In this document: positions 1-64,000 of the stretch, in pieces
Layout of the letters: every line of letters begins with the position of its first letter
Numbering within the stretch: the first letter of the stretch is position 1
Source: Comamonas sp. SCN 67-35
GTDB lineage: Bacteria > Pseudomonadota > Gammaproteobacteria > Burkholderiales > Burkholderiaceae_C
Reading direction: 5' to 3'
NCBI GenBank assembly: GCA_001725255.1
Contig: MEFV01000003.1
Span: 62,001-126,000, forward strand
Length of the DNA: 64,000 nucleotides
Notes under the pieces: model-generated
Told to the model about the DNA's origin: nothing
Seen by the model: the letters and a program-made list of their open reading frames with translations, nothing else
Databases searched by the model: none
Position numbers and translations under genes: made by a program

Positions 1-1363
1 GCCTGGAGGCCGCGACCGCCGCATCGAGCGCGGTTTGCGGATCGGCGAACACCTCGCTCTTGACGATGCGCCGCCCGCCGCCGCCCTCGCCGCTGCTGCC
101 GCGGCGCGAGCGCGTGACCGACAGGTGCGGCTTGTCGTCCTGCTGCTTGACCGCCTCGGCCAGATCCATGCGCGGCGCATCGTCCTGCACCACCGCGGGC
201 GGCGTCTGCAGCGCCTCCTGCTGCGCGTGAAAACGCTCCCAGCGCTCTTGCAAGTGGGCCGCGGTTTCGGCGCGCGGGGTCGGCAGATCGGTGAAGTACC
301 AGCGGTCGATCAGCGGGCCGATCTTTTCAAAAATGCCCGTGATGTCCTTGTCGGCCATGGCGCCGAACACCGCGTGCGTGAGGCGAAAATGCCCCATGGT
401 GCTCATGCTCGCGGCCAGCGTGGCCACGGCATGCGGGTTGTGCGCCACATCCAGCACCACCACGGGCTGGCCCGGCGCCACTTCAAAGCGCCCCGGCAGC
501 TCCACCAGGGCGAGGCCCGCGCGCACCGCCTGGGCGGAAATCGGCAGCTTCTCGCGGATCGCCTCCAGCGCCGCCAGCGCGCCCGACGCGTTGAAGAGCT
601 GGTTGGCGCCGCGCAACGCCGGGTAGGACATGCCCGCGTAGCGCCGCCCGCGCCCGGCCCAGGACCATTGCAGCTTGTCGCCCGAATAGTTGAAATCGGT
701 GCCAAACCGCCAGAGCGTGGCGCCGATCGCCTTGGCGTGCTCGATCACGCTCTCGGGCGGCACCGGGTCGCACACCACCACCGGTCGGCCGGGGCGCATG
801 ATGCCCGCCTTCTCGCGGCCGATGCTTTCACGGTCCGGCCCCAGGAATTCGGCATGGTCCACGTCGATCATGGTGATCACGGCGCAATCGGCGTCGATCA
901 CGTTGACCGCATCGAGCCGCCCGCCCATGCCCACTTCCAGCACCGCCACGTCCACCCGGGCCTGGCTGATGAGGCGCAGGATGGCGAGCGTCGTGAACTC
1001 GAAATAGGTGAGTTGCACCTCGCTGCCCTCGGTGCGCGCGCGCTCCACGGCCTCGAAATGCGGCAGCAGTTCTTCGGGCTTGACGGTCTCGCCATGGATG
1101 CGGCAGCGCTCCTCGAAATGCACCAGGTGCGGCGAGGTGTACACGCCCGGGCGGTAGCCCGCCTGCAGCGCCACCGCCTCGATCATGGCGCAGGTCGAGC
1201 CCTTGCCATTGGTGCCCGCCACGGTGATCACCGGGCAGTCGAGGTGCAGGCTCAGGCGCTCCTTGACGAGCGCCACGCGGTCCAGGCCCATTTCTATCGT
1301 GTGTGGATGCAGATGCTCGCAATAGTGCAGCCAGCCATCCAGAGTGTCGGGTAGATTTTTCAT
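1..1363 (-). CDS. folC: Bifunctional folylpolyglutamate synthase / dihydrofolate synthase (partial, runs off the left edge)
   Basis: Mur-ligase-fold enzyme that adds glutamate to dihydropteroate and to folates in the cytoplasm. Translating the minus strand from the ATG at 1363 gives MKNLPDTLDGWLHYCEHLHP followed by the ATP-binding loop GTNGKGST near residues 50-57, then VTYxSPH-type and DHAEFLG segments typical of FolC. The reading frame stays open to base 1, so the 3' end lies outside the window. The many plus-strand open frames over this region are shadows. It is divergent from the ArsC-family gene that starts about 40 bases away. Confidence 0.9.
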   Translation of the reverse strand, partial: MKNLPDTLDGWLHYCEHLHPHTIEMGLDRVALVKERLSLHLDCPVITVAGTNGKGSTCAMIEAVALQAGYRPGVYTSPHLVHFEERCRIHGETVKPEELLPHFEAVERARTEGSEVQLTYFEFTTLAILRLISQARVDVAVLEVGMGGRLDAVNVIDADCAVITMIDVDHAEFLGPDRESIGREKAGIMRPGRPVVVCDPVPPESVIEHAKAIGATLWRFGTDFNYSGDKLQWSWAGRGRRYAGMSYPALRGANQLFNASGALAALEAIREKLPISAQAVRAGLALVELPGRFEVAPGQPVVVLDVAHNPHAVATLAASMSTMGHFRLTHAVFGAMADKDITGIFEKIGPLIDRWYFTDLPTPRAETAAHLQERWERFHAQQEALQTPPAVVQDDAPRMDLAEAVKQQDDKPHLSVTRSRRGSSGEGGGGRRIVKSEVFADPQTALDAAVAASR

Positions 1364-1404
1364 GGAACCGCAGATTGTCGTGCACGCGGGGCTGGGCGAT
1401 GATC

Positions 1405-1773
1405 ATGCCCATGAGTACCCCCAAGCCCATCGTCCTTTACGGCATCACGAACTGCGACACGGTGAAAAAGGCGCGCGCCTGGCTCACCGAGCGCGGCGTG
1501 CCCTACACGTTCCACGATTTCAGGAAAAGCGGGGTGGATGCGCAGCACCTGCACCGCTGGGCCCAGGCGGTCGGCTGGGAGAGCCTGCTCAACCGCCGCG
1601 GCACGACTTGGCGCGGGCTGGCCGCCGACGTCCAGGCCAGCGTGCGCGACGAACACAGCGCCTGCGCGCTGATGCAGGCACTGCCATCGCTCATCAAGCG
1701 CCCGGTGGTCGAATGGGACGAGGCCGTGACCGTCGGATTCGACGCGCCCCGATGGGCCACACGCATCTCGTGA
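1405..1773 (+). CDS. ArsC/Spx/MgsR-family thioredoxin-fold protein (YffB-like)
   Basis: About 122 residues, the length of the E. coli YffB group rather than true arsenate reductases. The N-terminus carries the family segment YGITNCDTVKKARAWL with one active-site cysteine near residue 15, and the C-terminal part has the KRPVVEW turn that replaces the arsenate-binding loop. In-frame ATGs occur at 1399, 1405 and 1411 and no strong ribosome site separates them, so the start is uncertain by a few codons. The family is thioredoxin-like; the substrate of the YffB branch is not established. The gene stands alone, divergent from folC. Confidence 0.8.
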   Translation: MPMSTPKPIVLYGITNCDTVKKARAWLTERGVPYTFHDFRKSGVDAQHLHRWAQAVGWESLLNRRGTTWRGLAADVQASVRDEHSACALMQALPSLIKRPVVEWDEAVTVGFDAPRWATRIS

Positions 1774-1902
1774 CATTCGGCGCTGCCTTTACTCAGCTTT
1801 ACCCTGTCACTCACAAGCCTTGACGCATGCAACCTCAACCTTTTGGCACACTCCAACGTTAAGTGGTCGAGACGTCGACACCATCCGAAAGGAGTTTTCG
1901 CC

Positions 1903-4027
<2,125 letters not shown>

Positions 4028-4044
4028 ACGCCCAATAGGCCTGA

Positions 4045-4085
4045 AACGCTTATTCATCAAGCGTTATTAGCTATGCTATCAGGGG
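4045..4085. repeat. Short dispersed repeat (AGCGCTT ... AGCTATC family), copy 1
   Basis: Imperfect stem AACGCTT / AAGCGTT followed by TAGCTATGCTATCA. It is a divergent member of a family whose better copies in this window read CTCCAGCGCTT-n-AAGCGC-n-AGCAGCTATCAAAA. It lies between argG and the convergent TonB receptor gene and could act as a weak terminator or stem-loop. Confidence 0.55.
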
Positions 4086-4121
4086 CATCCGCCCAGCCCT
4101 AGGCCGGGCGGATGAACCCGC

Positions 4122-6209
4122 TCAGAACATCGCCTGCACGCCCACGCGCACGCTGCGACCGGGCAGCGGCGCCTTGGGGAAGGCCGTCTGCGTGAGGATC
4201 GACGTGGCGCTGTAGGCCAGCCGGTTGGTCAGGTTGTCCACGCGCACATACCACTGCAGCTCGGCGCGGCTGACCTTCTGGCGGTAGGTGAGCGCGGCGT
4301 TCCAGAGCGTGTAGGCGCCAGTCTCGCGGCTGCCCTCGGGCACGCGGTGCTGCGCCATCGAGTGATCGAAGCCGAGGCGCGCGCCCCAGGCGCCCATGGC
4401 CCAGCGCAGCGTGGCGCCCAGCCGCGCCGGGGCGATGAGCGGCAGCGGCTCGCCGGTGCTGACGTTGGTGGCGCGCACCAGGTCGGCGCGCAGGTCCAGG
4501 TCGAGCACCGACGCGCCCGCGCGGCCGGCCAGGCCCTGCGCGCCCAGCAGGCGCGTGGTGGCGCTGGCCTCCAGGCCGACGAAGCGCGCCTTCACGCCGG
4601 TGTAGGCGTACTCCGGCAAGTCCGCATCGCCCTTCGTCGTCCCGGTCGGCATCAGGCCGATGTAGCTGGCATAGCGGCTGGCGAACGCGGTGACGGCAAA
4701 GCGCCGGGGGCCGTCCTGCCACTGCGTGCCCAGGTCGATGCTGGTGGATTTTTCCGTGCCCAGCGTCGGATCGCCCGTTTCCCAGACGCCGGTGGCCACG
4801 TGCGCTCCGTTGGCGAACAGCTCGTAATCCTTGGGCGCACGCTGGGTATAGCCGAGGTTGCCCGTGAGCTGCCAGCCGGGCGCCAGATCGACCAGCGCCC
4901 CCACCGCCGCGCTGGCCGGCGTGAAGCGCCGCTCGCCGGAGGCAAAGCGCTCGTCATCCGCCGACGCGAGCGACGTCACGCGCACCCGCTCGGCGCGCGC
5001 GCCAAACGTGAGCTTGCCCCAGGAGGTGCCCAGTTCCTCGTGCGCGAACAGCGCCAGCGAGCGCGTGCGGCTGGGCGGCACGAAGGCTTCCTCACCCAGC
5101 GCGGAAAAGTCGCTGTCCTCGGTCTGCAGGCCCCAGACGCCACGCAGGCTGCCGAAGGCGCGGTGACGCGCCTGCAGCCGCAGATCGTTGCCGCGGTGCT
5201 TGAAAGTGGTGCCGGGCTGCTCGCCCTCGAACTCGGTGTGCCGGTAGTCGCCATGGCTGAACTGGCCCTGGATGCTCTCGATCAATCCGCCCGGGTTGCG
5301 CCACAGCCCCTCCAGCGCGGTGCGGGTGGAGCGCATGCCGATGCTCACGTCGTCCTCGGCCACGGTGCCGTAGTCGCTGTGGTAGCCGGCCACCGATGCG
5401 CCCAGGTAGCCGCGATCGAAGAAGGCCGTGCCGCCCACCGCGCCGCCGCTCACGCGGTTGGCCGAATTGCAGATGCTCCGCGCCTGCGCGGGCGAGCCAG
5501 GCCGCGCGCAATCGAGCGTCACAGGCACGGCGGTGTCGCCCGCGCGGCGGCCGAAGGCATCCACATGCAGCGCGTAGCGGTCGTTGCCGCCCTCCAGCAG
5601 CACGGCGGCGTTCTTCTCGTGCGCGCCGCTGGCATAGGACGTATCGACGCGGCCGGTCACGCCGCCCTCGGGGCCGGCCACCGGCTCGCGCGGAATACGG
5701 TTGTCGATCACGTTCACCACCCCGCCCTGCGCGCTGCCGCCGTACAGCAGCGCCGCCGGGCCGCGCAGCACCTCGACACGGTCGATCGCCAGCGGGTCGA
5801 TCGGCGTGTTGTGATCCTGGCTGAGAGACGAGGCGTCGATGCTGGCGCCGCCGTTGTTCAGGATGCGGATGCGGTCGCCATCGAGCCCCCGGATCACCGG
5901 CCGTCCGACGTTGGGGCCGAACGAGGAGCTGGCCACGCCCGGCTGTTCGGCCAGGGTCTCGCCCAGCGTGGCGCCGCGCTGCAGCAGCAGCTCCTGGCCC
6001 GTCAGCACACTAGCGGGCGCGATGGTCCGGGCCTCGCCCAGCGGATTGCCGGTGATGGTGAGCTCTGGCAGCGCCGCATCGGCTCCCTTCGCGGGCGAGG
6101 TCGATGCATCGGCCTGTTGGGCATGCACGCCAGCGGCGCACGCGGCGCCCAGCGCGAGCACCGCGCCTGCCGCGCCACGGCGGCGAAAAAGAGACAAAAA
6201 AATGAACAT
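4122..6209 (-). CDS. TonB-dependent receptor, ZnuD-like (probable zinc/haem-type outer-membrane transporter)
   Basis: 695-residue outer-membrane gated porin. A signal peptide (to about residue 31) precedes a plug domain with LPELTITGNPLGE, RPVIRGLDGDRIRILNNG and RVEVLRGPAALLYGGSAQGGVVNV, then a beta-barrel ending in an aromatic residue (QAMF). The plug wording and the DHNTPIDPLAIDRVEVLRGP block resemble ZnuD-type zinc receptors. It follows a small His/Cys protein in the same direction, probably one transcript, and is convergent with argG. No Zur box was recognised upstream, so zinc is inferred from family resemblance only. Confidence 0.8.
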   Translation of the reverse strand: MFIFLSLFRRRGAAGAVLALGAACAAGVHAQQADASTSPAKGADAALPELTITGNPLGEARTIAPASVLTGQELLLQRGATLGETLAEQPGVASSSFGPNVGRPVIRGLDGDRIRILNNGGASIDASSLSQDHNTPIDPLAIDRVEVLRGPAALLYGGSAQGGVVNVIDNRIPREPVAGPEGGVTGRVDTSYASGAHEKNAAVLLEGGNDRYALHVDAFGRRAGDTAVPVTLDCARPGSPAQARSICNSANRVSGGAVGGTAFFDRGYLGASVAGYHSDYGTVAEDDVSIGMRSTRTALEGLWRNPGGLIESIQGQFSHGDYRHTEFEGEQPGTTFKHRGNDLRLQARHRAFGSLRGVWGLQTEDSDFSALGEEAFVPPSRTRSLALFAHEELGTSWGKLTFGARAERVRVTSLASADDERFASGERRFTPASAAVGALVDLAPGWQLTGNLGYTQRAPKDYELFANGAHVATGVWETGDPTLGTEKSTSIDLGTQWQDGPRRFAVTAFASRYASYIGLMPTGTTKGDADLPEYAYTGVKARFVGLEASATTRLLGAQGLAGRAGASVLDLDLRADLVRATNVSTGEPLPLIAPARLGATLRWAMGAWGARLGFDHSMAQHRVPEGSRETGAYTLWNAALTYRQKVSRAELQWYVRVDNLTNRLAYSATSILTQTAFPKAPLPGRSVRVGVQAMF

Positions 6210-6337
6210 GGAACAAACAAGCTATACGGGGTTGAACGGCGCTCCGCGCCGATGGCCCGCCGCGCTGGCAAGCAGCGCGGCACACGGCCGCGATCAAACC
6301 GATCGCGTGCGGGGAGCGCAGGAAAGAGGAGAGGGGT

Positions 6338-6736
6338 TCAACCCAGCGCGGGCGGAGCGCGCGCATGAAACAGCGGCACGGGCACCTGCGCCCAGACGCG
6401 CTGCGCCCAGCGCGGCGGCAGTTGCGGCGTGCATGACGGTGGCAGGCTCGGCTGCGCCATCGGCGGCGCGTGGCCGCCACTGGCCAACTGGTCGTACAGG
6501 CGGCACTCGCCAGCGTGGTCGTGCGCGCCGTACAGATCGCCCAGCCACGCATGGCGCTGAAGTACCGGCGCGGCCGGGCGCACGCGCAACGCCACCTCTG
6601 CCGCCGACGCCGACGCGCCCGACAGTTCGGCGCGGGCATGCAGCACGCCATGCGCCAGCCCCAGCCACTGCGCCACCACCAGGGCGGCCATCAGCAGCCA
6701 GGCCAGACCACGTGAGCGCAGACGGTGAGCGTGCAT
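6338..6736 (-). CDS. Small DUF2946-like exported protein, upstream of the ZnuD-like receptor
   Basis: 132 residues with an N-terminal hydrophobic segment (residues 10-30, LAWLLMAALVVAQWLGLAHG) that could be a signal anchor. A His/Cys cluster HDHAGECRLYDQL near residues 70-82 resembles the metal-ligand-like patch of DUF2946 proteins. It ends about 130 bases before the receptor start on the same strand. The counterpart on the other strand (6954-7346) precedes a copper receptor in the same way. A periplasmic role linked to metal uptake is an inference from context. Family assignment is weaker than for the plus-strand gene because only one Cys is present in the motif. Confidence 0.6.
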   Translation of the reverse strand: MHAHRLRSRGLAWLLMAALVVAQWLGLAHGVLHARAELSGASASAAEVALRVRPAAPVLQRHAWLGDLYGAHDHAGECRLYDQLASGGHAPPMAQPSLPPSCTPQLPPRWAQRVWAQVPVPLFHARAPPALG

Positions 6737-6786
6737 GGCTTGAATCTACCAAAGTTGTCAAGTCGGCGCGGCGCGCATCGGGCGGC

Positions 6787-6885
6787 ACCGCCGCCGGCAA
6801 CACGCCACACGCGGGCACGAAGAGCAGCAGGCTCACACCGAGCCGGTTGCTGGCGATGACGATGGCGATGTGCGGCGCCACCAGC
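6787..6885 (-). pseudogene. Relic of a yhhQ-type queuosine-precursor transporter gene with an internal deletion
   Basis: The minus-strand reading [29 protein letters not shown] joins the N-terminal segment HIAIVIASN of the intact transporter at 10335-11003 directly to its C-terminal segment [19 protein letters not shown]. At the DNA level the first part is roughly 80 percent identical to 10383-10436, and the second part repeats a 27-base exact stretch found at 10914-10940. About 475 bases of the gene are missing between them. The relic fills the divergent intergenic region between the two metal-receptor operons. Confidence 0.75.
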
Positions 6886-6953
6886 CATCAAAAAAAAGAA
6901 ATCACCACCCGTCCGTGCAGACGGGGGCTTTCACGTGCGGTGATAATTCCCGC

Positions 6954-7346
6954 ATGCTCCTGCGCCTGCGCCAACGCCGAAGCCTGCACATCGCGGTTTT
7001 CACGGTGCTTGCGCTGGCGTGGCTGGTGGCGATGCTCGCGGGCGTGCAGACCCGCGCGGCACTGGCGCAACTGCAGCCGGCCGACATATGCTCCACGCAG
7101 GATGCGCATGCGCCGCACGGCCAGAGCGGCGATGCGGATGCGTCCTCCGGGTACACGCACCAGCACGCGCCGGACTGCCTGCTGTGCATCGGGCTGGCCA
7201 CGCCACCCGCGCTCGCGCTGGCGGCTTGGCGCTCGCCAGTGCCGGCGGCCCACCAGGACCGCCGCAGCCCCACCCAGGCCACGCTGGCCTGGCGCGCACA
7301 GGCACCGCTGCCCGCGCGCGGACCGCCCACCTTCTTCCACGCCTGA
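6954..7346 (+). CDS. DUF2946 family protein upstream of the copper receptor
   Basis: 130 residues: a basic N-terminus, a hydrophobic helix (IAVFTVLALAWLVAMLAGV, about residues 12-31) and the DUF2946-type metal-ligand patch HQHAPDCLLCIGL (His-x-His and Cys-x-x-Cys) near residues 71-84, then a Pro/Ala-rich tail ending in PPTFFHA. DUF2946 genes commonly sit beside TonB-dependent copper receptors or copper-handling genes. The receptor begins about 100 bases downstream on the same strand. The ATG at 6954 is chosen because upstream in-frame codons fall in the relic region. Confidence 0.75.
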   Translation: MLLRLRQRRSLHIAVFTVLALAWLVAMLAGVQTRAALAQLQPADICSTQDAHAPHGQSGDADASSGYTHQHAPDCLLCIGLATPPALALAAWRSPVPAAHQDRRSPTQATLAWRAQAPLPARGPPTFFHA

Positions 7347-7446
7347 CGTTTCGCCTCGTGCCAGGCCTTCGCGGCCCGGCGCAGTTCTCTTTTTGTCTGT
7401 CCGAACGCGGCCCGCGCCTGCGCGCAGGGCCGGTGTTCGGGCGTGG

Positions 7447-9543
7447 ATGCCTTTCATGACCTCGACCTTTTTTTCCACGGGCGCGCGCGCCTGTCCCGCT
7501 TTGCCCCCCGCCCTCACCCCGTGCGCACTCGCCTGCGCGCTGCTGCTGGCCGGCCCCGCCACGGCGGCCGACGATCCCCCATCCACCGCGAACGCGTTGC
7601 CCGAGGTGGTCGTCACCGCCGTGCACGACGATTCCCCGGCCCATGTCGTGGCCGACCCCAGACAGCCACGCCAGCCGGTGCCGGCCAGCGACGCGGCCGA
7701 CTACCTCAAGACGATCCCGGGCTTCTCGGCGATCCGCAGCGGCGGCTCCAACAGCGATCCGGTGTTTCGCGGCCAGTTCGGCTCACGCCTGCCGCTGCTC
7801 ACCAACGGCACGCTGATGCTGGGCGCCTGCCCGGGGCGCATGGACTCGCCCAGCTCCTACATTTCGCCCGAGACCTTCGACACGCTCACCCTAGTCAAGG
7901 GGCCGCAGACCGTCATCTGGGGGCCGGGAAACTCGGCCGGCCTGGTGCGCTTCGACCGCGAGCGGCCCGATTTCAGCGAGGGCGGCGTGCATTTCAGCGG
8001 CAGCCTGCTGGGCGCCAGCGCGGGGCGCAACGACCAGACGGCCGATCTGGAAGCCGGCAACGAACGGATGTACGTGCGTGCCACGGCCAATCACTCCCAC
8101 AGCCAGGACTACGCGGACGGCCAGGGCCGGCGCGTGCCTTCGGCCTGGGACAAATGGAACACCGACGTGGCCGTGGGCCTGACGCCCGATGCCCACACGC
8201 TGGTGGAACTGAGCGCAGGCACGGGCGACGGCCAGGCGCGCTACGGCGGCCGCGGCATGGACGGCACCCAATTCCGCCGCGACAGCCTGGGCCTGCGCTT
8301 CGAGAAAGAGCACCTCACGCCCTGGCTCTCCAAGCTGGAAGCGCAGCTCTACCGTAACCAGGCCGACCACGTGATGGACAACTTCACGCTGCGCACGCCA
8401 CCCACCACCGGGATGATGGCCGGCGGCATGGCCAGCAACGTCAGGCGCACCACCACCGGGGGGCGCCTGGCCGCCACCCTGCAACCCGCCCATGATCTGT
8501 CGCTGGTCACGGGGCTGGACTTTTCGCGCAGCCCGCACGAGGCGCGCCGCGGCAAACCCACGATGCCCTACACCGATCAGCCCTGGAAGGGCGACGCCAA
8601 GTTCGACAACCTGGGCGTGTTCGCCGAAGCCACCTGGCAGATCCGGCCCGACACGCGCTGGGTGAGCGGCCTGCGTCTGGATCACTCGCAGGCCTGGCGC
8701 TATCCCGCCAGCACTTCAGGCATGGGCGGCATGGGCATGCCTGCCTCGGCGGACGACAACCACCGCGCGCGCTCGGCCCTGCCCAGCGGCTTCGTGCGCT
8801 GGGAGCACACCCTGCAGCCGGGCACCACGGCCTACGTGGGCCTGGGCCACGTGCAGCGCTTTCCGGACTACTGGGAGCTGATCTCTCCCGGCAACAGCGC
8901 GGCGGCCAGCGGCAACGCCTTCGCCACGCTGCAGCCCGAGAAGACCACGCAGATCGACGCCGGGATGAACTGGAAGGGCCAGGACTGGCAACTCTGGGGC
9001 TCGGCCTACGTCGGGCGGGTGCAGGACTACATCCTGTTCGACTACCAGGGCACGGGCTCCAGCGTGCGCAACGTGAACGCGCAGACCATGGGCTTCGAGC
9101 TGGGCGGCAGCCGGCGCCTGAACACCGCCTGGACGCTGCAGGGCACGCTGGCCTACAGCCGGGGACGCAACACCACCGACCAGCGCCCACTGCCGCAGAT
9201 GCCGCCGCTCGAAGCCCGGCTGGGCCTGGACTACGCGCAAGGCCCCTGGAGCGCCGGCGTGCTGTGGCGCCTCGTGGCCGCGCAGCGCCGCTACGCCCTG
9301 GGCCAGGGCAACGTCGTCGGGCGCGACCTCGGGCCCAGCGCCGGTTTCGGCGTGTTCTCGCTGCACGCCGACTACCGCGTGAACCAGCGCCTGAAACTGG
9401 CCTTCGGCATCGACAACGTCTTTGACAAGACCTATGCCGAACACCTGAACCTGGCGGGCAACGCCGGCTTCGGCTACCCCGGCGGCGTGCGCATCAACGA
9501 GCCGGGGCGCACGCTCTGGCTGCGGGCTGACGTGAAGTTCTGA
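7447..9543 (+). CDS. TonB-dependent copper receptor (OprC family)
   Basis: About 698 residues. A signal peptide (to the AAD near residue 43) precedes LPEVVVTAV, the plug segment DAADYLKTIPGFSAIRSGGSNSDPVFRGQFGSRL and the family block GACPGRMDSPSSYISPETFD followed by VKGPQTVIWGPGNSAG. Met-rich patches (MMAGGMASN, GMGGMGMPAS) fit copper binding. The barrel ends in WLRADVKF with the terminal aromatic residue. In-frame ATGs lie at 7447 and 7456; the much longer open frame running back to 5839 overlaps two real genes and is not credible. It probably forms a unit with the preceding DUF2946 gene. Confidence 0.88.
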   Translation: MPFMTSTFFSTGARACPALPPALTPCALACALLLAGPATAADDPPSTANALPEVVVTAVHDDSPAHVVADPRQPRQPVPASDAADYLKTIPGFSAIRSGGSNSDPVFRGQFGSRLPLLTNGTLMLGACPGRMDSPSSYISPETFDTLTLVKGPQTVIWGPGNSAGLVRFDRERPDFSEGGVHFSGSLLGASAGRNDQTADLEAGNERMYVRATANHSHSQDYADGQGRRVPSAWDKWNTDVAVGLTPDAHTLVELSAGTGDGQARYGGRGMDGTQFRRDSLGLRFEKEHLTPWLSKLEAQLYRNQADHVMDNFTLRTPPTTGMMAGGMASNVRRTTTGGRLAATLQPAHDLSLVTGLDFSRSPHEARRGKPTMPYTDQPWKGDAKFDNLGVFAEATWQIRPDTRWVSGLRLDHSQAWRYPASTSGMGGMGMPASADDNHRARSALPSGFVRWEHTLQPGTTAYVGLGHVQRFPDYWELISPGNSAAASGNAFATLQPEKTTQIDAGMNWKGQDWQLWGSAYVGRVQDYILFDYQGTGSSVRNVNAQTMGFELGGSRRLNTAWTLQGTLAYSRGRNTTDQRPLPQMPPLEARLGLDYAQGPWSAGVLWRLVAAQRRYALGQGNVVGRDLGPSAGFGVFSLHADYRVNQRLKLAFGIDNVFDKTYAEHLNLAGNAGFGYPGGVRINEPGRTLWLRADVKF

Positions 9544-9577
9544 CCGCGCCACGCGGCGCCAGAAAAAACATCAAAAG

Positions 9578-9622
9578 CAGCTCCAGCGCTTGCCGACCAA
9601 GCGCGTGCAGCTATCAAAAACG
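9578..9622. repeat. Short dispersed repeat, copy 2
   Basis: Reads CAGCTCCAGCGCTTG, a short loop, then CAAGCGCGTGCAGCTATCAAAA. The AGCGCTTG / CAAGCGC arms form a stem. It sits between the convergent copper receptor and queC genes. Confidence 0.7.
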
Positions 9623-9627
9623 CCAGC

Positions 9628-10335
9628 TCACACGCTGGCGTTCCCTTGTGCCCAGGCGCGCCAGCCACGCGCCCGCAGTTCGCACGCCGGACACTGGCCG
9701 CAGCCATAACCCCAGTCGTGCAGCACGCCGCGCTGGCCGAGGTAGCAGGTGTGGGAGTCGCGCCTGATCAGCTCGACCAGCGCATCGCCGCCCAGCGCGT
9801 GCGCCAGCGCCCAGGTGGCGGCCTTGTCCCGCCACATCAGCGGGGTTTCGACGACCAGCGGGCGATCCACGCCCAGGCTCAGCGCCACCTGCAAGGCCTT
9901 GAGCGTGTTGTCGCGACAGTCGGGGTAGCCGGAATAATCGGTTTCGCTCATGCCGCCCACCAGCACGGTGAGGCCGCGCCGGTACGCCAGCGCCGCCGCG
10001 AGCGTGAAGAACAGTAGGTTGCGCCCCGGCACGAAGGTGTTGGGCAGGCCGTCGGCCTGCAGCGTGATCGCCACCTCGTCGATCATCGCGCTGCTGCCGA
10101 GTTCGCGCAGCACATCGACGTGCAGCAGATGGTCCGCGCCCAGCGTGCCGGGCCACGGCATCGCCTGCATGCCCGTACGCAGGCGTTCGCGGCAATCGAG
10201 CTCGACGTGGTGGCGCTGCCCGTAGTCGAACCCCACGGTCTCTACCCGCGCGAAATGCGCCAGTGCCCAGGCCAGGCAGGTGGCCGAATCCTGCCCGCCG
10301 GACAACAGCACCAGCGCGTGGCGCGTATCGGGCAT
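9628..10335 (-). CDS. queC: 7-cyano-7-deazaguanine synthase
   Basis: Converts 7-carboxy-7-deazaguanine to preQ0 for queuosine tRNA modification. 235 residues with the ATP-pyrophosphatase loop [12 protein letters not shown] near residues 8-19, [14 protein letters not shown], and the C-terminal zinc ligands in CYLG and YGCGQCPAC. The ATG at 10335 shares one base with the TGA of the upstream transporter gene, so the two are translationally linked. The pairing covers preQ0 synthesis and uptake of queuosine precursors. Confidence 0.95.
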
Positions 10336-11003
10336 CACGGCGCCACGGCCACGGGCTGGGCCGACCGCAACCAGCGCATGACGGCCGCCAGCACCACGCC
10401 GTAGGCCGGCACGAAGACCGCCAGGCTCACGCCCAGCTTGATGGCGTAGTCCACCCAGGCGATCTCCACCCAGTGCGCGGCCATGAAGGCATCGCTGCTG
10501 TGCCAGAAGGCAATGGAGAAGAAGGCCGCGGTATCGAACCACTGCCCCACCACGGCCGAGGCGGCCGGTGCCAGCCACCAGGCGGCATGGCGCCGGCGGA
10601 TGCGGTCGAACACCTGGATGTCCAGCAACTGCCCCAGCACGTAGGCGGCAAAGCTGGCGAACGCGATGCGGAAGATGAAGGTATTGAATTCGCCCAGCGC
10701 CGCCAGGCCATTGAAGCCGCCATCGCGAAACAGCACGCCCACCACATAGGAGGCGAGCAGCGCGGGCAGCATGGCCCGGCCTATCACCCGCCGCGCGCTG
10801 TGCTTGCCTATGAGGCGCACCGTGAGATCGGTCGCGAGAAAGATGAAAGGGAAGCTGAACGCCCCCCAGGTGCTGTGAAAGCCGAAGAGCTGCATCGGCA
10901 GTTGCACCAGGTAATTGCTGGCGATGACGATGGCGATGTGCAGCGCCACCAGCACGGACAGGGCAAGCGGCACGCGCGGGTGCGGCGCGAAGGGAACAGG
11001 CAT
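10335..11003 (-). CDS. yhhQ: Queuosine precursor transporter (VUT family)
   Basis: About 222 residues with six or so hydrophobic segments, the arrangement of the YhhQ/COG1738 family that imports preQ0 or preQ1. Recognisable stretches are [13 protein letters not shown] near residue 22 and the C-terminal [20 protein letters not shown] at five bases from the ATG at 11003 favours that start over the ATG two codons upstream. Its stop overlaps the queC start by one base. No preQ1 aptamer could be made out in the leader. Confidence 0.88.
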
Positions 11004-11083
11004 GTGCATCCTTTTTGACGAATGGGGGCGAGGGAACCCATGGAGCGGGCGATTGTACCCGCAGCGAATTTCAAGTGTTTTAT

Positions 11084-11127
11084 GGCTCTAGCGCTTACCT
11101 GTAAAGCGCTGCAAGCTATCAAAACAG
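11084..11127. repeat. Short dispersed repeat, copy 3
   Basis: Reads GGCTCTAGCGCTTAC, a short loop, then GTAAAGCGCTGCAAGCTATCAAAA. The TAGCGCTTAC / GTAAAGCGCT arms pair. It lies between the yeiH-like gene and the yhhQ leader, so it may end the transporter-gene upstream readthrough. Confidence 0.7.
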
Positions 11128-11129
11128 GT

Positions 11130-12191
11130 TCATCTCCACCATCCGGTCAGCAGGCCATTGACCAGCGCGCCACCCACGATCAGCCAGCAGAACAGCACCA
11201 GGGCGAGCAGCAGCGGGCGCACACCGGCACGGCGGATCGCGCCCACGTGCGTGCTCAGGCCCAGCGCCGCCATCGCCATCGCCAGCAGCAGGTTGTCCAG
11301 CGCCACCAGCGTCGCCACCCACGATGAGGGCAGCCATTGCAGCGAATGGAACCCGGCCACCGCGATGAAGCCCAGCGCGAACCACGGCACCGTGATCTTG
11401 CGCGCGCCGCCCGCCTGGCCCCCTGCCGCACCGCCGCGCGCGAGGAACGCCGACAACAGCAGCAGGAAGGGCGCGAGCATCATCACGCGGATCATCTTGG
11501 CGATCACCGCATGGGCGGCCGCCGCCTCGCTCACCGCGCTGCCCGCGACCACCACCTGCGCCACCTCGTGCACCGTCGAGCCCACGTACAGCCCGTAGGC
11601 CGCATCGCTCAAGTGCCAGTTCTGCGCCAGGGCGTGCAACAGCGGGTAGCCGAACATCGCCAGCGTGCCGAACACCACCACCGTGGCCACCGCCACCGCC
11701 ACGTCCTCGCCCCTGGCCTTCACCACGGGCTCGGTCGCCAGCACCGCGGCCGCGCCGCAGATCGAGCTGCCCGCGCCGATCAGCAGCACGCTCCTGGCGT
11801 CCATGCCCCACCAGCGTCGGCCCACCAGCAGCGCCAGCATGAAAGTGCTCGCGAGCATCATCGCGTCCACCAGCGCACCGGACCAGCCGACGGCGCCAAT
11901 GTCCTGGAAGGTGATACGCATGCCGAACAGCACGATGCCCGCGCGCAGCAGGCGCTGCTTGGCAAAGTCCACGCCGGGCGCGCAAATCGGCTGCACGCGG
12001 GTGTAGCCGGTATTGCCTATCACCATGCCCAGCACAATGGCCAGCGTGAGCGCCGACAGGCCCAGCCCGGCCGCCCACGGCTGGGCCGCCAGCGCGGCCG
12101 AAGCCCCCGCGATCACGAAAACCAGCAGCAGGCCGGGCAGGCGGGTCCGCAGACCGGGATGGAACAGGGCTTGGGTGGCGGTGGTGTGCAT
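11130..12191 (-). CDS. YeiH/UPF0324 family putative sulfate-exporter-type membrane protein
   Basis: About 353 residues with roughly ten hydrophobic segments. The family hallmarks are GMVIGNTGYTRVQPICAPGVDFAKQRLLRAGIVLFGMRITFQDI, the GAGSSICGAAAVLAT loop and YVGSTVHEVAQVVVAG. These are typical of the YeiH group; family members are annotated as putative sulfate exporters, with limited experimental support. The ATG at 12191 is taken; a TTG at 12218 would add nine residues. It is divergent from a LysR regulator of the YeiE/CysB-like type, the usual partner. Confidence 0.85.
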   Translation of the reverse strand: MHTTATQALFHPGLRTRLPGLLLVFVIAGASAALAAQPWAAGLGLSALTLAIVLGMVIGNTGYTRVQPICAPGVDFAKQRLLRAGIVLFGMRITFQDIGAVGWSGALVDAMMLASTFMLALLVGRRWWGMDARSVLLIGAGSSICGAAAVLATEPVVKARGEDVAVAVATVVVFGTLAMFGYPLLHALAQNWHLSDAAYGLYVGSTVHEVAQVVVAGSAVSEAAAAHAVIAKMIRVMMLAPFLLLLSAFLARGGAAGGQAGGARKITVPWFALGFIAVAGFHSLQWLPSSWVATLVALDNLLLAMAMAALGLSTHVGAIRRAGVRPLLLALVLFCWLIVGGALVNGLLTGWWR

Positions 12192-12231
12192 GTGCGCATG
12201 GTGCGCATTCGCCAACAAGAAGTAAAATGGA

Positions 12232-12264
12232 TTATATTGATATAACCAATCAGAATTACTGATT
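12232..12264. promoter_or_regulatory. Two adjacent palindromes in the yeiH/lysR divergent region (probable LysR operators)
   Basis: TTATAT-TG-ATATAA at 12232-12245 is a perfect inverted repeat with a two-base spacer. AATCAG-AATTA-CTGATT at 12248-12264 is a second perfect inverted repeat of six-base arms. Together they fill the AT-rich stretch just before the LysR start at 12266. LysR-type regulators usually bind such dyads between themselves and a divergent target. Confidence 0.6.
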
Positions 12265-12265
12265 T

Positions 12266-13141
12266 ATGTTGCGCTTTTCCCTGCGCGAGCTGGAAGTGTT
12301 CTGCGCCATTGCGCGCCACGAGCATGTCGGGCGCGCCGCCGAGGAGGTGGCGCTGAGCCAGTCGGCGGCCAGCCAGGCGCTCGCCCAACTGGAAAGGGGT
12401 CTGGGCGAGTCCCTGTTCGACCGGCACGGGCGCTCGCTCACGCTCAACGAAAACGGCCGCCTCCTGCTGCCGCAGGCGCGCGCGCTGCTCGCCAGCGCCG
12501 AGGAGCTGCAGACGCTGCTGTCCGGCGGCGCCCTCTCGCTGCACCTGGGCGCGAGCACCACCATCGCCAACTACCTGCTGCCCACCGAACTGGCGCGCTT
12601 TCGCCAGGCCCACCCCGGTGCCCGCGTGCGCCTGAAAGTCGGCAACACCGCCGACGTCGTCGAAGCCGTCGCCACCATGGACGTGGATTTCGGCCTGATC
12701 GAAGGCGCCTGCCACCACCCCGACCTGCTGGTGCACAACTGGCGGCTCGACGAACTGGTGGTGATCGCCCCGCCCGGCCACCCCTTCGCCAGCCGCCGGC
12801 CCTCGCGCGCCGAACTGGCCGCCGCACCCTGGCTGCTGCGCGAAGCAGGCAGCGGCACGCGCGAAGAGGTCGAGCGCTCCCTGCTCGCGCGCATCGGCGA
12901 GCTGAACGTGGACATCGAACTGGGCGACTCCGAGGCCATCTGGCGTTCCGTCGCCGCCGGCCTGGGGCTGAGCTGCCTCTCGCGCAGCATCGTCACCGCG
13001 CCGCTAGCTTCCGGCCAGCTCGTGGAAGTCGCCACGGGCCTGGCGCCGCTGGAGCGCTGGCTGCGCGTGGTGCGGCACCGCTCCAAGCCCACGATGCGCG
13101 GCATGCAGGCCTTCCTCGCGGCCTGCTTCACCCCCACCTGA
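12266..13141 (+). CDS. LysR family transcriptional regulator (YeiE/CysB-like)
   Basis: 291 residues. The winged HTH (residues 1-60) has FCAIARHEHVGRAAEEVALSQSAASQALAQLERGLGESLFDR; the effector domain follows with LGASTTIANYLLP near residues 93-105 and LREAGSGTREEVE near 192. It is divergent from the YeiH-type exporter, the standard context, so autoregulation and control of the exporter are likely. The effector is unknown from sequence. The ATG at 12266 sits immediately after the second palindrome, implying a very short leader. Confidence 0.88.
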   Translation: MLRFSLRELEVFCAIARHEHVGRAAEEVALSQSAASQALAQLERGLGESLFDRHGRSLTLNENGRLLLPQARALLASAEELQTLLSGGALSLHLGASTTIANYLLPTELARFRQAHPGARVRLKVGNTADVVEAVATMDVDFGLIEGACHHPDLLVHNWRLDELVVIAPPGHPFASRRPSRAELAAAPWLLREAGSGTREEVERSLLARIGELNVDIELGDSEAIWRSVAAGLGLSCLSRSIVTAPLASGQLVEVATGLAPLERWLRVVRHRSKPTMRGMQAFLAACFTPT

Positions 13142-13283
13142 GGCGACACTGAACAAGCCCCCGCGGCCAGGTTCCAGCCCCGGGGAATCGACGACAAGAG
13201 GCCGACCTCAATGGTCAACCCCAAAGGCAACGCAAAATAATTCCCTCGCGCGCGCCGCAGCCCAGCGCTCGCGCAGGCGGCCA

Positions 13284-14366
13284 TCAGACCACCACCGGCT
13301 CCGGCTGCAGCCGGATGCCGAAGCGCTCGTACACGCTGGTCTCTATCGCATGGGCCAGCGTCATCACCTCGCCGCCGGTCACGCTCAGCTGCGGGTCGCT
13401 GCGGTCGCCCCGATTGACCAGCACCAGGGCCTGCTTTTCATAGACACCGGCACGGCCCACGGTCTTGCCGCGCCAGCCGCAGGCGTCGATCAGCCAGCCC
13501 GCGGCCAGCTTGATGCTGCCGTCGGGCATGGGGTAGTGCACGATTTTCGGTTCGCGCGCGATGATGTCGCGGCACTGCTCGGGCGTGACCGTAGGGTTCT
13601 TGAAGAAGCTGCCCGCGTTGCCCAGCACCGCCGGGTCGGGCAGCTTGGCGCTGCGGATGGCGCAGATCCAGTCGAAAATCTGCTGCGCATCGGGCTGGGC
13701 CACACCCGTTTCCTCGCACTTCCTTTGCAGGTCCAGATAGTCGATCACGGGCCGCCAGGCCTTGGGCAGCGCCAGGCACACCTGCGTGATGACGGCGCGC
13801 CCCGCCAGGCCCATGCCGCGCTGCCAGCCGGCGCCTTCCGGCGCCACCGGGGCGGCATGCTTGAAGACCGAATCACGGTAGCCGAACGCGCAGTGCGCGG
13901 CGTCCAGTTCAAAGACGTCGCCCGTGAGGCAATCGACGGCCGTGAGCGAATGAAAACGGTCCTGCAGCTCCACGCCGTAGGCGCCAATGTTCTGCACGGG
14001 CGCGGCGCCCACCGTGCCGGGGATCATGGCCAGATTTTCCAGCCCGGGCCAGCCCTGCTCGAGCGTCCACGCCACCAGTTCATGCCAGACCACGCCCGCG
14101 CCCGCCTGCACGATCCACGATGAGGGGGTTTCCCGCACCAACGCCATGCCCGGAATTTCCACCTTGAGCACGATGGGCTTCACGTCCGACGTGAGTACCG
14201 TGTTGCTGCCGCCGCCGAGAACGAAAAAAGGCTTGCGCGCCAGATCGAAACGCGTGGCGGCTTCACGCACATTGTCCTGGCTGCGCACGCGCACCAGACG
14301 TTTGGCGCGCGCGGCGATGCCGAAGCTGTTGGCGCTTTGCAACGAAACGTTTTTCTCGACTAACAT
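13284..14366 (-). CDS. murB: UDP-N-acetylenolpyruvoylglucosamine reductase
   Basis: FAD/NADPH enzyme that makes UDP-MurNAc for peptidoglycan. 360 residues starting [17 protein letters not shown], with the FAD-binding [15 protein letters not shown] and [26 protein letters not shown], the catalytic serine segment [10 protein letters not shown], and the type I C-terminus. The ATG at 14366 is chosen over an in-frame TTG ten codons upstream. It is divergent from yajQ. Confidence 0.94.
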
Positions 14367-14433
14367 CCCGGGAATTGTCGCACCGGCCCTGCGCAAGAAT
14401 GCCGCCGCAGCCGGCGCGAGTCAAAGGAGAGCC

Positions 14434-14919
14434 ATGTCATCGTTCGATACCGTTTGTGAAGCCGATTTCGTCGAAGTGAGGAACGCCGTGGACAACGCCG
14501 TCAAGGAGGTGGGCACGCGCTTCGATTTCAAGGGCACGTCGGCCGCCATCGAGCTCAAGGACAAGGAAATCACGCTCACGGGCGACGCGGATTTCCAGCT
14601 GCAGCAGTTGCAGGACATCCTGCGCGCCAAACTCGCCAAGCGCGGCGTGGATGTGCGCTTTCTGGACATCCAGAAGCCGCAGAAGGCCGGGGGCGACAAG
14701 CTCAAGCAGCTGATCCAGGTGAAGAACGGCATCGACGCCGAGCAGGGCAAGAAGATCCAGCGGCTCATCAAGGACAGCAAGATGAAGCTGCAGGCCGCCA
14801 TCCAGGACGGCAAGGTGCGCGTCTCGGGCGCCAAGCGCGACGATCTTCAGGCAGCCATGGCGCTGCTGCGCAAGGACGTGGCGGACCTGCCCCTGTCCTT
14901 CGACAACTTCCGCGATTGA
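14434..14919 (+). CDS. yajQ: YajQ family nucleotide-binding protein
   Basis: 161 residues covering the whole family: [22 protein letters not shown] at the start, the RFDFKGT strand, the [19 protein letters not shown] block and a C-terminus ending SFDNFRD. The family binds nucleotides, and in some bacteria cyclic di-GMP. A diguanylate cyclase and a degenerate HD-GYP protein are encoded nearby. AAAGGAGAG just before the ATG is a strong ribosome site. Confidence 0.93.
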
Positions 14920-14926
14920 CGCCGCG

Positions 14927-15559
14927 ATGAAACCTGCCGTCGCCCTGTGCCTCGCCTTGCTGTGCGGTGCCCCCGCCATGGCGCAGAACGTGCAGCTCGC
15001 GGGCATCCTGGGCGGCAAGGCCTTGCTGGTGATGGGCGCGGGCGCGCCCCGGGCCGTGGCGGTGGGGCAATCGGTGGACGGCGTGCGCGTGCTGGCCGTG
15101 GGACGCGAGGAGGTTAGCATCGAAGCCGGTGGCGAGCGCCAGACGCTGCGCCTGGGCGACGGGCCGGTGAGCGTGGGCGCGCGCACCAGCGCCAGGGCCA
15201 GCCTGGTGCTCCATGCCAACGCGGGTGGGCATTTCGTGGACAGCGGCAGCATCAACGGCCGCCCGATGCAGTTCATCGTGGACACCGGCGCCACCGCCGT
15301 ATCCATCGGCCGCGCCGAAGCCGAACGCCTGGGCGTGAAGCTGCAGGACGGCAAGTCCGTGCGCATGCAGACCGCCAACGGCACGACGCAGGGCTGGCTG
15401 GTCAAGCTCGCGAGCGTGCGTATCGGCCCGCTGGAGCAGCACGATGTGCAGGCCATCGTCACGCAGGAACCCATGCCCTACGTGCTGCTGGGCAACAGCT
15501 TTCTGCAGCCCTACGAAATGACGCGCAAGGGCGGCGAGCTCACCCTGCAAAGCCGCTGA
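14927..15559 (+). CDS. Retropepsin-like aspartic protease, clan AA (TIGR02281-like)
   Basis: 210 residues: signal peptide (MKPAVALCLALLCGAPAMA), then a small beta-rich N-terminal part and a retropepsin-like domain from about residue 95 with the active-site motif FIVDTGATAVSI near 118-130 and the second hydrophobic-Gly turn YVLLGNSFL near 187. Single-domain forms act as dimers. It starts seven bases after yajQ and ends four bases before the next gene, so the three form one operon. A periplasmic location is inferred from the signal. Confidence 0.85.
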   Translation: MKPAVALCLALLCGAPAMAQNVQLAGILGGKALLVMGAGAPRAVAVGQSVDGVRVLAVGREEVSIEAGGERQTLRLGDGPVSVGARTSARASLVLHANAGGHFVDSGSINGRPMQFIVDTGATAVSIGRAEAERLGVKLQDGKSVRMQTANGTTQGWLVKLASVRIGPLEQHDVQAIVTQEPMPYVLLGNSFLQPYEMTRKGGELTLQSR

Positions 15560-15563
15560 GACC

Positions 15564-16568
15564 ATGGCCGCCCAACCCGCCGACGACGACTACGAAGACC
15601 TGCTCGCCCAGTGGCTCGACCTGGAGGCCGCGCTCTCGGCGCTGCTCACGCACCCGAGGCTGGTGCTCGAATTCACGGCCAAGACGCGCTTGTGCGACCA
15701 ATGGCTGCAGGACATCGTCGGGCACGACAACGACGCGGCGCTGTACCTGATGTTCCAGCTCGCGAGCACCTCCACCGTGGGTTACAGCGCCTCGCACGCG
15801 CTGGTATGCGCGACCCTGTGCCACATCCTCGCGCAGGAGCTGCAACTGCAGCGCCACGAGCGCGACAGCCTGGTGCGCGCCGCCATCACGATGAACATCA
15901 GCATGACGACGCTGCAAAACGAGCTGGCTCTGCAAAGCGAGCCCTTGAGCGCCGCTCAGAAGGACACCATCGGCGTGCACCCGCAAGACAGCGTCACGCT
16001 GCTGGAAGAGCTCGACATCCGCGACGACCTGTGGCTGGACGTGGTGGCCGCGCACCACAACGCGCCACCCCCGCACACCGCGCTTTCCAGCCTGCCGACG
16101 GAAACGCGCCTGGCGCACATCCTCTCCACGATAGACCGCTACGCGGCGATGATTTCGCCGCGCAAATCGCGCTCGGGACGCACCGCGAGCGATTCCGTGC
16201 GGGAAATCATCGGCCACACCGGACAGCAGGAGGATGACGTGGTGGTGGCGCTCATGCGCACCGTCGGGCTGTGCCCGCCCGGCACTTTCGTGCGCCTGAC
16301 CAATGGTGACACGGCCGTGGTGCTGCGCCGCAGCGAGCGCGTCAACTTTCCTCTGGTCGCCAGCGTCGCCCGCGCCGACGGCGAGCCGCTGGACGCGCCC
16401 ATGCTCTACCACACCGTGCGTGGCCAGCCGCAGGTGCAGGCCGCGCTGGCGCGCTCGGCCGTCACCACGCAAATCAACCACCACATGATGGTGCGCCTGG
16501 GGCTGTACGCCGCGCGCGTGACCAACCAGCTGCCGGTGCGCGATTTGGCCCCGCCGCCCATCGTCTGA
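15564..16568 (+). CDS. HD-GYP-like protein with a degenerate metal site
   Basis: 334 residues, last gene of the yajQ operon. The fold signs of an HD-GYP domain are present: the first His in YSASHALVCATL near residue 75, GVHPQDSVTLLEEL near 138, and AHHN near 165. The catalytic His-Asp pair is replaced (AAITMNIS where active enzymes have LLHDIG) and the GYP loop is missing. Hydrolysis of cyclic di-GMP is therefore unlikely, and a binding or regulatory role is more plausible. The C-terminal third is a small domain of unknown function. Confidence 0.8.
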   Translation: MAAQPADDDYEDLLAQWLDLEAALSALLTHPRLVLEFTAKTRLCDQWLQDIVGHDNDAALYLMFQLASTSTVGYSASHALVCATLCHILAQELQLQRHERDSLVRAAITMNISMTTLQNELALQSEPLSAAQKDTIGVHPQDSVTLLEELDIRDDLWLDVVAAHHNAPPPHTALSSLPTETRLAHILSTIDRYAAMISPRKSRSGRTASDSVREIIGHTGQQEDDVVVALMRTVGLCPPGTFVRLTNGDTAVVLRRSERVNFPLVASVARADGEPLDAPMLYHTVRGQPQVQAALARSAVTTQINHHMMVRLGLYAARVTNQLPVRDLAPPPIV

Positions 16569-16574
16569 GGGCCG

Positions 16575-17207
16575 TCAAGCCTTCTTGCCGGCGCCCAGCC
16601 TGGGCTCCTTGCCCTGCAGCAGGCGCTTGATGTTGGCCGCATGGCGCCAGGCGAGCAGCCCCGCCATGACCGTGATGGCCAGCGCGATGCCGGGATGCAT
16701 CTCCCAGACCACGCCCGCCGTCAGCACGTAGAAGAACGGCGCGAACGCCGCGGCAACGAGCGAAGCGAGCGACACCCAGCGAAAAAACGCGACGATGATG
16801 AGCCAGGTGGCCAGCGTCGCCAGCGCCAGCCAGCCGCTGATGCCCAGCAGCACGCCCAGTGCCGTGGCCACGCCCTTGCCGCCCTTGAAGCCGAAGAACA
16901 CCGGCCACAGGTGCCCGGCGAACGCCGCGAGCGCCACCAGCGCCACCGTGCCCTCGCCCAGGCCATGGCGCGCGCCGAACACACGCACCAGAAACACCGG
17001 CAGCCAGCCCTTGGCCGCATCGAGCAGCAGGGTGACCACCGCGGCCACCCTGGAGCCTGAGCGCAGCACGTTGGTCGCGCCCGGATTCTTGCTGCCATAG
17101 CTGCGCGGATCCGACAAGCCCATGACGCGGCTCACGATCACCGCGAACGACAGGGAACCGAGCAGATAGGCGGCGATGATGGCCAGGGCGGAATAGGCAA
17201 GGGACAC
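16575..17207 (-). CDS. plsY: Glycerol-3-phosphate acyltransferase PlsY
   Basis: Integral-membrane enzyme that transfers the acyl group from acyl-phosphate to glycerol-3-phosphate. About 210 residues with five hydrophobic segments and the family motifs LLGSLSFAVIVSR, YGSKNPGATNVLR and GHLWPVFFGFKGGKGVATALG. GTG at 17207 gives the usual short N-terminus (VSLAYSALAIIAAYLLGS); a TTG at 17240 would add 11 residues. Convergent with the HD-GYP-like gene, with only six bases between the stops. Confidence 0.92.
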   Translation of the reverse strand: MSLAYSALAIIAAYLLGSLSFAVIVSRVMGLSDPRSYGSKNPGATNVLRSGSRVAAVVTLLLDAAKGWLPVFLVRVFGARHGLGEGTVALVALAAFAGHLWPVFFGFKGGKGVATALGVLLGISGWLALATLATWLIIVAFFRWVSLASLVAAAFAPFFYVLTAGVVWEMHPGIALAITVMAGLLAWRHAANIKRLLQGKEPRLGAGKKA

Positions 17208-17279
17208 GAGACGGCTCTCTCGAAAGTAGGCGATGGGCAAGGGCGATCAAGCCGCTCGGAAGGCCGAACCGAAACGCGC

Positions 17280-18467
17280 TCACGATCGCGGTGGCGCATT
17301 TTGCCACCCGGCGCGCGCCCGCTCGATGCGATTGCGCCCTCCCTCCTTGCCGCGGTACAGCGCCATGTCGGCCTCGCGCAGGGCCGCGTCGAAGCCATGC
17401 ACGCCATCGAAGGCGAGCGAGACACCGAGCGTCACCGTGCAGCGCAACGGCTTAGGCGCGCCCGGCACCCTCACCGCCAGCTGCTCGACGGCCGAACGCA
17501 AGCGCTCGGCCAGGCGCATCGCGCCCGCTTCGTCCGCGTCCAGGCAGACGACGACGAACTCCTCGCCGCCCGTGCGGCTGGCCAGGTCGCCGCCACGCAG
17601 CGTCTGGCGCAGCACCTCGGCCACCTGACTCAGCACCGTGTCGCCCACCTGATGGCCGTGCGTGTCGTTGATGCGCTTGAAATGGTCGATGTCCAGCACC
17701 AGCAGACGCGCGGGTGCAGCCGTGCGCGAGCTGAAATGCCCCTGCAGCCCGGCCAGCAGGCCGCGCCGGTTCAGCAGTTGCGTGAGCGGATCGCGCCCGG
17801 CGGCGTCGCGCAGCGCATCGGTCAGGCGGCGCAGCACCAGCCAGATCATCGAGGGCGCGAGCACCGTCGCGAGGAACGACATGTAGATGTAGAACCCGAT
17901 CTGAAAGCGCTGCCCCATGTCCAGCGCCTGCAGCCCGTCGCGAACCACCAGCACGCCCTTGATGGCGTTGAGCACGCCCAGCCCGCCGATCAGCAGCGCG
18001 AACAGCGCCATTTCCACACGCAGGTCTTTCGCCAGCTCACGCATGGCGTGCGCCACGGCTGCGGTCATCGCCAGAAACACCAGCGCCGAGACGAACGACA
18101 GCATGGCGTAGCGCGCCACCGGCCCGGCCAGCCACTGCACCAGCGCCTGCGCCGCCGTATAGGCCAGCGCCCACGCGACCAGCGGCCTGAGCAAGGGCAC
18201 CGCGCGGCCGAAAAAGCGCAGACCGCCCACTACGTAGACCAGCGGCACCGACAGGGTCAGCGTGTGATTGAGCACGCTCGATGCATTCCAACCCGGCGGC
18301 CCGCCCAGCAGCTGCAGCACATAGGCCAGGCCCAGCATGGCATTGCCCGCGGCAAAGGCGTTCATGCCCAGCTTGTCGCCCTGCAGGCGCGCGCTGATGA
18401 GCCAGAACATGACGGCAAAGCACAGCAGGTGCACGCAGAGCATGCCGACGATGAGGGTGGCCATCAT
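17280..18467 (-). CDS. Membrane-bound diguanylate cyclase (GGDEF domain)
   Basis: 395 residues. Six or seven transmembrane helices occupy residues 1-210 and resemble a MASE-like sensor. The GGDEF domain follows (DPLTQLLNRRG near 225, DIDHFKRINDTHGHQVGD near 256, GGEEF near 300). The inhibitory I-site RxxD is present as RGGD five residues before GGEEF, so product feedback is expected. It makes cyclic di-GMP at the inner membrane. It stands alone between plsY and the ybaK gene. Two adjacent ATGs open the frame. Confidence 0.9.
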   Translation of the reverse strand: MMATLIVGMLCVHLLCFAVMFWLISARLQGDKLGMNAFAAGNAMLGLAYVLQLLGGPPGWNASSVLNHTLTLSVPLVYVVGGLRFFGRAVPLLRPLVAWALAYTAAQALVQWLAGPVARYAMLSFVSALVFLAMTAAVAHAMRELAKDLRVEMALFALLIGGLGVLNAIKGVLVVRDGLQALDMGQRFQIGFYIYMSFLATVLAPSMIWLVLRRLTDALRDAAGRDPLTQLLNRRGLLAGLQGHFSSRTAAPARLLVLDIDHFKRINDTHGHQVGDTVLSQVAEVLRQTLRGGDLASRTGGEEFVVVCLDADEAGAMRLAERLRSAVEQLAVRVPGAPKPLRCTVTLGVSLAFDGVHGFDAALREADMALYRGKEGGRNRIERARAGWQNAPPRS

Positions 18468-18495
18468 GGGTGGCGCCTAGGGCCTGTGACTGACC

Positions 18496-19005
18496 CTAAT
18501 GGGGTGCGTCACTGAGCGCGCAATGCACCGGCCGGGCGCCGAGCAGCTGCACGCACACCTGCGGATCGAGCTGCACCAGATAGCCGCGGCGCCCCCCGTT
18601 GATCGCGATGCGCGGCAGGGCGAGGATGCTCTCTTCGATGTACACCCGCATGGCCTTCCTCACGCCGAAGGGCGAGGTGCCGCCCACCAGGTAGCCGCTG
18701 TGGCGCTGCGCCACCTCGGGCTTGCACGGCTCGACGTGCTTGGCACCCATGGCGCGCGCCAGGTTCTTGGTGGAGACGCTGCAGTCGCCATGCATCAGCA
18801 CGATGAGCGGCTGCGCATCCTGGTCCTGCATCACCAGCGTCTTGACCACCGCATGCTCGTCGAGCCCGAGCTGGCGCGCCGCTTCGCCGGTGCCGCCGTG
18901 CTCCACGTAGTCGTAGGCGTGCTCGGTGAATGCCACGCCGTGCGCGCGCAGCATCTGCGTGGCGGGGGTTTCGCTCACATGGGGGGTCTTGTCTTTTCTG
19001 GCCAT
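18496..19005 (-). CDS. ybaK: Cys-tRNA(Pro) deacylase, YbaK/EbsC family
   Basis: 169 residues (MARKDKTPHVSETPATQ), a trans-editing enzyme that removes Cys from mischarged tRNA-Pro. The family blocks are KTLVMQDQDAQPLIVLMHGDCSVSTKNLA near residues 57-85 and SGYLVGGTSPFGVRKAMRVYIEESI near 103-127, including the conserved Lys and GTSPFG loop. ATG at 19005 is preferred; the longer open frame upstream runs through a dispersed repeat. Confidence 0.88.
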   Translation of the reverse strand: MARKDKTPHVSETPATQMLRAHGVAFTEHAYDYVEHGGTGEAARQLGLDEHAVVKTLVMQDQDAQPLIVLMHGDCSVSTKNLARAMGAKHVEPCKPEVAQRHSGYLVGGTSPFGVRKAMRVYIEESILALPRIAINGGRRGYLVQLDPQVCVQLLGARPVHCALSDAPH

Positions 19006-19009
19006 GATT

Positions 19010-19058
19010 CTGGTTTGATAGCTGCTCGCGCTTTCCACACAAGGGCTGGAGTCGGATT
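19010..19058. repeat. Short dispersed repeat, copy 4 (reverse orientation)
   Basis: Reads TTTGATAGCTGCTCGCGCTTTCC and then ACAAGGGCTGGAGTC, the reverse complement of the other copies. It lies immediately upstream of the ybaK start, in its leader. Confidence 0.7.
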
Positions 19059-19136
19059 TCATTCAGATTATCCGACATCGTCCCGCAGGCGGCCCGCAGT
19101 GGCGGCAAGCCCCGCTCTTGGGAATAATCGGGCGCC

Positions 19137-20066
19137 ATGCACCAGGAACGCCTGCCCGCCCGCCATGAGTCCGTGCCGATCCGCGGCATCGCCTACCACG
19201 TGCGCCTGTGGGGCGCTGCGCCCACCCGCCTGCCGCCGCTGGTGCTGCTGCACGGCTGGATGGACGTGGGCGCGTCGTGGCAGTTCATCATCGACGCCCT
19301 GGGCAAGCCCTTCATGCAGGGCCGCCTCGTCATCGCGCCCGACTGGCGCGGCTTCGGCCTGTCCATGCCCGAGGCGCCGACCGACTGCTACCACTTCCCG
19401 GACTACCTGGCAGACCTGGATCAGCTCATCGAGCACTACGCGGACGCGCAGCCCGTGGACCTCGTGGGCCACAGCATGGGCGGCAACGTGGCGATGATGT
19501 ACGCCGGCGCGCGGGCGGCGCGCGTTCGCCGCCTCGTCAACCTCGAAGGCTTCGGCCTGCCCGCCACGCGGCCCGCGCAGGCGCCCAACCGCTACGCGCA
19601 GTGGATGGACGAGGTTCGCCAGCTGCGGCGCGGCGAGATCGCGCTCAAGGACTACGACAGCGTGGAGGGCGTGGCGCAGCGCCTCGTGAAGACCAACCCG
19701 CGCCTGGCGCCCGACAAGGCCGCGTGGCTCGCGCGGCACTGGGCCCGGCAAGGCAGCGACGGGCGCTGGCGCATCCTGGGCGACGCCGCGCACAAGGTCA
19801 CCAGCGCACAGCTCTTTCGCGCGGACGAGGCCATCGCCCTCTACGCCTCCATCACCGCACCGGTGCTCAACGTCGAGGCCGAAGGCGACAGCCTGGGCCA
19901 GTGGTGGGGCGAGCGCTTCACGCGCGAGGAATACCATCAGCGCCTGTCGCACGTGCGTGATGTGCGCAGCACCACGGTGGCCGACTGCGGCCACATGCTG
20001 CACCATGACCAGCCCGAAAGGGTGGCGCGGCTGATCGAGAATTTCCTGAACAAGAAGACGCTCTGA
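19137..20066 (+). CDS. Alpha/beta hydrolase
   Basis: 309 residues with the alpha/beta-hydrolase core: VLLHGWMDVGASW (oxyanion-hole HGW) near residues 37-49, DWRGFGLS near 69, the nucleophile elbow VGHSMGGNVAMMYAG near 113 and a C-terminal His in DCGHMLHHDQPERVA near 285. The substrate cannot be read from sequence. It is 37 bases upstream of the FUSC gene on the same strand, so co-transcription is possible. Confidence 0.85.
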   Translation: MHQERLPARHESVPIRGIAYHVRLWGAAPTRLPPLVLLHGWMDVGASWQFIIDALGKPFMQGRLVIAPDWRGFGLSMPEAPTDCYHFPDYLADLDQLIEHYADAQPVDLVGHSMGGNVAMMYAGARAARVRRLVNLEGFGLPATRPAQAPNRYAQWMDEVRQLRRGEIALKDYDSVEGVAQRLVKTNPRLAPDKAAWLARHWARQGSDGRWRILGDAAHKVTSAQLFRADEAIALYASITAPVLNVEAEGDSLGQWWGERFTREEYHQRLSHVRDVRSTTVADCGHMLHHDQPERVARLIENFLNKKTL

Positions 20067-20103
20067 CCGCGGCGGCACCACGCAAGCCAGAGCATCCACA
20101 ACC

Positions 20104-21213
20104 ATGAACCTGACTCACGCCCTGGCGTCGGCGCGCAGCGCCCTGCGCAATGAAATGGGGCACCTGACGCGGATGAACCACAGCGACCGCCCGTGGCAGA
20201 TGCCGCTGGCGGCGGCGCTGGCCACCGGCCTGCCGCTGGTCGTCGGGGCCTGCTTTGGCCGGATGGACTTCGGGCTGGTCTCGTCGATCGGCGGGCTGGC
20301 CTTCCTCTACCTGCCGGCGACGCCGCTGTACCACCGCATGGTGCAGTTCATGGCCTGCGCCTTCGCGATGACGGCCTGCTACGCCCTCGGCGCGCTCAGC
20401 CACTTCGTCCCGGTGCTGATGGTGCCGGCGCTGATCTTCATCACGGCCCTGGTGACCATGCTCTGCCGCCTGTACGCGGTGGGGCCGCCGGGCAGCATCT
20501 TCTTCGTCATGGCCGCGGCCATCGGCGTGTACTCGCCGCTCGAACTGCTGGAGGTGCCGCGGATGACGGGGCTCATGGTGATGGGTTCGACGCTGGCCGG
20601 GCTCATCGCATTCGCCTACAGCGTCTACATGCTGCGCCGGCACGACCCTCAGGCGATAGCCCCGCTGCCACGGCCCACCTTCGAATTCGTCGTGTTCGAC
20701 TCCATCGTGATCGGCCTGTGCGTCGGCGCATCCCTGGCCATCGCGCAGCTCCTGCAGCTTGAGCGGGCCTACTGGGTGCCGGTGAGCTGCGTCGCCGTGA
20801 TCCAGGGCGTGTCGCTGCGCGCGGTCTGGAACAAGCAGCTGCATCGCATCCTGGGGACGGCCGCCGGGCTCCTGGTCGCATGGGGCCTGTTGCTGCTGCC
20901 GCTCAACGTCTGGACCATCTCGCTGGCGATGATGGCCCTGACCTTCTTGATCGAAACCCTGGTGGTCAGGCACTACGCGCTGGCCGCGATCTTCATCACG
21001 CCGCTGACCATCCTGCTGGCCGACGCCGCGCGGCTGGGCGAGGCGCCCATCACGACGCTGATCCAGGCCAGGCTCTTCGACACGGTGCTGGGCAGCTTCG
21101 TGGGGCTCATCGGGGGCCTGTGCCTGCACAGCCCGGGATTTCGCGCGCGCTTCGGGCCGCCGCTGCGGCGCATGCTTGCGCTGACGCCGTTCACGCGACC
21201 CGGGCAGCGCTGA
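20104..21213 (+). CDS. FUSC family membrane protein
   Basis: 369 residues with two groups of about five transmembrane helices (residues 30-180 and 200-345), the duplicated layout of FUSC/aromatic-acid-exporter-like proteins. The PLAAALATGLPLVVGACFGRMDFGLVSSIGG start and the central YWVPVSCVAVIQGVSLRAVWNKQLHRILGTAAGLLV block are typical: the second resembles the FUSC_2 repeat. It probably exports small organic compounds; the substrate is unknown. Confidence 0.82.
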   Translation: MNLTHALASARSALRNEMGHLTRMNHSDRPWQMPLAAALATGLPLVVGACFGRMDFGLVSSIGGLAFLYLPATPLYHRMVQFMACAFAMTACYALGALSHFVPVLMVPALIFITALVTMLCRLYAVGPPGSIFFVMAAAIGVYSPLELLEVPRMTGLMVMGSTLAGLIAFAYSVYMLRRHDPQAIAPLPRPTFEFVVFDSIVIGLCVGASLAIAQLLQLERAYWVPVSCVAVIQGVSLRAVWNKQLHRILGTAAGLLVAWGLLLLPLNVWTISLAMMALTFLIETLVVRHYALAAIFITPLTILLADAARLGEAPITTLIQARLFDTVLGSFVGLIGGLCLHSPGFRARFGPPLRRMLALTPFTRPGQR

Positions 21214-21343
21214 GCGCGCCCGGCCCGGCGGCCCCTCGATCGCCGATCGCCCTTCCTCGCGCCGCCGGCAGCCGCCAGGACGCGCGCGACCCTGCGTGAG
21301 AAAATACGAAGTTATCTCGAACACACACCCAAAGGATTCCCCC

Positions 21344-22448
21344 ATGGACGCGGAACAGATCAACCTCATCGGCACCACCCTCGAAGACCTCGGCGCGCGC
21401 ACCGAGGACTTGCGGAGGTATCTTTGACTACGATGCCAAGTACGAACGCCTGAGAACCGTCAACGCCGCGCTGGAAGACCCGAACGTCTGGAACGACCCG
21501 AAGAAAGCCCAGGAGCTGGGCAAGGAAAAGAAGCTGCTCGACGGCGTGGTGCTGACGCTGCAAAAGCTCACGCAGGAGATCGCCGACAACACCGAGCTCT
21601 ACGAGATGAGCAAGGAAGAAGGCGACGAGACGGGCCTCGCCACCATCGAGGGCGAGGTCGAAAAACTCAAGCCGCTGATCGAGGAGCTGGAATTTCGCCG
21701 CATGTTCAACAAGGAGGCGGACCCGCTCAATTGCTACATCGACATCCAGGCCGGCGCCGGTGGCACCGAGGCCTGCGACTGGGCCGGCATGCTGCTGCGC
21801 CAGTACCTCAAGTACGCCGAGCGCAAGGGCTTCAAGGCCACGGTCGATGAAGAAACGCCGGGTGACGTGGCGGGCATCAAGGGCGCGACCATCCACATCG
21901 AGGGTGAATACGCCTACGGCCTGCTGCGCACCGAAACCGGCGTGCACCGGCTGGTGCGCAAGAGCCCGTTCGACAGCTCGGGCGGGCGCCACACGTCGTT
22001 TGCCAGCCTCTTCGTCTACCCCGAGATCGACGATTCGATCGAGATCGACATCAACCCGGCGGACGTGCGCGTGGATACCTTCCGCGCGTCGGGCGCGGGC
22101 GGGCAGCACATCAACAAGACGGATTCGGCCGTGCGCCTGACGCACATCCCCACCAACACCGTCGTCATCTGCCAGGACGGGCGCAGCCAGCACTCCAACC
22201 GCGACGTGGCCTGGCAGCGCCTGCGCTCCAAGCTCTACGAGCTGGAGATGAGCAAGCGCATGGCCGAGCAGCAGGCGCTGGAAGACACCAAGAGCGATGT
22301 CGGCTGGGGCCATCAGATACGCTCGTATGTGCTGGACAACAGCCGCATCAAGGATCTGCGCACCAATGTCGAGGTCTCGGCCACGCAAAAGGTGCTCGAT
22401 GGAGACCTGGACGTCTTCATCGAAGCCTCGCTCAAGCAAGGCGTTTGA
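21344..22448 (+). CDS. prfB: Peptide chain release factor 2 (programmed +1 frameshift)
   Basis: RF2 terminates at UGA and UAA. The ATG at 21344 reads [20 protein letters not shown] and on to codon 27, where an in-frame TGA (21425-21427) follows CTT. Slipping one base forward continues as [17 protein letters not shown] to the stop at 22446, giving about 367 residues. The RF2 signatures are present: [12 protein letters not shown] near residue 205 and [22 protein letters not shown] near 250. AAAGGA lies upstream of the start. Without the shift the product would be 27 residues. Confidence 0.96.
21413..21428 (+). promoter_or_regulatory. prfB programmed-frameshift site
   Basis: CGGAGGTATCTTTGAC: a Shine-Dalgarno-like GGAGG, the slippery CTT codon and the internal TGA followed by C. 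This is the conserved autoregulatory arrangement in which low RF2 activity lets the ribosome slip into the +1 frame. Confidence 0.93.
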
Positions 22449-22480
22449 GAGCCTGCGGGCTCTGAAGAAAGGAACACGAA

Positions 22481-25189
22481 ATGATGAGAGAAGGCAGCCC
22501 CACGACGGTCTACCGCCTGCAGTACCAGCCGCCGGCCTACTGGGTCGATACCGTCGATCTCAGCTTCGACCTGGACCCGGCCAAGACGCGCGTGCTCAAC
22601 AGGATGCGCCTGCGCCGCAACCCCGAGGTGCCGCCGCAGCCGCTGCGCCTCGATGGCGAGGATCTCAACCTCGCGCGCGTGCTGGTCAACGGCGCGGGCA
22701 CCTCGTTCAAGATCGAGGAGAACCAGCTCGTGCTGGAAAACCTGCCCGAGGGCAACGAACCCTTCGAGCTGGAAATCTTCACCACCTGCGCGCCCGAGAA
22801 GAACACCCAGCTCATGGGCCTGTACGTGAGCAACGGCACCTTCTTCACGCAATGCGAGGCGCAGGGCTTTCGGCGCATCACCTACTACCTCGATCGCCCC
22901 GACGTGATGGCGAGTTTTTCCGTGCTGCTGCGCGCCGACAAGAAGCGCTACCCGGTGCTGCTCTCGAACGGCAACCTGGTCGAATCGGGCGCGCTGGAAG
23001 ACGGCCGGCACTTCGCCAAATGGGTCGATCCGCACAAGAAGCCCTGCTACCTCTTCGCCCTCGTCGCCGGGCAGCTCGTCGCGCGCGAGCAGCAGATCAC
23101 CAGCCGCGCGGGGAAGGACCACCTGCTGCAGGTCTGGGTGCGTCCCGGTGACCTCGGCAAGACCGAGCACGCGATGAACTCGCTGATGGCCGCCATCGCC
23201 TGGGACGAGACGCGCTTCGGCCTGTCGCTCGATCTGGACCGCTTCATGATCGTCGCCACCAGCGACTTCAACATGGGGGCGATGGAGAACAAGGGCCTGA
23301 ACATCTTCAACACCAAGTACGTGCTGGCAAGCCAGTCCACGGCGACGGACCAGGACTTTGCCAACATCGAGGGCGTCGTCGGCCACGAGTACTTCCACAA
23401 CTGGACCGGCGACCGCGTCACCTGCCGCGACTGGTTCCAGCTCTCGCTGAAAGAGGGCCTGACGGTCTTTCGCGACCAGGAATTTTCGATGGACATGGCG
23501 GGCAGCCCCTCGGCGCGCGCCACGCGCCGCATCGAGGACGTGCGTGTGCTGCGCACCGCGCAGTTCCCCGAGGACGCGGGCCCCATGGCGCACCCCGTGC
23601 GCCCCGACAGCTACGTCGAGATCAACAACTTCTACACCGTCACGGTTTATGAAAAGGGCGCCGAGGTCGTGCGCATGCAGCGCACGCTGGTCGGCGGCCA
23701 CGAGGGCTTCGCCCGCGGCATGAAGCTGTACTTCGAACGCCACGACGGCCACGCCGTCACCTGCGACGACTTCGCGCAGGCCATTGCCGACGCCAACCCC
23801 GGCAGCGCGCTTGCCACGCACCTCGACCAGTTCAAGCGCTGGTACAGCCAGTCGGGCACGCCGCGCGTGAAGGCCGAGGGCCACTACGACAGTGCCGCGC
23901 AAACATACACGCTCACGCTCAGCCAGAGCTGCGCGGCCACGCCCGGCCAACCGGACAAGCTGCCCTTCGTGATCCCGGTGGCGCTCGGCCTCGTCGCGCA
24001 AGATGGCACGCAACTGGCCCTGCAGCTCGAAGGCGAAGCCGTCGCCGGCGGCACGGAGCGCACGCTGGTGCTGACCCAGGCCAGCCAGCAGTTCACCTTC
24101 GTGAACGTGGCCAGCGCGCCGGTGCCGTCGCTGCTGCGCGGCTTCAGCGCCCCGGTCATCCTCGACTGCGACGACAGTGACGACGCCCTGCTCACGCTGC
24201 TTGCGCACGACAGCGACCCCTTCAACCGCTGGGAAGCGGGCCAGCGCCTGCTGCTGCGCGTCGCCATCAAATCGATAGCTGCTCACGCAGGTGGAACAAG
24301 CGCAGAAGACCAAAATGCCCTGATGCCCGCACGCATCATCGAAGCCCTGCGCGCCGTGCTGCGCCACCCGCAACTGGATGCCGCCTTCAAGGAACTGGTG
24401 CTCACCCTGCCCTCCGAGACCTACATCGCCGAGCAACTGGGCGTCGTCGATCCGCAGCGGATCCATGCGGTACGCGAGGCGCTGCGCCTGCAACTGGCGC
24501 AGGAGATGCAGGCCGACTGGGTCTGGGCCTTCGAATCGCACCAGGCCAGCGGCGCCTATCGGCCCGATGCCGCCAGCAGCGGCGCCCGTGCGCTCGCGAG
24601 CCTGGCGCTCGCCATGCTGTGCCTGGCCGCTCGCGAAAGCGGCGACCCGATCTGGCCGGGCAAGGCCTACCAGCGCTTCAAGGATGCGGGCAACATGACC
24701 GACCGCCTGAGCGCGCTCGGCGCACTCGTGGGCAGCGGGCATGAACTGGCCGAGCCGGCGCTCGCGCGCTTTCACGAACGCTTCAAGGACGACGCCCTCG
24801 TGCTCGACAAGTGGTTCGCGCTGCAGGCCGGTCGCACCGATCGCGGCGGCGACGTGCTGCCCGCGGTGCGGCAGCTCATGAAGCACCCCGACTTCTCCCT
24901 CAGGAACCCCAACCGCGCGCGCAGCCTCGTGTTCAGCTACTGCAGCGCCAACCCCGGGGCCTTTCACCGCCGGGACGGCGCGGGCTACGCCTTCTGGGCC
25001 GATCAGGTGCTGGCACTTGATGCCTTCAACCCGCAGGTCGCGGCGCGCCTGGCCCGCGCGCTCGACCGCTGGAAGAAGCTCGCCGAGCCCTACCGCGAGC
25101 AGGCCCGCGCCGCGATCGAGCGCGTGGCCGCGCAAGCCAAGCTATCGAACGACGTGCGCGAACTCGTCACGCACGCCCTCGCCGACTGA
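22481..25189 (+). CDS. pepN: Aminopeptidase N (M1 family)
   Basis: 902-residue zinc aminopeptidase. [13 protein letters not shown] near residue 265 is the substrate-binding GAMEN motif, and [26 protein letters not shown] near 301 holds the HExxH zinc ligands and the downstream Glu. AAGGAA precedes the ATG at 22481. Around residues 597-614 the protein contains [18 protein letters not shown], encoded by an in-frame copy of the dispersed repeat found elsewhere between genes. It lies 32 bases after prfB and 11 bases before fbp, so prfB-pepN-fbp-marC could be read together. Confidence 0.95.
24268..24315. repeat. Short dispersed repeat, copy 5, inside the pepN coding sequence
   Basis: Reads ATCGATAGCTGCTCACGC, then GGAACAAGCGCAGAAGACCAAAAT. 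This matches the reverse orientation of the family (GATAGCTGCT-n-GCGCTT-n-AAGCGC). It keeps the pepN frame open. Confidence 0.6.
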
Positions 25190-25200
25190 AAGGAAACGCC

Positions 25201-26211
25201 ATGGTGGACCATCGCATCAGCCTCACGCGCTACCTCGTCGAGCAGCAGCGCGTGCACGGGCACATCCCCTCCGAGCTGCGCCTGCTGCTGGAAGTCGTGG
25301 CGCGCGCGTGCAAGCGCATCAGCTACGCCGTGAACAAGGGCGAGCTGGGCGACGCCATGGGCAGCGCCGGCAGCGAGAACGTGCAGGGCGAGATGCAGAA
25401 GAAGCTGGACATCATCGCCAACGAGACCCTGATCGAAGCCAACGAATGGGGCGGGCATCTCGCGGCCATGGCTAGCGAGGAGATGGAGGGCATCTATATC
25501 GTGCCCAACCGCTACCCCCAGGGCGAATACCTGCTGATGTTCGACCCGCTCGATGGGTCCTCCAACATCGACGTGAACGTGAGCATAGGCACCATCTTCA
25601 GCGTGCTCAGGAAGCCCGAAGGCCATCCCGGCGTGCACGACGCCGACTTCCTGCAACCGGGCAACCGCCAGGTGGCGGCCGGCTACTGCGTCTACGGCCC
25701 GCAGACCACGCTGGTGCTCACCGTGGGCGACGGCGTGGCGATGTTCACGCTGGACCGCGAGCAGGGCTCCTTCATCCTCACGCGCGAGAACGTGCGCATC
25801 TCGGAGGACACGCAGGAATTCGCGATCAACATGAGCAACATGCGCCACTGGGACGCGCCCGTGCGCCGCTACATCGACGAGTGCCTGGCCGGCGCCGAAG
25901 GGCCGCGCGGCAAGAACTTCAACATGCGCTGGATCGCCAGCATGGTCTCGGACGTGCACCGCATCCTCACGCGCGGCGGCGTCTTCATGTACCCCTGGGA
26001 CAAGCGCGAGCCCCACAAGCCCGGCAAGCTGCGCCTGATGTACGAGGCCAACCCCATGGGCTGGCTCATCGAGCAGGCGGGCGGCGCCGCCACCAACGGC
26101 AGGCAGCGCATCCTCGACATCCAGCCGAGCCAGCTGCATGAGCGCGTGAGCGTGATCCTGGGCTCGAAGAACGAAGTCGAGCGCGTGACCAGCTACCACA
26201 CCTCCAACTGA
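25201..26211 (+). CDS. fbp: Fructose-1,6-bisphosphatase class 1
   Basis: 336 residues, gluconeogenic or Calvin-cycle FBPase. Diagnostic segments are [21 protein letters not shown] near residues 116-136 (metal ligands D-x-L-D-G), [18 protein letters not shown] near 160 and [28 protein letters not shown] near 280, which carries the phosphate-binding residues. AAGGAAACGCC precedes the ATG at 25201. The gene follows pepN closely. Confidence 0.95.
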
Positions 26212-26233
26212 ACGCGGCGCGCCGTTCGGCTTC

Positions 26234-26923
26234 ATGGAACTTACCTTGCTTGCGCTGGCGGCCGTGGCCGGCAAGAGCCTGCTGTTCGCCATCGCGGCTA
26301 TCCTGCCCATCATCAATCCGCTGGCGACGGCCCCGATCTTCGTCGCCTGGACGCAGGGCATGGGGAGCGACGAACGCAACCACCTGGCCCTCACGGTCGG
26401 GCGCTACGTCACGCTGCTGCTCGCCAGCACGATGGTGCTGGGCTCGCTGGTGCTCGATCTCTTCGGCATCTCGCTGCCCGTGGTGCGCGTGGCGGGCGGC
26501 ATCATCGTCGCCTACAACGCCTGGCTCATGCTCAACACCCAGGAGCCGGCGCACGACGACAGCTCGCAGATGGCGCAGACGCTGACGCGCCAGAACGCGC
26601 GCCCCGACACCTTCTACCCGCTGTCGTTTCCCATCACCTGCGGCCCTGGCTCGCTCGCCGCCGCCATCGCCGTGGGCGCGAGCCTGCGCACCCCGCGCAT
26701 CACCGAAACCCTGGCCAGCCTCGCGGGTGCCCTTGCCGGCATCGTGATCGTCGGCACCGTGGTCGCGCTCACCTACCGCTACGCCACTGCGCTGCTGCGC
26801 AAGCTTGGCGATGTCGGCCAGCTCGTCTTCCTGCGGCTCATGGCCTTCCTGCTGCTGGCCGTGGGCGTGCAGATCGTCTGGGACGGCATCCGCGGGCTCA
26901 TCGTGAGCCTGCCGGCCACCTGA
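26234..26923 (+). CDS. MarC family integral membrane protein
   Basis: 229 residues with six transmembrane helices. The N-terminal AAILPIINPLATAPIFVAWTQGM and the central FYPLSFPITCGPGSLAAAIAVGAS (the conserved P-x-T-x-G-P-G repeat) place it in MarC/UPF0056. The family was first linked to multiple antibiotic resistance, but no transport function is established. It is the last host gene before tRNA-Thr. Confidence 0.88.
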   Translation: MELTLLALAAVAGKSLLFAIAAILPIINPLATAPIFVAWTQGMGSDERNHLALTVGRYVTLLLASTMVLGSLVLDLFGISLPVVRVAGGIIVAYNAWLMLNTQEPAHDDSSQMAQTLTRQNARPDTFYPLSFPITCGPGSLAAAIAVGASLRTPRITETLASLAGALAGIVIVGTVVALTYRYATALLRKLGDVGQLVFLRLMAFLLLAVGVQIVWDGIRGLIVSLPAT

Positions 26924-26968
26924 TCGCGATCCGCCGCGCGAAGGGCACAAATCTCGCCACCATACCTA

Positions 26969-26974
26969 TATAAT
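26969..26974 (+). promoter_or_regulatory. Probable -10 box of tRNA-Thr
   Basis: TATAAT ten bases before the tRNA start, within TATATAAT and followed by a GC-rich discriminator (CGCGGG), as in stringently controlled tRNA promoters. No convincing -35 hexamer is visible at the usual spacing. Confidence 0.6.
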
Positions 26975-26984
26975 CGCGGGCTTG

Positions 26985-27060
26985 GCCGGAGTAGCTCAGT
27001 CGGTAGAGCAGCTCATTCGTAATGAGAAGGTCGGGGGTTCGATTCCTCTCTCCGGCACCA
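26985..27060 (+). tRNA. tRNA-Thr (anticodon CGT)
   Basis: 76 bases including an encoded CCA. The acceptor arms GCCGGAG / CTCCGGC pair, AGCTCAGTCGGTAGAGCA forms the D arm, CTCAT-TCGTAATGAG carries the anticodon CGT, and GGGGGTTCGATTCCTC is the T arm. The 3' 50 bases are repeated exactly at 36632-36681 and serve as the integration site of the adjoining element. Confidence 0.96.
27011..27060 (+). repeat. attL: 50-bp tRNA 3'-end repeat
   Basis: Runs from GCTCATTCGTAATGAGAAGG to the CCA end and is identical to 36632-36681. The bases on either side differ (A versus C before, A versus C after). It starts at the anticodon arm, the usual crossover place for tRNA-targeting tyrosine recombinases. Confidence 0.92.
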
Positions 27061-27073
27061 AGACAGCAAAGGA

Positions 27074-27110
27074 AAGCCCGCTAGCGTTTGCATAGCGGGC
27101 TTCTTCTTTT
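27074..27110 (+). terminator. Element-borne terminator after tRNA-Thr
   Basis: AAGCCCGCTA (27074-27083), a nine-base loop, TAGCGGGCTT (27093-27102), then CTTCTTTTT. It ends tRNA-Thr transcription now that the original terminator has been displaced to 36687. Confidence 0.85.
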
Positions 27111-27119
27111 TCGGGCTCA

Positions 27120-27138
27120 TGTAGCCACCATGTAGCCA
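27120..27138 (+). repeat. 11-bp repeat TGTAGCCACCA, left-end copies
   Basis: TGTAGCCACCA at 27120-27130 followed directly by TGTAGCCA at 27131-27138. It is the same unit, in the same orientation, as the tandem array at 36475-36514 near the other end. The position 60 bases inside attL fits integrase arm-type binding sites. Confidence 0.75.
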
Positions 27139-27175
27139 GCAGCGCGGGGTTAAGGGCCGCTGCGGCCACAAAAAA

Positions 27176-27508
27176 TTACCCGTCGCTGCCCGGTTTCAGC
27201 CGCACCAGGTCGGCAGGCCAGCGCGTCAGGCGGCGCAGCATCCAGCCCTCGGGCAGTGGGCGGGCCCGGTAGACGGCCAAAACGGCCCCCTGAGCGTGCA
27301 CAACGCCATAGGTGAGTACGGACACCCCCGCGCTGCTGCGGCGCGTCTTGGTGGCTGTGCGCGCCTGCAGGGGGTCGCTAGCGTGGCTGTGGGCGTCGGG
27401 GGTGCGCAGGTAGGCGGCCAGGGCACGGCGGGCTATGTCTGACCGTTCTGCAGCGTTGGGCGTGCGATCGGCGTGGCGTGGCGTGGTGTCGGGTGCTGTG
27501 CGGGGCAT
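27176..27508 (-). CDS. Hypothetical protein of the element (110 aa)
   Basis: Not recognised. A basic, Arg/Ala-rich N-terminus (MPRTAPDTTPRHADRTPNAAERSDIARRALAAYLRTPDAH) precedes a more ordered second half, VSVLTYGVVHAQGAVLAVYRARPLPEGWMLRRLTRWP. AGGAG nine bases before the ATG at 27508 supports expression. It is the last gene before attL and follows the 119-residue gene on the same strand. Confidence 0.65.
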   Translation of the reverse strand: MPRTAPDTTPRHADRTPNAAERSDIARRALAAYLRTPDAHSHASDPLQARTATKTRRSSAGVSVLTYGVVHAQGAVLAVYRARPLPEGWMLRRLTRWPADLVRLKPGSDG

Positions 27509-27586
27509 GGTGGCGATTCTCCTGAAATGCGAAAGCCCCCGGGCAAGGGGGCGGGGGTGGTAGCGCCCTTGCGAGCGCTGCAGGGG

Positions 27587-27946
27587 TCAATGGGCTAGCG
27601 CGGCCTGCTCACGCTCGACATAAGCGGCAGCGGCTAGCCGGGTTTCGTCTTGGCGGCATTTGTATGCCTCAAACAAGTTGTAGCAGCGGTCAGCCAGCGC
27701 GTTAACGGCGGGGTCGTTAAGGTCAAGCGCATCATCGAGCAGGGGGGCGAAGGTGAACAGGTTGTAGGTGCGACGCGGTAGGGGGTTGGGCTCCACCCAC
27801 GCGGGGGCGGCTCCAAGCACGGCCTCAATGGCATCGGCCATGGGCAGGTCGCGCAGGGTGTGCATCCATTCGTCATGCGTGAAGAACGCGGCCCAGCTTT
27901 GCAGGTGCTTCGTAAGGTATGCGGCGCGGCGGGTGTTGGCGGTCAT
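27587..27946 (-). CDS. Hypothetical protein of the element (119 aa)
   Basis: Not recognised. Mostly helical and acidic-neutral, with aromatic-rich HLQSWAAFFTHDEWMHTLRDLP near residues 14-35, RRTYNLFTFAPLLDDALDL near 58-76 and CYNLFEAYKCRQDE near 87-101. No signal peptide or membrane segment. AAGGAG precedes the ATG at 27946, and an AT-rich promoter-like stretch lies upstream, so this gene and the one after it may form their own transcript. Confidence 0.7.
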   Translation of the reverse strand: MTANTRRAAYLTKHLQSWAAFFTHDEWMHTLRDLPMADAIEAVLGAAPAWVEPNPLPRRTYNLFTFAPLLDDALDLNDPAVNALADRCYNLFEAYKCRQDETRLAAAAYVEREQAALAH

Positions 27947-27960
27947 GGAAAAACTCCTTC

Positions 27961-28020
27961 AGTGGTTGAGTTGAGTCTTTACTTTACCTCTATAAATTAG
28001 TTTGAGCAAATTAAAGCTAT
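27961..28020 (-). promoter_or_regulatory. AT-rich promoter-like region upstream of the 119-aa gene
   Basis: The minus strand reads GCTTTAATTTGCTCAAACTA then ATTTATAGAGG, an AT-rich island within otherwise GC-rich DNA, with TATAGA as a possible -10. The -35 match is poor. The rest of the 28021-28168 gap is GC-rich with C and G runs and holds no gene that I can see. Confidence 0.4.
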
Positions 28021-28168
28021 CAGGGAAACTACAGACGCCGCCGCGCTAGCCGGGTAGTTCTGTCGCGCGTGGGCAGCGCCGCTAGCCAGGCCACCCCCCT
28101 GCCCGGGGCACCCCCGGGGGGTGGGGCCCAGAGGCCACCCCTCCCCCCATATCACTTAGGTTCGGCTC

Positions 28169-29161
28169 TTAACGGAAAAGCGGTTTTGAATTTGACGCGG
28201 CATCTTCAGGCCACGCTAGCGACGGGTTCAAGAGCGCCCCGGCGGCGTCCCGCAGGTCGTGGCTTGGGTCGCCAACGTCCAGTGCATACAGCACACGCTG
28301 CAGGTGCTTGGGCACTTGCGCGCCTTCCTTGTAGCGGGCGTCCTGCAGGGCCTTGCGGAGGTCTGCCTGGGCCTTGGTGGCGTACACGTCGTGCACGTAG
28401 GAGACCAGCCACGCTAGCATCGGGCGGTACTCATGCCAGTTGGGCGTGGCGTCGATGGTGGCGAGGGCAATCGCGGGCGCCCTGCAGCGGTCGCGGGGGC
28501 GCAGAGCATCCGCGCCATGTACCTGCACCTCCACGGCATACATCTGGGCAAGCCACAGGGCAAAGACTGACCGCGTATCGACCCCCAGGCGATAGTGCGG
28601 GCGCAGCGCCTCACCAAGCGTTGGAACAGAAGTGCCGCACATGGCCGCAGTCAGCATGCGATGCGCTGCCGCAGCTAGCGCAAAGCCTGCAGTGGCGTCC
28701 GGGGGAAAGGCCGGGCAGGCGCCCGAGTCCAAGGCCTGCAGCACGGCGTTGAGCAGGCTGTTCATGGCAATGGAACCTGTGCAGCGTGCGGCATGTTCGG
28801 TGGCTACGACGTTGAGCAGCGGCATGCATGGGTTAAACGGCCCGAGCGGATCAACGTGATCGTGGTCGTACTCCACCAGGCGGTGCGGGCCTAGCTCGGC
28901 TAGCAGGCGGCGCAGGTCTGGCAGGGTGTTGACGGTCTCCACGCGAGTGCGGCGGGCAGGTTGCGGTTGAGGTGCCGGGGTGGGCTTGGCTAGCATGGCG
29001 TGCTCGGCCATGGCGGCGTCCAGGTCTGCCAGAAGGGCATCGATGTCGTCATCCTCGGCGCTAGCTGCGGCAGGGGTGGGGGCAGACGCCGGGGGGTGCC
29101 CGGCAGGCGCGGCGGGTGTCCAGTTCCAGACGACGTCATCATCAAAATCATCGGTTTGCAT
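28169..29161 (-). CDS. Hypothetical protein of the element (330 aa)
   Basis: Not recognised. Residues 1-70 look disordered: acidic (MQTDDFDDDVVWNW), Ala/Pro-rich, with DDDIDALLADLDAAMAEHAML as a possible short helix. The folded part from about residue 75 has EYDHDHVDPLGPFNPCMPLLNVVATEHAARCTGSIAMN, ACPAFPPDATAGFALAAAAHRML, and a helical C-terminus (YATKAQADLRKALQDARYK). Cys and His are scattered without a clear zinc pattern. TGGAG precedes the ATG at 29161. It lies immediately beyond the probable origin, read away from it. Confidence 0.75.
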   Translation of the reverse strand: MQTDDFDDDVVWNWTPAAPAGHPPASAPTPAAASAEDDDIDALLADLDAAMAEHAMLAKPTPAPQPQPARRTRVETVNTLPDLRRLLAELGPHRLVEYDHDHVDPLGPFNPCMPLLNVVATEHAARCTGSIAMNSLLNAVLQALDSGACPAFPPDATAGFALAAAAHRMLTAAMCGTSVPTLGEALRPHYRLGVDTRSVFALWLAQMYAVEVQVHGADALRPRDRCRAPAIALATIDATPNWHEYRPMLAWLVSYVHDVYATKAQADLRKALQDARYKEGAQVPKHLQRVLYALDVGDPSHDLRDAAGALLNPSLAWPEDAASNSKPLFR

Positions 29162-29238
29162 GGGGGGCTCCAGATATAAACAAATTGGCTAGCGGTGGCA
29201 GGTTGATGGCGGGGGGCGGCAGGGGCAAAAATGGGAAA

Positions 29239-29332
29239 AAGTGCCACGTGCCCAGCAGTGACCATGATTTCCATATAGCTATAGAAAATATATCTACTAC
29301 TCTTTTTAGATATTGCTTGTCACGTGGCACTT
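29239..29332. other. Candidate replication origin: 12-bp inverted repeat around an AT-rich core
   Basis: AAGTGCCACGTG (29239-29250) and its exact reverse complement CACGTGGCACTT (29321-29332) flank 70 mostly AT-rich bases that contain the palindrome TATAGCTATA (29274-29283) and AAAATATAT. The noncoding zone 29162-29479 holds further copies of the core GTGGCAC in both orientations. Position beside the VapE and primase genes is what one expects of an origin; a regulatory operator is the main alternative. Confidence 0.5.
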
Positions 29333-29386
29333 AGACACCCTGCTCGGTAGAACAACTGCCCGGGGTAAATTAGTTTGGATTTTTCT

Positions 29387-29563
29387 GTGCCACCTTCGTC
29401 AAAATTTCCTGAAGGTGGCCCTTAGGTGACCCGGGGGTGGCACGTCCTGTAGGTGCGTCTGCAGCACTTTTTGGCACAGCTACCAGGCGCCCCCCCCCCC
29501 CGACCTGCGGGTAAACAGGGTGGAGGTGGCACTTTTTTGGGGGTTTTGCGCTGTAGGTGGCAC
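29387..29563. repeat. GTGGCAC-type iteron-like repeats beside the VapE gene end
   Basis: GTGCCAC at 29387-29393 and GTGGCAC at 29437-29443, 29526-29532 and 29557-29563, mostly within the longer GGTGGCAC. With the two copies in the inverted repeat at 29239-29332 this makes six in about 325 bases. The last two overlap the 3' end of the VapE coding sequence. Confidence 0.55.
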
Positions 29564-30925
29564 TGTTGCCTTCCATACACTAAGCCGCTCACTCCACAGC
29601 TTTTGAATGGCCGTTCCGGCCCGCGTTACGTCCGCCTTCGTGGGCTCGAAGATGCCCACCCTTTCGCAAACTTCGGTGGCCGTCAGCCAGCACAGTTGCG
29701 GGTGGCGCGTGCGGTTTTCCTCGGTGATGAATTGCACGTCAACCGTCTCCCACGGGAAGCGCTTTGCGGCGCGCTCGTATATGGGGTCTGACACCTCGTG
29801 CATCTGGTTGGCCTCGTTGAGTGCCTGCATCAGCTCGGGCTCCAAGTACCAGCGCTCGCCCGCGCGGTATCTGACCAGGTACTGCGCCCAGATTTGCTGC
29901 ATAACCTGCGGGTCGATCGGGTGGCAGGCCCGAACCTCGATCACCCAGAATCGGCGGTTGCTGGTGTCGTCCACAAGAAACTGCAGGTTGTTGACGGTGC
30001 CCGCAAGGCTCGTGCGTCGAGCCCGTTGCACAGGTTTGCGCCCGTAGGGCTCGCGCAGCGTGTCCAGGCGGTCGGTGATAAACACCTTGAGCGCGGCAAT
30101 GTCGGCTTTGCGCATCGTGCCGTCCAGCTCGCCTAGCTCGGCTATCCAGGTGGACAGTGCCCGTATCAGCGTGTCCTTGTCCCGTGGGTCTATCGTGAGC
30201 CCTTCAAGCATGGCGCGGTCAACGCCCATCGCGAGTGCCCGAACCCATCGGGTTTTGCCGCACCCCTGCGGTCCCGCCAGCACCAGCATGCCCGCCGCGC
30301 TGATGCCGCCCGGCTCGTACAGGGCGCCGATGCATTGCAGCATGAACTTGTTGAGGAGCCGCGCCGCTAGCGGTTTCTGCGCGGGGGCTGCGAGGTCCAG
30401 GGAATTGAAAAGCTCCATGCGCCGGTCGATGCCATCCCACGGTGTGCCTTCAATCCGAACGATCACGGGGTGGTATGCGTTGCGGCGCGCGATGACCTCG
30501 ACAGCCTCGGGCACGATGGCGCGGCTTATGCCGTAGCTCTCCATGAGGTCGCCCAGCATGGTTAGCTTGGTATTCAGGTCGTCGGCGGGCACCTCCTTGG
30601 ATGGAATCGAAATCTCCACCGTGCGCACCATCTCGTTGTAGCGAATGATGTTGCCGTGGTGCAGCGCGATCGCCTCCACGTTTGCAGTGACGGGCCGGGG
30701 CTTGACCTTCACTCCGTCGCGTTCTACCCATACCGGCAGCAGCGCATGCAGGGTCTTTGTGTCCATCAGCTCATGCCCGGCCACGGTGCGCTGCGGCGCA
30801 GGTTCCACGTTGGTGCGGTTGCCCGGCTCGCTCGCGGTCGGTGCTGACGCTGGGGGCGCAGCGCCGGGGCGCAGCGTGGCGCCTCCCTTCACTGCTGTGA
30901 ATGGTGTTGCGCTCTTTTCTGTCAT
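29480..30925 (-). CDS. VapE (virulence-associated E) family P-loop ATPase, probable replicative helicase-like protein
   Basis: 481 residues. An Ala/Pro-rich N-terminus (1-50) precedes a helical region and the ATPase: LVLAGPQGCGKTRWVRAL (Walker A) near residues 214-231, STWIAELGELDGTMRKADIAALKVFITDRLDTLREPYGR near 258-296 (Walker B plus the VapE signature), then NNLQFLVDDTSNRRFWVIEV. Such ATPases work with a primase in phage and satellite replication. ATG at 30925 has AGGGAGA upstream and overlaps the primase stop by four bases (ATGA). The last codons contain a run of 12 identical bases (29490-29501). Confidence 0.88.
   Translation of the reverse strand: MTEKSATPFTAVKGGATLRPGAAPPASAPTASEPGNRTNVEPAPQRTVAGHELMDTKTLHALLPVWVERDGVKVKPRPVTANVEAIALHHGNIIRYNEMVRTVEISIPSKEVPADDLNTKLTMLGDLMESYGISRAIVPEAVEVIARRNAYHPVIVRIEGTPWDGIDRRMELFNSLDLAAPAQKPLAARLLNKFMLQCIGALYEPGGISAAGMLVLAGPQGCGKTRWVRALAMGVDRAMLEGLTIDPRDKDTLIRALSTWIAELGELDGTMRKADIAALKVFITDRLDTLREPYGRKPVQRARRTSLAGTVNNLQFLVDDTSNRRFWVIEVRACHPIDPQVMQQIWAQYLVRYRAGERWYLEPELMQALNEANQMHEVSDPIYERAAKRFPWETVDVQFITEENRTRHPQLCWLTATEVCERVGIFEPTKADVTRAGTAIQKLWSERLSVWKATVPPTAQNPQKSATSTLFTRRSGGGGAW
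29490..29501. repeat. Homopolymer of 12 C (G on the coding strand) in the VapE gene 3' end
   Basis: The run encodes the GGGG of the C-terminal RRSGGGGAW. A one-base change in length would alter only the last few residues and the stop. It may be real slippage-prone DNA or a length error in the assembly. Confidence 0.85.
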
Positions 30926-32100
30926 TTCTCTCCCTTTCGTGCTGTGTAGGTCTGCGCGGCGGGGGCCTGACCCACGACGCCAAGGTGATGCGGAAAATGA
31001 GGCGCCCCGGGCCCTGTGAGGCCGCCCCAGTGGGTGCATGTCGTGCATGGCGATTCACTACCCCATGCTGCATGCCACGTGTCGCACGACGGCGGCCCGC
31101 CGGTGAGGCCGGACAGCTTGCGGTCAACCTCCTCGGGGTCGTAGCGGGGGTGTCCCCTGCTGACTTCGTGCGCCAGGGCGTCGCCCTCGACAGACAGCGC
31201 GGCGGTGCGGATGGCGAGCAGCCAGGGGCCGTAGGGCGTGCGGGCTCCGTTGTCCCTGATCGCCAGGCGGATGGCGGCGCAGTGGCGAGCCACCTGCAGC
31301 ATGTCAAACGGCGCGTGCCTGGGCTCCTCGTCATCAAGCCCCAGCTCGTCGTTCACTCCAACATAGGCGGCGAATCGGCCGGCGTCGGGGTGCCCGGCGC
31401 CCACGTTCAGCAGCTTGAAAAGGTGGGGTGTTTCGTAGGGCTCGCCCGTGCGGTACGCGCGCACCAGGCCGCCGGTTTTCTGGTGTATCGAGCCCGGCAT
31501 GCGCAGGATTCGTGCGCGATCTTGTGTCACCTCAATGTCGATCCTGAAGCCGTGCGCCCGCGCCAGGTTCACCAGCGCATCGGCCCCCGCCTGCCACGTC
31601 TCGGGGTCCATGTTCTCGGTGGTGGTGAAGTAGGCATGCGCCCCGCCCGAGCTGGTGAGCACGATCATGGTGGGGCGTAGCCCGGTGGCCTTGCAGAACG
31701 CTAGCAGCGCCTGCAACACGGGGCGCTGCCCGTTGTATCCGCCCTTGGCCTCGGTGCCTTCAATGTCCACCCATAGCCCGCGCAGCGCCACAGCGAAGTG
31801 CTTGCCCCGCCTGCGCTTGCCGTCCTTGTCCGCGCGGAATGTGGCAGGGGTGAAGTAGGCCCCACACTGCCCCGTCAGGACTCGCGCCAGAAATGCGGCG
31901 TAGTCCTCTCCGAGCTTGGGTATCGCCAGCCTGTTGGGCACGCCCTGCGCGTTGGATAGCACGGCGTAGGGCATGCTGCCTTCGATGTGCTTGGGCAGGA
32001 TACCCCGGAGAAAATCCTCCGGCTTCAACTCTTGCGCCGCCCCCAGCAGCGGCGCCATTTCCCTTGCCCACGCTAGCTTGGGTGTTGTACAATCTCGCAC
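30922..32100 (-). CDS. Primase-polymerase (archaeo-eukaryotic primase-like) with C-terminal zinc motif
   Basis: About 392 residues. LRGLWVDIEGTEAKGGYNG near 107-125 gives the catalytic acidic pair (D-x-E), VLTSSGGAHAYFTTTE near 147-162 matches the second primase motif (S-x-H) and DRARILRMPGSIHQKTGGLVRAYR near 196-219 the third. The C-terminus has CDTWHAAWGSESPCTTCTHW, a zinc-ribbon-like cluster seen in phage primases. GTG at 32100 is chosen: AAGGGA lies seven bases upstream and the frame before it overlaps the preceding gene. The stop overlaps the VapE start. Primase and ATPase, often one protein, are split here. Confidence 0.8.
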   Translation of the reverse strand: MRDCTTPKLAWAREMAPLLGAAQELKPEDFLRGILPKHIEGSMPYAVLSNAQGVPNRLAIPKLGEDYAAFLARVLTGQCGAYFTPATFRADKDGKRRRGKHFAVALRGLWVDIEGTEAKGGYNGQRPVLQALLAFCKATGLRPTMIVLTSSGGAHAYFTTTENMDPETWQAGADALVNLARAHGFRIDIEVTQDRARILRMPGSIHQKTGGLVRAYRTGEPYETPHLFKLLNVGAGHPDAGRFAAYVGVNDELGLDDEEPRHAPFDMLQVARHCAAIRLAIRDNGARTPYGPWLLAIRTAALSVEGDALAHEVSRGHPRYDPEEVDRKLSGLTGGPPSCDTWHAAWGSESPCTTCTHWGGLTGPGAPHFPHHLGVVGQAPAAQTYTARKGEK

Positions 32101-32115
32101 AGATACATCCCTTCT

Positions 32116-32140
32116 AGCCGCGTCCCCACGCGGCTTTTTC
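32116..32140 (+). terminator. Hairpin with T-run (plus strand) just upstream of the primase gene
   Basis: AGCCGCG-TCCCCA-CGCGGCT followed by TTTTTC. Read on the plus strand it is a textbook intrinsic terminator, although no plus-strand gene precedes it. On the minus strand the hairpin lies just ahead of the primase ribosome site and could affect its translation. Confidence 0.6.
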
Positions 32141-32147
32141 TTTGGCC

Positions 32148-32501
32148 TCAGCGCTTGCGTTTTCCTGCGCTCAGCGCCTCCACGGTGTCCATCAGCTCCT
32201 TGCCCCTCGGGGGGTTGCGCGAGCGCTCCGCCCTCAGGGCCTTTTCCAGTTCCGCCAGCTCGTTGGTGAGCAGCACATGCATGGCGCGGATGGCGTCCAC
32301 GCCCTTGGTGACGTCTGCCACGCTCAGGCGCTGGCCGCTCTCGGTGACGGTTTCCCCGTTCAGGGACGACACCAGCAGCGCGGTGCAATGGTTGATAGCG
32401 GCGTGCGAGCGCTGCACGGCCTCGCGCTTGTCTGCCACTTGGGCGTGCAGGTAGTCCAGGCGTGCGGCCTGCTCCTCCTGCTCGGTGGTGCGGTCATTCA
32501 C
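32148..32501 (-). CDS. Hypothetical helical protein of the element (117 aa)
   Basis: Not recognised. Strongly helical and charged: EQEEQAARLDYLHAQVADKREAVQRSHAAINH near residues 7-38 and AIRAMHVLLTNELAELEKALRAERSR near 70-95 look like two coiled-coil arms, with a basic end GKRKR. GTG at 32501 is the start, with AAAGGG six bases upstream. It overlaps the end of the previous gene by eight bases. The layout suggests a dimeric or scaffold-like small protein; no function is claimed. Confidence 0.7.
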   Translation of the reverse strand: MNDRTTEQEEQAARLDYLHAQVADKREAVQRSHAAINHCTALLVSSLNGETVTESGQRLSVADVTKGVDAIRAMHVLLTNELAELEKALRAERSRNPPRGKELMDTVEALSAGKRKR

Positions 32502-33072
32502 GGTCTGCCCTTTCGTCGGGCTCGAAACCCTCCAGCAGGGCAGCGCGGCGTGGCTTGCGCGCCCGCACGGCGGGGGCTTCGTCCGCCTGCTCCTCGACCA
32601 CGGGCAGCGTGCGCCCGGGGGTGCTCATTTGCACGTCGACCACCTCGGGCTCCTCGACTGCCAGGGCCATGCCACTGCGCCCGAAGTTGACGTAAATCAT
32701 GGGCAGCTTGTCGCCATCGTCGGCCTGGGCAAGTTCTTCGCGCACCTCGGCCTCTTTGGTGTTCTTTGCGACCTTCAGGATTTCAATGACTTCCTCTAGC
32801 TCAGCGTCAGGCAGCTCACGCCCGAGACGTTCAAGCCCTGCCAGGATGATCCGGCTCGCCACGGGCTTGATGGCCGCGCCGTCTGCCCGGGCGCGTGCCA
32901 CTTCGGTGCGCAGTTCGTCGCGGTGCTCAGCCATGAAGGCGCTCAGCTCAGCCGGGGGCATGCCTTCGAGCGTGGCGAGGTGTTCCAGCGGCGCGCATGG
33001 GTCAGCAGCCAGGCAGACGGCCAGGCGCCGCGTGCGCCCGGTGGCGCTGTTGTCGGGTAGCTGCTCACGCAT
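32494..33072 (-). CDS. Hypothetical protein of the element (192 aa)
   Basis: Not recognised. An N-terminal helical part (RTRRLAVCLAADPCAPLEHLATLEGMPPAELSAFMAEHRDELRTEV) is followed by KPVASRIILAGLERLGRELPDAELEEVIEILKVAKNTKEAEVREELA. The short strand segment MIYVNFGRSGMALAVEEPEVVDV precedes a low-complexity acidic and basic tail. The middle part resembles small DNA-packaging or regulatory proteins only in general character. Translation is coupled on both sides (eight-base overlaps). Confidence 0.7.
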   Translation of the reverse strand: MREQLPDNSATGRTRRLAVCLAADPCAPLEHLATLEGMPPAELSAFMAEHRDELRTEVARARADGAAIKPVASRIILAGLERLGRELPDAELEEVIEILKVAKNTKEAEVREELAQADDGDKLPMIYVNFGRSGMALAVEEPEVVDVQMSTPGRTLPVVEEQADEAPAVRARKPRRAALLEGFEPDERADRE

Positions 33073-33298
33073 CAGCAGTGACTCCGAGCAGTTCGCGGAT
33101 GTCAGCGACGGGCCATGCCAAGCGCCCGTTGATGCGGCGGGGGCGGATGGGGCTTTTTACCGCCCCGCAAGCCCAGCCCCTCAGGGTCTGGGGCTTGCGG
33201 CCAACGTAATAGGCGGCGTGGTCGGTTGGGATGAAATCCCGCGTTACGGTTTCAAGCGGCGGGAAATATGGGGCGACGGCGCGGGGTTGGGTCTGCAT
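33065..33298 (-). CDS. AlpA-like / MerR-type helix-turn-helix DNA-binding protein
   Basis: 77 residues. The core DFIPTDHAAYYVGRKPQTLRGWACGAVKSPIRPRRINGRLAWPVADIRELLGV has the compact winged HTH of AlpA and excisionase-like proteins: helix, turn with RKPQTLRGW as recognition helix, then a beta wing ending before RELLG. ATG at 33298 has GGAGAG upstream, favouring it over the longer frame from 33331. In P4-like elements AlpA-type proteins act in excision and integrase control; that role is inferred here. Confidence 0.75.
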   Translation of the reverse strand: MQTQPRAVAPYFPPLETVTRDFIPTDHAAYYVGRKPQTLRGWACGAVKSPIRPRRINGRLAWPVADIRELLGVTADA

Positions 33299-33375
33299 TT
33301 TTGACTCTCCATGAATGCCAAAAAACGGCATGTGTGAAGGATCAACGCGGACAATTTTTCAAGGGTGATAGCCCA

Positions 33376-33822
33376 TCAACTTTTTACCCCGCGCCGTAGC
33401 TCCCCGATGTCCAGGCGCAGGGTGTTTACGCTGCGCTTCAGCTCAGGTGCTAGCCTTTGGGCTATCCATGACGCGGGCCGTCTCTGATAGCCCCTCGCTT
33501 CGATCAGCTCCCGCAGTTGTGTCGTGCGCTCGTGGCGCTCTTTCACGTTGTCGCGCACTGCGGCGGCGCTGGCGCGTAGTTCACCCGCAGCATCTGAAGC
33601 TAGCCGCGCGCGGCGTTCCTCCCGCTCCCATGCTGTAAGTGCCTCGGGCGTGATGCCGTCGCGCTCGTTGACGTCCCCCGCCTTATCCCGCAAACGCGCA
33701 TCAAGCCCCTGCAGTTCCTCGGGCGTGGCGCGACGTGCTTCCCCGTTCTGGTCGGTCACGAACTCCCACCAGCCCGGGCGCCCGCGCTTCCTGCCGCTCG
33801 CAGGTTTATCGCTCGGTGGCAT
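33376..33822 (-). CDS. Hypothetical basic helical protein of the element (148 aa)
   Basis: Not recognised. Starts with a basic, Gly/Lys/Arg-rich GRKRGRPGWWEFV, then TPEELQGLDARLRDKAGDVNERDGITPEALTAWEREERRARLASDAAGELRASAAAVRDNVKERHERTTQLRELIEARG, a long charged helix, and RRPASWIAQRLAPELKRSVNTLRLDIGELRRG at the end, which could be an HTH. It overlaps the preceding gene by 17 bases. DNA binding is plausible from charge only. Confidence 0.65.
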   Translation of the reverse strand: MPPSDKPASGRKRGRPGWWEFVTDQNGEARRATPEELQGLDARLRDKAGDVNERDGITPEALTAWEREERRARLASDAAGELRASAAAVRDNVKERHERTTQLRELIEARGYQRRPASWIAQRLAPELKRSVNTLRLDIGELRRGVKS

Positions 33823-34111
33823 CGCCCTTGTCCTGTGCCTGCGCGGCGTCCATCGCCCTCGTGCGCGCCCGGGCCATTCGTATCAGCTGCTCGTTGGTGA
33901 GTGTCCGGGGGCGCTGCGTTGCACGCTCCAGCTCTAGCTGTGGCTCCCGTTGCACTTGTAGTGCCTTTATGCGCTCGTCGATGGCTATCAGCGCGCGCAG
34001 GTGCCAATACTCGCGCATCCCGATTGCCTCATTAGCGATGGCAAATAGCTTCATCGCCAGCTCGCGCCAAAGGTCTTCGGGCGTTATGGTGGGCGGCTGT
34101 TCATCAGGCAT
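33806..34111 (-). CDS. Hypothetical protein of the element (101 aa)
   Basis: Not recognised. Helical, starting MPDEQPPTITPEDLWRELAMKLFAIANEAIGM, continuing with REYWHLRALIAIDERIKALQVQREPQLELERATQ and ending in RTLTNEQLIRMARARTRAMDAAQAQDKG. AGGAGG precedes the ATG at 34111, an unusually strong ribosome site for this element. It overlaps the next gene, so the two are probably made together. Confidence 0.65.
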   Translation of the reverse strand: MPDEQPPTITPEDLWRELAMKLFAIANEAIGMREYWHLRALIAIDERIKALQVQREPQLELERATQRPRTLTNEQLIRMARARTRAMDAAQAQDKGDATER

Positions 34112-34124
34112 GGCGTACCTCCTG

Positions 34125-34403
34125 TCAGGCGTGCACCAAGTGCACCACGGCGCGCGCCCCCACGGCCTGGGCGTAGCGCTGCACGCTGCGCAGCGATGGC
34201 GTGGCCTTGCCCCCCTCCAGGCGGGCCACTGCCCCCTGCGTGGTGCCCATGCGCTGCGCCACGGCGGCCTGCGTGAGCCCGGCGCGGGCGCGGGCGGCGA
34301 TCAGCTCGCGGGCAAGGGCGTATTCAGGCGCTTGCGCCTCGTACTCGGCACGGGTCTGCGGGTCTGCCAGTAGCTGGCCCTTGATGTCTTTCAGCGTTTT
34401 CAT
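34125..34403 (-). CDS. XRE-family helix-turn-helix regulator (HigA-like)
   Basis: 92 residues from the ATG at 34403 (GGGAG upstream). ELIAARARAGLTQAAVAQRMGTTQGAVARLEGGKATPSLRSVQRYAQAVGARAVVHLV is a complete Cro/C1-type HTH with the Q-x-x-V-A-x-R and Q-G-A-V-A-R-L-E-G-G pattern. It directly follows the toxin/antitoxin pair. It may be a second antitoxin or the element's repressor. Confidence 0.8.
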   Translation of the reverse strand: MKTLKDIKGQLLADPQTRAEYEAQAPEYALARELIAARARAGLTQAAVAQRMGTTQGAVARLEGGKATPSLRSVQRYAQAVGARAVVHLVHA

Positions 34404-34421
34404 GCCGGGGCTCCCAATCAT

Positions 34422-34745
34422 TCATGCGTGCGCAGCGGCAGGGCTCGCGCGGCGCCTGCGTGCCTTGGGTGCGTTCACCTTCACCACGGGCGCCATGCCT
34501 GCGGTGGCGGCCATGTCAATCAGCGTATCCAGGGAAAACAGGTTGATCTTGCCGCGCACCAGGTCGGAAATGCGCGGCTGTGTGACGCCGAACAGCTCGG
34601 CGGCCTGTGCCTGCGTCATGGCCTGGGCGCGGATGGCCTCGGCAAGGTGCATCATCAGCTCAGAGCGTGCGCGCATGCTGGCAGCTTCCTGCGGGGTGTT
34701 TTCGATGGCGTCCCACACGCTGGCGAATCGTTGGTTTGTGCTCAT
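34422..34745 (-). CDS. XRE-family antitoxin (HigA2-like) of the toxin-antitoxin pair
   Basis: 107 residues. ELMMHLAEAIRAQAMTQAQAAELFGVTQPRISDLVRGKINLFSLDTLIDMAATAGM is the HigA2 / HTH_37 type found downstream of Gp49-like toxins, with TQAQAAELFGVTQPRISDLVRGK as the HTH. The ATG at 34745 overlaps the toxin stop by four bases, the usual translational coupling for toxin-first modules. The tail APKARRRRASPAAAHA is basic. Confidence 0.85.
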   Translation of the reverse strand: MSTNQRFASVWDAIENTPQEAASMRARSELMMHLAEAIRAQAMTQAQAAELFGVTQPRISDLVRGKINLFSLDTLIDMAATAGMAPVVKVNAPKARRRRASPAAAHA

Positions 34746-35071
34746 GGTGCAAGCTCCTTCATCAGTGCCTTGTAGCGCGTCCGTGCCAGGTCAATATCGC
34801 GCTTGGCAGTCTGCTGCGTCTTCTTCTGGAAGCAGTGCAGCACGTAGACGGCATCGGCCAGCTTGGCGACGTACACGACGCGAAACGCCCCGGCTTCATC
34901 CCATATGCGCAGCTCCCATGCCCCTGGGCCTATCGTCGCCATCGGCTTGGCGTCGTCCGGGCTCATGCCGCGCTGCACCTTGTCCAGCTGGTGCCCGGCC
35001 TCGCGCATGGCAGTGACGGGAAATGCCCGCAGGTCGTCCAACGCGCTAGCCCTGAACTCGATAGGCTTCAT
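34742..35071 (-). CDS. RelE-superfamily toxin (HigB / phage Gp49-like)
   Basis: 109 residues from the ATG at 35071 (MKPIEFRASALDDLRAFP). WELRIWDEAGAFRVVYVAKLADAVYVLHCFQKKTQQTAKRDIDLARTRYKALM is the Gp49-like/COG4679 core with the conserved R-V-x-Y-V and F-x-K-K-T-x-x-x segments of ribosome-dependent mRNA interferases. The antitoxin follows with a four-base overlap. Toxin-first order fits HigBA. It lies between the integrase and the other regulators and would stabilise the element. Confidence 0.85.
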   Translation of the reverse strand: MKPIEFRASALDDLRAFPVTAMREAGHQLDKVQRGMSPDDAKPMATIGPGAWELRIWDEAGAFRVVYVAKLADAVYVLHCFQKKTQQTAKRDIDLARTRYKALMKELAP

Positions 35072-35077
35072 CGTTGA

Positions 35078-35083
35078 ATTATA
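35078..35083 (-). promoter_or_regulatory. Possible -10 box of the toxin-antitoxin operon
   Basis: Minus-strand TATAAT within an AT-rich stretch (AATATACAAAGATCAATATAAT) only six bases before the toxin ATG. That spacing would make a near-leaderless transcript, so a promoter slightly upstream (AATATAC) is also possible. Confidence 0.35.
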
Positions 35084-35115
35084 TTGATCTTTGTATATTT
35101 TGCTAGCCGGGCAGT

Positions 35116-36453
35116 TCAACGCACGGCGCGCAGCTTGCCCGGCTCGCTGGTGGCATCGAATTGCACCCCGGCCTGCTGCAGAATGTGCGCCTCCACCAGT
35201 TCAGCATAGGGGCGCAGGGCGTCGATGCTGCGGGGCCTGTAGCCTTCGGCCACGGCACTGGGGCGGTGGCCCATGATCTGGGCGATGGCTCCCGCTGGCG
35301 CCCCTGCAGCCTCTCCCAGCAACGAGTAGGAGCGGCGCAGGCCGTGCACTGTCAGGTGCTCAATTCCGGCGTGTTCCAGCACCTTGGCATGGCTTGCCCG
35401 GGCGTCGCTGATGCGCCCGGTTTTGCTGGTGCTGGCAAATACGAACGTCCCCGCCCTGGGCAGTGTCACCAGCAGTTGCGCCAAGTACGGCGTCAGCGGA
35501 ATGGTGCGCGTGGCCTCCACCTTGTCGGCGATCGTCAGCTTGCGCCACCGAAAATCAATGTCTGCCCACTTGAGCGCGGCCATCTCCTCGCGCCGCGCGC
35601 CGGTCAGCAGCAGCGCCCGCAGGTACACGCTAGCCACGGGGTTGCCCACCTGCCCGCACCCCGCCCACCATGCCGCCACCTGGGTGGCCTCCAGGTGATC
35701 GGTGCGTTTTTTGAGGGGTGGCAGGTTGTCCGCGATACCTTCGGCCTTGCCCGCGTCGCGGTCGGTCAGCTCGCGGTAGTCCCGCTTGCCGCTAGCCCAG
35801 CGCAGGAAGCCGCGAAACATCATCAGGGCCCGCGCCGCTTGGTACCTGCCCGCCTTGGCTTCGCGCTCGTACCACTCCGAGAGCGCATCCCCGTCGATGG
35901 ATGCCAAGGGCAGTGCCATCAGTGGGTACAACGGGCCGGGGCGTGTAACCCCCTGCCCTCGCTTGCGTGGCACGCCTCCGGGTGCGGCCATCGCCTCCAG
36001 GTCGGCACGGTAGCGCGGCTTCCAGGCCTCCCGGCGCCTGGGGCGGCCCTCCTGCAGGTACTGCGGCCACAGGTCGCCCACGGTGATCTGCTGCGCGGCG
36101 TCTGCTGCGCGCTGCGCCTCCTGCGCTGCCTGCTGCTCGCGCTCCTGCTCGGCAGGGTTGACGCCATCGTCGATCAGCACTGCCAGGCGGTTGGCCTCCT
36201 TGCGTGCCGCCTCGATAGTCCAGCTGCGCACGTCGCCTATGGTGCGGCGCACGGTGCGCCGGTTCAGCTTGCGCTCGAATACGAAAGACTTGGCACCGGC
36301 GGCAGTGACACGCACGCGCAGGCCTGGGGCCTCGGTGTCGCGCATGAATGCCTGGGTCTTGCCCGGCGGGCAGGTCAGGCGCTCGATAGCCCCCATGCTC
36401 AGGTTGACCCGTGCCGACAGGTCGGGGGCATCGGTCTTTTTCGGTCGTGCCAT
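35116..36453 (-). CDS. Tyrosine recombinase / integrase of the element
   Basis: 445 residues. The DUF4102-type arm-binding N-terminus (LTCPPGKTQAFMRDTEAPGLRVRVTAAGAKSFVFER, with ARKEANRLAVLIDDGVNP) precedes a core-binding region and a catalytic domain: LLTGARREEMAALKWADIDF (first Arg), HGLRRSYSLLGE (His-x-x-Arg), IMGHRPSAVAEGYRP (His and nucleophile Tyr). GAGGAG seven bases before the ATG at 36453 fixes the start; the longer frame upstream merely translates the 11-bp repeats. It catalyses insertion into and excision from tRNA-Thr. Confidence 0.93.
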   Translation of the reverse strand: MARPKKTDAPDLSARVNLSMGAIERLTCPPGKTQAFMRDTEAPGLRVRVTAAGAKSFVFERKLNRRTVRRTIGDVRSWTIEAARKEANRLAVLIDDGVNPAEQEREQQAAQEAQRAADAAQQITVGDLWPQYLQEGRPRRREAWKPRYRADLEAMAAPGGVPRKRGQGVTRPGPLYPLMALPLASIDGDALSEWYEREAKAGRYQAARALMMFRGFLRWASGKRDYRELTDRDAGKAEGIADNLPPLKKRTDHLEATQVAAWWAGCGQVGNPVASVYLRALLLTGARREEMAALKWADIDFRWRKLTIADKVEATRTIPLTPYLAQLLVTLPRAGTFVFASTSKTGRISDARASHAKVLEHAGIEHLTVHGLRRSYSLLGEAAGAPAGAIAQIMGHRPSAVAEGYRPRSIDALRPYAELVEAHILQQAGVQFDATSEPGKLRAVR

Positions 36454-36474
36454 TTGTGTGCTCCTCGGGTTCCG

Positions 36475-36514
36475 TGTAGCCACCATGTAGCCACCATGTA
36501 GCCACCATGTAGCC
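36475..36514 (+). repeat. Tandem 11-bp repeat TGTAGCCACCA, right-end array (3.6 copies)
   Basis: Units at 36475-36485, 36486-36496 and 36497-36507, with a partial unit at 36508-36514. It lies between the integrase start and attR, in the same orientation as the left-end copies at 27120-27138. Probable integrase arm sites, and perhaps the integrase operator as well because they sit immediately upstream of its ribosome site. Confidence 0.8.
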
Positions 36515-36631
36515 AAAAACGGGCTATTTTGGCGAATATCAATCAACGCAAATTATAGCTACACCCGCTGTAAATTGTTGATATGTAAGGAAATTATCAA
36601 CAGTAATCAACACCAGCGAAACCGTGTATTC

Positions 36632-36681
36632 GCTCATTCGTAATGAGAAGGTCGGGGGTTCGATTCCTCTCTCCGGCACCA
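36632..36681 (+). repeat. attR: 50-bp copy of the tRNA-Thr 3' end
   Basis: Exact duplicate of 27011-27060, from the anticodon arm to CCA, with no 5' tRNA half. It marks the distal junction of the element. The stretch 36454-36924 holds only the 11-bp repeats, an AT-rich zone, this site, a terminator and about 200 bases in which I see no gene. Confidence 0.92.
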
Positions 36682-36686
36682 CATGC

Positions 36687-36719
36687 AAACCCCTGATTCG
36701 CAAGAGTCAGGGGTTTTTT
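36687..36719 (+). terminator. Original tRNA-Thr terminator, displaced by the insertion
   Basis: AAACCCCTGA (36687-36696), loop, TCAGGGGTTT (36707-36716), then TTT. It directly follows attR, so before insertion it would have followed tRNA-Thr. Confidence 0.85.
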
Positions 36720-36924
36720 CATGTGGTCATGAATGGGCCTGCAGGAACATCGTCGAGCCACGATGCCGCAAGCTGCAAGCGTCTCGGCGCCAACAGCTCG
36801 CGGACAACGTGGGGCCTGCTCGCGCGCTTCTTCCGTCTGCCGGACCGCTTCAGCAGCGCCTTTTCCGTGGTCGATGCCGCGAGCGTGGCACAGTAAGGCA
36901 CGTTGAAACAAAAAGGGGCAGGCG

Positions 36925-38589
36925 ATGGACGAGGCACTCACTTTCGACTACGTCATCATCGGCGGCGGCTCGGCCGGCTGCGTGCTGGCCCATCGGCTGA
37001 GCAGCGATCCATCAATTCGCGTGGCGCTGGTCGAGGCCGGTCCCGCCAGCGGCGGGCGCTGGGTCAGCATTCCGGCGGGGCTGATCGGCACCGTGCCCAC
37101 GCACAAGCTCAACTGGGCCTTCGACACCGTACCGCAGGCGGGGCTGAACGGGCGCCGGGGCTACCAGCCGCGCGGCAAGGTGATGGGCGGCAGCTCGGCC
37201 ATCAACGCCATGTGCTACATCCGTGGCCACGCGAGCGATTACGACGGCTGGGCCGCGAACGGCTGCACGGGCTGGTCGTGGAGCGAGGTGCTGCCCTACT
37301 TCAAGCGCGCTGAAGGCTGCCTGGTGCCCGACGCGGACGCGAGCGTGCACGGCTTCGACGGGCCGCTCAAGGTGAGCGAACTGCGCTCGCCCAGCGGCTT
37401 CAACCGGCTGGTGCTCGACGCGGCCGTCGAATGCGGCCACGCACGCAACGACGACTTCAACGGCGCGGTGCAGGACGGCGTGGGTCTGTACCACGTGACG
37501 CAGGAGCGCGGCGTGCGCTCGGATGCGGCGCGCGCCTACCTCGACCCGGTGCGCGGGCGCGCCAACCTGGTGCTGATGGCAAACGCGCACGCCACGCGCA
37601 TCCGCTTCGAGGGACAACGCGCCAGCGGTGTCGAGATCCTTGAAGGCGGCAGCAAGCGCCAGCTCACGGCGCGCCGCGAAGTCATCGTGAGCGCGGGCTC
37701 GTTCGGCAGCCCGCAGCTGCTGCAGCTCTCGGGCATCGGCCCTGGCGACGAGCTGCAGCGCCTGGGGCTGGCCTGCGTGGCCGAGCGCGCGCAGGTCGGC
37801 GCCAACCTGCAGGATCACCCCGACGCCATCCTCACGCGCCGCGTGAACGACACGCGGCTGTTCGGCCTGAGCTTCGCAGGCGCGCGCACGCTCTGGCGCG
37901 CCTGGGGTCAGTACAAGCGTGACCAGAGCGGCATGCTCTCGACCAACTATGCCGAAAGCGGCGGGTTCTTCCGCACGCAGCCGGGTCTGGATCGGCCCGA
38001 TGCGCAGTGGCACTTCGTGATGGGCATGGTGGACAGCCATGGCCGCAAGCGCCACCTGGGCCACGGCTTCAGCCTGCACGCCTGCATCCTGCGCCCCCAG
38101 TCGCGCGGCAGCGTGAAGCTCGCGAGCACCGATCCGCTGGCCGCACCGCTGATCGACCCGGCCTTCCTCACGCACCCGGACGACGTGGCCGCGCTCACCC
38201 GTGCGGCCCGCAAGACGGCCGACCTGCTGCGCACCAAGGCGCTCGGCCTGTACGCCCAGGTGCCGCTGGACGCCGAACCCGACTGGCAGGAGGACGACGC
38301 GGCCATCGAAGCTTTCCTGCGCGCGCACGTGGACACCATCTACCACCCGGTGGGCACCTGCCGCATGGGCGCCGACGCCGACTCGGTCGTCGATCCCGAA
38401 CTGCGCGTGCGCGGCGTGCAGGGCCTGCGCGTGGTCGACGCGAGCGTGATGCCCTGCCTGATCGGCGGCAACACCAACGCCCCCACCATCATGATCGCCG
38501 AGCGCGCGGCCGACCTGATCCTGGGACGCAGCGGCGCATCCGATTCACCCCCTCCCCTGGAGGGAGAGGTGGAAGTTCAAGCCAAATAG
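36925..38589 (+). CDS. GMC family FAD-dependent oxidoreductase (choline/alcohol dehydrogenase-like)
   Basis: 554 residues. The FAD-binding [17 protein letters not shown] lies near residues 9-25, the GMC signature 1 [21 protein letters not shown] near 88-108, signature 2 [18 protein letters not shown] near 252, and the active-site pair His in [10 protein letters not shown] near 472 and Asn in [10 protein letters not shown] near 513. The substrate is probably an alcohol; oxidation of an alicyclic alcohol would suit the catabolic genes further on but is not shown. AGGGGCA precedes the ATG. The last 15 residues ([16 protein letters not shown]) come from a short GC-rich inverted repeat. Confidence 0.9.
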
Positions 38590-38590
38590 G

Positions 38591-38633
38591 CATCCAGCGC
38601 TTTCCCCACAAGCGCGAGCAGCTATCAAAACGG
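38591..38633. repeat. Short dispersed repeat, copy 6
   Basis: Reads CATCCAGCGCTTTCCCC, then ACAAGCGCGAGCAGCTATCAAAA, the best-preserved copy in the window. It follows the GMC gene stop within a few bases. The remaining gap to 38868 contains no gene that I can recognise. Confidence 0.75.
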
Positions 38634-38868
38634 GATATCCTGCCACCCCCGAGAGACTTCCACGACCCACGCCCGCATCGGCAAGACCCTGCTCGATTCC
38701 GCCTCGCACTGGCCCACCGCCCCACGGTGCCGGGCGGCTCTCCGCTGCGCGGCGGTCGATCTGCAGCCGCTCGACGGCCACGGCATCGGCCAGGCCGAGA
38801 CGGCGCGACAGTGAGGCCGGCGCCGTGGCCTGATCTCGCAATGGCCGTGCGCCACCCGTCCTTCCCGA

Positions 38869-39570
38869 TCAGGTCTGGCCACGTTGCCTGTCCGCACCTT
38901 CGCCACGCGGCACACCAGATTGCTCCGCCGTCCATGCGGGCCACAGGCGCTGCGCCGTGGCCAGGGGAACCGTGCCATCGCCGAACATGCTGCGCCAGAT
39001 ACCACGATGCGTCGGCAAAATGCCCAGCCCGGCCAGCACATGCACAGCCAAAGCCGCCAGCAGCACTTCGTTGGCATAAATGTGCGCCCTGACCGCAACG
39101 ACAAAGACCCAGCGCCATTCTGACGGTGCAAGGTAGAGGCAGATGCCGCTGACCGTCACCACGGACAGCATGACAAGCACCAGCGCGAGGACCCAGCGCT
39201 GCAGCGGGTCGAGCCGCCCCGCGTGCCACGCCCTGGGCTCACGCACACCGGAAAAATCATGCAGAAAATCGCGCAGCCAGATGAAATCCTGGCGCCGCAC
39301 GCGGCACAGGCGTCCCAGCCAGCGGCAGCTCGCGCGCCATCGCACGGCCAGCAGCGCCACGGCAGCCACGGCAAAACCCAGCCCCCACGCATCGTGCACG
39401 CCGCTCACCACGGCATGTCCACCCAGCCAGCCCGTCACCCGCGGGGACAGCGCCTCGGCCAGCGCATACCCCGTGAGCAGCAGCAGCGCCACGCTGAACG
39501 CCGCCGCGCCATGGCCCAGGCGCGCGGCCAGCGTGTGACGCAGCACCCGCGGCGGCGCTGCTTCCTTCAT
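38869..39570 (-). CDS. Cytochrome b-type membrane protein (FdnI / hydrogenase cytochrome b-like)
   Basis: 233 residues with four transmembrane helices. Candidate haem ligands are the His in RLGHGAAAF near residue 20, HAVVSGVHDAWG near 52-63 and HIYANEVLLAALAVHVLAGLGI near 164-185, in the pattern of di-haem cytochromes b of the formate dehydrogenase gamma / NiFe-hydrogenase group. Its ATG overlaps the stop of the small periplasmic protein by four bases, so the two are a unit. No catalytic dehydrogenase subunit is nearby, so the electron partner is unknown. Confidence 0.8.
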   Translation of the reverse strand: MKEAAPPRVLRHTLAARLGHGAAAFSVALLLLTGYALAEALSPRVTGWLGGHAVVSGVHDAWGLGFAVAAVALLAVRWRASCRWLGRLCRVRRQDFIWLRDFLHDFSGVREPRAWHAGRLDPLQRWVLALVLVMLSVVTVSGICLYLAPSEWRWVFVVAVRAHIYANEVLLAALAVHVLAGLGILPTHRGIWRSMFGDGTVPLATAQRLWPAWTAEQSGVPRGEGADRQRGQT

Positions 39571-39935
39571 TCACTCACCATGAACGCCACTTTCTTGGCC
39601 ACATGAACCGCGCGGTGATTGGGGCCGGCGAGCTCCACCGTGATCACATGCATGCCCGGCCGCAGCGGGATGGACACATCCTGCTGGCGGTACAGCGCCA
39701 CCTCCTCGCCACCATCGACCGAATAGTGCAGGTGATAAAGCCCATCCCTGGGCGAACCCAGCTCGGCATCGACCACGGTCGTGCGCAGCACCACCGGGCT
39801 TCTGACGGTGGTTCCCGGCTCGGGCGAAACGATGGTGAAGTCCGGCGACGCGGCCGCGGCCACCGTGGCCAGGCCCATCAGGGCGCCTGCGACGGCAAGC
39901 CACATGCCGCGCAGGCTGTGAATCAGCGATTTCAA
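39567..39935 (-). CDS. Small exported protein with an Ig-like/DUF4399-type fold, paired with a cytochrome b
   Basis: About 122 residues. A signal peptide (to the AAAA near residue 29) precedes FTIVSPEPGTTVRSPVVLRTTVVDAELGSPRDGLYHLHYSVDGGEEVALYRQQDVSIPLRPGMHVITVELAGPNHRAV, a beta-rich domain with HLHY and H-x-I-T motifs typical of DUF4399/DUF6130-like periplasmic proteins. AGGAGG five bases before the TTG at 39935 favours that start; the GTG at 39941 is too close. Co-translated with the cytochrome gene. Confidence 0.7.
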   Translation of the reverse strand: MKSLIHSLRGMWLAVAGALMGLATVAAAASPDFTIVSPEPGTTVRSPVVLRTTVVDAELGSPRDGLYHLHYSVDGGEEVALYRQQDVSIPLRPGMHVITVELAGPNHRAVHVAKKVAFMVSE

Positions 39936-39973
39936 GAGCACCTCCTGGAATGAAAATCGAATCGGACACCGCC

Positions 39974-41182
39974 CTATTGGACGATGCCGCGCGCGCGCAG
40001 CGCCGCGATCTGCTCGGGCGTGATGCCCATTTGCGTCAACACCGCATCGGTGTCCTCGCCCAGGTGCGGCGCACTCGTTCGCACGCGCCCCGGCGTGGCC
40101 GAGAGCTTGGGCACGATGCCCGGCACCTGCACGCTGTAGCCGTCGCGCGTGGGCTGCTCCAGCAGCATGTCGCGCGCCTTGTAGTGTGGATCTTGCGCAA
40201 TGTCCCTGGCGGTGTAGACCTTGCCTGCGGGCACGCGCGCCTGGGCCATGGCATGCACCACCGCATCCACCGTGCGCGTGCGCGTCCAGTCGGCGATCGC
40301 GCCGTCGATTTCCGCCACGCGCGCCACCCGGCCCGCGTTGTGGGCGAGGTCGGGCGCATCGCCCAGGTCCTGGCGGCCGATCGCGGTCATCAGGCGCTTG
40401 AAGATGCTGTCCCCATTGCCCGCCACCAGCACCCAGCCGTCCGCGCAGGGATAGGCGTTGCTCGGCGCGATGCCCGGCAGCGCGCTGCCGCCCGGCTCGC
40501 GCACCACGCCAAACGCGTCGTACTCCGGCATCAGGCTTTCCATGCAGTTGAACACGGCTTCATACAGCGCCACGTCAATCACCTGCCCCGCGCCGCCATG
40601 GGCCTTGCGGTGGTACAGCGCCATCAGGATGCCGATCACGCCATGCAGCGCGGCCAGCGTGTCGCCGATGGACACCCCCACGCGCACCGGCACGCGGCCC
40701 GGCTCGGCCGTCAGGTGGCGCAGCCCCCCCATGGCCTCGCCAATCAGGCCGAAGCCCGGCAGATCGCGGTACGGCCCCGTCTGGCCGTAACCCGAAATGC
40801 GCAGGATCACCAGTCCCGGATGGGCCGCCTGCAGCACCTCGGGCCCCATGCCCCAGGCCTCCAGCATGCCGGGGCGAAAGTTCTCGATCAGCACGTCCGC
40901 CTCGGCGATCAGACGGCGCGCAATCTCCTGCCCCTCGGCCTGGCGCAGGTCCAGCGCCACCGACCGCTTGTTGCGCGACTGCACCTGCCACCAGACCGAG
41001 GTGCCCTCCTTGATCAGGCGCCAGCCCCGCAGCGGGTCGCCTGTGCCCGTGGCTTCGATCTTGATCACCTCGGCGCCGAAGTCGCCCAGCGTCTTGCCGC
41101 AGAACGGCCCGGCGATCAACTGCCCCATTTCCACCACGCGCACGCCCGCGAGCGGCAGCGGCGATTCGTTTTTCTCCTGCAT
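39974..41182 (-). CDS. CaiB/BaiF family (class III) CoA-transferase
   Basis: 402 residues: LAGVRVVEMGQLIAGPFCGKTLGDFGAEVIKIEATGTGDPLRGW at the N-terminus, SVALDLRQAEGQEIARRLIAEADVLIENFRPGMLEAWG near 74-111, and SGYGQTGPYRDLPGFGLIGEAMGG near 134-157 with the catalytic Asp region following. Family III enzymes move CoA between organic acids, often succinate or an aromatic/alicyclic acid. It stands alone, divergent from earP, so its substrate cannot be set from context. Confidence 0.88.
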   Translation of the reverse strand: MQEKNESPLPLAGVRVVEMGQLIAGPFCGKTLGDFGAEVIKIEATGTGDPLRGWRLIKEGTSVWWQVQSRNKRSVALDLRQAEGQEIARRLIAEADVLIENFRPGMLEAWGMGPEVLQAAHPGLVILRISGYGQTGPYRDLPGFGLIGEAMGGLRHLTAEPGRVPVRVGVSIGDTLAALHGVIGILMALYHRKAHGGAGQVIDVALYEAVFNCMESLMPEYDAFGVVREPGGSALPGIAPSNAYPCADGWVLVAGNGDSIFKRLMTAIGRQDLGDAPDLAHNAGRVARVAEIDGAIADWTRTRTVDAVVHAMAQARVPAGKVYTARDIAQDPHYKARDMLLEQPTRDGYSVQVPGIVPKLSATPGRVRTSAPHLGEDTDAVLTQMGITPEQIAALRARGIVQ

Positions 41183-41232
41183 GATCGTTTCACAGTTTCC
41201 CGACAGACAGACCGCACATTACCATCGCCCGC

Positions 41233-42291
41233 ATGGCATCGTTGTGGGACATCTTTTGTCGCGTCGTGGACAACTGGGGCGACATGGGCGTGTGCTGGCG
41301 CCTGGCCGCCGACCTGGCCGCACGCGGCCAGCAGGTACGGCTCTGGGCAGACGATGCCAGCGCCCTCGCCTGGATGGCGCCCCAGGGCACACCGGGCGTT
41401 CAGGTGCTGCCATGGCCCGATGCCCTGCCGCCGGGCGGGATCGGCGACGTGGTGGTGGAAACCTTCGGCTGCGATCTCCCCGAGGCATTCGCGGCGGCGC
41501 TCGCCCGCGCGAACCACGCAGGCCAGCGCACGCCCCCGTGGATCAACCTCGACTACCTGAGCGCCGAGGCCTACGTGCAGCGCAGCCACGGCCTGCCCTC
41601 GCCCGTGATGAGCGGCGCGGGCCAGGGCCTGGTGCGCTGGTATTTCTACCCCGGCTTCACCGAGCGCACCGGCGGCCTGCTGCGCGAGAGCGACCTGCTG
41701 CAGCGCCAGGCCCGGTTCGACCGCGTCGCATGGCGCGCCCGCCACGGCATCGGCGATGCGCAGTTCGCGATCAGCCTGTTTTGCTACGAGCCCGCGACTC
41801 TGTCCGACTGGCTGGGCGATCTGGCGCAGCACGAGAACGCGCGTCTGCTGGTCACGCCCGGGCGCGCCAGCGCGGCCGTGCACGCGGCGCGAGGCGGCAG
41901 GCCAAGGCCCTTCATCAAGGATCTCGCGCCATGCAGCCAGCCCGAATTCGACGAACTGCTCTGGGCCAGCGATTTCAACTGCGTGCGCGGCGAAGATTCG
42001 CTCGTGCGCGCGCTCTGGGCCGGTCGGCCGCTGCTCTGGCACATCTACCCGCAGCACGACAACGCCCACCATGCCAAACTCGATGCCTTCCTCGACTGGC
42101 TGGATGCGCCGCCCTCCATGAGAGCGATGCACCACCTCTGGAACGGCATGCGGCGGGGCGCGATGCCCGACGTTCTGGACGCGAGGCTGCACGGGCAATG
42201 GACCGCCTGCGTGCAAGCCGCGCGCCAGCGCCTGCTGGCGCAGGACGACCTTGTCACGCAACTCTTTCGGTTCGTGAGAGAAAAAAGCTAG
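41233..42291 (+). CDS. earP: EF-P arginine rhamnosyltransferase
   Basis: 352 residues (family DUF2331). It adds rhamnose to Arg32 of EF-P, using dTDP-rhamnose. The N-terminal DIFCRVVDNWGDMGVCWRLAADLAARG and the C-terminal CVRGEDSLVRALWAGRPLLWHIYPQ, which holds the catalytic Asp and Glu region, are diagnostic. The target gene efp follows 141 bases downstream, the standard pairing in this branch of betaproteobacteria. Confidence 0.94.
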   Translation: MASLWDIFCRVVDNWGDMGVCWRLAADLAARGQQVRLWADDASALAWMAPQGTPGVQVLPWPDALPPGGIGDVVVETFGCDLPEAFAAALARANHAGQRTPPWINLDYLSAEAYVQRSHGLPSPVMSGAGQGLVRWYFYPGFTERTGGLLRESDLLQRQARFDRVAWRARHGIGDAQFAISLFCYEPATLSDWLGDLAQHENARLLVTPGRASAAVHAARGGRPRPFIKDLAPCSQPEFDELLWASDFNCVRGEDSLVRALWAGRPLLWHIYPQHDNAHHAKLDAFLDWLDAPPSMRAMHHLWNGMRRGAMPDVLDARLHGQWTACVQAARQRLLAQDDLVTQLFRFVREKS

Positions 42292-42294
42292 AAT
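42289..42294 (+). promoter_or_regulatory. Possible -10 box for efp
   Basis: TAGAAT at the end of earP, with TTTCGG at an 18-base spacing upstream as a weak -35. The 138-base leader up to the efp ATG is GC-rich and otherwise featureless. Confidence 0.3.
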
Positions 42295-42432
42295 TGCGAT
42301 CTTTGTGCTTCACGCGCAGTGCGCTTGCAAGCACCCCCCGTCGGCTTCCTGCCCTCCGGGGTTGGAAGGCCGGCTTTCCAGGCCTACCCGCCCCAGCTCA
42401 GGAGCGGCACCACACACTGGACCCCACAGGCC

Positions 42433-42987
42433 ATGAAAATCGCTCAAGAAATCCGTGCAGGCAACGTGATCATGCAGGGCAAGGACCCGATGATCGTCCT
42501 CAAGACCGAATACGCCCGCGGTGGCCGCGGCGCCGCCACGGTACGCATGAAACTCAAGGGATTGCTCAACAACATGGGCACCGAGCTCGTCTTCCGCGCC
42601 GACGACAAGATGGACAACGTGATCCTGGACAAGAAGGATTGCACCTACTCCTACTTCGCCGATCCGATGTACGTCTGGATGGACAGCGAATACAACCAGT
42701 ACGAGGTGGAAGCCGAGAACATGACGGACGCCATCAACTACCTGGAAGACGGCATGGCGGCCGAAGTGGTGTTCTACGACGGCAAGGCCATTTCGGTGGA
42801 ACTGCCCACCAGCGTCGAGCGCGAAATCACCTGGACGGAGCCGGCCGTCAAGGGCGACACCTCGGGCAAGGTGCTCAAGCCTGCAAAGATCGCTACGGGA
42901 TTCGAAGTTGCCGTGCCGCTTTTCGTCAACCAGGGCGACCGCGTCGAAATCGATACACGCACCGGCGAATACCGCAAGCGCGTCTGA
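42433..42987 (+). CDS. efp: Elongation factor P
   Basis: 184 residues; relieves ribosome stalling at polyproline stretches. The residue at position 32 in the modification loop ([14 protein letters not shown]) is Arg, which matches the EarP rhamnosylation system encoded just upstream rather than the lysine-modifying EpmA/B route. The rest ([45 protein letters not shown]) is typical. No epm gene is expected or seen. Confidence 0.97.
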
Positions 42988-43006
42988 TCCGGCGCTGCTT
43001 CATACA

Positions 43007-43036
43007 AAAAGGGCTTGCCGCTGGCAAGCCCTTTTC
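43007..43036. terminator. Bidirectional terminator between efp and the histidine kinase gene
   Basis: AAAAGGGCTTGCC, a three-base loop, GGCAAGCCCTTTT. The A-run and T-run on either side let it serve both convergent genes. Confidence 0.9.
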
Positions 43037-43069
43037 GTTGTTCCGACCGCGGGGCCACCGCCCTCTGCG

Positions 43070-44557
43070 TCAGGCCTGATTCCGCATGCCTCGTGCCTCG
43101 TCCGCCGGCGGATTTGCACGGCGCAGTTCGACCCGCGCGACCAGCCCGCCCCCCGATTCCGGCTCGGCATTGAACAACGCGAAGGCGCCTCCCATGCGCT
43201 GCACGGTCTTGTCGACGATCGAAAGCCCCAGTCCCGCGCCCGCAGCCGCAGTGCGCGCGGCATCCCCCCGGAAAAACGGCTGGATCAGCCGCGCAATTTG
43301 TTCCGGCGGCACACCCTGCCCGTGGTCGCGCAGCTGCAGATTCACCCATGTATCCGTGGCCTCGGCCGTGATGTCCAGCACCGTGGTCTCATCGCCGGGC
43401 GTCCTGCCGTAGCGGCGTGCGTTTTCCAGCAGGTTGGAGACCACCCGCGCGAGCTCGATCTCGTCGGCCATCACGAAGAGGTCCTCGGCCACGTGGGTGC
43501 TGATCTGCATTTGCCCCTCGCTGCGCAGGGCATGCACGCACGTCGAGACCACGGAATGCAGGTTGATCGCCGAGAGCGCCACCGAATCGGGGCGCGCGTA
43601 ATCGAGGAACTTGTCTATCGTGGCATCGAGCTGGGCGATGTCCTCCACCATGTGCGTACGCGCTTCCTCGTCGTTCACGCTCATCTCGGTTTCCAGCCGC
43701 AGGCGCGCCAGCGGCGTGCGCAGATCATGCGAAATGCCCGCGAGCATGACGGCCCGATCCTGATCGAGCTTGGCCAGCATCTGCGCCATGCGGTTGAAGC
43801 CGATGTTCACCTCGCGCACCTCGCTCGTCACCGCGCGCTCGTCGAGCATGCTGGCCGCGAAATCGCCGCGGCGCACGCGGTTGGTGGCGCGCGAGAGCTG
43901 CTTGAGCGGCCGGTTGATGAGCCGGGCGATCATCGCCGCGCCCGCGAGCGAGAGCACCACGGCCGTGGCCAGCCAGATGAGCCAGGTGCCGCCGCCGGCC
44001 ATCGTCAGGCGCGAGGGGTCGAGCAGCAGCCAGTTCGGATCGCCGTTGATCGTGAAGCCCACCCACAGGCCCGACTCGCCATTGACGTGGCTGGCCACGA
44101 TGGTGCCCGGACCCAGGCGCTGCGTCAGCTCGATGGTGAGCCGCTGCGCCAGCGGCGAAGGCGGCAGCAGGTCGAAGCGGTCGCCCGGCTCGCGCGGCAC
44201 CAGACGCACGCCTTCCTGGTCGGCCATGGCCTTGATCAGCGCCACGCGCGCGATCGCATCCGAATGCGTCAGCGCCGCCCGGCTCAGGTTCACCAGCGAG
44301 GCGATCTGCTGGGCCGCCTGCACGGTGCGCGGCTCCAGTTCCAGCGCGCGCAAGGTCTGCATCCAGACGAGGATGCTGCCCACGAGCAGCAGCAGCAGCA
44401 GGAAGAAGGTGCGCCAGAACAGATTGAGCCCGACGCGCCGGCGCGGCACGCGCCGGCGCTCGCCGCCCATGCCCGCCTGCGCCTGGCTGTCGGCGAACGC
44501 CTCGGCAAAGGCCGAATCCTGATTCACTGCCATGGATTTGCGCCGACGCCGGCTCAA
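43070..44557 (-). CDS. Sensor histidine kinase, EnvZ-like
   Basis: 495 residues. Two transmembrane helices (about 47-66 and 184-206) flank a periplasmic sensor region. Then come a HAMP domain, the dimerisation box LAGISHDLRTPLARLRLETEMSV near 263-285 with the phospho-His, the N box ELARVVSNLLENARRYGRT near 362, and GAGLGLSIVDKTVQRMGG near 443. The order and the 495-residue length fit the EnvZ/OmpR family in Comamonadaceae. The ATG at 44557 overlaps the response regulator stop by four bases; ATG at 44533 is an alternative. Confidence 0.9.
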   Translation of the reverse strand: MSRRRRKSMAVNQDSAFAEAFADSQAQAGMGGERRRVPRRRVGLNLFWRTFFLLLLLLVGSILVWMQTLRALELEPRTVQAAQQIASLVNLSRAALTHSDAIARVALIKAMADQEGVRLVPREPGDRFDLLPPSPLAQRLTIELTQRLGPGTIVASHVNGESGLWVGFTINGDPNWLLLDPSRLTMAGGGTWLIWLATAVVLSLAGAAMIARLINRPLKQLSRATNRVRRGDFAASMLDERAVTSEVREVNIGFNRMAQMLAKLDQDRAVMLAGISHDLRTPLARLRLETEMSVNDEEARTHMVEDIAQLDATIDKFLDYARPDSVALSAINLHSVVSTCVHALRSEGQMQISTHVAEDLFVMADEIELARVVSNLLENARRYGRTPGDETTVLDITAEATDTWVNLQLRDHGQGVPPEQIARLIQPFFRGDAARTAAAGAGLGLSIVDKTVQRMGGAFALFNAEPESGGGLVARVELRRANPPADEARGMRNQA

Positions 44558-45285
44558 TTCCCGCCGTCGGGCACAAACACGTAGCCCACGCCCCAGACGG
44601 TCTGGATGAAACGGGGCGAGGCGGCGTCGAGCTCGACCAGCTTGCGCAGGCGCGAGATCTGCACGTCCAGGCTGCGGTCGAACGGCTCGAACTCCCGCCC
44701 GCGCGCGAGCAGCGCCAGCTTCTCGCGCGACAGCGGCTGGCGCGGATGGCGCACGAGCGCCTTGAGCATGGCGAATTCACCCGTGGTCAGCGGCAGCTCC
44801 TCGCCGTTCTTCTGCAGGGCGCGGGTCCCGAGATCGAAGGTGAACGGCCCGAAGGTGACCACCTCGTTCTCGCCCGAGGGCGCGCCGGGCGCCTCCTGCG
44901 GCGGACGCCGGCGCAGCACCGCGTGGATGCGCGCCAGCAGCTCGCGCGGGTTGAAGGGTTTGCCGATGTAGTCGTCCGCCCCCACTTCCAGCCCGACGAT
45001 GCGGTCCACGTCCTCGCCCTTGGCGGTGAGCATGATGATCGGCGTGCGGTCGTGCGCCGCGCGCAGGCGCCGGCAGATGGACAGGCCGTCCTCGCCCGGC
45101 ATCATCAGGTCGAGCACGATGAGGTCCGCCGTCTCGCGCAGCAGCAGGCGGTTGAGCGCCTTGCCATCCTCGGCCACCATGACCTCGAAGCCTTCCTGCG
45201 TCAGGTAGCGGCGCAGCAGATCCCGGATGCGGGCATCGTCATCGACGACGAGGATTTTGTCGGTGCGGTTGGTGCCTGGTGTCAT
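44554..45285 (-). CDS. OmpR-like response regulator
   Basis: 243 residues. The receiver has the acidic pocket KILVVDDDARIRDLLRRYL near residues 11-29, the phospho-acceptor VLDLMMPGEDGLSICRRLR near 56-74 and MLTAKGEDVDRIVGLEVGADDYIGKPFNPREL near 87-118. The winged-helix output domain contains NGEELPLTTGEFAMLKALVRHP, DRSLDVQISRLRKLVE and TVWGVGYVFV. It is first in the operon with the kinase. An osmolarity-type role is inferred from the family. Confidence 0.9.
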   Translation of the reverse strand: MTPGTNRTDKILVVDDDARIRDLLRRYLTQEGFEVMVAEDGKALNRLLLRETADLIVLDLMMPGEDGLSICRRLRAAHDRTPIIMLTAKGEDVDRIVGLEVGADDYIGKPFNPRELLARIHAVLRRRPPQEAPGAPSGENEVVTFGPFTFDLGTRALQKNGEELPLTTGEFAMLKALVRHPRQPLSREKLALLARGREFEPFDRSLDVQISRLRKLVELDAASPRFIQTVWGVGYVFVPDGGN

Positions 45286-45407
45286 GGATGCGGCCTCCGG
45301 CCATTTGTAACAACGCCGATTCTGGCCCGTAAACGTGTCAAAAGTGCCCGGGCCGCAGCCCGGATTGACTCACTGTTACAGGTTTTGCGAGTGCCGCGGC
45401 CCCTTTC

Positions 45408-46190
45408 TCATTGCGCCGCCCAGCCGCCATCCATGTTCCAGGCCGCGCCGCGCACGTTGTCGCCCGCGGGCGAGCAGAAGAACACGGCCAGCTCGCCGAG
45501 CTGCTCGGGCGTGGTGAAGTGCATCGAGGGCTCCTTCTCGCCCAGCAGCAGCTTCTGGGCCTCCTCGTTGGAAACGCCGTGCTCCCTGGCCTTGGCGTCC
45601 ACCTGTTTCTGCACCAGCGGCGTCAGCACCCAGCCGGGGCAGATCGCATTGCAGGTGACGCCCGTGGCCGCCGTCTCCAGCGCCACGACCTTGGTCAGGC
45701 CGACGATGCCGTGCTTGGCCGCGACGTAGGCCGATTTCTGCGCGGAGGCCACGAGGCCGTGCACCGAGGCGACGTTGATGACGCGCCCCCAGCCCGCCGC
45801 CAGCATGGCGGGCAGCGCCAGGCGCGTCGTGTGGAACGCGCTGGAGAGATTGATCGCGATGACCGCGTCCCAGCGCTCGACCGGGAAATCCTGGATCGGG
45901 CACACGTGCTGGATGCCCGCGTTGTTCACCAGGATGTCGACGCGGCCGAACTCCTTCGCGGCGTAGTCCATCATGTCCTGGATGTCCGCGGGCTTGCCCA
46001 TGTCCGCGCCGTGGTAGCCCGCCCTGACGCCCGCCGCCCTGCCCGCCTCGAGCACCTGGGCGCGCGGGCCGTCGGCGTCCCCGAAACCGTTGAGCACGAT
46101 GTTCGCGCCCTGGCGCGCCAGCGCCAGGGCTATCCCCAGGCCAATGCCGCTCGTCGAGCCCGTGACCAGCGCCGTCTTCCCCTGCAACAT
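45408..46190 (-). CDS. 3-hydroxybutyrate dehydrogenase (SDR)
   Basis: 260 residues: MLQGKTALVTGSTSGIGLGIALALARQGANIVLNG (NAD-binding TGxxxGxG), NNAGIQHVCPIQDFPVERWDAVIAINLSSAFH, the catalytic YVAAKHGIVGLTKVVALE near 153-170, CPGWVLTPLVQKQVDAKA and the C-terminal GGWAAQ. These wordings match D-3-hydroxybutyrate dehydrogenases of PHB breakdown. ATG at 46190 gives the standard length. The acetoacetyl-CoA synthetase that would use its product begins at 63414. Confidence 0.9.
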   Translation of the reverse strand: MLQGKTALVTGSTSGIGLGIALALARQGANIVLNGFGDADGPRAQVLEAGRAAGVRAGYHGADMGKPADIQDMMDYAAKEFGRVDILVNNAGIQHVCPIQDFPVERWDAVIAINLSSAFHTTRLALPAMLAAGWGRVINVASVHGLVASAQKSAYVAAKHGIVGLTKVVALETAATGVTCNAICPGWVLTPLVQKQVDAKAREHGVSNEEAQKLLLGEKEPSMHFTTPEQLGELAVFFCSPAGDNVRGAAWNMDGGWAAQ

Positions 46191-46250
46191 GACAAAATCT
46201 CCGAATGAATTAGGATGCAACGCAGGCATTATCCGGCGCTGCGCTGCAAC

Positions 46251-47195
46251 ATGAACACTGCACTCCAACCCACGCTCCACCACGTCACCTGCCCTGGCGC
46301 GGCAGCACAGGGCCAGGCGGACAGCCACCGCATGGCCTACTGGGAATGGAACGCCACGGGCGACCCGGTGCATCCGCACGTCATCGTCTGCGTGCACGGG
46401 CTGTCGCGCCAGGGCCGGGATTTCGACACGCTGGCCGCCGCGCTGGCGCCGCATGCCCGCGTGATCTGCCCGGACGTGGTGGGCCGCGGCGAAAGCGACT
46501 GGCTCGCGGACCCGCAGGGCTACCAGATCCCGCTCTACGCCGCCGACATGCTGGCCCTGCTGGCCCAACTGCACCAGCAAGGCCCCATCGCCACGCTGGA
46601 CTGGGTGGGCACGAGCATGGGCGGCCTCATCGGCATGCTGCTGGCGGGGCAGCCGGGCCTGCCGCTGCCCGCGCCCGTGCGCCGCCTGGTGCTCAACGAC
46701 GTAGGGCCCGTGCTGCAGTGGCAGGCGCTGCAGCGCATCGGCCAATACCTGGGCGAGCCGGTACGCTTCGCCACCGAGCAGCAGGCGGCCAACGCGCTCT
46801 GGGCCATCTCCACCTCGTTCGGCCCGCACACGCCCGCGCAATGGCTGGCGCTCAGCCGCCCCATGCTGCGGCCCGCGCCCGAAGGCGGATTCAGGCTGCA
46901 CTACGACCCCGCCATCGCCGTCCCCTTCAAGGCACTCACCCCGCAGGCGGCCCAGGAAGGCGAAGCGCTGATGTGGCAGCTCTACGACCAGATCACAGCC
47001 CAAGTGCTGCTGCTGCGCGGCAGGCAGTCGGACCTGCTCACGGCGCAAACCGCCGAGCAGATGCGCGCACGCGGCCCGCATCCCGCGATGGTGGAGTTCG
47101 ACGGCGTGGGGCACGCGCCCACGCTCATGGCCAGCGAGCAGGTCGCCGCCGTCACGCGGTTCCTCCTCGCGCCCACCGGCACGGGCACGGCATGA
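46251..47195 (+). CDS. Alpha/beta hydrolase, coupled to relA
   Basis: 314 residues. VIVCVHGLSRQGRDFDTLAAAL near 43-64 (oxyanion loop), CPDVVGRGESDWL near 71, the nucleophile elbow DWVGTSMGGLIGMLLAG near 120 and a late His in FDGVGHAPTLMA near 295. ATG at 46251 fits the family start. The stop overlaps the relA start by four bases, so the two are co-translated. The substrate is unknown. Confidence 0.85.
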   Translation: MNTALQPTLHHVTCPGAAAQGQADSHRMAYWEWNATGDPVHPHVIVCVHGLSRQGRDFDTLAAALAPHARVICPDVVGRGESDWLADPQGYQIPLYAADMLALLAQLHQQGPIATLDWVGTSMGGLIGMLLAGQPGLPLPAPVRRLVLNDVGPVLQWQALQRIGQYLGEPVRFATEQQAANALWAISTSFGPHTPAQWLALSRPMLRPAPEGGFRLHYDPAIAVPFKALTPQAAQEGEALMWQLYDQITAQVLLLRGRQSDLLTAQTAEQMRARGPHPAMVEFDGVGHAPTLMASEQVAAVTRFLLAPTGTGTA

Positions 47196-49438
47196 AAAGC
47201 AACACGCTCTACGCCCCGCCCTCCGGCGCGGCCGCGACGGCCCCGCCGCGCGAGCCGCTGCCGCACCTGATCGCGGCCACGGCCAATGCCGTCACCGACC
47301 TGGACCTGCACCCGCGCGAAGCGCTGGCCCGCGCGCGGGCCTTCGCCGAGCCCCTGCTCGCCAGCGAAACGCTGGACTCGGGAGAGAGCACGCTGGCGCA
47401 CGCCGACGCGGTCGCCCGGATCCTCGAAGGCCTGGGCAGCTCGGAGATCATGCAGGCGGCCATCTACCTCGTGCACACCTGCCCGCACCTCACGCGCCCC
47501 GAAGAAGTCATCGCCAAGGCCTTCAGCCCGAACTTCGCCCAGCTCGCCATCGAGACGACGAAACTGATGCGCGTGCAGCGCGTGGCCCGCGAGGCGCACG
47601 CCACGCGCATGCAGGTGGACAGCGCGCAACTGCAGACCGAGAACGTGCGCAAGATGCTGCTCGCGTTCTCGCGCGACCTGCGCGTGGTGCTGCTGCGCCT
47701 GGCCTCGCGCCTGCAGACCATGCGCTACTACGCGGCCACCAAGAAGCGCGCCTCTCCCGCGCTCGCGCTCGAGACCATGCAGGTCTTCGCGCCGCTGGCA
47801 AACCGCCTGGGCATCTGGCAGATCAAGTGGGAGCTCGAAGACCTGGCGTTTCGCGAGCTCGAACCCGACACCTACCGCGACGTCGCTCACCTGCTCGATG
47901 AAAAGCGCGTGGAACGCGAGGCCTTCGTCGAGCAGTTGCGCGCGCGCCTGCAGGCGGACCTGCGCGCCCAGGGCATCCAGGCCAAGGTCTCGGGCAGGCC
48001 CAAGCACATCTACAGCATCGTCAAGAAGATGCGCGGCAAGTCGCTGCCCTTCGATCAGGTATACGACCTGCACGCGCTGCGCGTGATCGTGCCCAGCGTC
48101 AAGGACTGCTACGCCACGCTCAGCTGGGTGCACAGCCAGTACCAGTCCATCGAGGCGGAGTTCGACGACTACATCGCCAAGCCCAAGCCCAACGGCTACC
48201 AGTCGCTGCACACCGTGGTGCGCGACAAGGACGGCCGCGCCATCGAAATCCAGATCCGCTCGCAGGCCATGCACGACCACGCCGAAAGCGGCGTGGCCGC
48301 GCACTGGGCCTACAAGGAAGCAGGCACCAAAGGCTATGCCGGCGTCTCGGCCGCCAGCGACTACGACGCCAAGATCGCCGTGCTGCGCCAGCTGCTCGCG
48401 TGGGAGCGCGACCTGGCCGGCAGCGCCAGCCACAGCAACCTGTTCGAGGACCGCATCTACGTGCTCACGCCCGACGCGGCGGTGATCGAGCTACCGCAAG
48501 GCGCCACGCCCGTGGACTTCGCCTACGCGGTGCACACCAGCGTGGGCCACCGCTGCCGCGGCGCCAAGGTCGATGGCGCGATGGTGCCGCTGAACACGCC
48601 GCTGCAGAACGGCCAGACGGTGGAGATCACCACCGTCAAGGAAGGGCGCCCCTCGCGCGACTGGCTCAACGCCGAGCTGGGCTACCTCACCAGCCCGCGC
48701 GCCAGGGCCAAGGTGCGGGCGTGGTTCAACGCCGAGCAGCTCGAAGGCACCATCGCGCGCGGGCGCGAACTGGTCGAAAAACTCCTGCAGCGCGAGGGCA
48801 GAACCTCCCTCAAGCACGACGACTTGGCCGCGCAGCTCGGCTTCAAGACGGCGGACGCGCTGTTCGAAGTGGTGGGCAAGGACGAGCTGTCGCTGCGCTC
48901 CATCGAGCAACTGCTGCACCCCGGGCAGCCGACGGCCGCCCCCCAGGAGGCCCCCGCGCGCAAGAAACCGCGCGCCGCGGACACCGGCCAGGGCGCGGTG
49001 CTGGTCGTGGGCGTGGGCTCGCTGATGACGCAGTTGGCCAAATGCTGCAAGCCCGCGCCGCCGGACGAGATCCGCGGCTTCGTCACGCGCGGCAAGGGCG
49101 TGAGCGTGCACCGCGCCGACTGCAGCAACTTCCGCGAACTGGCCGCGCGCCACGAAGAGCGCGTGATCGACGTCGCCTGGGGCAGCGAAGCGAGCCCCGA
49201 GCGCGAGGTCTACCCGATGGACGTCGCGATCGAGGCCGCCGACCGGCAGGGGCTGCTGCGCGACATCTCCGACGTCTTCACACGAGAGAAGACCAACGTG
49301 ATCGGTGTCCAGACCCAGTCCGTCAAGGGCACGGCCTGGATGACCTTCACCGTGGAGATCACGGATGCCGAGCGGCTGAACAGGGTGCTGTCCATCGTCG
49401 GCGCGGTCGATGGCGTGCGCTCGGCACGGCGGCGCTGA
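47192..49438 (+). CDS. relA: (p)ppGpp synthetase RelA
   Basis: 748 residues, the length of E. coli RelA (744). The hydrolase half is degenerate: where SpoT has the HDxxED motif this protein reads YLVHTCPHLTRPEEV, so only synthesis is expected. The synthetase domain has GRPKHIYSIVKKM, YDLHALRVIV and AKPKPNGYQSLHTVVRDKDG near 270-350, followed by the TGS domain (LTPDAAVIELPQGATPVDFAYAVHTSVGHRC) and a C-terminal ACT domain. It responds to amino-acid starvation on ribosomes. Confidence 0.94.
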   Translation: MKSNTLYAPPSGAAATAPPREPLPHLIAATANAVTDLDLHPREALARARAFAEPLLASETLDSGESTLAHADAVARILEGLGSSEIMQAAIYLVHTCPHLTRPEEVIAKAFSPNFAQLAIETTKLMRVQRVAREAHATRMQVDSAQLQTENVRKMLLAFSRDLRVVLLRLASRLQTMRYYAATKKRASPALALETMQVFAPLANRLGIWQIKWELEDLAFRELEPDTYRDVAHLLDEKRVEREAFVEQLRARLQADLRAQGIQAKVSGRPKHIYSIVKKMRGKSLPFDQVYDLHALRVIVPSVKDCYATLSWVHSQYQSIEAEFDDYIAKPKPNGYQSLHTVVRDKDGRAIEIQIRSQAMHDHAESGVAAHWAYKEAGTKGYAGVSAASDYDAKIAVLRQLLAWERDLAGSASHSNLFEDRIYVLTPDAAVIELPQGATPVDFAYAVHTSVGHRCRGAKVDGAMVPLNTPLQNGQTVEITTVKEGRPSRDWLNAELGYLTSPRARAKVRAWFNAEQLEGTIARGRELVEKLLQREGRTSLKHDDLAAQLGFKTADALFEVVGKDELSLRSIEQLLHPGQPTAAPQEAPARKKPRAADTGQGAVLVVGVGSLMTQLAKCCKPAPPDEIRGFVTRGKGVSVHRADCSNFRELAARHEERVIDVAWGSEASPEREVYPMDVAIEAADRQGLLRDISDVFTREKTNVIGVQTQSVKGTAWMTFTVEITDAERLNRVLSIVGAVDGVRSARRR

Positions 49439-49491
49439 AATTTGCCGGGCAACTGCCGATTTCTTGCTAGAATCGCGTGCTTTGGTAGGAC

Positions 49492-49568
49492 AGGCGCGTA
49501 GCTCAGCTGGTTAGAGCACCACCTTGACATGGTGGGGGTCGTTGGTTCGAGTCCAATCGCGCCTACCA
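49492..49568 (+). tRNA. tRNA-Val (anticodon GAC)
   Basis: 77 bases with encoded CCA. Acceptor arms AGGCGCG / CGCGCCT, D arm AGCTCAGCTGGTTAGAGCA, anticodon arm CCACCTTGACATGGTGG with anticodon GAC, T arm GTTGGTTCGAGTCCAATC. A TAGAAT box about 20 bases upstream may be its -10. Confidence 0.95.
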
Positions 49569-49582
49569 ACACAGTAAAGACG

Positions 49583-49618
49583 AAGCCCGTCAAGGATCAT
49601 CACCTGACGGGCTTTTTC
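49583..49618 (+). terminator. Terminator of tRNA-Val
   Basis: AAGCCCGTCA (49583-49592), 12-base loop, TGACGGGCTT (49605-49614), then TTTC. Confidence 0.88.
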
Positions 49619-49738
49619 ATTGGGGAAACGGGGCATGGATACCGCGGCGATGCGCAGGTACCCACATCGCCACCACGACACCTCATCTCATGAACCAGCG
49701 CAGGCCCGGCTGGGCGAGGATGCCCAGCGGGGTCATGC

Positions 49739-50941
49739 TCACACCCGCTCGAGGACGACGGCAATGCCCTGCCCCACGCCGATGCACATGGTGCACAGCG
49801 CATAGCGCCCGCCCGTGGCGTGCAGGCGGTTCACGGCCGTGGTGGCCAGGCGCGCGCCGCTGGCACCCAGCGGGTGACCGAGAGCGATGGCGCCGCCCCA
49901 GGCGTTGACGCGCGCATCGTCGTCCTGCAGCCCCAGGGCGCGCAGCACGGCCAGGCCCTGGGCGGCGAAGGCTTCGTTGAGTTCGATCACGTCGAGCTGC
50001 TCCAGCGTGATGCCGGTCTGCGCCAGCACCTTGAGTGTGGCAGGCGTGGGGCCAAAGCCCATGATGCGCGGCGCCACGCCCGCCACGGCCATGCCGACCA
50101 CGCGGGCCCTGGGCGTCAGGCCGTGCCGGGCGGCGCTGGCCTCATTGGCCAGCAGCAGCGCGCAGGCGCCATCGTTCACGCCACTGGCGTTGCCGGCCGT
50201 CACCGTGCCACCCTCGCGCACCACGCCCTTGAGCCTGGCCAGCGCTTCGAGGCTGGTTTCGCGCGGGTGCTCGTCCTGGCTGACAACGATGGCGCCGCCC
50301 TTCTTCTGCGGGATGGTCACGGGCACGATCTCGCGCGCCAGGTGGCCGGCCTTTTGCGCGGCCGCGGCGCTCTGCTGGCTGCGCAGGGCCATGCGGTCCT
50401 GAGCCTCGCGCTCGATGTGGAACTCCTGCGCCACGTTCTCGGCGGTTTCGGGCATGGAGTCCACGCCGTATTGCTCCTTCATCCGCTTGTTGACGAAGCG
50501 CCAGCCGATCGTGGTGTCATACACGGCGTTGGCGCGGCTGAAGGCGCTTTCCGCCTTGGGCATGACGAAGGGGGCGCGGCTCATGCTCTCTACGCCGCCG
50601 GCGATCATGAGGCCGGCTTCGCCGGCCTTGATGGCGCGCGCGGCCGTGCCCACGGCGTCCAGGCCCGAGCCGCACAGGCGGTTGATGGTGGCGCCAGGTA
50701 CTTCCAGGGGCAGGCCCGCGAGCAGGCTGGCCATGTGGGCGACGTTGCGGTTGTCTTCGCCGGCCTGGTTGGCGCAGCCGTAGAGCACGTCGGTCAAGGC
50801 CGCCCAGTCCACGCCGGGGTTGCGCTCCATGAGGGCGCGCAGCGGGATGGCGCCGAGGTCGTCGGTGCGCACGCTGGACAGCGCGCCGCCATAGCGGCCG
50901 AAGGGGGTGCGGATGGCGTCGCAGATGAAGGCTTGGTTCAT
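49739..50941 (-). CDS. Thiolase (3-oxoadipyl-CoA / acetyl-CoA acetyltransferase type)
   Basis: 400 residues. The acylation cysteine lies in INRLCGSGLDAVGTAARAI near residues 87-105, with NEAFAAQGLAVLRALGL, the NAWGGAIALGHPLGASGAR loop and the second active cysteine in CTMCIGVGQGIA. The wording is closest to 3-oxoadipyl-CoA thiolase (PcaF/PaaJ) subgroups. ATG at 50941 is chosen (MNQAFICDAIRTPFGR). It is the last gene of the minus-strand catabolic operon, 25 bases after the small acyl-CoA dehydrogenase, and would release acetyl-CoA from a 3-oxo-dicarboxylyl-CoA such as 3-oxopimelyl-CoA. Confidence 0.9.
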   Translation of the reverse strand: MNQAFICDAIRTPFGRYGGALSSVRTDDLGAIPLRALMERNPGVDWAALTDVLYGCANQAGEDNRNVAHMASLLAGLPLEVPGATINRLCGSGLDAVGTAARAIKAGEAGLMIAGGVESMSRAPFVMPKAESAFSRANAVYDTTIGWRFVNKRMKEQYGVDSMPETAENVAQEFHIEREAQDRMALRSQQSAAAAQKAGHLAREIVPVTIPQKKGGAIVVSQDEHPRETSLEALARLKGVVREGGTVTAGNASGVNDGACALLLANEASAARHGLTPRARVVGMAVAGVAPRIMGFGPTPATLKVLAQTGITLEQLDVIELNEAFAAQGLAVLRALGLQDDDARVNAWGGAIALGHPLGASGARLATTAVNRLHATGGRYALCTMCIGVGQGIAVVLERV

Positions 50942-50966
50942 GGGGTCTCCTCGAATGCAGTGGGGG

Positions 50967-52103
50967 TCAATGCGCGCGGCCCAGCGCGATGAAACGCGCC
51001 AGGTGGTGATCTTCGTCGCCAAACTGGTGGTCGACCATGACCAGGCGCTTGGCGTAGTGCGACAGCGGCAGTTCCCAGGTCATGCCGATGCCGCCGTGCA
51101 GCTGGATGCTCTCCTCGGCCACCAGCGTGCCGATGCGGCCGATGCTGACCTTGGCGGCTGACAGCGCGCGTTCGCGCTCGGTGCGGTCGCTGCTGTCGAT
51201 GGCCGCCGCCGCGTTGATGACCGCCGAGCGCGCCTGCTCCACCTCCAGCAGCAGGTCGGCCATGCGGTGCTGCAGGGCCTGGAAGCTCCCGATCGGCACG
51301 CCAAACTGCTTGCGCGTCCGCAGATATTCGAGCGTGTTCGCCTTGGCCACCTCCATGGCGCCCAGCGCCTCGGCGCACACGGCCAGGATGCCGTAGCCCA
51401 CCGCGCGCTCCAGCGTGGCGAAACCCTGGCCTTCCGCACCCAGCAGGGCTTGCGGACCGACCTGCACATGATCCAGCACGATCTCGGCCGCATGGCCGCC
51501 ATCGATGCGGCCGTAGCCCCGGCGCACAACACCCGTCGCATCGCCGGGCACGAGAAACAGCGAGATGCCTGTCTCGCTGTCCACGTCGCCCGAGGTGCGC
51601 GCGCTCACGAGGAGCCACTGCGCCTGGTCGCCCTGCACCACCACGGCCTTCTGGCCCGTGAGCAGCCAGCCATCGCCGTTGCGCACGGCGCGGGTCTCCA
51701 CGCGCGAGAGCGCATAGTGCGAGCCGGGTTCATCGTGCGCCAGCGCGGCCACGGTGCTGCCGTCGATCAGGCCGGCGATGCGCTCCTTCTGCGCGGCGGT
51801 GCCCGCCAGGCTCAGCGCCCGGCCCACCACCAGCGCGCCCAGGAAGGGTTCGACCACCAGGCCGCGTCCCAGGGCCTCGAAGACGACCGCGATGTCGAAG
51901 CCGGCGCCGCCCAAGCCGCCATCCTGCTCGGGGAACAGCGCGCCAATAGCGCCCAGCCCGGCGAACTGCGCCCACAGCGCGGCATCCATGCCGGTGTCGC
52001 CGTAGGCGATGCGGTTGCGGGTTTCGATGCCGGCCTGTTCGGCCACAAAGCGGTTCAGGGTGTCCGCCAGCATGCGGCGGTCTTCAGTGTGTTCAAAGTT
52101 CAT
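50967..52103 (-). CDS. Acyl-CoA dehydrogenase, PimD-like (pimeloyl-CoA dehydrogenase small subunit type)
   Basis: 378 residues: MNFEHTEDRRMLADTLNRFVAEQ, FPEQDGGLGGAGFDIAVVFEALGRGLVVEPFLG, the C-terminal catalytic-domain ESIQLHGGIGMTWELPLSHYAKRLVM. The FAD-binding middle part is shorter and more divergent than in the large subunit. Proteins of this kind pair with a longer dehydrogenase to oxidise pimeloyl-CoA. AGAGGA eight bases before the ATG at 52103 supports that start over the GTG at 52109. It precedes the thiolase closely. Confidence 0.88.
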   Translation of the reverse strand: MNFEHTEDRRMLADTLNRFVAEQAGIETRNRIAYGDTGMDAALWAQFAGLGAIGALFPEQDGGLGGAGFDIAVVFEALGRGLVVEPFLGALVVGRALSLAGTAAQKERIAGLIDGSTVAALAHDEPGSHYALSRVETRAVRNGDGWLLTGQKAVVVQGDQAQWLLVSARTSGDVDSETGISLFLVPGDATGVVRRGYGRIDGGHAAEIVLDHVQVGPQALLGAEGQGFATLERAVGYGILAVCAEALGAMEVAKANTLEYLRTRKQFGVPIGSFQALQHRMADLLLEVEQARSAVINAAAAIDSSDRTERERALSAAKVSIGRIGTLVAEESIQLHGGIGMTWELPLSHYAKRLVMVDHQFGDEDHHLARFIALGRAH

Positions 52104-52160
52104 TTCCACTTTCCTCTGGAATCAGTTATTCGCGGGCTGGCATGGCACAGGGCCCCTGCA

Positions 52161-52280
52161 ACGGGCGCCGCCCAGGCCAGCAACCGCCGCGCAAGGGCCG
52201 CCCCGCCGCGCTGGCGGTGTCCCCCTTCCCGGCGAAGCCGAGAGAAGGGGGAAGCCGTGCAGCGGCTCAGGGGGTTGTCC
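52161..52280. repeat. GC-rich dispersed element with hairpin, between the two acyl-CoA dehydrogenase genes
   Basis: Contains CCCCCTTC (52221-52228) and GAAGGGGG (52244-52251) as stem arms, flanked by CGCCCAGGCCAGC-type and GGCTCAGGGGGTTGTCC segments. I recognise this architecture as a common intergenic repeat of Comamonadaceae. It sits in the middle of the operon and could lower expression of the two distal genes. Confidence 0.6.
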
Positions 52281-52284
52281 ATGT

Positions 52285-53493
52285 CTACAGGCCGAGGATC
52301 ATCTTGGAGATGATGTTTTTCTGGATTTCATTGGAGCCGCCGAAGATCGACAGCTTGCGGTAGTTGAAGTAGTTGGCCGCGGCCGTGGCGGCCTCCCTGG
52401 GGCCCACAGGTTCGTCAGCGTAGCCGGCGTACTGCGCCTCCTCGATGAAGGGGAGCGCATAGGGCCCCATGGCGCGGCGGATCAGCGAGAGGATTTCCTG
52501 GCGGATCTCGGTGCCACGGATCTTGAGCATGGAGCTTTCCGCGCCCGGCACGCCGCCACCGGCCACGGCGGCGATCACGCGCAGGTTGGTGGTCTTCATG
52601 TTCTCCAGGTCGATCTCCACGCGCGCCATGCGCGCGGCGAACAACGGGTCCTGGTCCAGCGGCTTGCCGTTCTTCATCACCTTGGCGGCGATCACCTTGA
52701 GCTTGGCCAGCGCCGCCACGCAGAAGCCCACGCCGGCGATGCCGGTGCGCTCGTAGGTCAGCAGGTACTTGGCGTAGGTCCAGCCCTTGTTCTCCTCGCC
52801 CACGAGGTTCTCCACGGGCACCTTCACGTCGGTGAAGAACACCTCGTTGACTTCCTTGTCGCCGTCCAGCGTGCGGATGGGGCGCAGCTCCACGCCCGGC
52901 GCCGTCATGTCCACCAGCAGGAAGCTGATGCCGGCCTGCGCCTTGGCTTCCTTGTTGGTGCGCACCAGGCAGAAGATCATGTTGGCGTGCTGGCCCTGGG
53001 TGGTCCAGGTCTTCTGGCCGTTGACGATGTAGTGCTCGCCTGTTGCGTCCGTGACTCGAACGGCCGTGGTCTTGACCGAGGCCAGGTCCGAGCCTGCGCC
53101 GGGTTCGGAATAGCCCTGGCACCACCAGTCCTGGCCGCTCAGGATGCGCGGAAGCCAGTGGCGCTTTTGCTGCTCGTTGCCAAACTTGATGAGCACCGGG
53201 CCCAGCATGTTCACGCCGAAGGGCACGATGCGCGGGCCGCCGGCCAGCGCGCACTCGTTGTCGAAGATGAACTTCTGCACGGCGCCCCAGCCCGGGCCGC
53301 CGTATTCCCTGGGCCAGTGGTTGGCGAGCCAGCCGCGCTCGTTGAGGATGGCGTGCCACTCCTCCTGGTCGGCTTTGGACAGGCGCTGCCCGGCCTTGAC
53401 CTTGCCCGCAATGTGCTGGGGCAGCCTGTCCTTCAGGAAGGACCGGACTTCCTCGCGGAAGGCCTGCTCTTCGGGGGTGAATTGGAGATCCAT
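52285..53493 (-). CDS. Acyl-CoA dehydrogenase, PimC-like (pimeloyl-CoA dehydrogenase large subunit type)
   Basis: 402 residues: MDLQFTPEEQAFREEVRSFLKDRLP, NHWPREYGGPGWGAVQKFIFDNECALAGGPR, the FAD/substrate segment QGYSEPGAGSDLASVKTTAVR, NGQKTWTTQGQHANMIFCLVRT, and the C-terminal FGGSNEIQKNIISKMIL that positions the flavin. The family pairs with the smaller protein encoded next. It introduces the 2,3 double bond into the CoA ester. ATG at 53493 is preferred; the upstream frame begins in a degenerate repeat. Confidence 0.9.
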   Translation of the reverse strand: MDLQFTPEEQAFREEVRSFLKDRLPQHIAGKVKAGQRLSKADQEEWHAILNERGWLANHWPREYGGPGWGAVQKFIFDNECALAGGPRIVPFGVNMLGPVLIKFGNEQQKRHWLPRILSGQDWWCQGYSEPGAGSDLASVKTTAVRVTDATGEHYIVNGQKTWTTQGQHANMIFCLVRTNKEAKAQAGISFLLVDMTAPGVELRPIRTLDGDKEVNEVFFTDVKVPVENLVGEENKGWTYAKYLLTYERTGIAGVGFCVAALAKLKVIAAKVMKNGKPLDQDPLFAARMARVEIDLENMKTTNLRVIAAVAGGGVPGAESSMLKIRGTEIRQEILSLIRRAMGPYALPFIEEAQYAGYADEPVGPREAATAAANYFNYRKLSIFGGSNEIQKNIISKMILGL

Positions 53494-53520
53494 GCGTGGG
53501 TGCCTCGTATCAATGCTTGA

Positions 53521-53617
53521 TTTTTGATAGTTCGTGGCGCTTGATTTCATTGGTTTTCAGCATATTTCCATACCGAAACAAATGCCAATAGAGCGCTGTC
53601 AGCTCCTGTTTTTGAAT
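53521..53617. repeat. Degenerate dispersed repeats, copies 7a/7b
   Basis: TTTTTGATAGTTCGTGGCGCTTG near 53521-53543 and GCCAATAGAGCGCTGTCAGCTCCTG near 53584-53608 are two worn members of the family in opposite orientation, with AT-rich sequence between them. They separate the PimC-like gene from the dehydrogenase gene upstream. Confidence 0.45.
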
Positions 53618-54972
53618 CAGGAGGCCTCGTTCAGGCTGTCGAAGTTGCGTCCCTCGGCCACCAGCTTTTCCAGCAGCGGCGCGGGCTTCCAGAACAGCGG
53701 GTCTTCCTGGGCGAACTCCCGCAGGTCGGCCAGCACCCGGGGCAGGCCCACCATGTCGGCGTACTTCATCGGGCCGCCCCGGTGGCGCGGGAAGCCATAG
53801 CCCGACAGGAAGGTCACGTCCACGTCGAGCGGGCGCAGGGCGATGCCCTCTTGCACCACCTTGGCGCCTTCGTTGATCATGGCGGCCATGTAGCGGCGCA
53901 TGATTTCCCCGGGCGTGAATTGGCGCGGCGTGACGCCCTTCTTCGCGCGCTCAGCCTGAACGATGGCCAGCACCTCGGGGTCGGGCTGGCCCACGCGCGT
54001 GCCCTGCGGGTAGAGGTAGAAACCCCGTCCGGTCTTCTGGCCGAACCAGCCGCGCTCGCAGATGCGGTCGGCCACTTCAACGTACCGCGCCTTCGGGGCG
54101 CCCGATGCAAGTAGCGCGGCACGGCGCCGTTTGCGCGTGGCCCAGCCGATGTCGCCACCGGCCAGGTCGGTCACCTGGAACGGCCCCATGGGGTAGCCGA
54201 AACCGCGCACGGCCTCGTCGATCTCGTAGGGGCTGGCGCCGTCTTCCATGAGGTAGTCGGCGGCCTGCTTGTACACGGCCAGGATGCGGTTGCCGATGAA
54301 GCCGTCGCACACGCCGGCGCGCACGGGGATCTTCTTCATGCGCTGCGCCAGCGCGAAGGCCGTGGCCACCACGTCAGCACTCACCCGCGCGGGCACCACG
54401 ATCTCCAGCAGCTTCATGATGTGGGCTGGGCTAAAAAAATGCAGGCCGATCACGTCCTGCGGGCGGCCCGTGACGGCGGCGATGGCGTCGATGTCGAGGT
54501 AGGAGGTGTTGGTGGCCAGCACGGCGCCCGGCTTGCACACGCGGTCGAGCTCCTTGAACACGGCCTTCTTGACCTCGATGTCCTCGAACACGGCCTCGAT
54601 CACCAGATCGACGTCCTGGATGTCGCCGTACGCGGTGCTGGGGGTGTAGCGCGCCAGGGTGGCGGCCTTGGCCTCGGGGGTCATGCGGCCCTTGGCGATC
54701 AGGCCGTCATAGACCTTCTCGACATTCTTCTGGCCGCGCGCGAGGGAATCCTGATCGCGCTCGATCATGGTCACGTGCAGGCCCGCATCCAGCGCCGACA
54801 CGGTGATGCCCGCGCCCATGGTGCCGCCGCCGATCACGGCGATGGCGGCAACGGGGCGCGGCGCGGCGGCGCTGGCCTCGGGGATGTTCGCGGCTTCGCG
54901 CTCGGCGAAGAGGGCATGGGCCAGGCCCTCCTGTTGCGAGCTGTCCACGGAAGCCTCGGTTTCGATGCGCAT
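53617..54972 (-). CDS. 3-hydroxyacyl-CoA dehydrogenase lacking the hydratase half
   Basis: 451 residues from the ATG at 54972, which has GGAGA upstream. A Rossmann domain (VAAIAVIGGGTMGAGITVSALDAGLHVTMIERD near 39-71), ATNTSYLDIDAIAAVTGRPQDVIGLHFFSPAHIMKLLEIV with the catalytic His, and two C-terminal 3HCDH repeats (GFIGNRILAVYKQAADYLMEDGASPYEIDEA; GYGFPRHRGGPMKYADMVGL). The first 38 residues (QQEGLAHALFAEREAANIPE) are the linker that in FadB/FadJ joins the enoyl-CoA hydratase domain, which is absent. First gene of the minus-strand operon, divergent from a LysR gene. Confidence 0.9.
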   Translation of the reverse strand: MRIETEASVDSSQQEGLAHALFAEREAANIPEASAAAPRPVAAIAVIGGGTMGAGITVSALDAGLHVTMIERDQDSLARGQKNVEKVYDGLIAKGRMTPEAKAATLARYTPSTAYGDIQDVDLVIEAVFEDIEVKKAVFKELDRVCKPGAVLATNTSYLDIDAIAAVTGRPQDVIGLHFFSPAHIMKLLEIVVPARVSADVVATAFALAQRMKKIPVRAGVCDGFIGNRILAVYKQAADYLMEDGASPYEIDEAVRGFGYPMGPFQVTDLAGGDIGWATRKRRRAALLASGAPKARYVEVADRICERGWFGQKTGRGFYLYPQGTRVGQPDPEVLAIVQAERAKKGVTPRQFTPGEIMRRYMAAMINEGAKVVQEGIALRPLDVDVTFLSGYGFPRHRGGPMKYADMVGLPRVLADLREFAQEDPLFWKPAPLLEKLVAEGRNFDSLNEAS

Positions 54973-55044
54973 GGGGGGTCTCCGGTCACTGGAATGGTGG
55001 CCGATTGTTGTGTGGACAAACAATCTTGACAATTGCATTAACCA

Positions 55045-55059
55045 TTGACAGACTGTCAA
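55045..55059. promoter_or_regulatory. Palindrome TTGACA-GAC-TGTCAA in the divergent promoter region (probable LysR operator)
   Basis: A perfect six-base inverted repeat with a three-base spacer, about 20 bases before the LysR start. The sequence TTGACAATTG at 55025-55034 is a partial second copy. The stretch is AT-rich, unlike the surrounding genes. The arms also resemble -35 hexamers, so overlap of operator and promoter is likely. Confidence 0.6.
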
Positions 55060-55078
55060 ATATATTTATACAAACACC

Positions 55079-55978
55079 ATGGATCTCGCCTCCCTGACAC
55101 TGCTGGTGGAAATCGTCGACACCGGCAACCTGAGCCAGGCCGCGCGCAATCTCAAGATGACGCGCGCCAACGTGAGCTACCACCTGAACCAGCTGGAAAA
55201 GTCGGTGGGCGTGCAGCTGGTGCGCCGCACCACGCGCCGCGTGGAACCCACGGAGGTGGGCCTGCGCCTGGTCGAGCACGGCCGCAACATCAAGAACGAG
55301 GTGCTCGCCGCGCGCGAGACCATCACCACCCTGGGCCAGAGCCTGCAGGGCCGCGTGGGCCTTAGCGTGCCCAGCGGCTACGGGCAGATGGTGATGTCGG
55401 ACTGGCTGATCGAATTCAAGCGGCTGTACCCCGGCATCGTGCTCGACGTGCTGTTCGAGAACCGTGCCGACAACCTGCGCGACGAGGTGGACATCGCCAT
55501 CCGCGTGATGCCCGAGCCCCCGCCCGCACTGGTGGCCCGCGAGCTGGGCCCGGTGCGCTATCTCGCCTGCGCCTCGCGCGTCTACGCTGAAGCGCATGGA
55601 CTGCCCGGCACGCTGGAGGAGCTGCGCTCGGCGCCCCTGATCACGTCCAGCGTGGTCGGCAAGCAGTTGCGCCTGAGCGCCTACCGGGGCGAGGAACGCC
55701 AGGAGGTCATGCTGGAGCCCACGCTGATCTCCGAGCACTTCCCGTTCCTGCGCCAGGGCATCCTGGCGGGCCTGGGCCTGGGGCTGGTGCCCGACTACGT
55801 GGTGCAGGACACCATCGCCACGGGCGAGGTGCTCACCACGCTCGACGCCTGGCGCCTGAGCATCTTCGGCACACGCATGTACCTGCTGTACATGCCGGGC
55901 CGCTACCAGACGCACGCGGTGCGCACCTGCATCGACTACCTGCTGCAAAAAGCACGCCAGCTGCCGCCACCGGCCTGA
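55079..55978 (+). CDS. LysR family transcriptional regulator of the catabolic cluster
   Basis: 299 residues. HTH near the N-terminus: LTLLVEIVDTGNLSQAARNLKMTRANVSYHLNQLEKSVGVQLVRRTTRRVEPTEVG. The effector domain follows (GRVGLSVPSGYGQMVMSDWLIEFKRLYPGIVLDVLFENRADNL). It lies between the minus-strand beta-oxidation operon and the plus-strand alicyclic-acid operon, so it is the best candidate for the regulator of both. The inducer, perhaps a CoA thioester or cyclohexanecarboxylate, is not readable. Confidence 0.88.
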   Translation: MDLASLTLLVEIVDTGNLSQAARNLKMTRANVSYHLNQLEKSVGVQLVRRTTRRVEPTEVGLRLVEHGRNIKNEVLAARETITTLGQSLQGRVGLSVPSGYGQMVMSDWLIEFKRLYPGIVLDVLFENRADNLRDEVDIAIRVMPEPPPALVARELGPVRYLACASRVYAEAHGLPGTLEELRSAPLITSSVVGKQLRLSAYRGEERQEVMLEPTLISEHFPFLRQGILAGLGLGLVPDYVVQDTIATGEVLTTLDAWRLSIFGTRMYLLYMPGRYQTHAVRTCIDYLLQKARQLPPPA

Positions 55979-56464
55979 TCAGCGCACGCGGGCCCGTGCT
56001 GCGGTCCGGTCCGCGCGGCAGCCCGGGGGCACTTTGCTCAGGAAGCGGCCTCCTCCCCTTCGGTCTCTTCGCCAGCGCCACGCGCGCTGCCGATGCGCCG
56101 CCTGTCCTCCGCCACCTAAACAGGTGCCGCGGCGCGTGGCGACGGCGCTCACCGAAAAGCCCGCGATGGTCCCTGCGCCGCAGGCCGGGCTTCCGGGCCG
56201 CGCACCCCCTGCAGCCTCATCTTCGACAACCCTGTTTAAGCAACATGTTTGCACATCAAGTCGAGCAACAGAAGACCCGCCAATCCGATTCGCGCAGGTA
56301 TCTAACCATTTTAACCTAGGGAAAACCATTATTTTTGTAAAAACATGCGGCGAAAGACTTGCGCACCTTGAAAACAGATATGACAATACGTTTACCTAAA
56401 TAGACACACAAGAGGCGACGCAGGGAAGCGGCGCCAACAACCCACGGCAACACGCCTGGCAACC
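55979..56464. other. 486-bp intergenic region upstream of the alicyclic-acid operon
   Basis: No gene is convincing here. The left two-thirds are GC-rich. From about 56225 the sequence turns AT-rich and contains the near-palindrome GCAACATGTTTGC (56240-56252) and TTGAAAACAGATATGACAAT (about 56370-56389), which could hold the operon promoter. A minus-strand open frame of 135 codons across this region has low-complexity Arg/Gly-rich content and is probably not real. Confidence 0.5.
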
Positions 56465-57244
56465 ATGGAAAACGCAATGCAACGATTCAAGGACAAGACC
56501 GTCATCGTGACGGGTGGCGGCGGTGGCATCGGTGGCGCGACATCGCGCCGTTTCGCCGCGGAAGGCGCGAAGGTCGCCGTGTACGACATGAATCTGGCCG
56601 CGGCGCAAAAGATCGCAACCGAGATCCGTGCGGCCGGCGGCCAGGCCGCCGCCTTCCAGTGCGACATCACCGACCGCGCCCAGGTGGACGCCGCCGTGGC
56701 CGCCACGCAGGCACAACTGGGCCCGGTGGCCGTGCTGGTGAACAACGCCGGCTGGGACATCTTCAAGCCCTTCGTCAAAACCGTGCCCGCCGAATGGGAC
56801 AAGCTCATCGCCATCAACCTCACCGGCGCGCTGCACATGCTGCATGCCGTGCTGCCCGGCATGGTCGAGCGCAAGTACGGCCGCGTGGTCAACGTCGCGT
56901 CGGACGCCGCGCGCGGCGGCTCCTCGGGCGAGGCCGTGTACTCGGCCTGCAAGGGCGGCCTGGTGGCCCTGTCCAAGACGCTGGCACGCGAGCATGCGCG
57001 CCACGGCATCACCGTCAACGCGGTGTGCCCCGGCCCCACGGACACCGCGCTGCTCGCCGGCGTGGCCGAAGGCGCGCGCGACCCGGCCAAGCTCATCGAA
57101 GCCTTCAAGAGCGCCATTCCCCTGGGCCGCCTGGGCCAGGGCGACGACCTGGCCTCGGCCATCGCCTTCATGGGCAGCGACGACGCCAGCTTTGTCACCG
57201 GCCAGGTGCTCAGCGTCTCCGGCGGCCTGACCATGCACGGCTGA
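56465..57244 (+). CDS. badH: SDR dehydrogenase, BadH-like (2-hydroxycyclohexanecarboxyl-CoA dehydrogenase)
   Basis: 259 residues: TVIVTGGGGGIGGATSRRFAAEGAKVAVYDMN (NAD-binding TGxxxGxG), NNAGWDIFKPFVKT, YSACKGGLVALSKTLAREHA with the catalytic Tyr and Lys, and CPGPTDTALL. The sequence alone gives an SDR; the assignment rests on its place directly before a BadI-like hydrolase, 29 bases away, as in the Rhodopseudomonas bad cluster. It would oxidise 2-hydroxycyclohexanecarboxyl-CoA to the 2-keto ester. An ATG at 56477 is an alternative start. Confidence 0.75.
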   Translation: MENAMQRFKDKTVIVTGGGGGIGGATSRRFAAEGAKVAVYDMNLAAAQKIATEIRAAGGQAAAFQCDITDRAQVDAAVAATQAQLGPVAVLVNNAGWDIFKPFVKTVPAEWDKLIAINLTGALHMLHAVLPGMVERKYGRVVNVASDAARGGSSGEAVYSACKGGLVALSKTLAREHARHGITVNAVCPGPTDTALLAGVAEGARDPAKLIEAFKSAIPLGRLGQGDDLASAIAFMGSDDASFVTGQVLSVSGGLTMHG

Positions 57245-57273
57245 CCGTCCCCATCCCATTTCTGGAGAAACAC

Positions 57274-58056
57274 ATGCAATTCGAAGACATCCTGTATGAA
57301 GTGAAAAACGGCGTGGCCTGGATCACCATCAACCGTCCGGACAAGATGAACGCCTTTCGCGGCACCACCTGCGACGAGCTCATCAAAGCCTTGAACAAGG
57401 CCGGCTATGACAAGAGCGTGGGCGCCATCGTGCTGGCCGGCGCAGGCGAGCGGGCGTTCTGCACCGGCGGCGACCAGTCGGCGCACGACGGCAACTACGA
57501 CGGGCGCGGCACCATCGGCCTGCCGATGGAAGAGCTGCACACCGCCATCCGCGACGTGCCCAAGCCCGTGATCGCGCGCGTGCAGGGCTACGCCATCGGC
57601 GGCGGCAACGTGCTGTGCACCATCTGCGACCTGACCATCTGCTCGGACAAGGCCATCTTCGGCCAGGCGGGCCCCAAGATGGGTTCGGTGGACCCGGGCT
57701 ACGGCACCGCCTTCCTGGCCCGCGTGGTAGGCGAGAAGAAGGCGCGCGAGATCTGGTATCTGTGCCGCCGGTACAGCGGCGAGGAGGCCGTGACCATGGG
57801 CCTGGCCAACATTTGTGTACCCCACGACAAGCTGGACGAGACCGTGCAGCAGTGGGCCGAAGAAATCTGCGCAAAGAGCCCCACGGCCATTGCCATCGCC
57901 AAGCGCAGCTTCAACATGGACACGGCGCACCAGGCCGGCATCGCCGGTCTGGGCATGTACGCGCTCAAGCTGTTCTACGACACCGAGGAATCGCGCGAGG
58001 GCGTGAAGGCGCTCAAGGAAAAGCGCAAGCCCGAGTTCCGCAAGTACGCCAAGTAA
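57274..58056 (+). CDS. badI: 2-ketocyclohexanecarboxyl-CoA hydrolase, BadI-like
   Basis: 260-residue crotonase-fold enzyme that opens the alicyclic ring to give pimeloyl-CoA. The start QFEDILYEVKNGVAWITINRPDKMNAFRGTTCDELIKAL, the oxyanion-hole segment GERAFCTGGDQSAHDGNYDGRG, and QGYAIGGGNVLCTICDLTICSDKAIFGQAGPKMGSVDPGYG match the BadI/MenB branch closely. GGAGAAA precedes the ATG at 57274. It is followed 19 bases later by the AliB-like gene. Confidence 0.88.
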   Translation: MQFEDILYEVKNGVAWITINRPDKMNAFRGTTCDELIKALNKAGYDKSVGAIVLAGAGERAFCTGGDQSAHDGNYDGRGTIGLPMEELHTAIRDVPKPVIARVQGYAIGGGNVLCTICDLTICSDKAIFGQAGPKMGSVDPGYGTAFLARVVGEKKAREIWYLCRRYSGEEAVTMGLANICVPHDKLDETVQQWAEEICAKSPTAIAIAKRSFNMDTAHQAGIAGLGMYALKLFYDTEESREGVKALKEKRKPEFRKYAK

Positions 58057-58075
58057 GGCACGCCGGAATCCCGCG

Positions 58076-59233
58076 ATGAACCCGAACCCCTACATCGACG
58101 AGGACCTGCAGGCGCTGGCCGAGACCGCCCGCCGTTTTGCCGAGGAGCGCGTGGCGCCCGGTTTTCTGGTGCGCGACAAGACCCGCGACCTGGACCGCGC
58201 GCTGCTGCGCGAAATGGGCGGGCTCGGGTTCATCTGCCCCGAGCTGCCCGAGCAGTTCGGCGGCCTGGGCCTGGGCTGCCTGGCGACGGGCGTGATCCAC
58301 GAGGAAATCGCCCGCGCTGACCTGAGTTTTTCCTACCTGAACCTGCTGGCTTCGCTCAACGGCCAGATCCTGTCGCGCTACGGCAATCCCGAAATCGTCG
58401 GCCCCTGGCTGCACGGGCTGGTGCGCGGCGAGGCCATCTGCTGCATCGCGCTGACCGAGCCGCGCGGCGGCTCCGACGCGGCCCACCTGCAGCTGCGCAT
58501 CGAACGCGACGGCGATGACTACGTGCTCAACGGCGAGAAGACCTCCATCTCGGCGGCCGACCAGGCCGACATCGCCGTGGTGTTCGGACGCACTGGCGCA
58601 CCCGAATCCGGCGCCCATGGCGTGACCGCGCTGCTCGTACCCATGAACACCCCGTGCATCAGCACCAGCCGCTTCGACTGCCACGGCCAGCGCGCCATCG
58701 GCCGCGGCTCGATCTTCTTCGAGAACGTGCGCGTGCCCGTGAGCCACCGCCTGGGCGACGAGAACAAGGGCTTCGTGCAGGTCATGCACGGCTTCGACTT
58801 CTCACGCTCGCTCATCGGCCTGAGCTGCCTGGCGGTGGCGCGCGTGGCACTCGAGGAAACCTGGCAGTACATCACCGAGCGCCAGGCCTTCGGCCAGCCG
58901 CTCTCGGCCTTCCAGGGCGTGACGCACCCGCTGGCGCAGTACGACACCGAGGTCGAGAGCGCACGCCTGCTGTGCCTGCAGGGCCTGTGGCTCAAGGACA
59001 AGGGCCTGCCGCACACCACGGAAGCCGGCATGGCCAAGTGGTGGGGCCCCAAGCTGGCCTACGACGTGATCCACCAGTGCCTGCTGTGCTTCGGCCACGG
59101 CGGCTACGACCGCGGCCCGATGGAGCAGCGCCTGCGCGACGTGCTGGGCTTCCAGATCGGCGACGGCACGGCGCAGATCATGAAAACCATCATCGCCCGC
59201 GCCCGGGCCGGACGCAAGTTCGTGCCCGCCTGA
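58076..59233 (+). CDS. aliB: Acyl-CoA dehydrogenase, AliB-like (cyclohexanecarboxyl-CoA dehydrogenase)
   Basis: 385 residues: LALAETARRFAEERVAPGF-type N-terminus, CCIALTEPRGGSDAAHLQLRIERDGDDYVLNGEKTSIS, VGHGFDFSRSLIGLSCL-like region (HGFDFSRSLIGLSCLAVARVALEETWQYITERQAFGQPLSAFQG) and CFGHGGYDRGPMEQRLRDVLGFQIGDGTAQIMKTIIARA at the end. Family membership is certain; the AliB role is inferred from the adjoining BadI- and AliA-like genes. It would convert cyclohexanecarboxyl-CoA to the 1-ene-CoA ester. Confidence 0.82.
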   Translation: MNPNPYIDEDLQALAETARRFAEERVAPGFLVRDKTRDLDRALLREMGGLGFICPELPEQFGGLGLGCLATGVIHEEIARADLSFSYLNLLASLNGQILSRYGNPEIVGPWLHGLVRGEAICCIALTEPRGGSDAAHLQLRIERDGDDYVLNGEKTSISAADQADIAVVFGRTGAPESGAHGVTALLVPMNTPCISTSRFDCHGQRAIGRGSIFFENVRVPVSHRLGDENKGFVQVMHGFDFSRSLIGLSCLAVARVALEETWQYITERQAFGQPLSAFQGVTHPLAQYDTEVESARLLCLQGLWLKDKGLPHTTEAGMAKWWGPKLAYDVIHQCLLCFGHGGYDRGPMEQRLRDVLGFQIGDGTAQIMKTIIARARAGRKFVPA

Positions 59234-59281
59234 GCAGGCGCAAAACCCTTGGCCGTCTCGATTCAAAAACAAAACACCTTG

Positions 59282-59325
59282 AAAACATTGTCTGACAAGC
59301 GCGAGTAGCTCTCTTTATTGAAGAA
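59282..59325. repeat. Short dispersed repeat, copy 8
   Basis: GAAAACATTGTCTGACAAGCGCGAGTAGCTCTCT, a half copy with the AAGCGCGAGTAGCT end of the family. It lies between the AliB- and AliA-like genes, and the aliA ribosome site (GGAGAC) follows. Confidence 0.5.
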
Positions 59326-59343
59326 ACCGACAGGAGACACACC

Positions 59344-60993
59344 ATGCACTTCGACGCCGTCCTGCTGCCCCCGCGCCGCGCGCGCATGATCGCCCAGGGC
59401 CTCTGGCACGACCGCACCATCAACGACAACCTGGATGCCTGCGTTGCCGCCTGCCCCGACAAGCTGGCGCTGACGGCGCTGCGCGTGGAGACGGGCGAGC
59501 TGCGCCGCTTCACCTACCGCGAACTGGCGCGCATGGCCGACCGCATCGCCGTGGGCCTGACGCGCCTGGGCGTGGGCGGGAACGACATCGTCGCCTGCCA
59601 GCTGCCCAACTGGTGGCAGTTCACGCTGACCTACCTGGCCTGCTCGCGCATCGGCGCGGTGATGAACCCGCTGATGCACATCTTCCGCGAGCGCGAACTC
59701 TCGTTCATGCTGCAGCACGGCGAGGCCAAGGTCGTCATCGCGCCCAAGGTCTTCCGCGGATTCGACTTCGAGAAGATGATCACCGACCTCAAGCCCAGCC
59801 TGCCGCACCTGCAGCATGTGGTGGCGGTGGGCGGCCAGGGCGCCAACAGCTTCGAGGCGCTGCTCAGCGGCCCCGAATGGGAAAACGCCCCCGATGCGCA
59901 GGACATCCTCACGCGCAGCCGCCCCGGCCCGGACGACGTGACCCAGCTCATCTACACCTCGGGCACCACGGGCGAGCCCAAGGGCGTGATGCACTCGGCC
60001 AACACGCTGATGTCCAACATCATCCCCTACGCCCAGCGCCTGCACCTGGACGCCGAGGACGTGATCCTCATGGCCTCGCCCATGGCGCACCAGACCGGCT
60101 TCATGTACGGGCTGATGATGCCCATCATGCTCAAGGCGAGCGCCGTGCTGCAGGACATCTGGGAGCCCAAAAAGGCCATCGAACTCATCCGCGGCGAGCG
60201 CGTCACGTTCACCATGGCCTCCACCCCTTTCCTGACCGACCTGGCGCGCACCGTGGGCGAGGACGTGAAGGCCGGCGGCGCCGGCGTACCCACGCTGCAC
60301 ACCTTCCTGTGCGCGGGCGCGCCCATTCCCGGGCCGCTGGTCGAGCAGGCACGCAGCGCGCTGGGAGCCAGGATCGTCTCGGCCTGGGGCATGTCGGAAA
60401 ACGGCGCCGTCACGCTCACCCTCCCGGAAGACCCGGACACGCGCCCGGCCTCCACCGACGGCTGCCCCCTGCCCGGCGTGGAAGTCAAGGTGGTGGACGG
60501 CGACGGCCAGGCGCTGCCCATCGGGGAGTCCGGGCGCCTGCTGCTGCGCGCCTGCTCCAACTTCGGCGGCTACCTCAAGCGCCCGCAGCTCAACGGCACC
60601 GATGCCGACGACTGGCTCGAAACCGGCGACCTGGCGCGCATCGACGCGCAGGGCTACATCCGCATCACCGGCCGCAGCAAGGACGTGATCATCCGCGGCG
60701 GCGAGAACATCCCGGTCGTCGAGATCGAGACGCTGCTCTACCGCCACCCCGCCGTGGCGCAGGCGGCCATCGTGGCCTACCCCGACGAACGCCTGGGCGA
60801 GCGCGCCTGCGCCGTGGTGGTGCTCAAGCCCGGCGAAACGCTGGACCTGCCCACCGTCGTGGACTACCTCAAGGCGCAGAAGGTGGCGCTGCAGTACATC
60901 CCCGAGCGCCTGGAAATCCTCGGCGCCATGCCCGCCACGCCGTCAGGAAAGATCCAGAAATTCAAGCTGCGCGACCTGATGCACTCCGCCTGA
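59344..60993 (+). CDS. aliA: Cyclohexanecarboxylate-CoA ligase, AliA-like
   Basis: 549-residue acyl-CoA synthetase. LIYTSGTTGEPKGVMHS (AMP-binding P-loop) near residues 201-217, SAWGMSENGAVT near 346, GDLARIDAQGYIRITGRSKDVIIRGGENI near 423-451 and the catalytic Lys in TPSGKIQKFKLRDL near the C-terminus. The start MHFDAVLLPPRRARMIAQGLWHDRTINDNLDA is like the AliA/short-chain ligase group. It would activate cyclohexanecarboxylate, the entry step of the cluster. A 27-codon open frame at 61006-61089 follows in the gap and has no recognisable product. Confidence 0.85.
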   Translation: MHFDAVLLPPRRARMIAQGLWHDRTINDNLDACVAACPDKLALTALRVETGELRRFTYRELARMADRIAVGLTRLGVGGNDIVACQLPNWWQFTLTYLACSRIGAVMNPLMHIFRERELSFMLQHGEAKVVIAPKVFRGFDFEKMITDLKPSLPHLQHVVAVGGQGANSFEALLSGPEWENAPDAQDILTRSRPGPDDVTQLIYTSGTTGEPKGVMHSANTLMSNIIPYAQRLHLDAEDVILMASPMAHQTGFMYGLMMPIMLKASAVLQDIWEPKKAIELIRGERVTFTMASTPFLTDLARTVGEDVKAGGAGVPTLHTFLCAGAPIPGPLVEQARSALGARIVSAWGMSENGAVTLTLPEDPDTRPASTDGCPLPGVEVKVVDGDGQALPIGESGRLLLRACSNFGGYLKRPQLNGTDADDWLETGDLARIDAQGYIRITGRSKDVIIRGGENIPVVEIETLLYRHPAVAQAAIVAYPDERLGERACAVVVLKPGETLDLPTVVDYLKAQKVALQYIPERLEILGAMPATPSGKIQKFKLRDLMHSA

Positions 60994-61193
60994 GCGGAAC
61001 ACGGCATGACGCACAGCACGATCCAGGCGCAGGGCCAGGCAGGCCTGCAGCGCCTGCCACGCGCCATCGGCAAGGCCATGGCCCCGTGAAGAACCCGTGC
61101 GAGGGCCTCAAGGACATCGAACCACACACGATGGTGCAACGCAGGAGAACCCGGCCGCCGGACCATTTCCGGTACTTTCTTCAGGAGACAGCC

Positions 61194-62414
61194 ATGTTCA
61201 AGACCACAAAAATGCATCAAATGCTCGCCGCGGCCGCACTGGCGGCCGTATTGCCCCTGGGCACCCTCGCCAGCTTCAGCGCACAGGCGCAGGACAAGGT
61301 TCGCATCGGTTTTCTGACCGACATGTCCAGCGCCTACGCCGACCTGGACGGCAAGAACGGCGCCATGGCGATCCAGATGGCCATCGACGATTTCGGCGGC
61401 AAGGTCAACGGCCTGCCCATCGAACTCATCAGCGCGGACCACCAGAACAAGGCCGACATCGCCGCCTCCAAGGCGCGCGAGTGGATAGACACCCAGAACG
61501 TCAGCATGATTGTGGGCGGCACCAACTCCGCCGCCGCCCTGGCCGTGGCCAAGCTCGCGCAAGAGAAGAAGCGCGTGTTCATCGCCAACGGCCCCGGCAC
61601 CTCGGCGCTGACCAACGAGCAGTGCTCGCCCTACACCATCCACTACGCCTGGGACACCACGGCCCTGGCCAAGGGCACGGCGGGCGCGCTGCTCAAGCAG
61701 GGCTACAAGAACTGGTTCTTCCTCGCGGCCGACTACGCCTTCGGAGAGGCCCTGCAGCGCGACGCGACGAGCGTGATCAAGGCCAATGGCGGCGAGGTCA
61801 TCGGCGCCGTCAAGCACCCGCTGGGGGCGTCGGACTTCTCGTCCTACCTGCTGCAGGCGCAGAACTCGAAGGCGCAGATCCTGGGCATCGCCAACGGCGG
61901 CAGCGACATGATCAACGCGCTCAAGGCCTCGCGCGAGTTCGGCATCGACAAGAGCATGAAAGTCGCGAGCCTGATGCTGTTCCTGATCGACGTGCACAGC
62001 ATGGGCCTGAAGAACGCCGAGGGCCTGCTGTTCACCACGAGCTGGGACTGGAACCTGAACGACGAAAGCCGCCAGTTCGGCCGCCGCTTCTTCGAAAAGG
62101 CCAAGCGCATGCCCACCGACGTGCAGGCGGCCGACTACTCGGCCACCATGCAATGGCTCAAGGCCGTGCAGGCGGTCAAGACCACGGATGCCGACAAGGT
62201 GATGGGGTGGTTCAAGACGACACCGCTCAAGGACTTCTACGCCCAGGGCCACGTGCGCGCCGATGGCCGCTACGTGCACAACATGTACCTCATGCAGGTC
62301 AAGTCACCGGCCGAATCGACCGCGCCCTGGGACTACGTGAAGATGGTCGCCACCATGCCGGGCGAGGAAGTCTTCACCACCAAGGCCGAGTCGCGCTGCG
62401 CCCTGTGGAAGTAA
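61194..62414 (+). CDS. Branched-chain-type ABC transporter substrate-binding protein
   Basis: 406 residues. A signal peptide (cleavage after SFSAQAQ near residue 31) is followed by DKVRIGFLTDMSSAYADLDGKNGAMAIQMAIDDFGGKVNGLPIELISADHQNKADIAASKAREWIDTQNVSMIVGGTNSAAALAVAKLAQE, the LivK/peripla_BP_6 fold. It captures the substrate in the periplasm. The usual permease and ATPase genes are not next to it. Its position after the ligase gene suggests it binds an alicyclic or dicarboxylic acid. Confidence 0.88.
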   Translation: MFKTTKMHQMLAAAALAAVLPLGTLASFSAQAQDKVRIGFLTDMSSAYADLDGKNGAMAIQMAIDDFGGKVNGLPIELISADHQNKADIAASKAREWIDTQNVSMIVGGTNSAAALAVAKLAQEKKRVFIANGPGTSALTNEQCSPYTIHYAWDTTALAKGTAGALLKQGYKNWFFLAADYAFGEALQRDATSVIKANGGEVIGAVKHPLGASDFSSYLLQAQNSKAQILGIANGGSDMINALKASREFGIDKSMKVASLMLFLIDVHSMGLKNAEGLLFTTSWDWNLNDESRQFGRRFFEKAKRMPTDVQAADYSATMQWLKAVQAVKTTDADKVMGWFKTTPLKDFYAQGHVRADGRYVHNMYLMQVKSPAESTAPWDYVKMVATMPGEEVFTTKAESRCALWK

Positions 62415-62506
62415 CTTCCGCGCCGGCCCATGTGCGCGGCGTGGCCCGGGCCATGGACGGCGGCCGGCTCGCGCAGTAAAAGCGTGTTGACGATCCAAGG
62501 AGAACC

Positions 62507-63400
62507 ATGCTGGATACCTCGCTCAAGGGCACGGCCCTCACGGCGTTCGACGCCCGGGTGGAATGCGACCGCCTGCGCTTTTTCGCCCAGGTGACGGGCG
62601 AGGAAAACCCGCTGTTCCGGGATGAGGCCGTGGCGCAGGCCCGTGGCTACCCTTCGCTGCCGCTGCCGCCCACCTTCCTGTTCTGCCTGGAAATGGCAGG
62701 CCCCCGGCCGATGGAGGTGTACGAGCGCCTGGGGGTCAACTACGCGCATGTACTGCACGGGGAGCAGCACTTCGTCTATCACCGCCTGGCTTTTGCCGGC
62801 GAGACGCTGCACTTCAAGCCGCGCATCGCCGATCTCTACGAAAAAAAGGGCGGCGCCCTGGGTTTCATCGTCTGGGAGACCCGGGTCGAGGCCGGCGACG
62901 GCACGCCCGTGGCCGATCTGCGCAGCGTGGTGATCGCCCGCCCGCCGCGGCCTGAAGCGGGCGGGCACCCTGCCCCGCGCGCCGCCGCTCCCGCCGCGGA
63001 GGGCGGTCTGCCCGGCCTGGTGGCGGGCCCCATCACCCGGCACCAGCTGGGCCTGTATGCCGGCGCATCGGGCGACTACAACCCGCTGCACATCGATATC
63101 GACTACGCGCGCCAGGCGGGCATGCCCGATGTCTTCGCGCACGGCATGCTGTCGGCCGCGTACCTGGCCCGCGTGCTCACCCGCTGGGCCGAACCCGCGG
63201 CGCTGCGGCGCCTGAGCGTGCGTTTTGAAGCCATCACCCACATCGGCGACGAGGTGCACTGCCAGGCCCGGGTGAGCGGCCGGCGCATCGAGCACGACGA
63301 AGCCCGCCTGACCCTGGCCCTGGCCGCGCGCAGCCAGACGGGCGAGACCCGGCTCACCGGCACCGCGGTGGTCGCCGCCGCGGGGCTGACACACCCATGA
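62507..63400 (+). CDS. MaoC-type hydratase with tandem hotdog domains
   Basis: 297 residues. The N-terminal FAS1-type dehydratase half (residues 1-150) has VTGEENPLFRDEAVAQARGYPSLPLPPTFLFCLEM. The C-terminal MaoC half has YAGASGDYNPLHIDIDYARQAGMPDVFAHGML with the catalytic Asp and His. Such fused proteins are (R)-specific enoyl-CoA hydratases. AAGGAGAACC precedes the ATG at 62507. It could supply the hydration step for which no BadK-like crotonase is seen in the window. Confidence 0.85.
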   Translation: MLDTSLKGTALTAFDARVECDRLRFFAQVTGEENPLFRDEAVAQARGYPSLPLPPTFLFCLEMAGPRPMEVYERLGVNYAHVLHGEQHFVYHRLAFAGETLHFKPRIADLYEKKGGALGFIVWETRVEAGDGTPVADLRSVVIARPPRPEAGGHPAPRAAAPAAEGGLPGLVAGPITRHQLGLYAGASGDYNPLHIDIDYARQAGMPDVFAHGMLSAAYLARVLTRWAEPAALRRLSVRFEAITHIGDEVHCQARVSGRRIEHDEARLTLALAARSQTGETRLTGTAVVAAAGLTHP

Positions 63401-63413
63401 TCGACTGTCTGCC

Positions 63414-64000
63414 ATGACCCATACCCTGACGCCCTCCACCACCGACATTCTCTGGACCCCGGGCCCCGAGCAACTGCAGTCCAGCCGCCTGGCGCAATAC
63501 CAGCACTGGCTGGCACGGGAAAAAGGCGTTGCGACCCACGATTACGCCGAGCTGTGGCGCTGGTCGGTCGAGCATCTGGACGACTTCTGGCAGTCGATCT
63601 GGAGCTTCTTCGACGTCCAGGCCGATGGCGAACGCGAGCCCGCGCTGGGCCGGCGCAGCATGCCGGGCGCCGAGTGGTTTCCCAGGGCGCGGCTGAATTT
63701 TGCCGAGCATGTGTTCCGCCATGCCACGCCGGATCGGCCGGCCATGATCGCGCGCAGCGAGGATGTGCCGCTGCAGCCTGTTTCCTGGGCCGAGCTGGAA
63801 CGCGCCACCGCCGCCCTGGCGGCCACGCTGCGCGGCTGGGGCGTGGGGCCGGGCGACCGCGTGGCCAGCTACATGCCCAACCGCCCCGAAACGGTGATCG
63901 CATTTCTGGCCTGCGCCAGCATCGGCGCCGTCTGGTCCAGCTGCGCGCCCGACATGGGGGCGCCCGTCGTGCTGGACCGCCTGCGCCAGATCGAACCCAA
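63414..64000 (+). CDS. Acetoacetyl-CoA synthetase (partial, runs off the right edge)
   Basis: First 195 residues: MTHTLTPSTTDILWTPGPEQLQ, FDVQADGEREPALGRRSMPGAEWFPRARLNFAEHVFRH and SYMPNRPETVIAFLACASIGAVWSSCAPDMGAP, the N-terminal ACAS extension and the first ANL-superfamily block as in acetoacetate-CoA ligases. The catalytic motifs lie beyond the window. It activates acetoacetate, the product of the 3-hydroxybutyrate dehydrogenase at 45408. It starts 14 bases after the hydratase stop. Confidence 0.85.
   Translation, partial: MTHTLTPSTTDILWTPGPEQLQSSRLAQYQHWLAREKGVATHDYAELWRWSVEHLDDFWQSIWSFFDVQADGEREPALGRRSMPGAEWFPRARLNFAEHVFRHATPDRPAMIARSEDVPLQPVSWAELERATAALAATLRGWGVGPGDRVASYMPNRPETVIAFLACASIGAVWSSCAPDMGAPVVLDRLRQIEP

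What the first reader, a model, noticed from the sequence alone, without database searches (positions are those of the whole stretch)
27080..35796. The integrated element is packed with the palindrome GCTAGC
Reading the element base by base I find 22 copies of GCTAGC, starting at 27080, 27377, 27594, 27633, 28045, 28081, 28215, 28413, 28674, 28899, 28989, 29060, 29188, 30366, 31700, 32072, 33449, 33599, 35045, 35102, 35629 and 35791. In the other ~54 kb I found only two (13003 and 25471). Thirteen lie in the first 2.1 kb. They occur in coding and noncoding DNA (for example inside the terminator hairpin at 27074). In genes they read only as Leu-Ala (CTA GCx) or Ala-Ser; the third frame would contain a TAG stop. 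The tetramer CTAG is normally avoided in such genomes. Either the element comes from a host without that avoidance, or the sites are functional: methylation marks, targets of an element-specific protein, or anti-restriction signals. I know of no satellite element described with such a signature.
Basis: seen in the sequence. Interest (0 to 1): 0.78.

Follow-up and report, generated by a model that had tools for sequence, protein, structure and literature searches.

The report
Mobile element studded with one palindrome
A 9.6-kb mobile DNA element carries the six-letter palindrome GCTAGC about 80 times more densely than the chromosome around it, in a pattern that neither its proteins nor its codon habits explain, so the sequence is probably a recognition mark read from the DNA itself, although what reads it is unknown.

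Summary
The carrier is a tRNA-Thr-integrated element (27061-36631) with integrase, toxin-antitoxin-like genes, primase, VapE helicase and an iteron-type origin: PICI-like in layout, not proven.

CTAG is not simply unavoided here: 22 of 27 CTAG are the full palindrome (expected share 0.11). With proteins and codon usage fixed, 16 coding sites are seen against 2.4 (0 of 5000 shuffles). Leu-Ala uses CTA in 11 of 20 cases where that completes GCTAGC and 0 of 25 where it cannot. Noncoding DNA is denser still.

No family genome counted approaches this density (35 counted) and ten integrase relatives lack it, so a CTAG-tolerant donor is not supported. But it is not unique in kind: like for like, 0 of 118 bacterial windows and 1 of 103 viral windows show a palindrome enriched more strongly, and two viral contigs show comparable cases with other palindromes.

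The parts
26985..27060 (+). tRNA-Thr(cgt), integration target; its last 50 bases (27011-27060) are attL
   Evidence: ARAGORN; 50-bp perfect direct repeat
36632..36681 (+). attR: second copy of the 50-bp tRNA-Thr end
27061..36631 (.). integrated element interior, 9571 bp, all 14 assumed genes on the minus strand
   Evidence: att repeats; ORFs; gene set used
27080..27085 (.). GCTAGC, noncoding, in terminator-like hairpin after tRNA-Thr
27377..27382 (.). GCTAGC in 110-aa ORF (Ala-Ser)
27594..27599 (.). GCTAGC in 119-aa ORF (Leu-Ala)
27633..27638 (.). GCTAGC in 119-aa ORF (Leu-Ala)
28045..28050 (.). GCTAGC, noncoding, upstream of 119-aa ORF
28081..28086 (.). GCTAGC, noncoding, upstream of 119-aa ORF
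28215..28220 (.). GCTAGC in 330-aa ORF (Leu-Ala)
28413..28418 (.). GCTAGC in 330-aa ORF (Leu-Ala)
28674..28679 (.). GCTAGC in 330-aa ORF (Leu-Ala)
28899..28904 (.). GCTAGC in 330-aa ORF (Leu-Ala)
28989..28994 (.). GCTAGC in 330-aa ORF (Leu-Ala)
29060..29065 (.). GCTAGC in 330-aa ORF (Ala-Ser)
29188..29193 (.). GCTAGC, noncoding, 27 bp upstream of the 330-aa ORF, near the origin-like region
30366..30371 (.). GCTAGC in VapE gene (Leu-Ala)
31700..31705 (.). GCTAGC in primase gene (Leu-Ala)
32072..32077 (.). GCTAGC, noncoding, 14 bp upstream of the assumed primase start
33449..33454 (.). GCTAGC in 148-aa ORF (Leu-Ala)
33599..33604 (.). GCTAGC in 148-aa ORF (Leu-Ala)
35045..35050 (.). GCTAGC in Gp49/RelE-like toxin ORF (Ala-Ser)
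35102..35107 (.). GCTAGC, noncoding, upstream of the assumed Gp49/RelE-like start
35629..35634 (.). GCTAGC in integrase (Ala-Ser; 7 of 9 relatives have Ile at the first residue)
35791..35796 (.). GCTAGC in integrase (Ala-Ser; 7 of 9 relatives have Cys at the first residue)
29239..29563 (.). probable replication origin: six GTGGCAC copies (29241-, 29324+, 29387-, 29437+, 29526+, 29557+) around an AT-rich stretch, 3' of the VapE gene; two further copies lie elsewhere (32895-, 35967+)
   Evidence: role inferred
35116..36453 (-). tyrosine integrase (Phage_integrase, Arm-DNA-bind_3)
34742..35071 (-). Gp49-like/RelE-type toxin
34422..34745 (-). XRE-type HTH protein (HTH_37)
34125..34421 (-). XRE-type HTH protein (HTH_31)
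33065..33331 (-). 88-aa ORF with relatives in 5 of 10 integrase-relative loci; no family hit, AlpA-like only by size and position (own judgement)
30922..32058 (-). primase (DNA_primase_S below its cut-off; PHROG 25314)
29480..30925 (-). VapE-domain helicase
28169..29161 (-). 330-aa orphan ORF with 6 sites
27118..27141 (+). ATGTAGCCACC repeats, possible integrase arm sites (left)
   Evidence: role inferred
36473..36518 (+). ATGTAGCCACC repeats, possible integrase arm sites (right)
   Evidence: role inferred

Best explanation
GCTAGC is an element-specific iterated palindrome: a short double-stranded DNA recognition site that this satellite-like integrated element has accumulated by point substitution and keeps by selection, because a sequence-specific DNA protein acts on many copies of it along the element. 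Shown: in this genome the excess is confined to the element, it is specific to the whole palindrome, it is present in coding and noncoding DNA, and it is independent of amino-acid sequence and codon usage. Inferred: that selection rather than a mutational bias keeps it, and that a protein reads it. Density is highest in the cargo arm beyond the origin, whose proteins are orphans and so probably least constrained.
For: Specificity: 22 of 27 CTAG are GCTAGC (expected share 0.11; highest bacterial control group 0.25, p 1e-9). Independence from proteins: synonymous shuffle 16 against 2.4, the highest z of all hexamers (z 9.0 with 3000 shuffles, 7.8 with mechanically called ORFs); Leu-Ala uses CTA 11/20 when it completes the site and 0/25 otherwise, Fisher p 1.7e-5. 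Noncoding 6 in 1101 bp against 0.3 expected. Flanks share no long repeat, so the sites are not copies of an inserted unit. In the integrase both sites fall where 7 of 9 relatives have another first residue (Ile, Cys), and none of the 9 has GCTAGC there. No palindrome in 118 bacterial windows reaches 7.8 (maximum 6.5). All 3 places in this genome with two GCTAGC 25-55 bases apart lie in the element.
Against: No close relative was found, so conservation or turnover of single sites could not be tested. No element protein matched a methyltransferase in Pfam; the host has no C5 methylase match and one N6/N4 methylase. No reader is identified. Flanking preference is weak (one position, G at +4, 27/44 against 0.31 in controls). 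Viral DNA shows comparable cases: CGGCCG in an L357 window z 8.4, CTCGAG over contig L335 z 10.0, GCTAGC itself over L357 z 7.5 and in tandem arrays of L117 z 12.9, so a general and possibly non-functional process in mobile DNA may do this. Viral record G779 also favours GCTAGC (42 of 92 CTAG), and L131 (8 of 10) and L120 (4 of 5) have as high a share with few, clustered sites. The host itself slightly favours this context (0.20-0.25 against 0.11).
Confidence: 0.46

Rival explanations
1. Inheritance from a donor host that does not avoid CTAG; the sites are ordinary composition carried over.
For: Total CTAG in the element (27 against 31) is near expectation, unlike the host (10 against 160), and codon usage is looser (CTA 26 of 268 Leu codons against 1 of 318 in seven host genes of the window).
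Against: The contexts are wrong: 22 of 27 GCTAGC and no CCTAGG, ACTAGT or TCTAGA. GCTAGC is 6.7-fold above composition. Of 35 genomes counted the densest has about 0.38 per kb against 2.30. Leu CTA before Ala occurs only after G.
Confidence: 0.1
2. Mutational drive: a site-specific process, for example deamination of a methylated cytosine in GCYRGC on both strands, turns GCCGGC and GCTGGC into GCTAGC without selection.
For: GCCGGC is nearly absent (1 against 10.8 under codon shuffling) and GCTGGC/GCCAGC is lower than in host DNA (16 against 36.9 scaled).
Against: Other GC-rich palindromes are equally missing without a matching product (CCGCGG 0, CGGCCG 1, TGGCCA 0), which looks like ordinary restriction avoidance. 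GCCAGC is not depleted among Ala-Ser pairs (4 of 20; about 4.6 expected from the codon shares). The integrase sites differ from relatives by several bases and not by single transitions (relatives are 39-62% identical). The present host has no C5 methylase match.
Confidence: 0.14
3. Nothing special: phages and satellites often have some over-represented palindrome, and GCTAGC is one draw from that distribution.
For: Against composition alone, 10 of 103 viral windows have another palindrome as extreme, and 12 of 148 bacterial windows (GCGCGC, CTGCAG). Under codon shuffling on like-for-like ORFs, 1 of 103 viral windows exceeds the element (L357, CGGCCG 8.4 against 7.8), L335 CTCGAG reaches 7.2 in its window and 10.0 over the contig, and L357 also over-uses GAGCTC and GCTAGC. 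G779 and G781 over-use GCTAGC 2.25- and 5.8-fold.
Against: Such cases are rare after codon control (3 of 103 viral windows above 6.5, 0 of 118 bacterial ones above 6.5, only the top 12 windows of each set re-run at 1000 shuffles). The viral contigs were fetched for clustered GCTAGC and are not a random sample. A recurring phenomenon would still need a cause.
Confidence: 0.22
4. Operator sites of an element regulator: only the promoter-proximal sites matter and the rest are by-products.
For: 5 of the 6 noncoding sites lie upstream of assumed gene starts (coordinates). In contig L131 GCTAGC recurs on both sides of a small gene that looks to me like a ribbon-helix-helix protein (no family search), so GCTAGC can be arranged like an operator.
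Against: 16 of 22 sites are inside genes; the 330-aa ORF has 6, while six genes of about 2.1 kb in all, including both XRE-type genes, have none.
Confidence: 0.08

Closest known systems
Highly iterated palindrome HIP1 (GCGATCGC) of cyanobacteria (PMC4390886; abstract and three passages seen)
   Same: Short palindrome far above expectation; spread by nucleotide substitution (from a title in that paper's reference list); occurrence in and between genes (recalled).
   Different: HIP1 is chromosome-wide and tied to host methyltransferases acting on its inner sequence (abstract); here the palindrome is confined to one mobile element while the host chromosome has it at 0.11 of expectation, and no matching methylase is known.
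Mycobacteriophage stoperators (PMC9283540; title and abstract start in a search listing)
   Same: One protein's sites distributed across a phage genome.
   Different: The repressor there recognises an asymmetric sequence; GCTAGC is a 6-bp palindrome, mostly inside genes, with no known reader.
Gram-negative phage-inducible chromosomal islands, PICIs (PMC6092414; abstract and the section 'Features of PICI candidates' read)
   Same: Specific att site, integrase at one end, one-way transcription, iterons around an AT-rich stretch just 3' of the replication gene, orphan cargo.
   Different: No evidence of helper phage, induction or packaging; no AlpA family match; VapE helicase plus a separate primase.
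Restriction-site avoidance in mobile DNA
   Same: The element lacks CCGCGG, GCCGGC, CGGCCG and TGGCCA.
   Different: GCTAGC, itself a type II restriction sequence (NheI, recalled), goes the opposite way.

Membership tests
HIP-type iterated palindrome | palindrome strongly over-represented beyond composition and coding constraint | tested here: met
HIP-type iterated palindrome | present in both coding and noncoding DNA (feature recalled) | tested here: met
   16 coding, 6 noncoding
HIP-type iterated palindrome | chromosome-wide in the host | tested here: not met
   92 sites in 3.35 Mb outside the element; o/e 0.11 in the rest of the window and in 11 sampled stretches
HIP-type iterated palindrome | associated methyltransferase for the inner sequence | tested here: inconclusive
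   no PF00145 match in the genome; one PF01555 match of unknown specificity; no helper phage available
Gram-negative PICI | specific att site with integrase | tested here: met
   whether prophages use this att site was not tested
Gram-negative PICI | unidirectional transcription | tested here: met
   all 14 assumed genes on the minus strand
Gram-negative PICI | iterons flanking an AT-rich stretch 3' of the replication gene | tested here: met
   positions, sequence; function not tested
Gram-negative PICI | alpA regulator (feature recalled) | tested here: inconclusive
   88-aa ORF has no Pfam, PHROG or NCBIfam match but has relatives in 5 of 10 integrase-relative loci
Gram-negative PICI | phage-dependent induction and packaging | not testable with these tools
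   needs culture
DNA uptake or Chi-type sequence | over-represented in the host chromosome | tested here: not met
   o/e 0.11
Stoperator system | asymmetric recognition sequence | tested here: not met
   site is an exact palindrome; flanks nearly random
Stoperator system | cognate repressor that stops transcription at the sites | not testable with these tools
   needs protein

The most novel reading that the evidence does not exclude
Individual satellites and phages each carry their own iterated palindrome as a multi-copy identity tag read by an element- or helper-specific protein; GCTAGC here, CTCGAG in L335 and perhaps CGGCCG in L357 are instances of one unrecognised self-marking strategy.
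Probability: 0.15. Interest if true: 0.85.

Novelty: new variant of a known kind. Interest (0 to 1): 0.5.

Why it matters
HIP1 is spread over whole chromosomes, which makes it hard to remove and its function hard to test (recalled). A 9.6-kb element with 22 sites, 16 of them in genes where most can be changed synonymously, is small enough to recode completely, so what an iterated palindrome does for its DNA becomes directly testable. If a protein or methylase reads the sites, it would be a way for a satellite to tell its DNA from that of host and helper. The comparison also shows that a few viral contigs carry a strong excess of another palindrome after codon control, which a simple survey could map.

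Tried and rejected
Donor without CTAG avoidance: rejected on context and genome counts. Uptake signal or Chi: rejected because the host is depleted. Copies of an inserted repeat: rejected, flanks unrelated. Off-frame stop ('ambush') idea: only weakly tested; the top of the shuffle list is GCTAGC, with its overlaps CTAGCG, TAGCGT and GGCTAG among the first eight. Helical phasing: none seen by eye in the spacings, no test made.

Close relatives: VapE 30 of 399 family genomes including its own, all others 36% identity or less, and 2 of 9 genus genomes including its own; the 330-aa ORF 1 of 399, its own; primase 5 of 389 order genomes including its own, best other 31%; no confirmed hit; no near DNA match in phages. 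Protein searches of phage and plasmid records gave only distant VapE and primase relatives and nothing for the 330-aa ORF in plasmids. Structure of the 330-aa ORF: mean pLDDT 50, unusable. Defence families: one weak partial hit, for the Gp49-like ORF.

My first filter of these required a GCTAGC share of at least 0.3 and so dropped L357, which is denser than the element; it is reported now. A first shuffle comparison with 60 shuffles put the element at 9.4 and all others at 8.9 or less; with more shuffles the like-for-like element value is 7.8 and one viral window exceeds it. I lowered the best explanation from 0.50 to 0.46, raised 'nothing special' from 0.18 to 0.22 and interest from 0.55 to 0.50 for that reason. 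Methylase motifs by simple pattern in ORFs of at least 100 aa of seven palindrome-rich contigs: none in L335, L357, L166, L370, L319, L079; two DPPY ORFs in L095.

Literature: among the rows listed I saw no paper on GCTAGC enrichment in a satellite; several of these listed only part of their matches. PMC4390886 was seen as abstract and passages, PMC6092414 as outline with abstract and one section, all others as listings.

Full report
Observation. GCTAGC occurs 24 times in the window: 22 at the listed positions between 27080 and 35791, plus 13003 and 25471. The genome holds 114, so 92 outside the element; the density contrast is 83.7-fold. CTAG is strongly avoided in host DNA (10 against 160 expected in the rest of the window; 32 against 676 in 11 further 20-kb stretches of the genome, picked by contig number and not by content) but stands near expectation in the element (27 against 31).

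The carrier. A 50-bp perfect repeat of the tRNA-Thr end bounds 27061-36631. All 14 assumed genes are on the minus strand: integrase, Gp49/RelE-like toxin, two XRE-type proteins, small unknowns, an 88-aa ORF, primase, VapE helicase, then an origin-like region with six GTGGCAC copies around an AT-rich stretch (29241-29563; two more copies lie elsewhere), and three orphan ORFs of 330, 119 and 110 aa. Start codons of VapE, primase, toxin and integrase were chosen by me. 'AlpA-like' for the 88-aa ORF is my judgement; no library matched it. The layout resembles Gram-negative PICIs as described in PMC6092414 (abstract and one section read), but helper dependence was not testable. Ten integrase relatives (39-62% identity over most of the protein for nine, 69% over 44 residues for the tenth) come mostly from betaproteobacteria, seven of ten from Comamonadaceae by title or by genus (family of the genera recalled), and one from Haliea. 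Five of the ten loci also carry a relative of the 88-aa gene and three a relative of one XRE-type gene. The host is probably of that family (inference).

Is it more than chance? Four tests. First, composition: 22 against 3.2, the most extreme palindrome of the element. Second, context: all 27 CTAG contain GCTAG on at least one strand, 22 the full palindrome; CCTAGG, ACTAGT and TCTAGA are absent. Third, codons: with proteins and codon pools fixed, coding sites are 16 against 2.4 (sd 1.4; maximum 10 in 5000), and GCTAGC has the highest z of all hexamers; with 3000 shuffles z is 9.0 for the chosen genes and 7.8 for mechanically called ORFs, none reaching the observed count. Leu-Ala pairs use CTA in 11 of 20 cases where the preceding base is G and in 0 of 25 otherwise; Ala-Ser uses GCTAGC in 5 of 20. 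Fourth, noncoding DNA has 6 in 1101 bp against 0.3. The excess holds on both sides of the origin: 13 in the left 2.1 kb and 9 against 2.5 in the right 7.4 kb. In the three left ORFs 9 of 17 Leu-Ala or Ala-Ser pairs are sites, elsewhere 7 of 48 (counted from the table).

Controls that count against uniqueness. Against composition alone, some other palindrome is as extreme in 10 of 103 viral windows and 12 of 148 bacterial windows of the same size. Under codon shuffling with mechanical ORFs (quick pass over all, top 12 of each set re-run with 1000 shuffles) the element has 7.8. None of 118 bacterial windows (82 family, 36 own or genus) reaches that, the maximum being 6.5. One of 103 viral windows exceeds it: CGGCCG in L357, 8.4. 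L335 has CTCGAG at 7.2 in its window and 10.0 over its 12.4 kb, and L166 GCCGGC at 6.8. L117 has GCTAGC at 12.9, but within an array of near-identical 27-bp units. The viral contigs were fetched by scans for clustered GCTAGC, so they are not a random sample. GCTAGC itself is as dense or denser in some of them: L357 (2.50 per kb over a 12-kb contig, z 7.5, with 115 CTAG and two other enriched palindromes), L153 (2.28 per kb, 76 CTAG), and stretches L301 (2.75) and L340 (2.69). Counted over whole records, G781 has 57 sites in 41 kb and G779 48 in 65 kb; G779 avoids CTAG otherwise (92 against 221) yet over-uses GCTAGC 2.25-fold, a weaker case of the same signature. What stays particular to this element is the combination: high density, CTAG almost only as the full palindrome, spread over the whole element, in a host that avoids it.

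Relatives. Among 35 family genomes counted (most of those with high counts, the genus, and five others) the densest is about 0.38 per kb. The densest sampled stretches, from two of these genomes, had 0.62 per kb and a GCTAGC share of CTAG of 0.25. 33 stretches around VapE relatives had 30 GCTAGC in 580 kb (two matches on short contigs were left out), and the ten integrase-relative loci, flanks included, 14 in 146 kb. At the two integrase sites none of nine aligned relatives has GCTAGC; seven of nine have Ile, and seven of nine Cys, where the element has the Ala of its Ala-Ser. With relatives at 39-62% identity this is suggestive only. No relative close enough to follow single sites was found.

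Reading. The pattern (one exact palindrome, both kinds of DNA, independent of protein, in this genome confined to a mobile element, highest among orphan genes) is what a DNA-level recognition site under selection would give. Cyanobacterial HIP1 (PMC4390886, abstract and passages seen) is the nearest analogue in behaviour but is chromosome-wide and methylase-linked, so this is not filed as a member. A mutational route through GCYRGC was considered because GCCGGC is almost absent; it does not explain the equal absence of CCGCGG, CGGCCG and TGGCCA, and the host has no C5 methylase family match.

Verdict. New variant of a known kind, interest 0.50 (lowered from 0.55), with a bolder reading (self-marking palindromes in satellites and phages) kept at 0.15.

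Noticed in passing
L131:5580-6100 (also L114; matches of L077 and L128 show the same spacing): Contigs that look to me like filamentous phages carry 7-8 GCTAGC, often as TGCTAGCA and about 44 bp apart, on both sides of a small gene for a ribbon-helix-helix-like protein (own judgement, no family search): looks like an operator array.
   Followed up: partly
L335: Viral contig with 19 CTCGAG spread over 12.4 kb, z 10.0 under codon shuffling, next palindrome 4.3: a possible second case of an element-specific palindrome.
   Followed up: partly
L357: Viral contig of 12 kb over-using three palindromes, GAGCTC, CGGCCG and GCTAGC (z 8.3, 7.8, 7.5).
   Followed up: partly
27061-36631: The element has CCGCGG 0, TGGCCA 0, GCCGGC 1 and CGGCCG 1, which host DNA has at 0.7, 2.55, 1.04 and 1.02 of expectation: a trace of past restriction pressure.
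   Followed up: partly
27118-27141 and 36473-36518: ATGTAGCCACC repeats near both ends, probably integrase arm-binding sites.
   Followed up: no
27074-27115: The element brings a terminator-like hairpin to the tRNA-Thr gene; the presumed original one is left beyond attR (about 36690-36720). Read by eye.
   Followed up: no
L276:1321-2943: Host DNA methylase of the N6/N4 family (540-aa ORF), type III Mod-like in appearance (own judgement).
   Followed up: no
L040:1501-1668: Repeat of 36 bp containing GCTAGC in a family genome, unrelated to the element.
   Followed up: no
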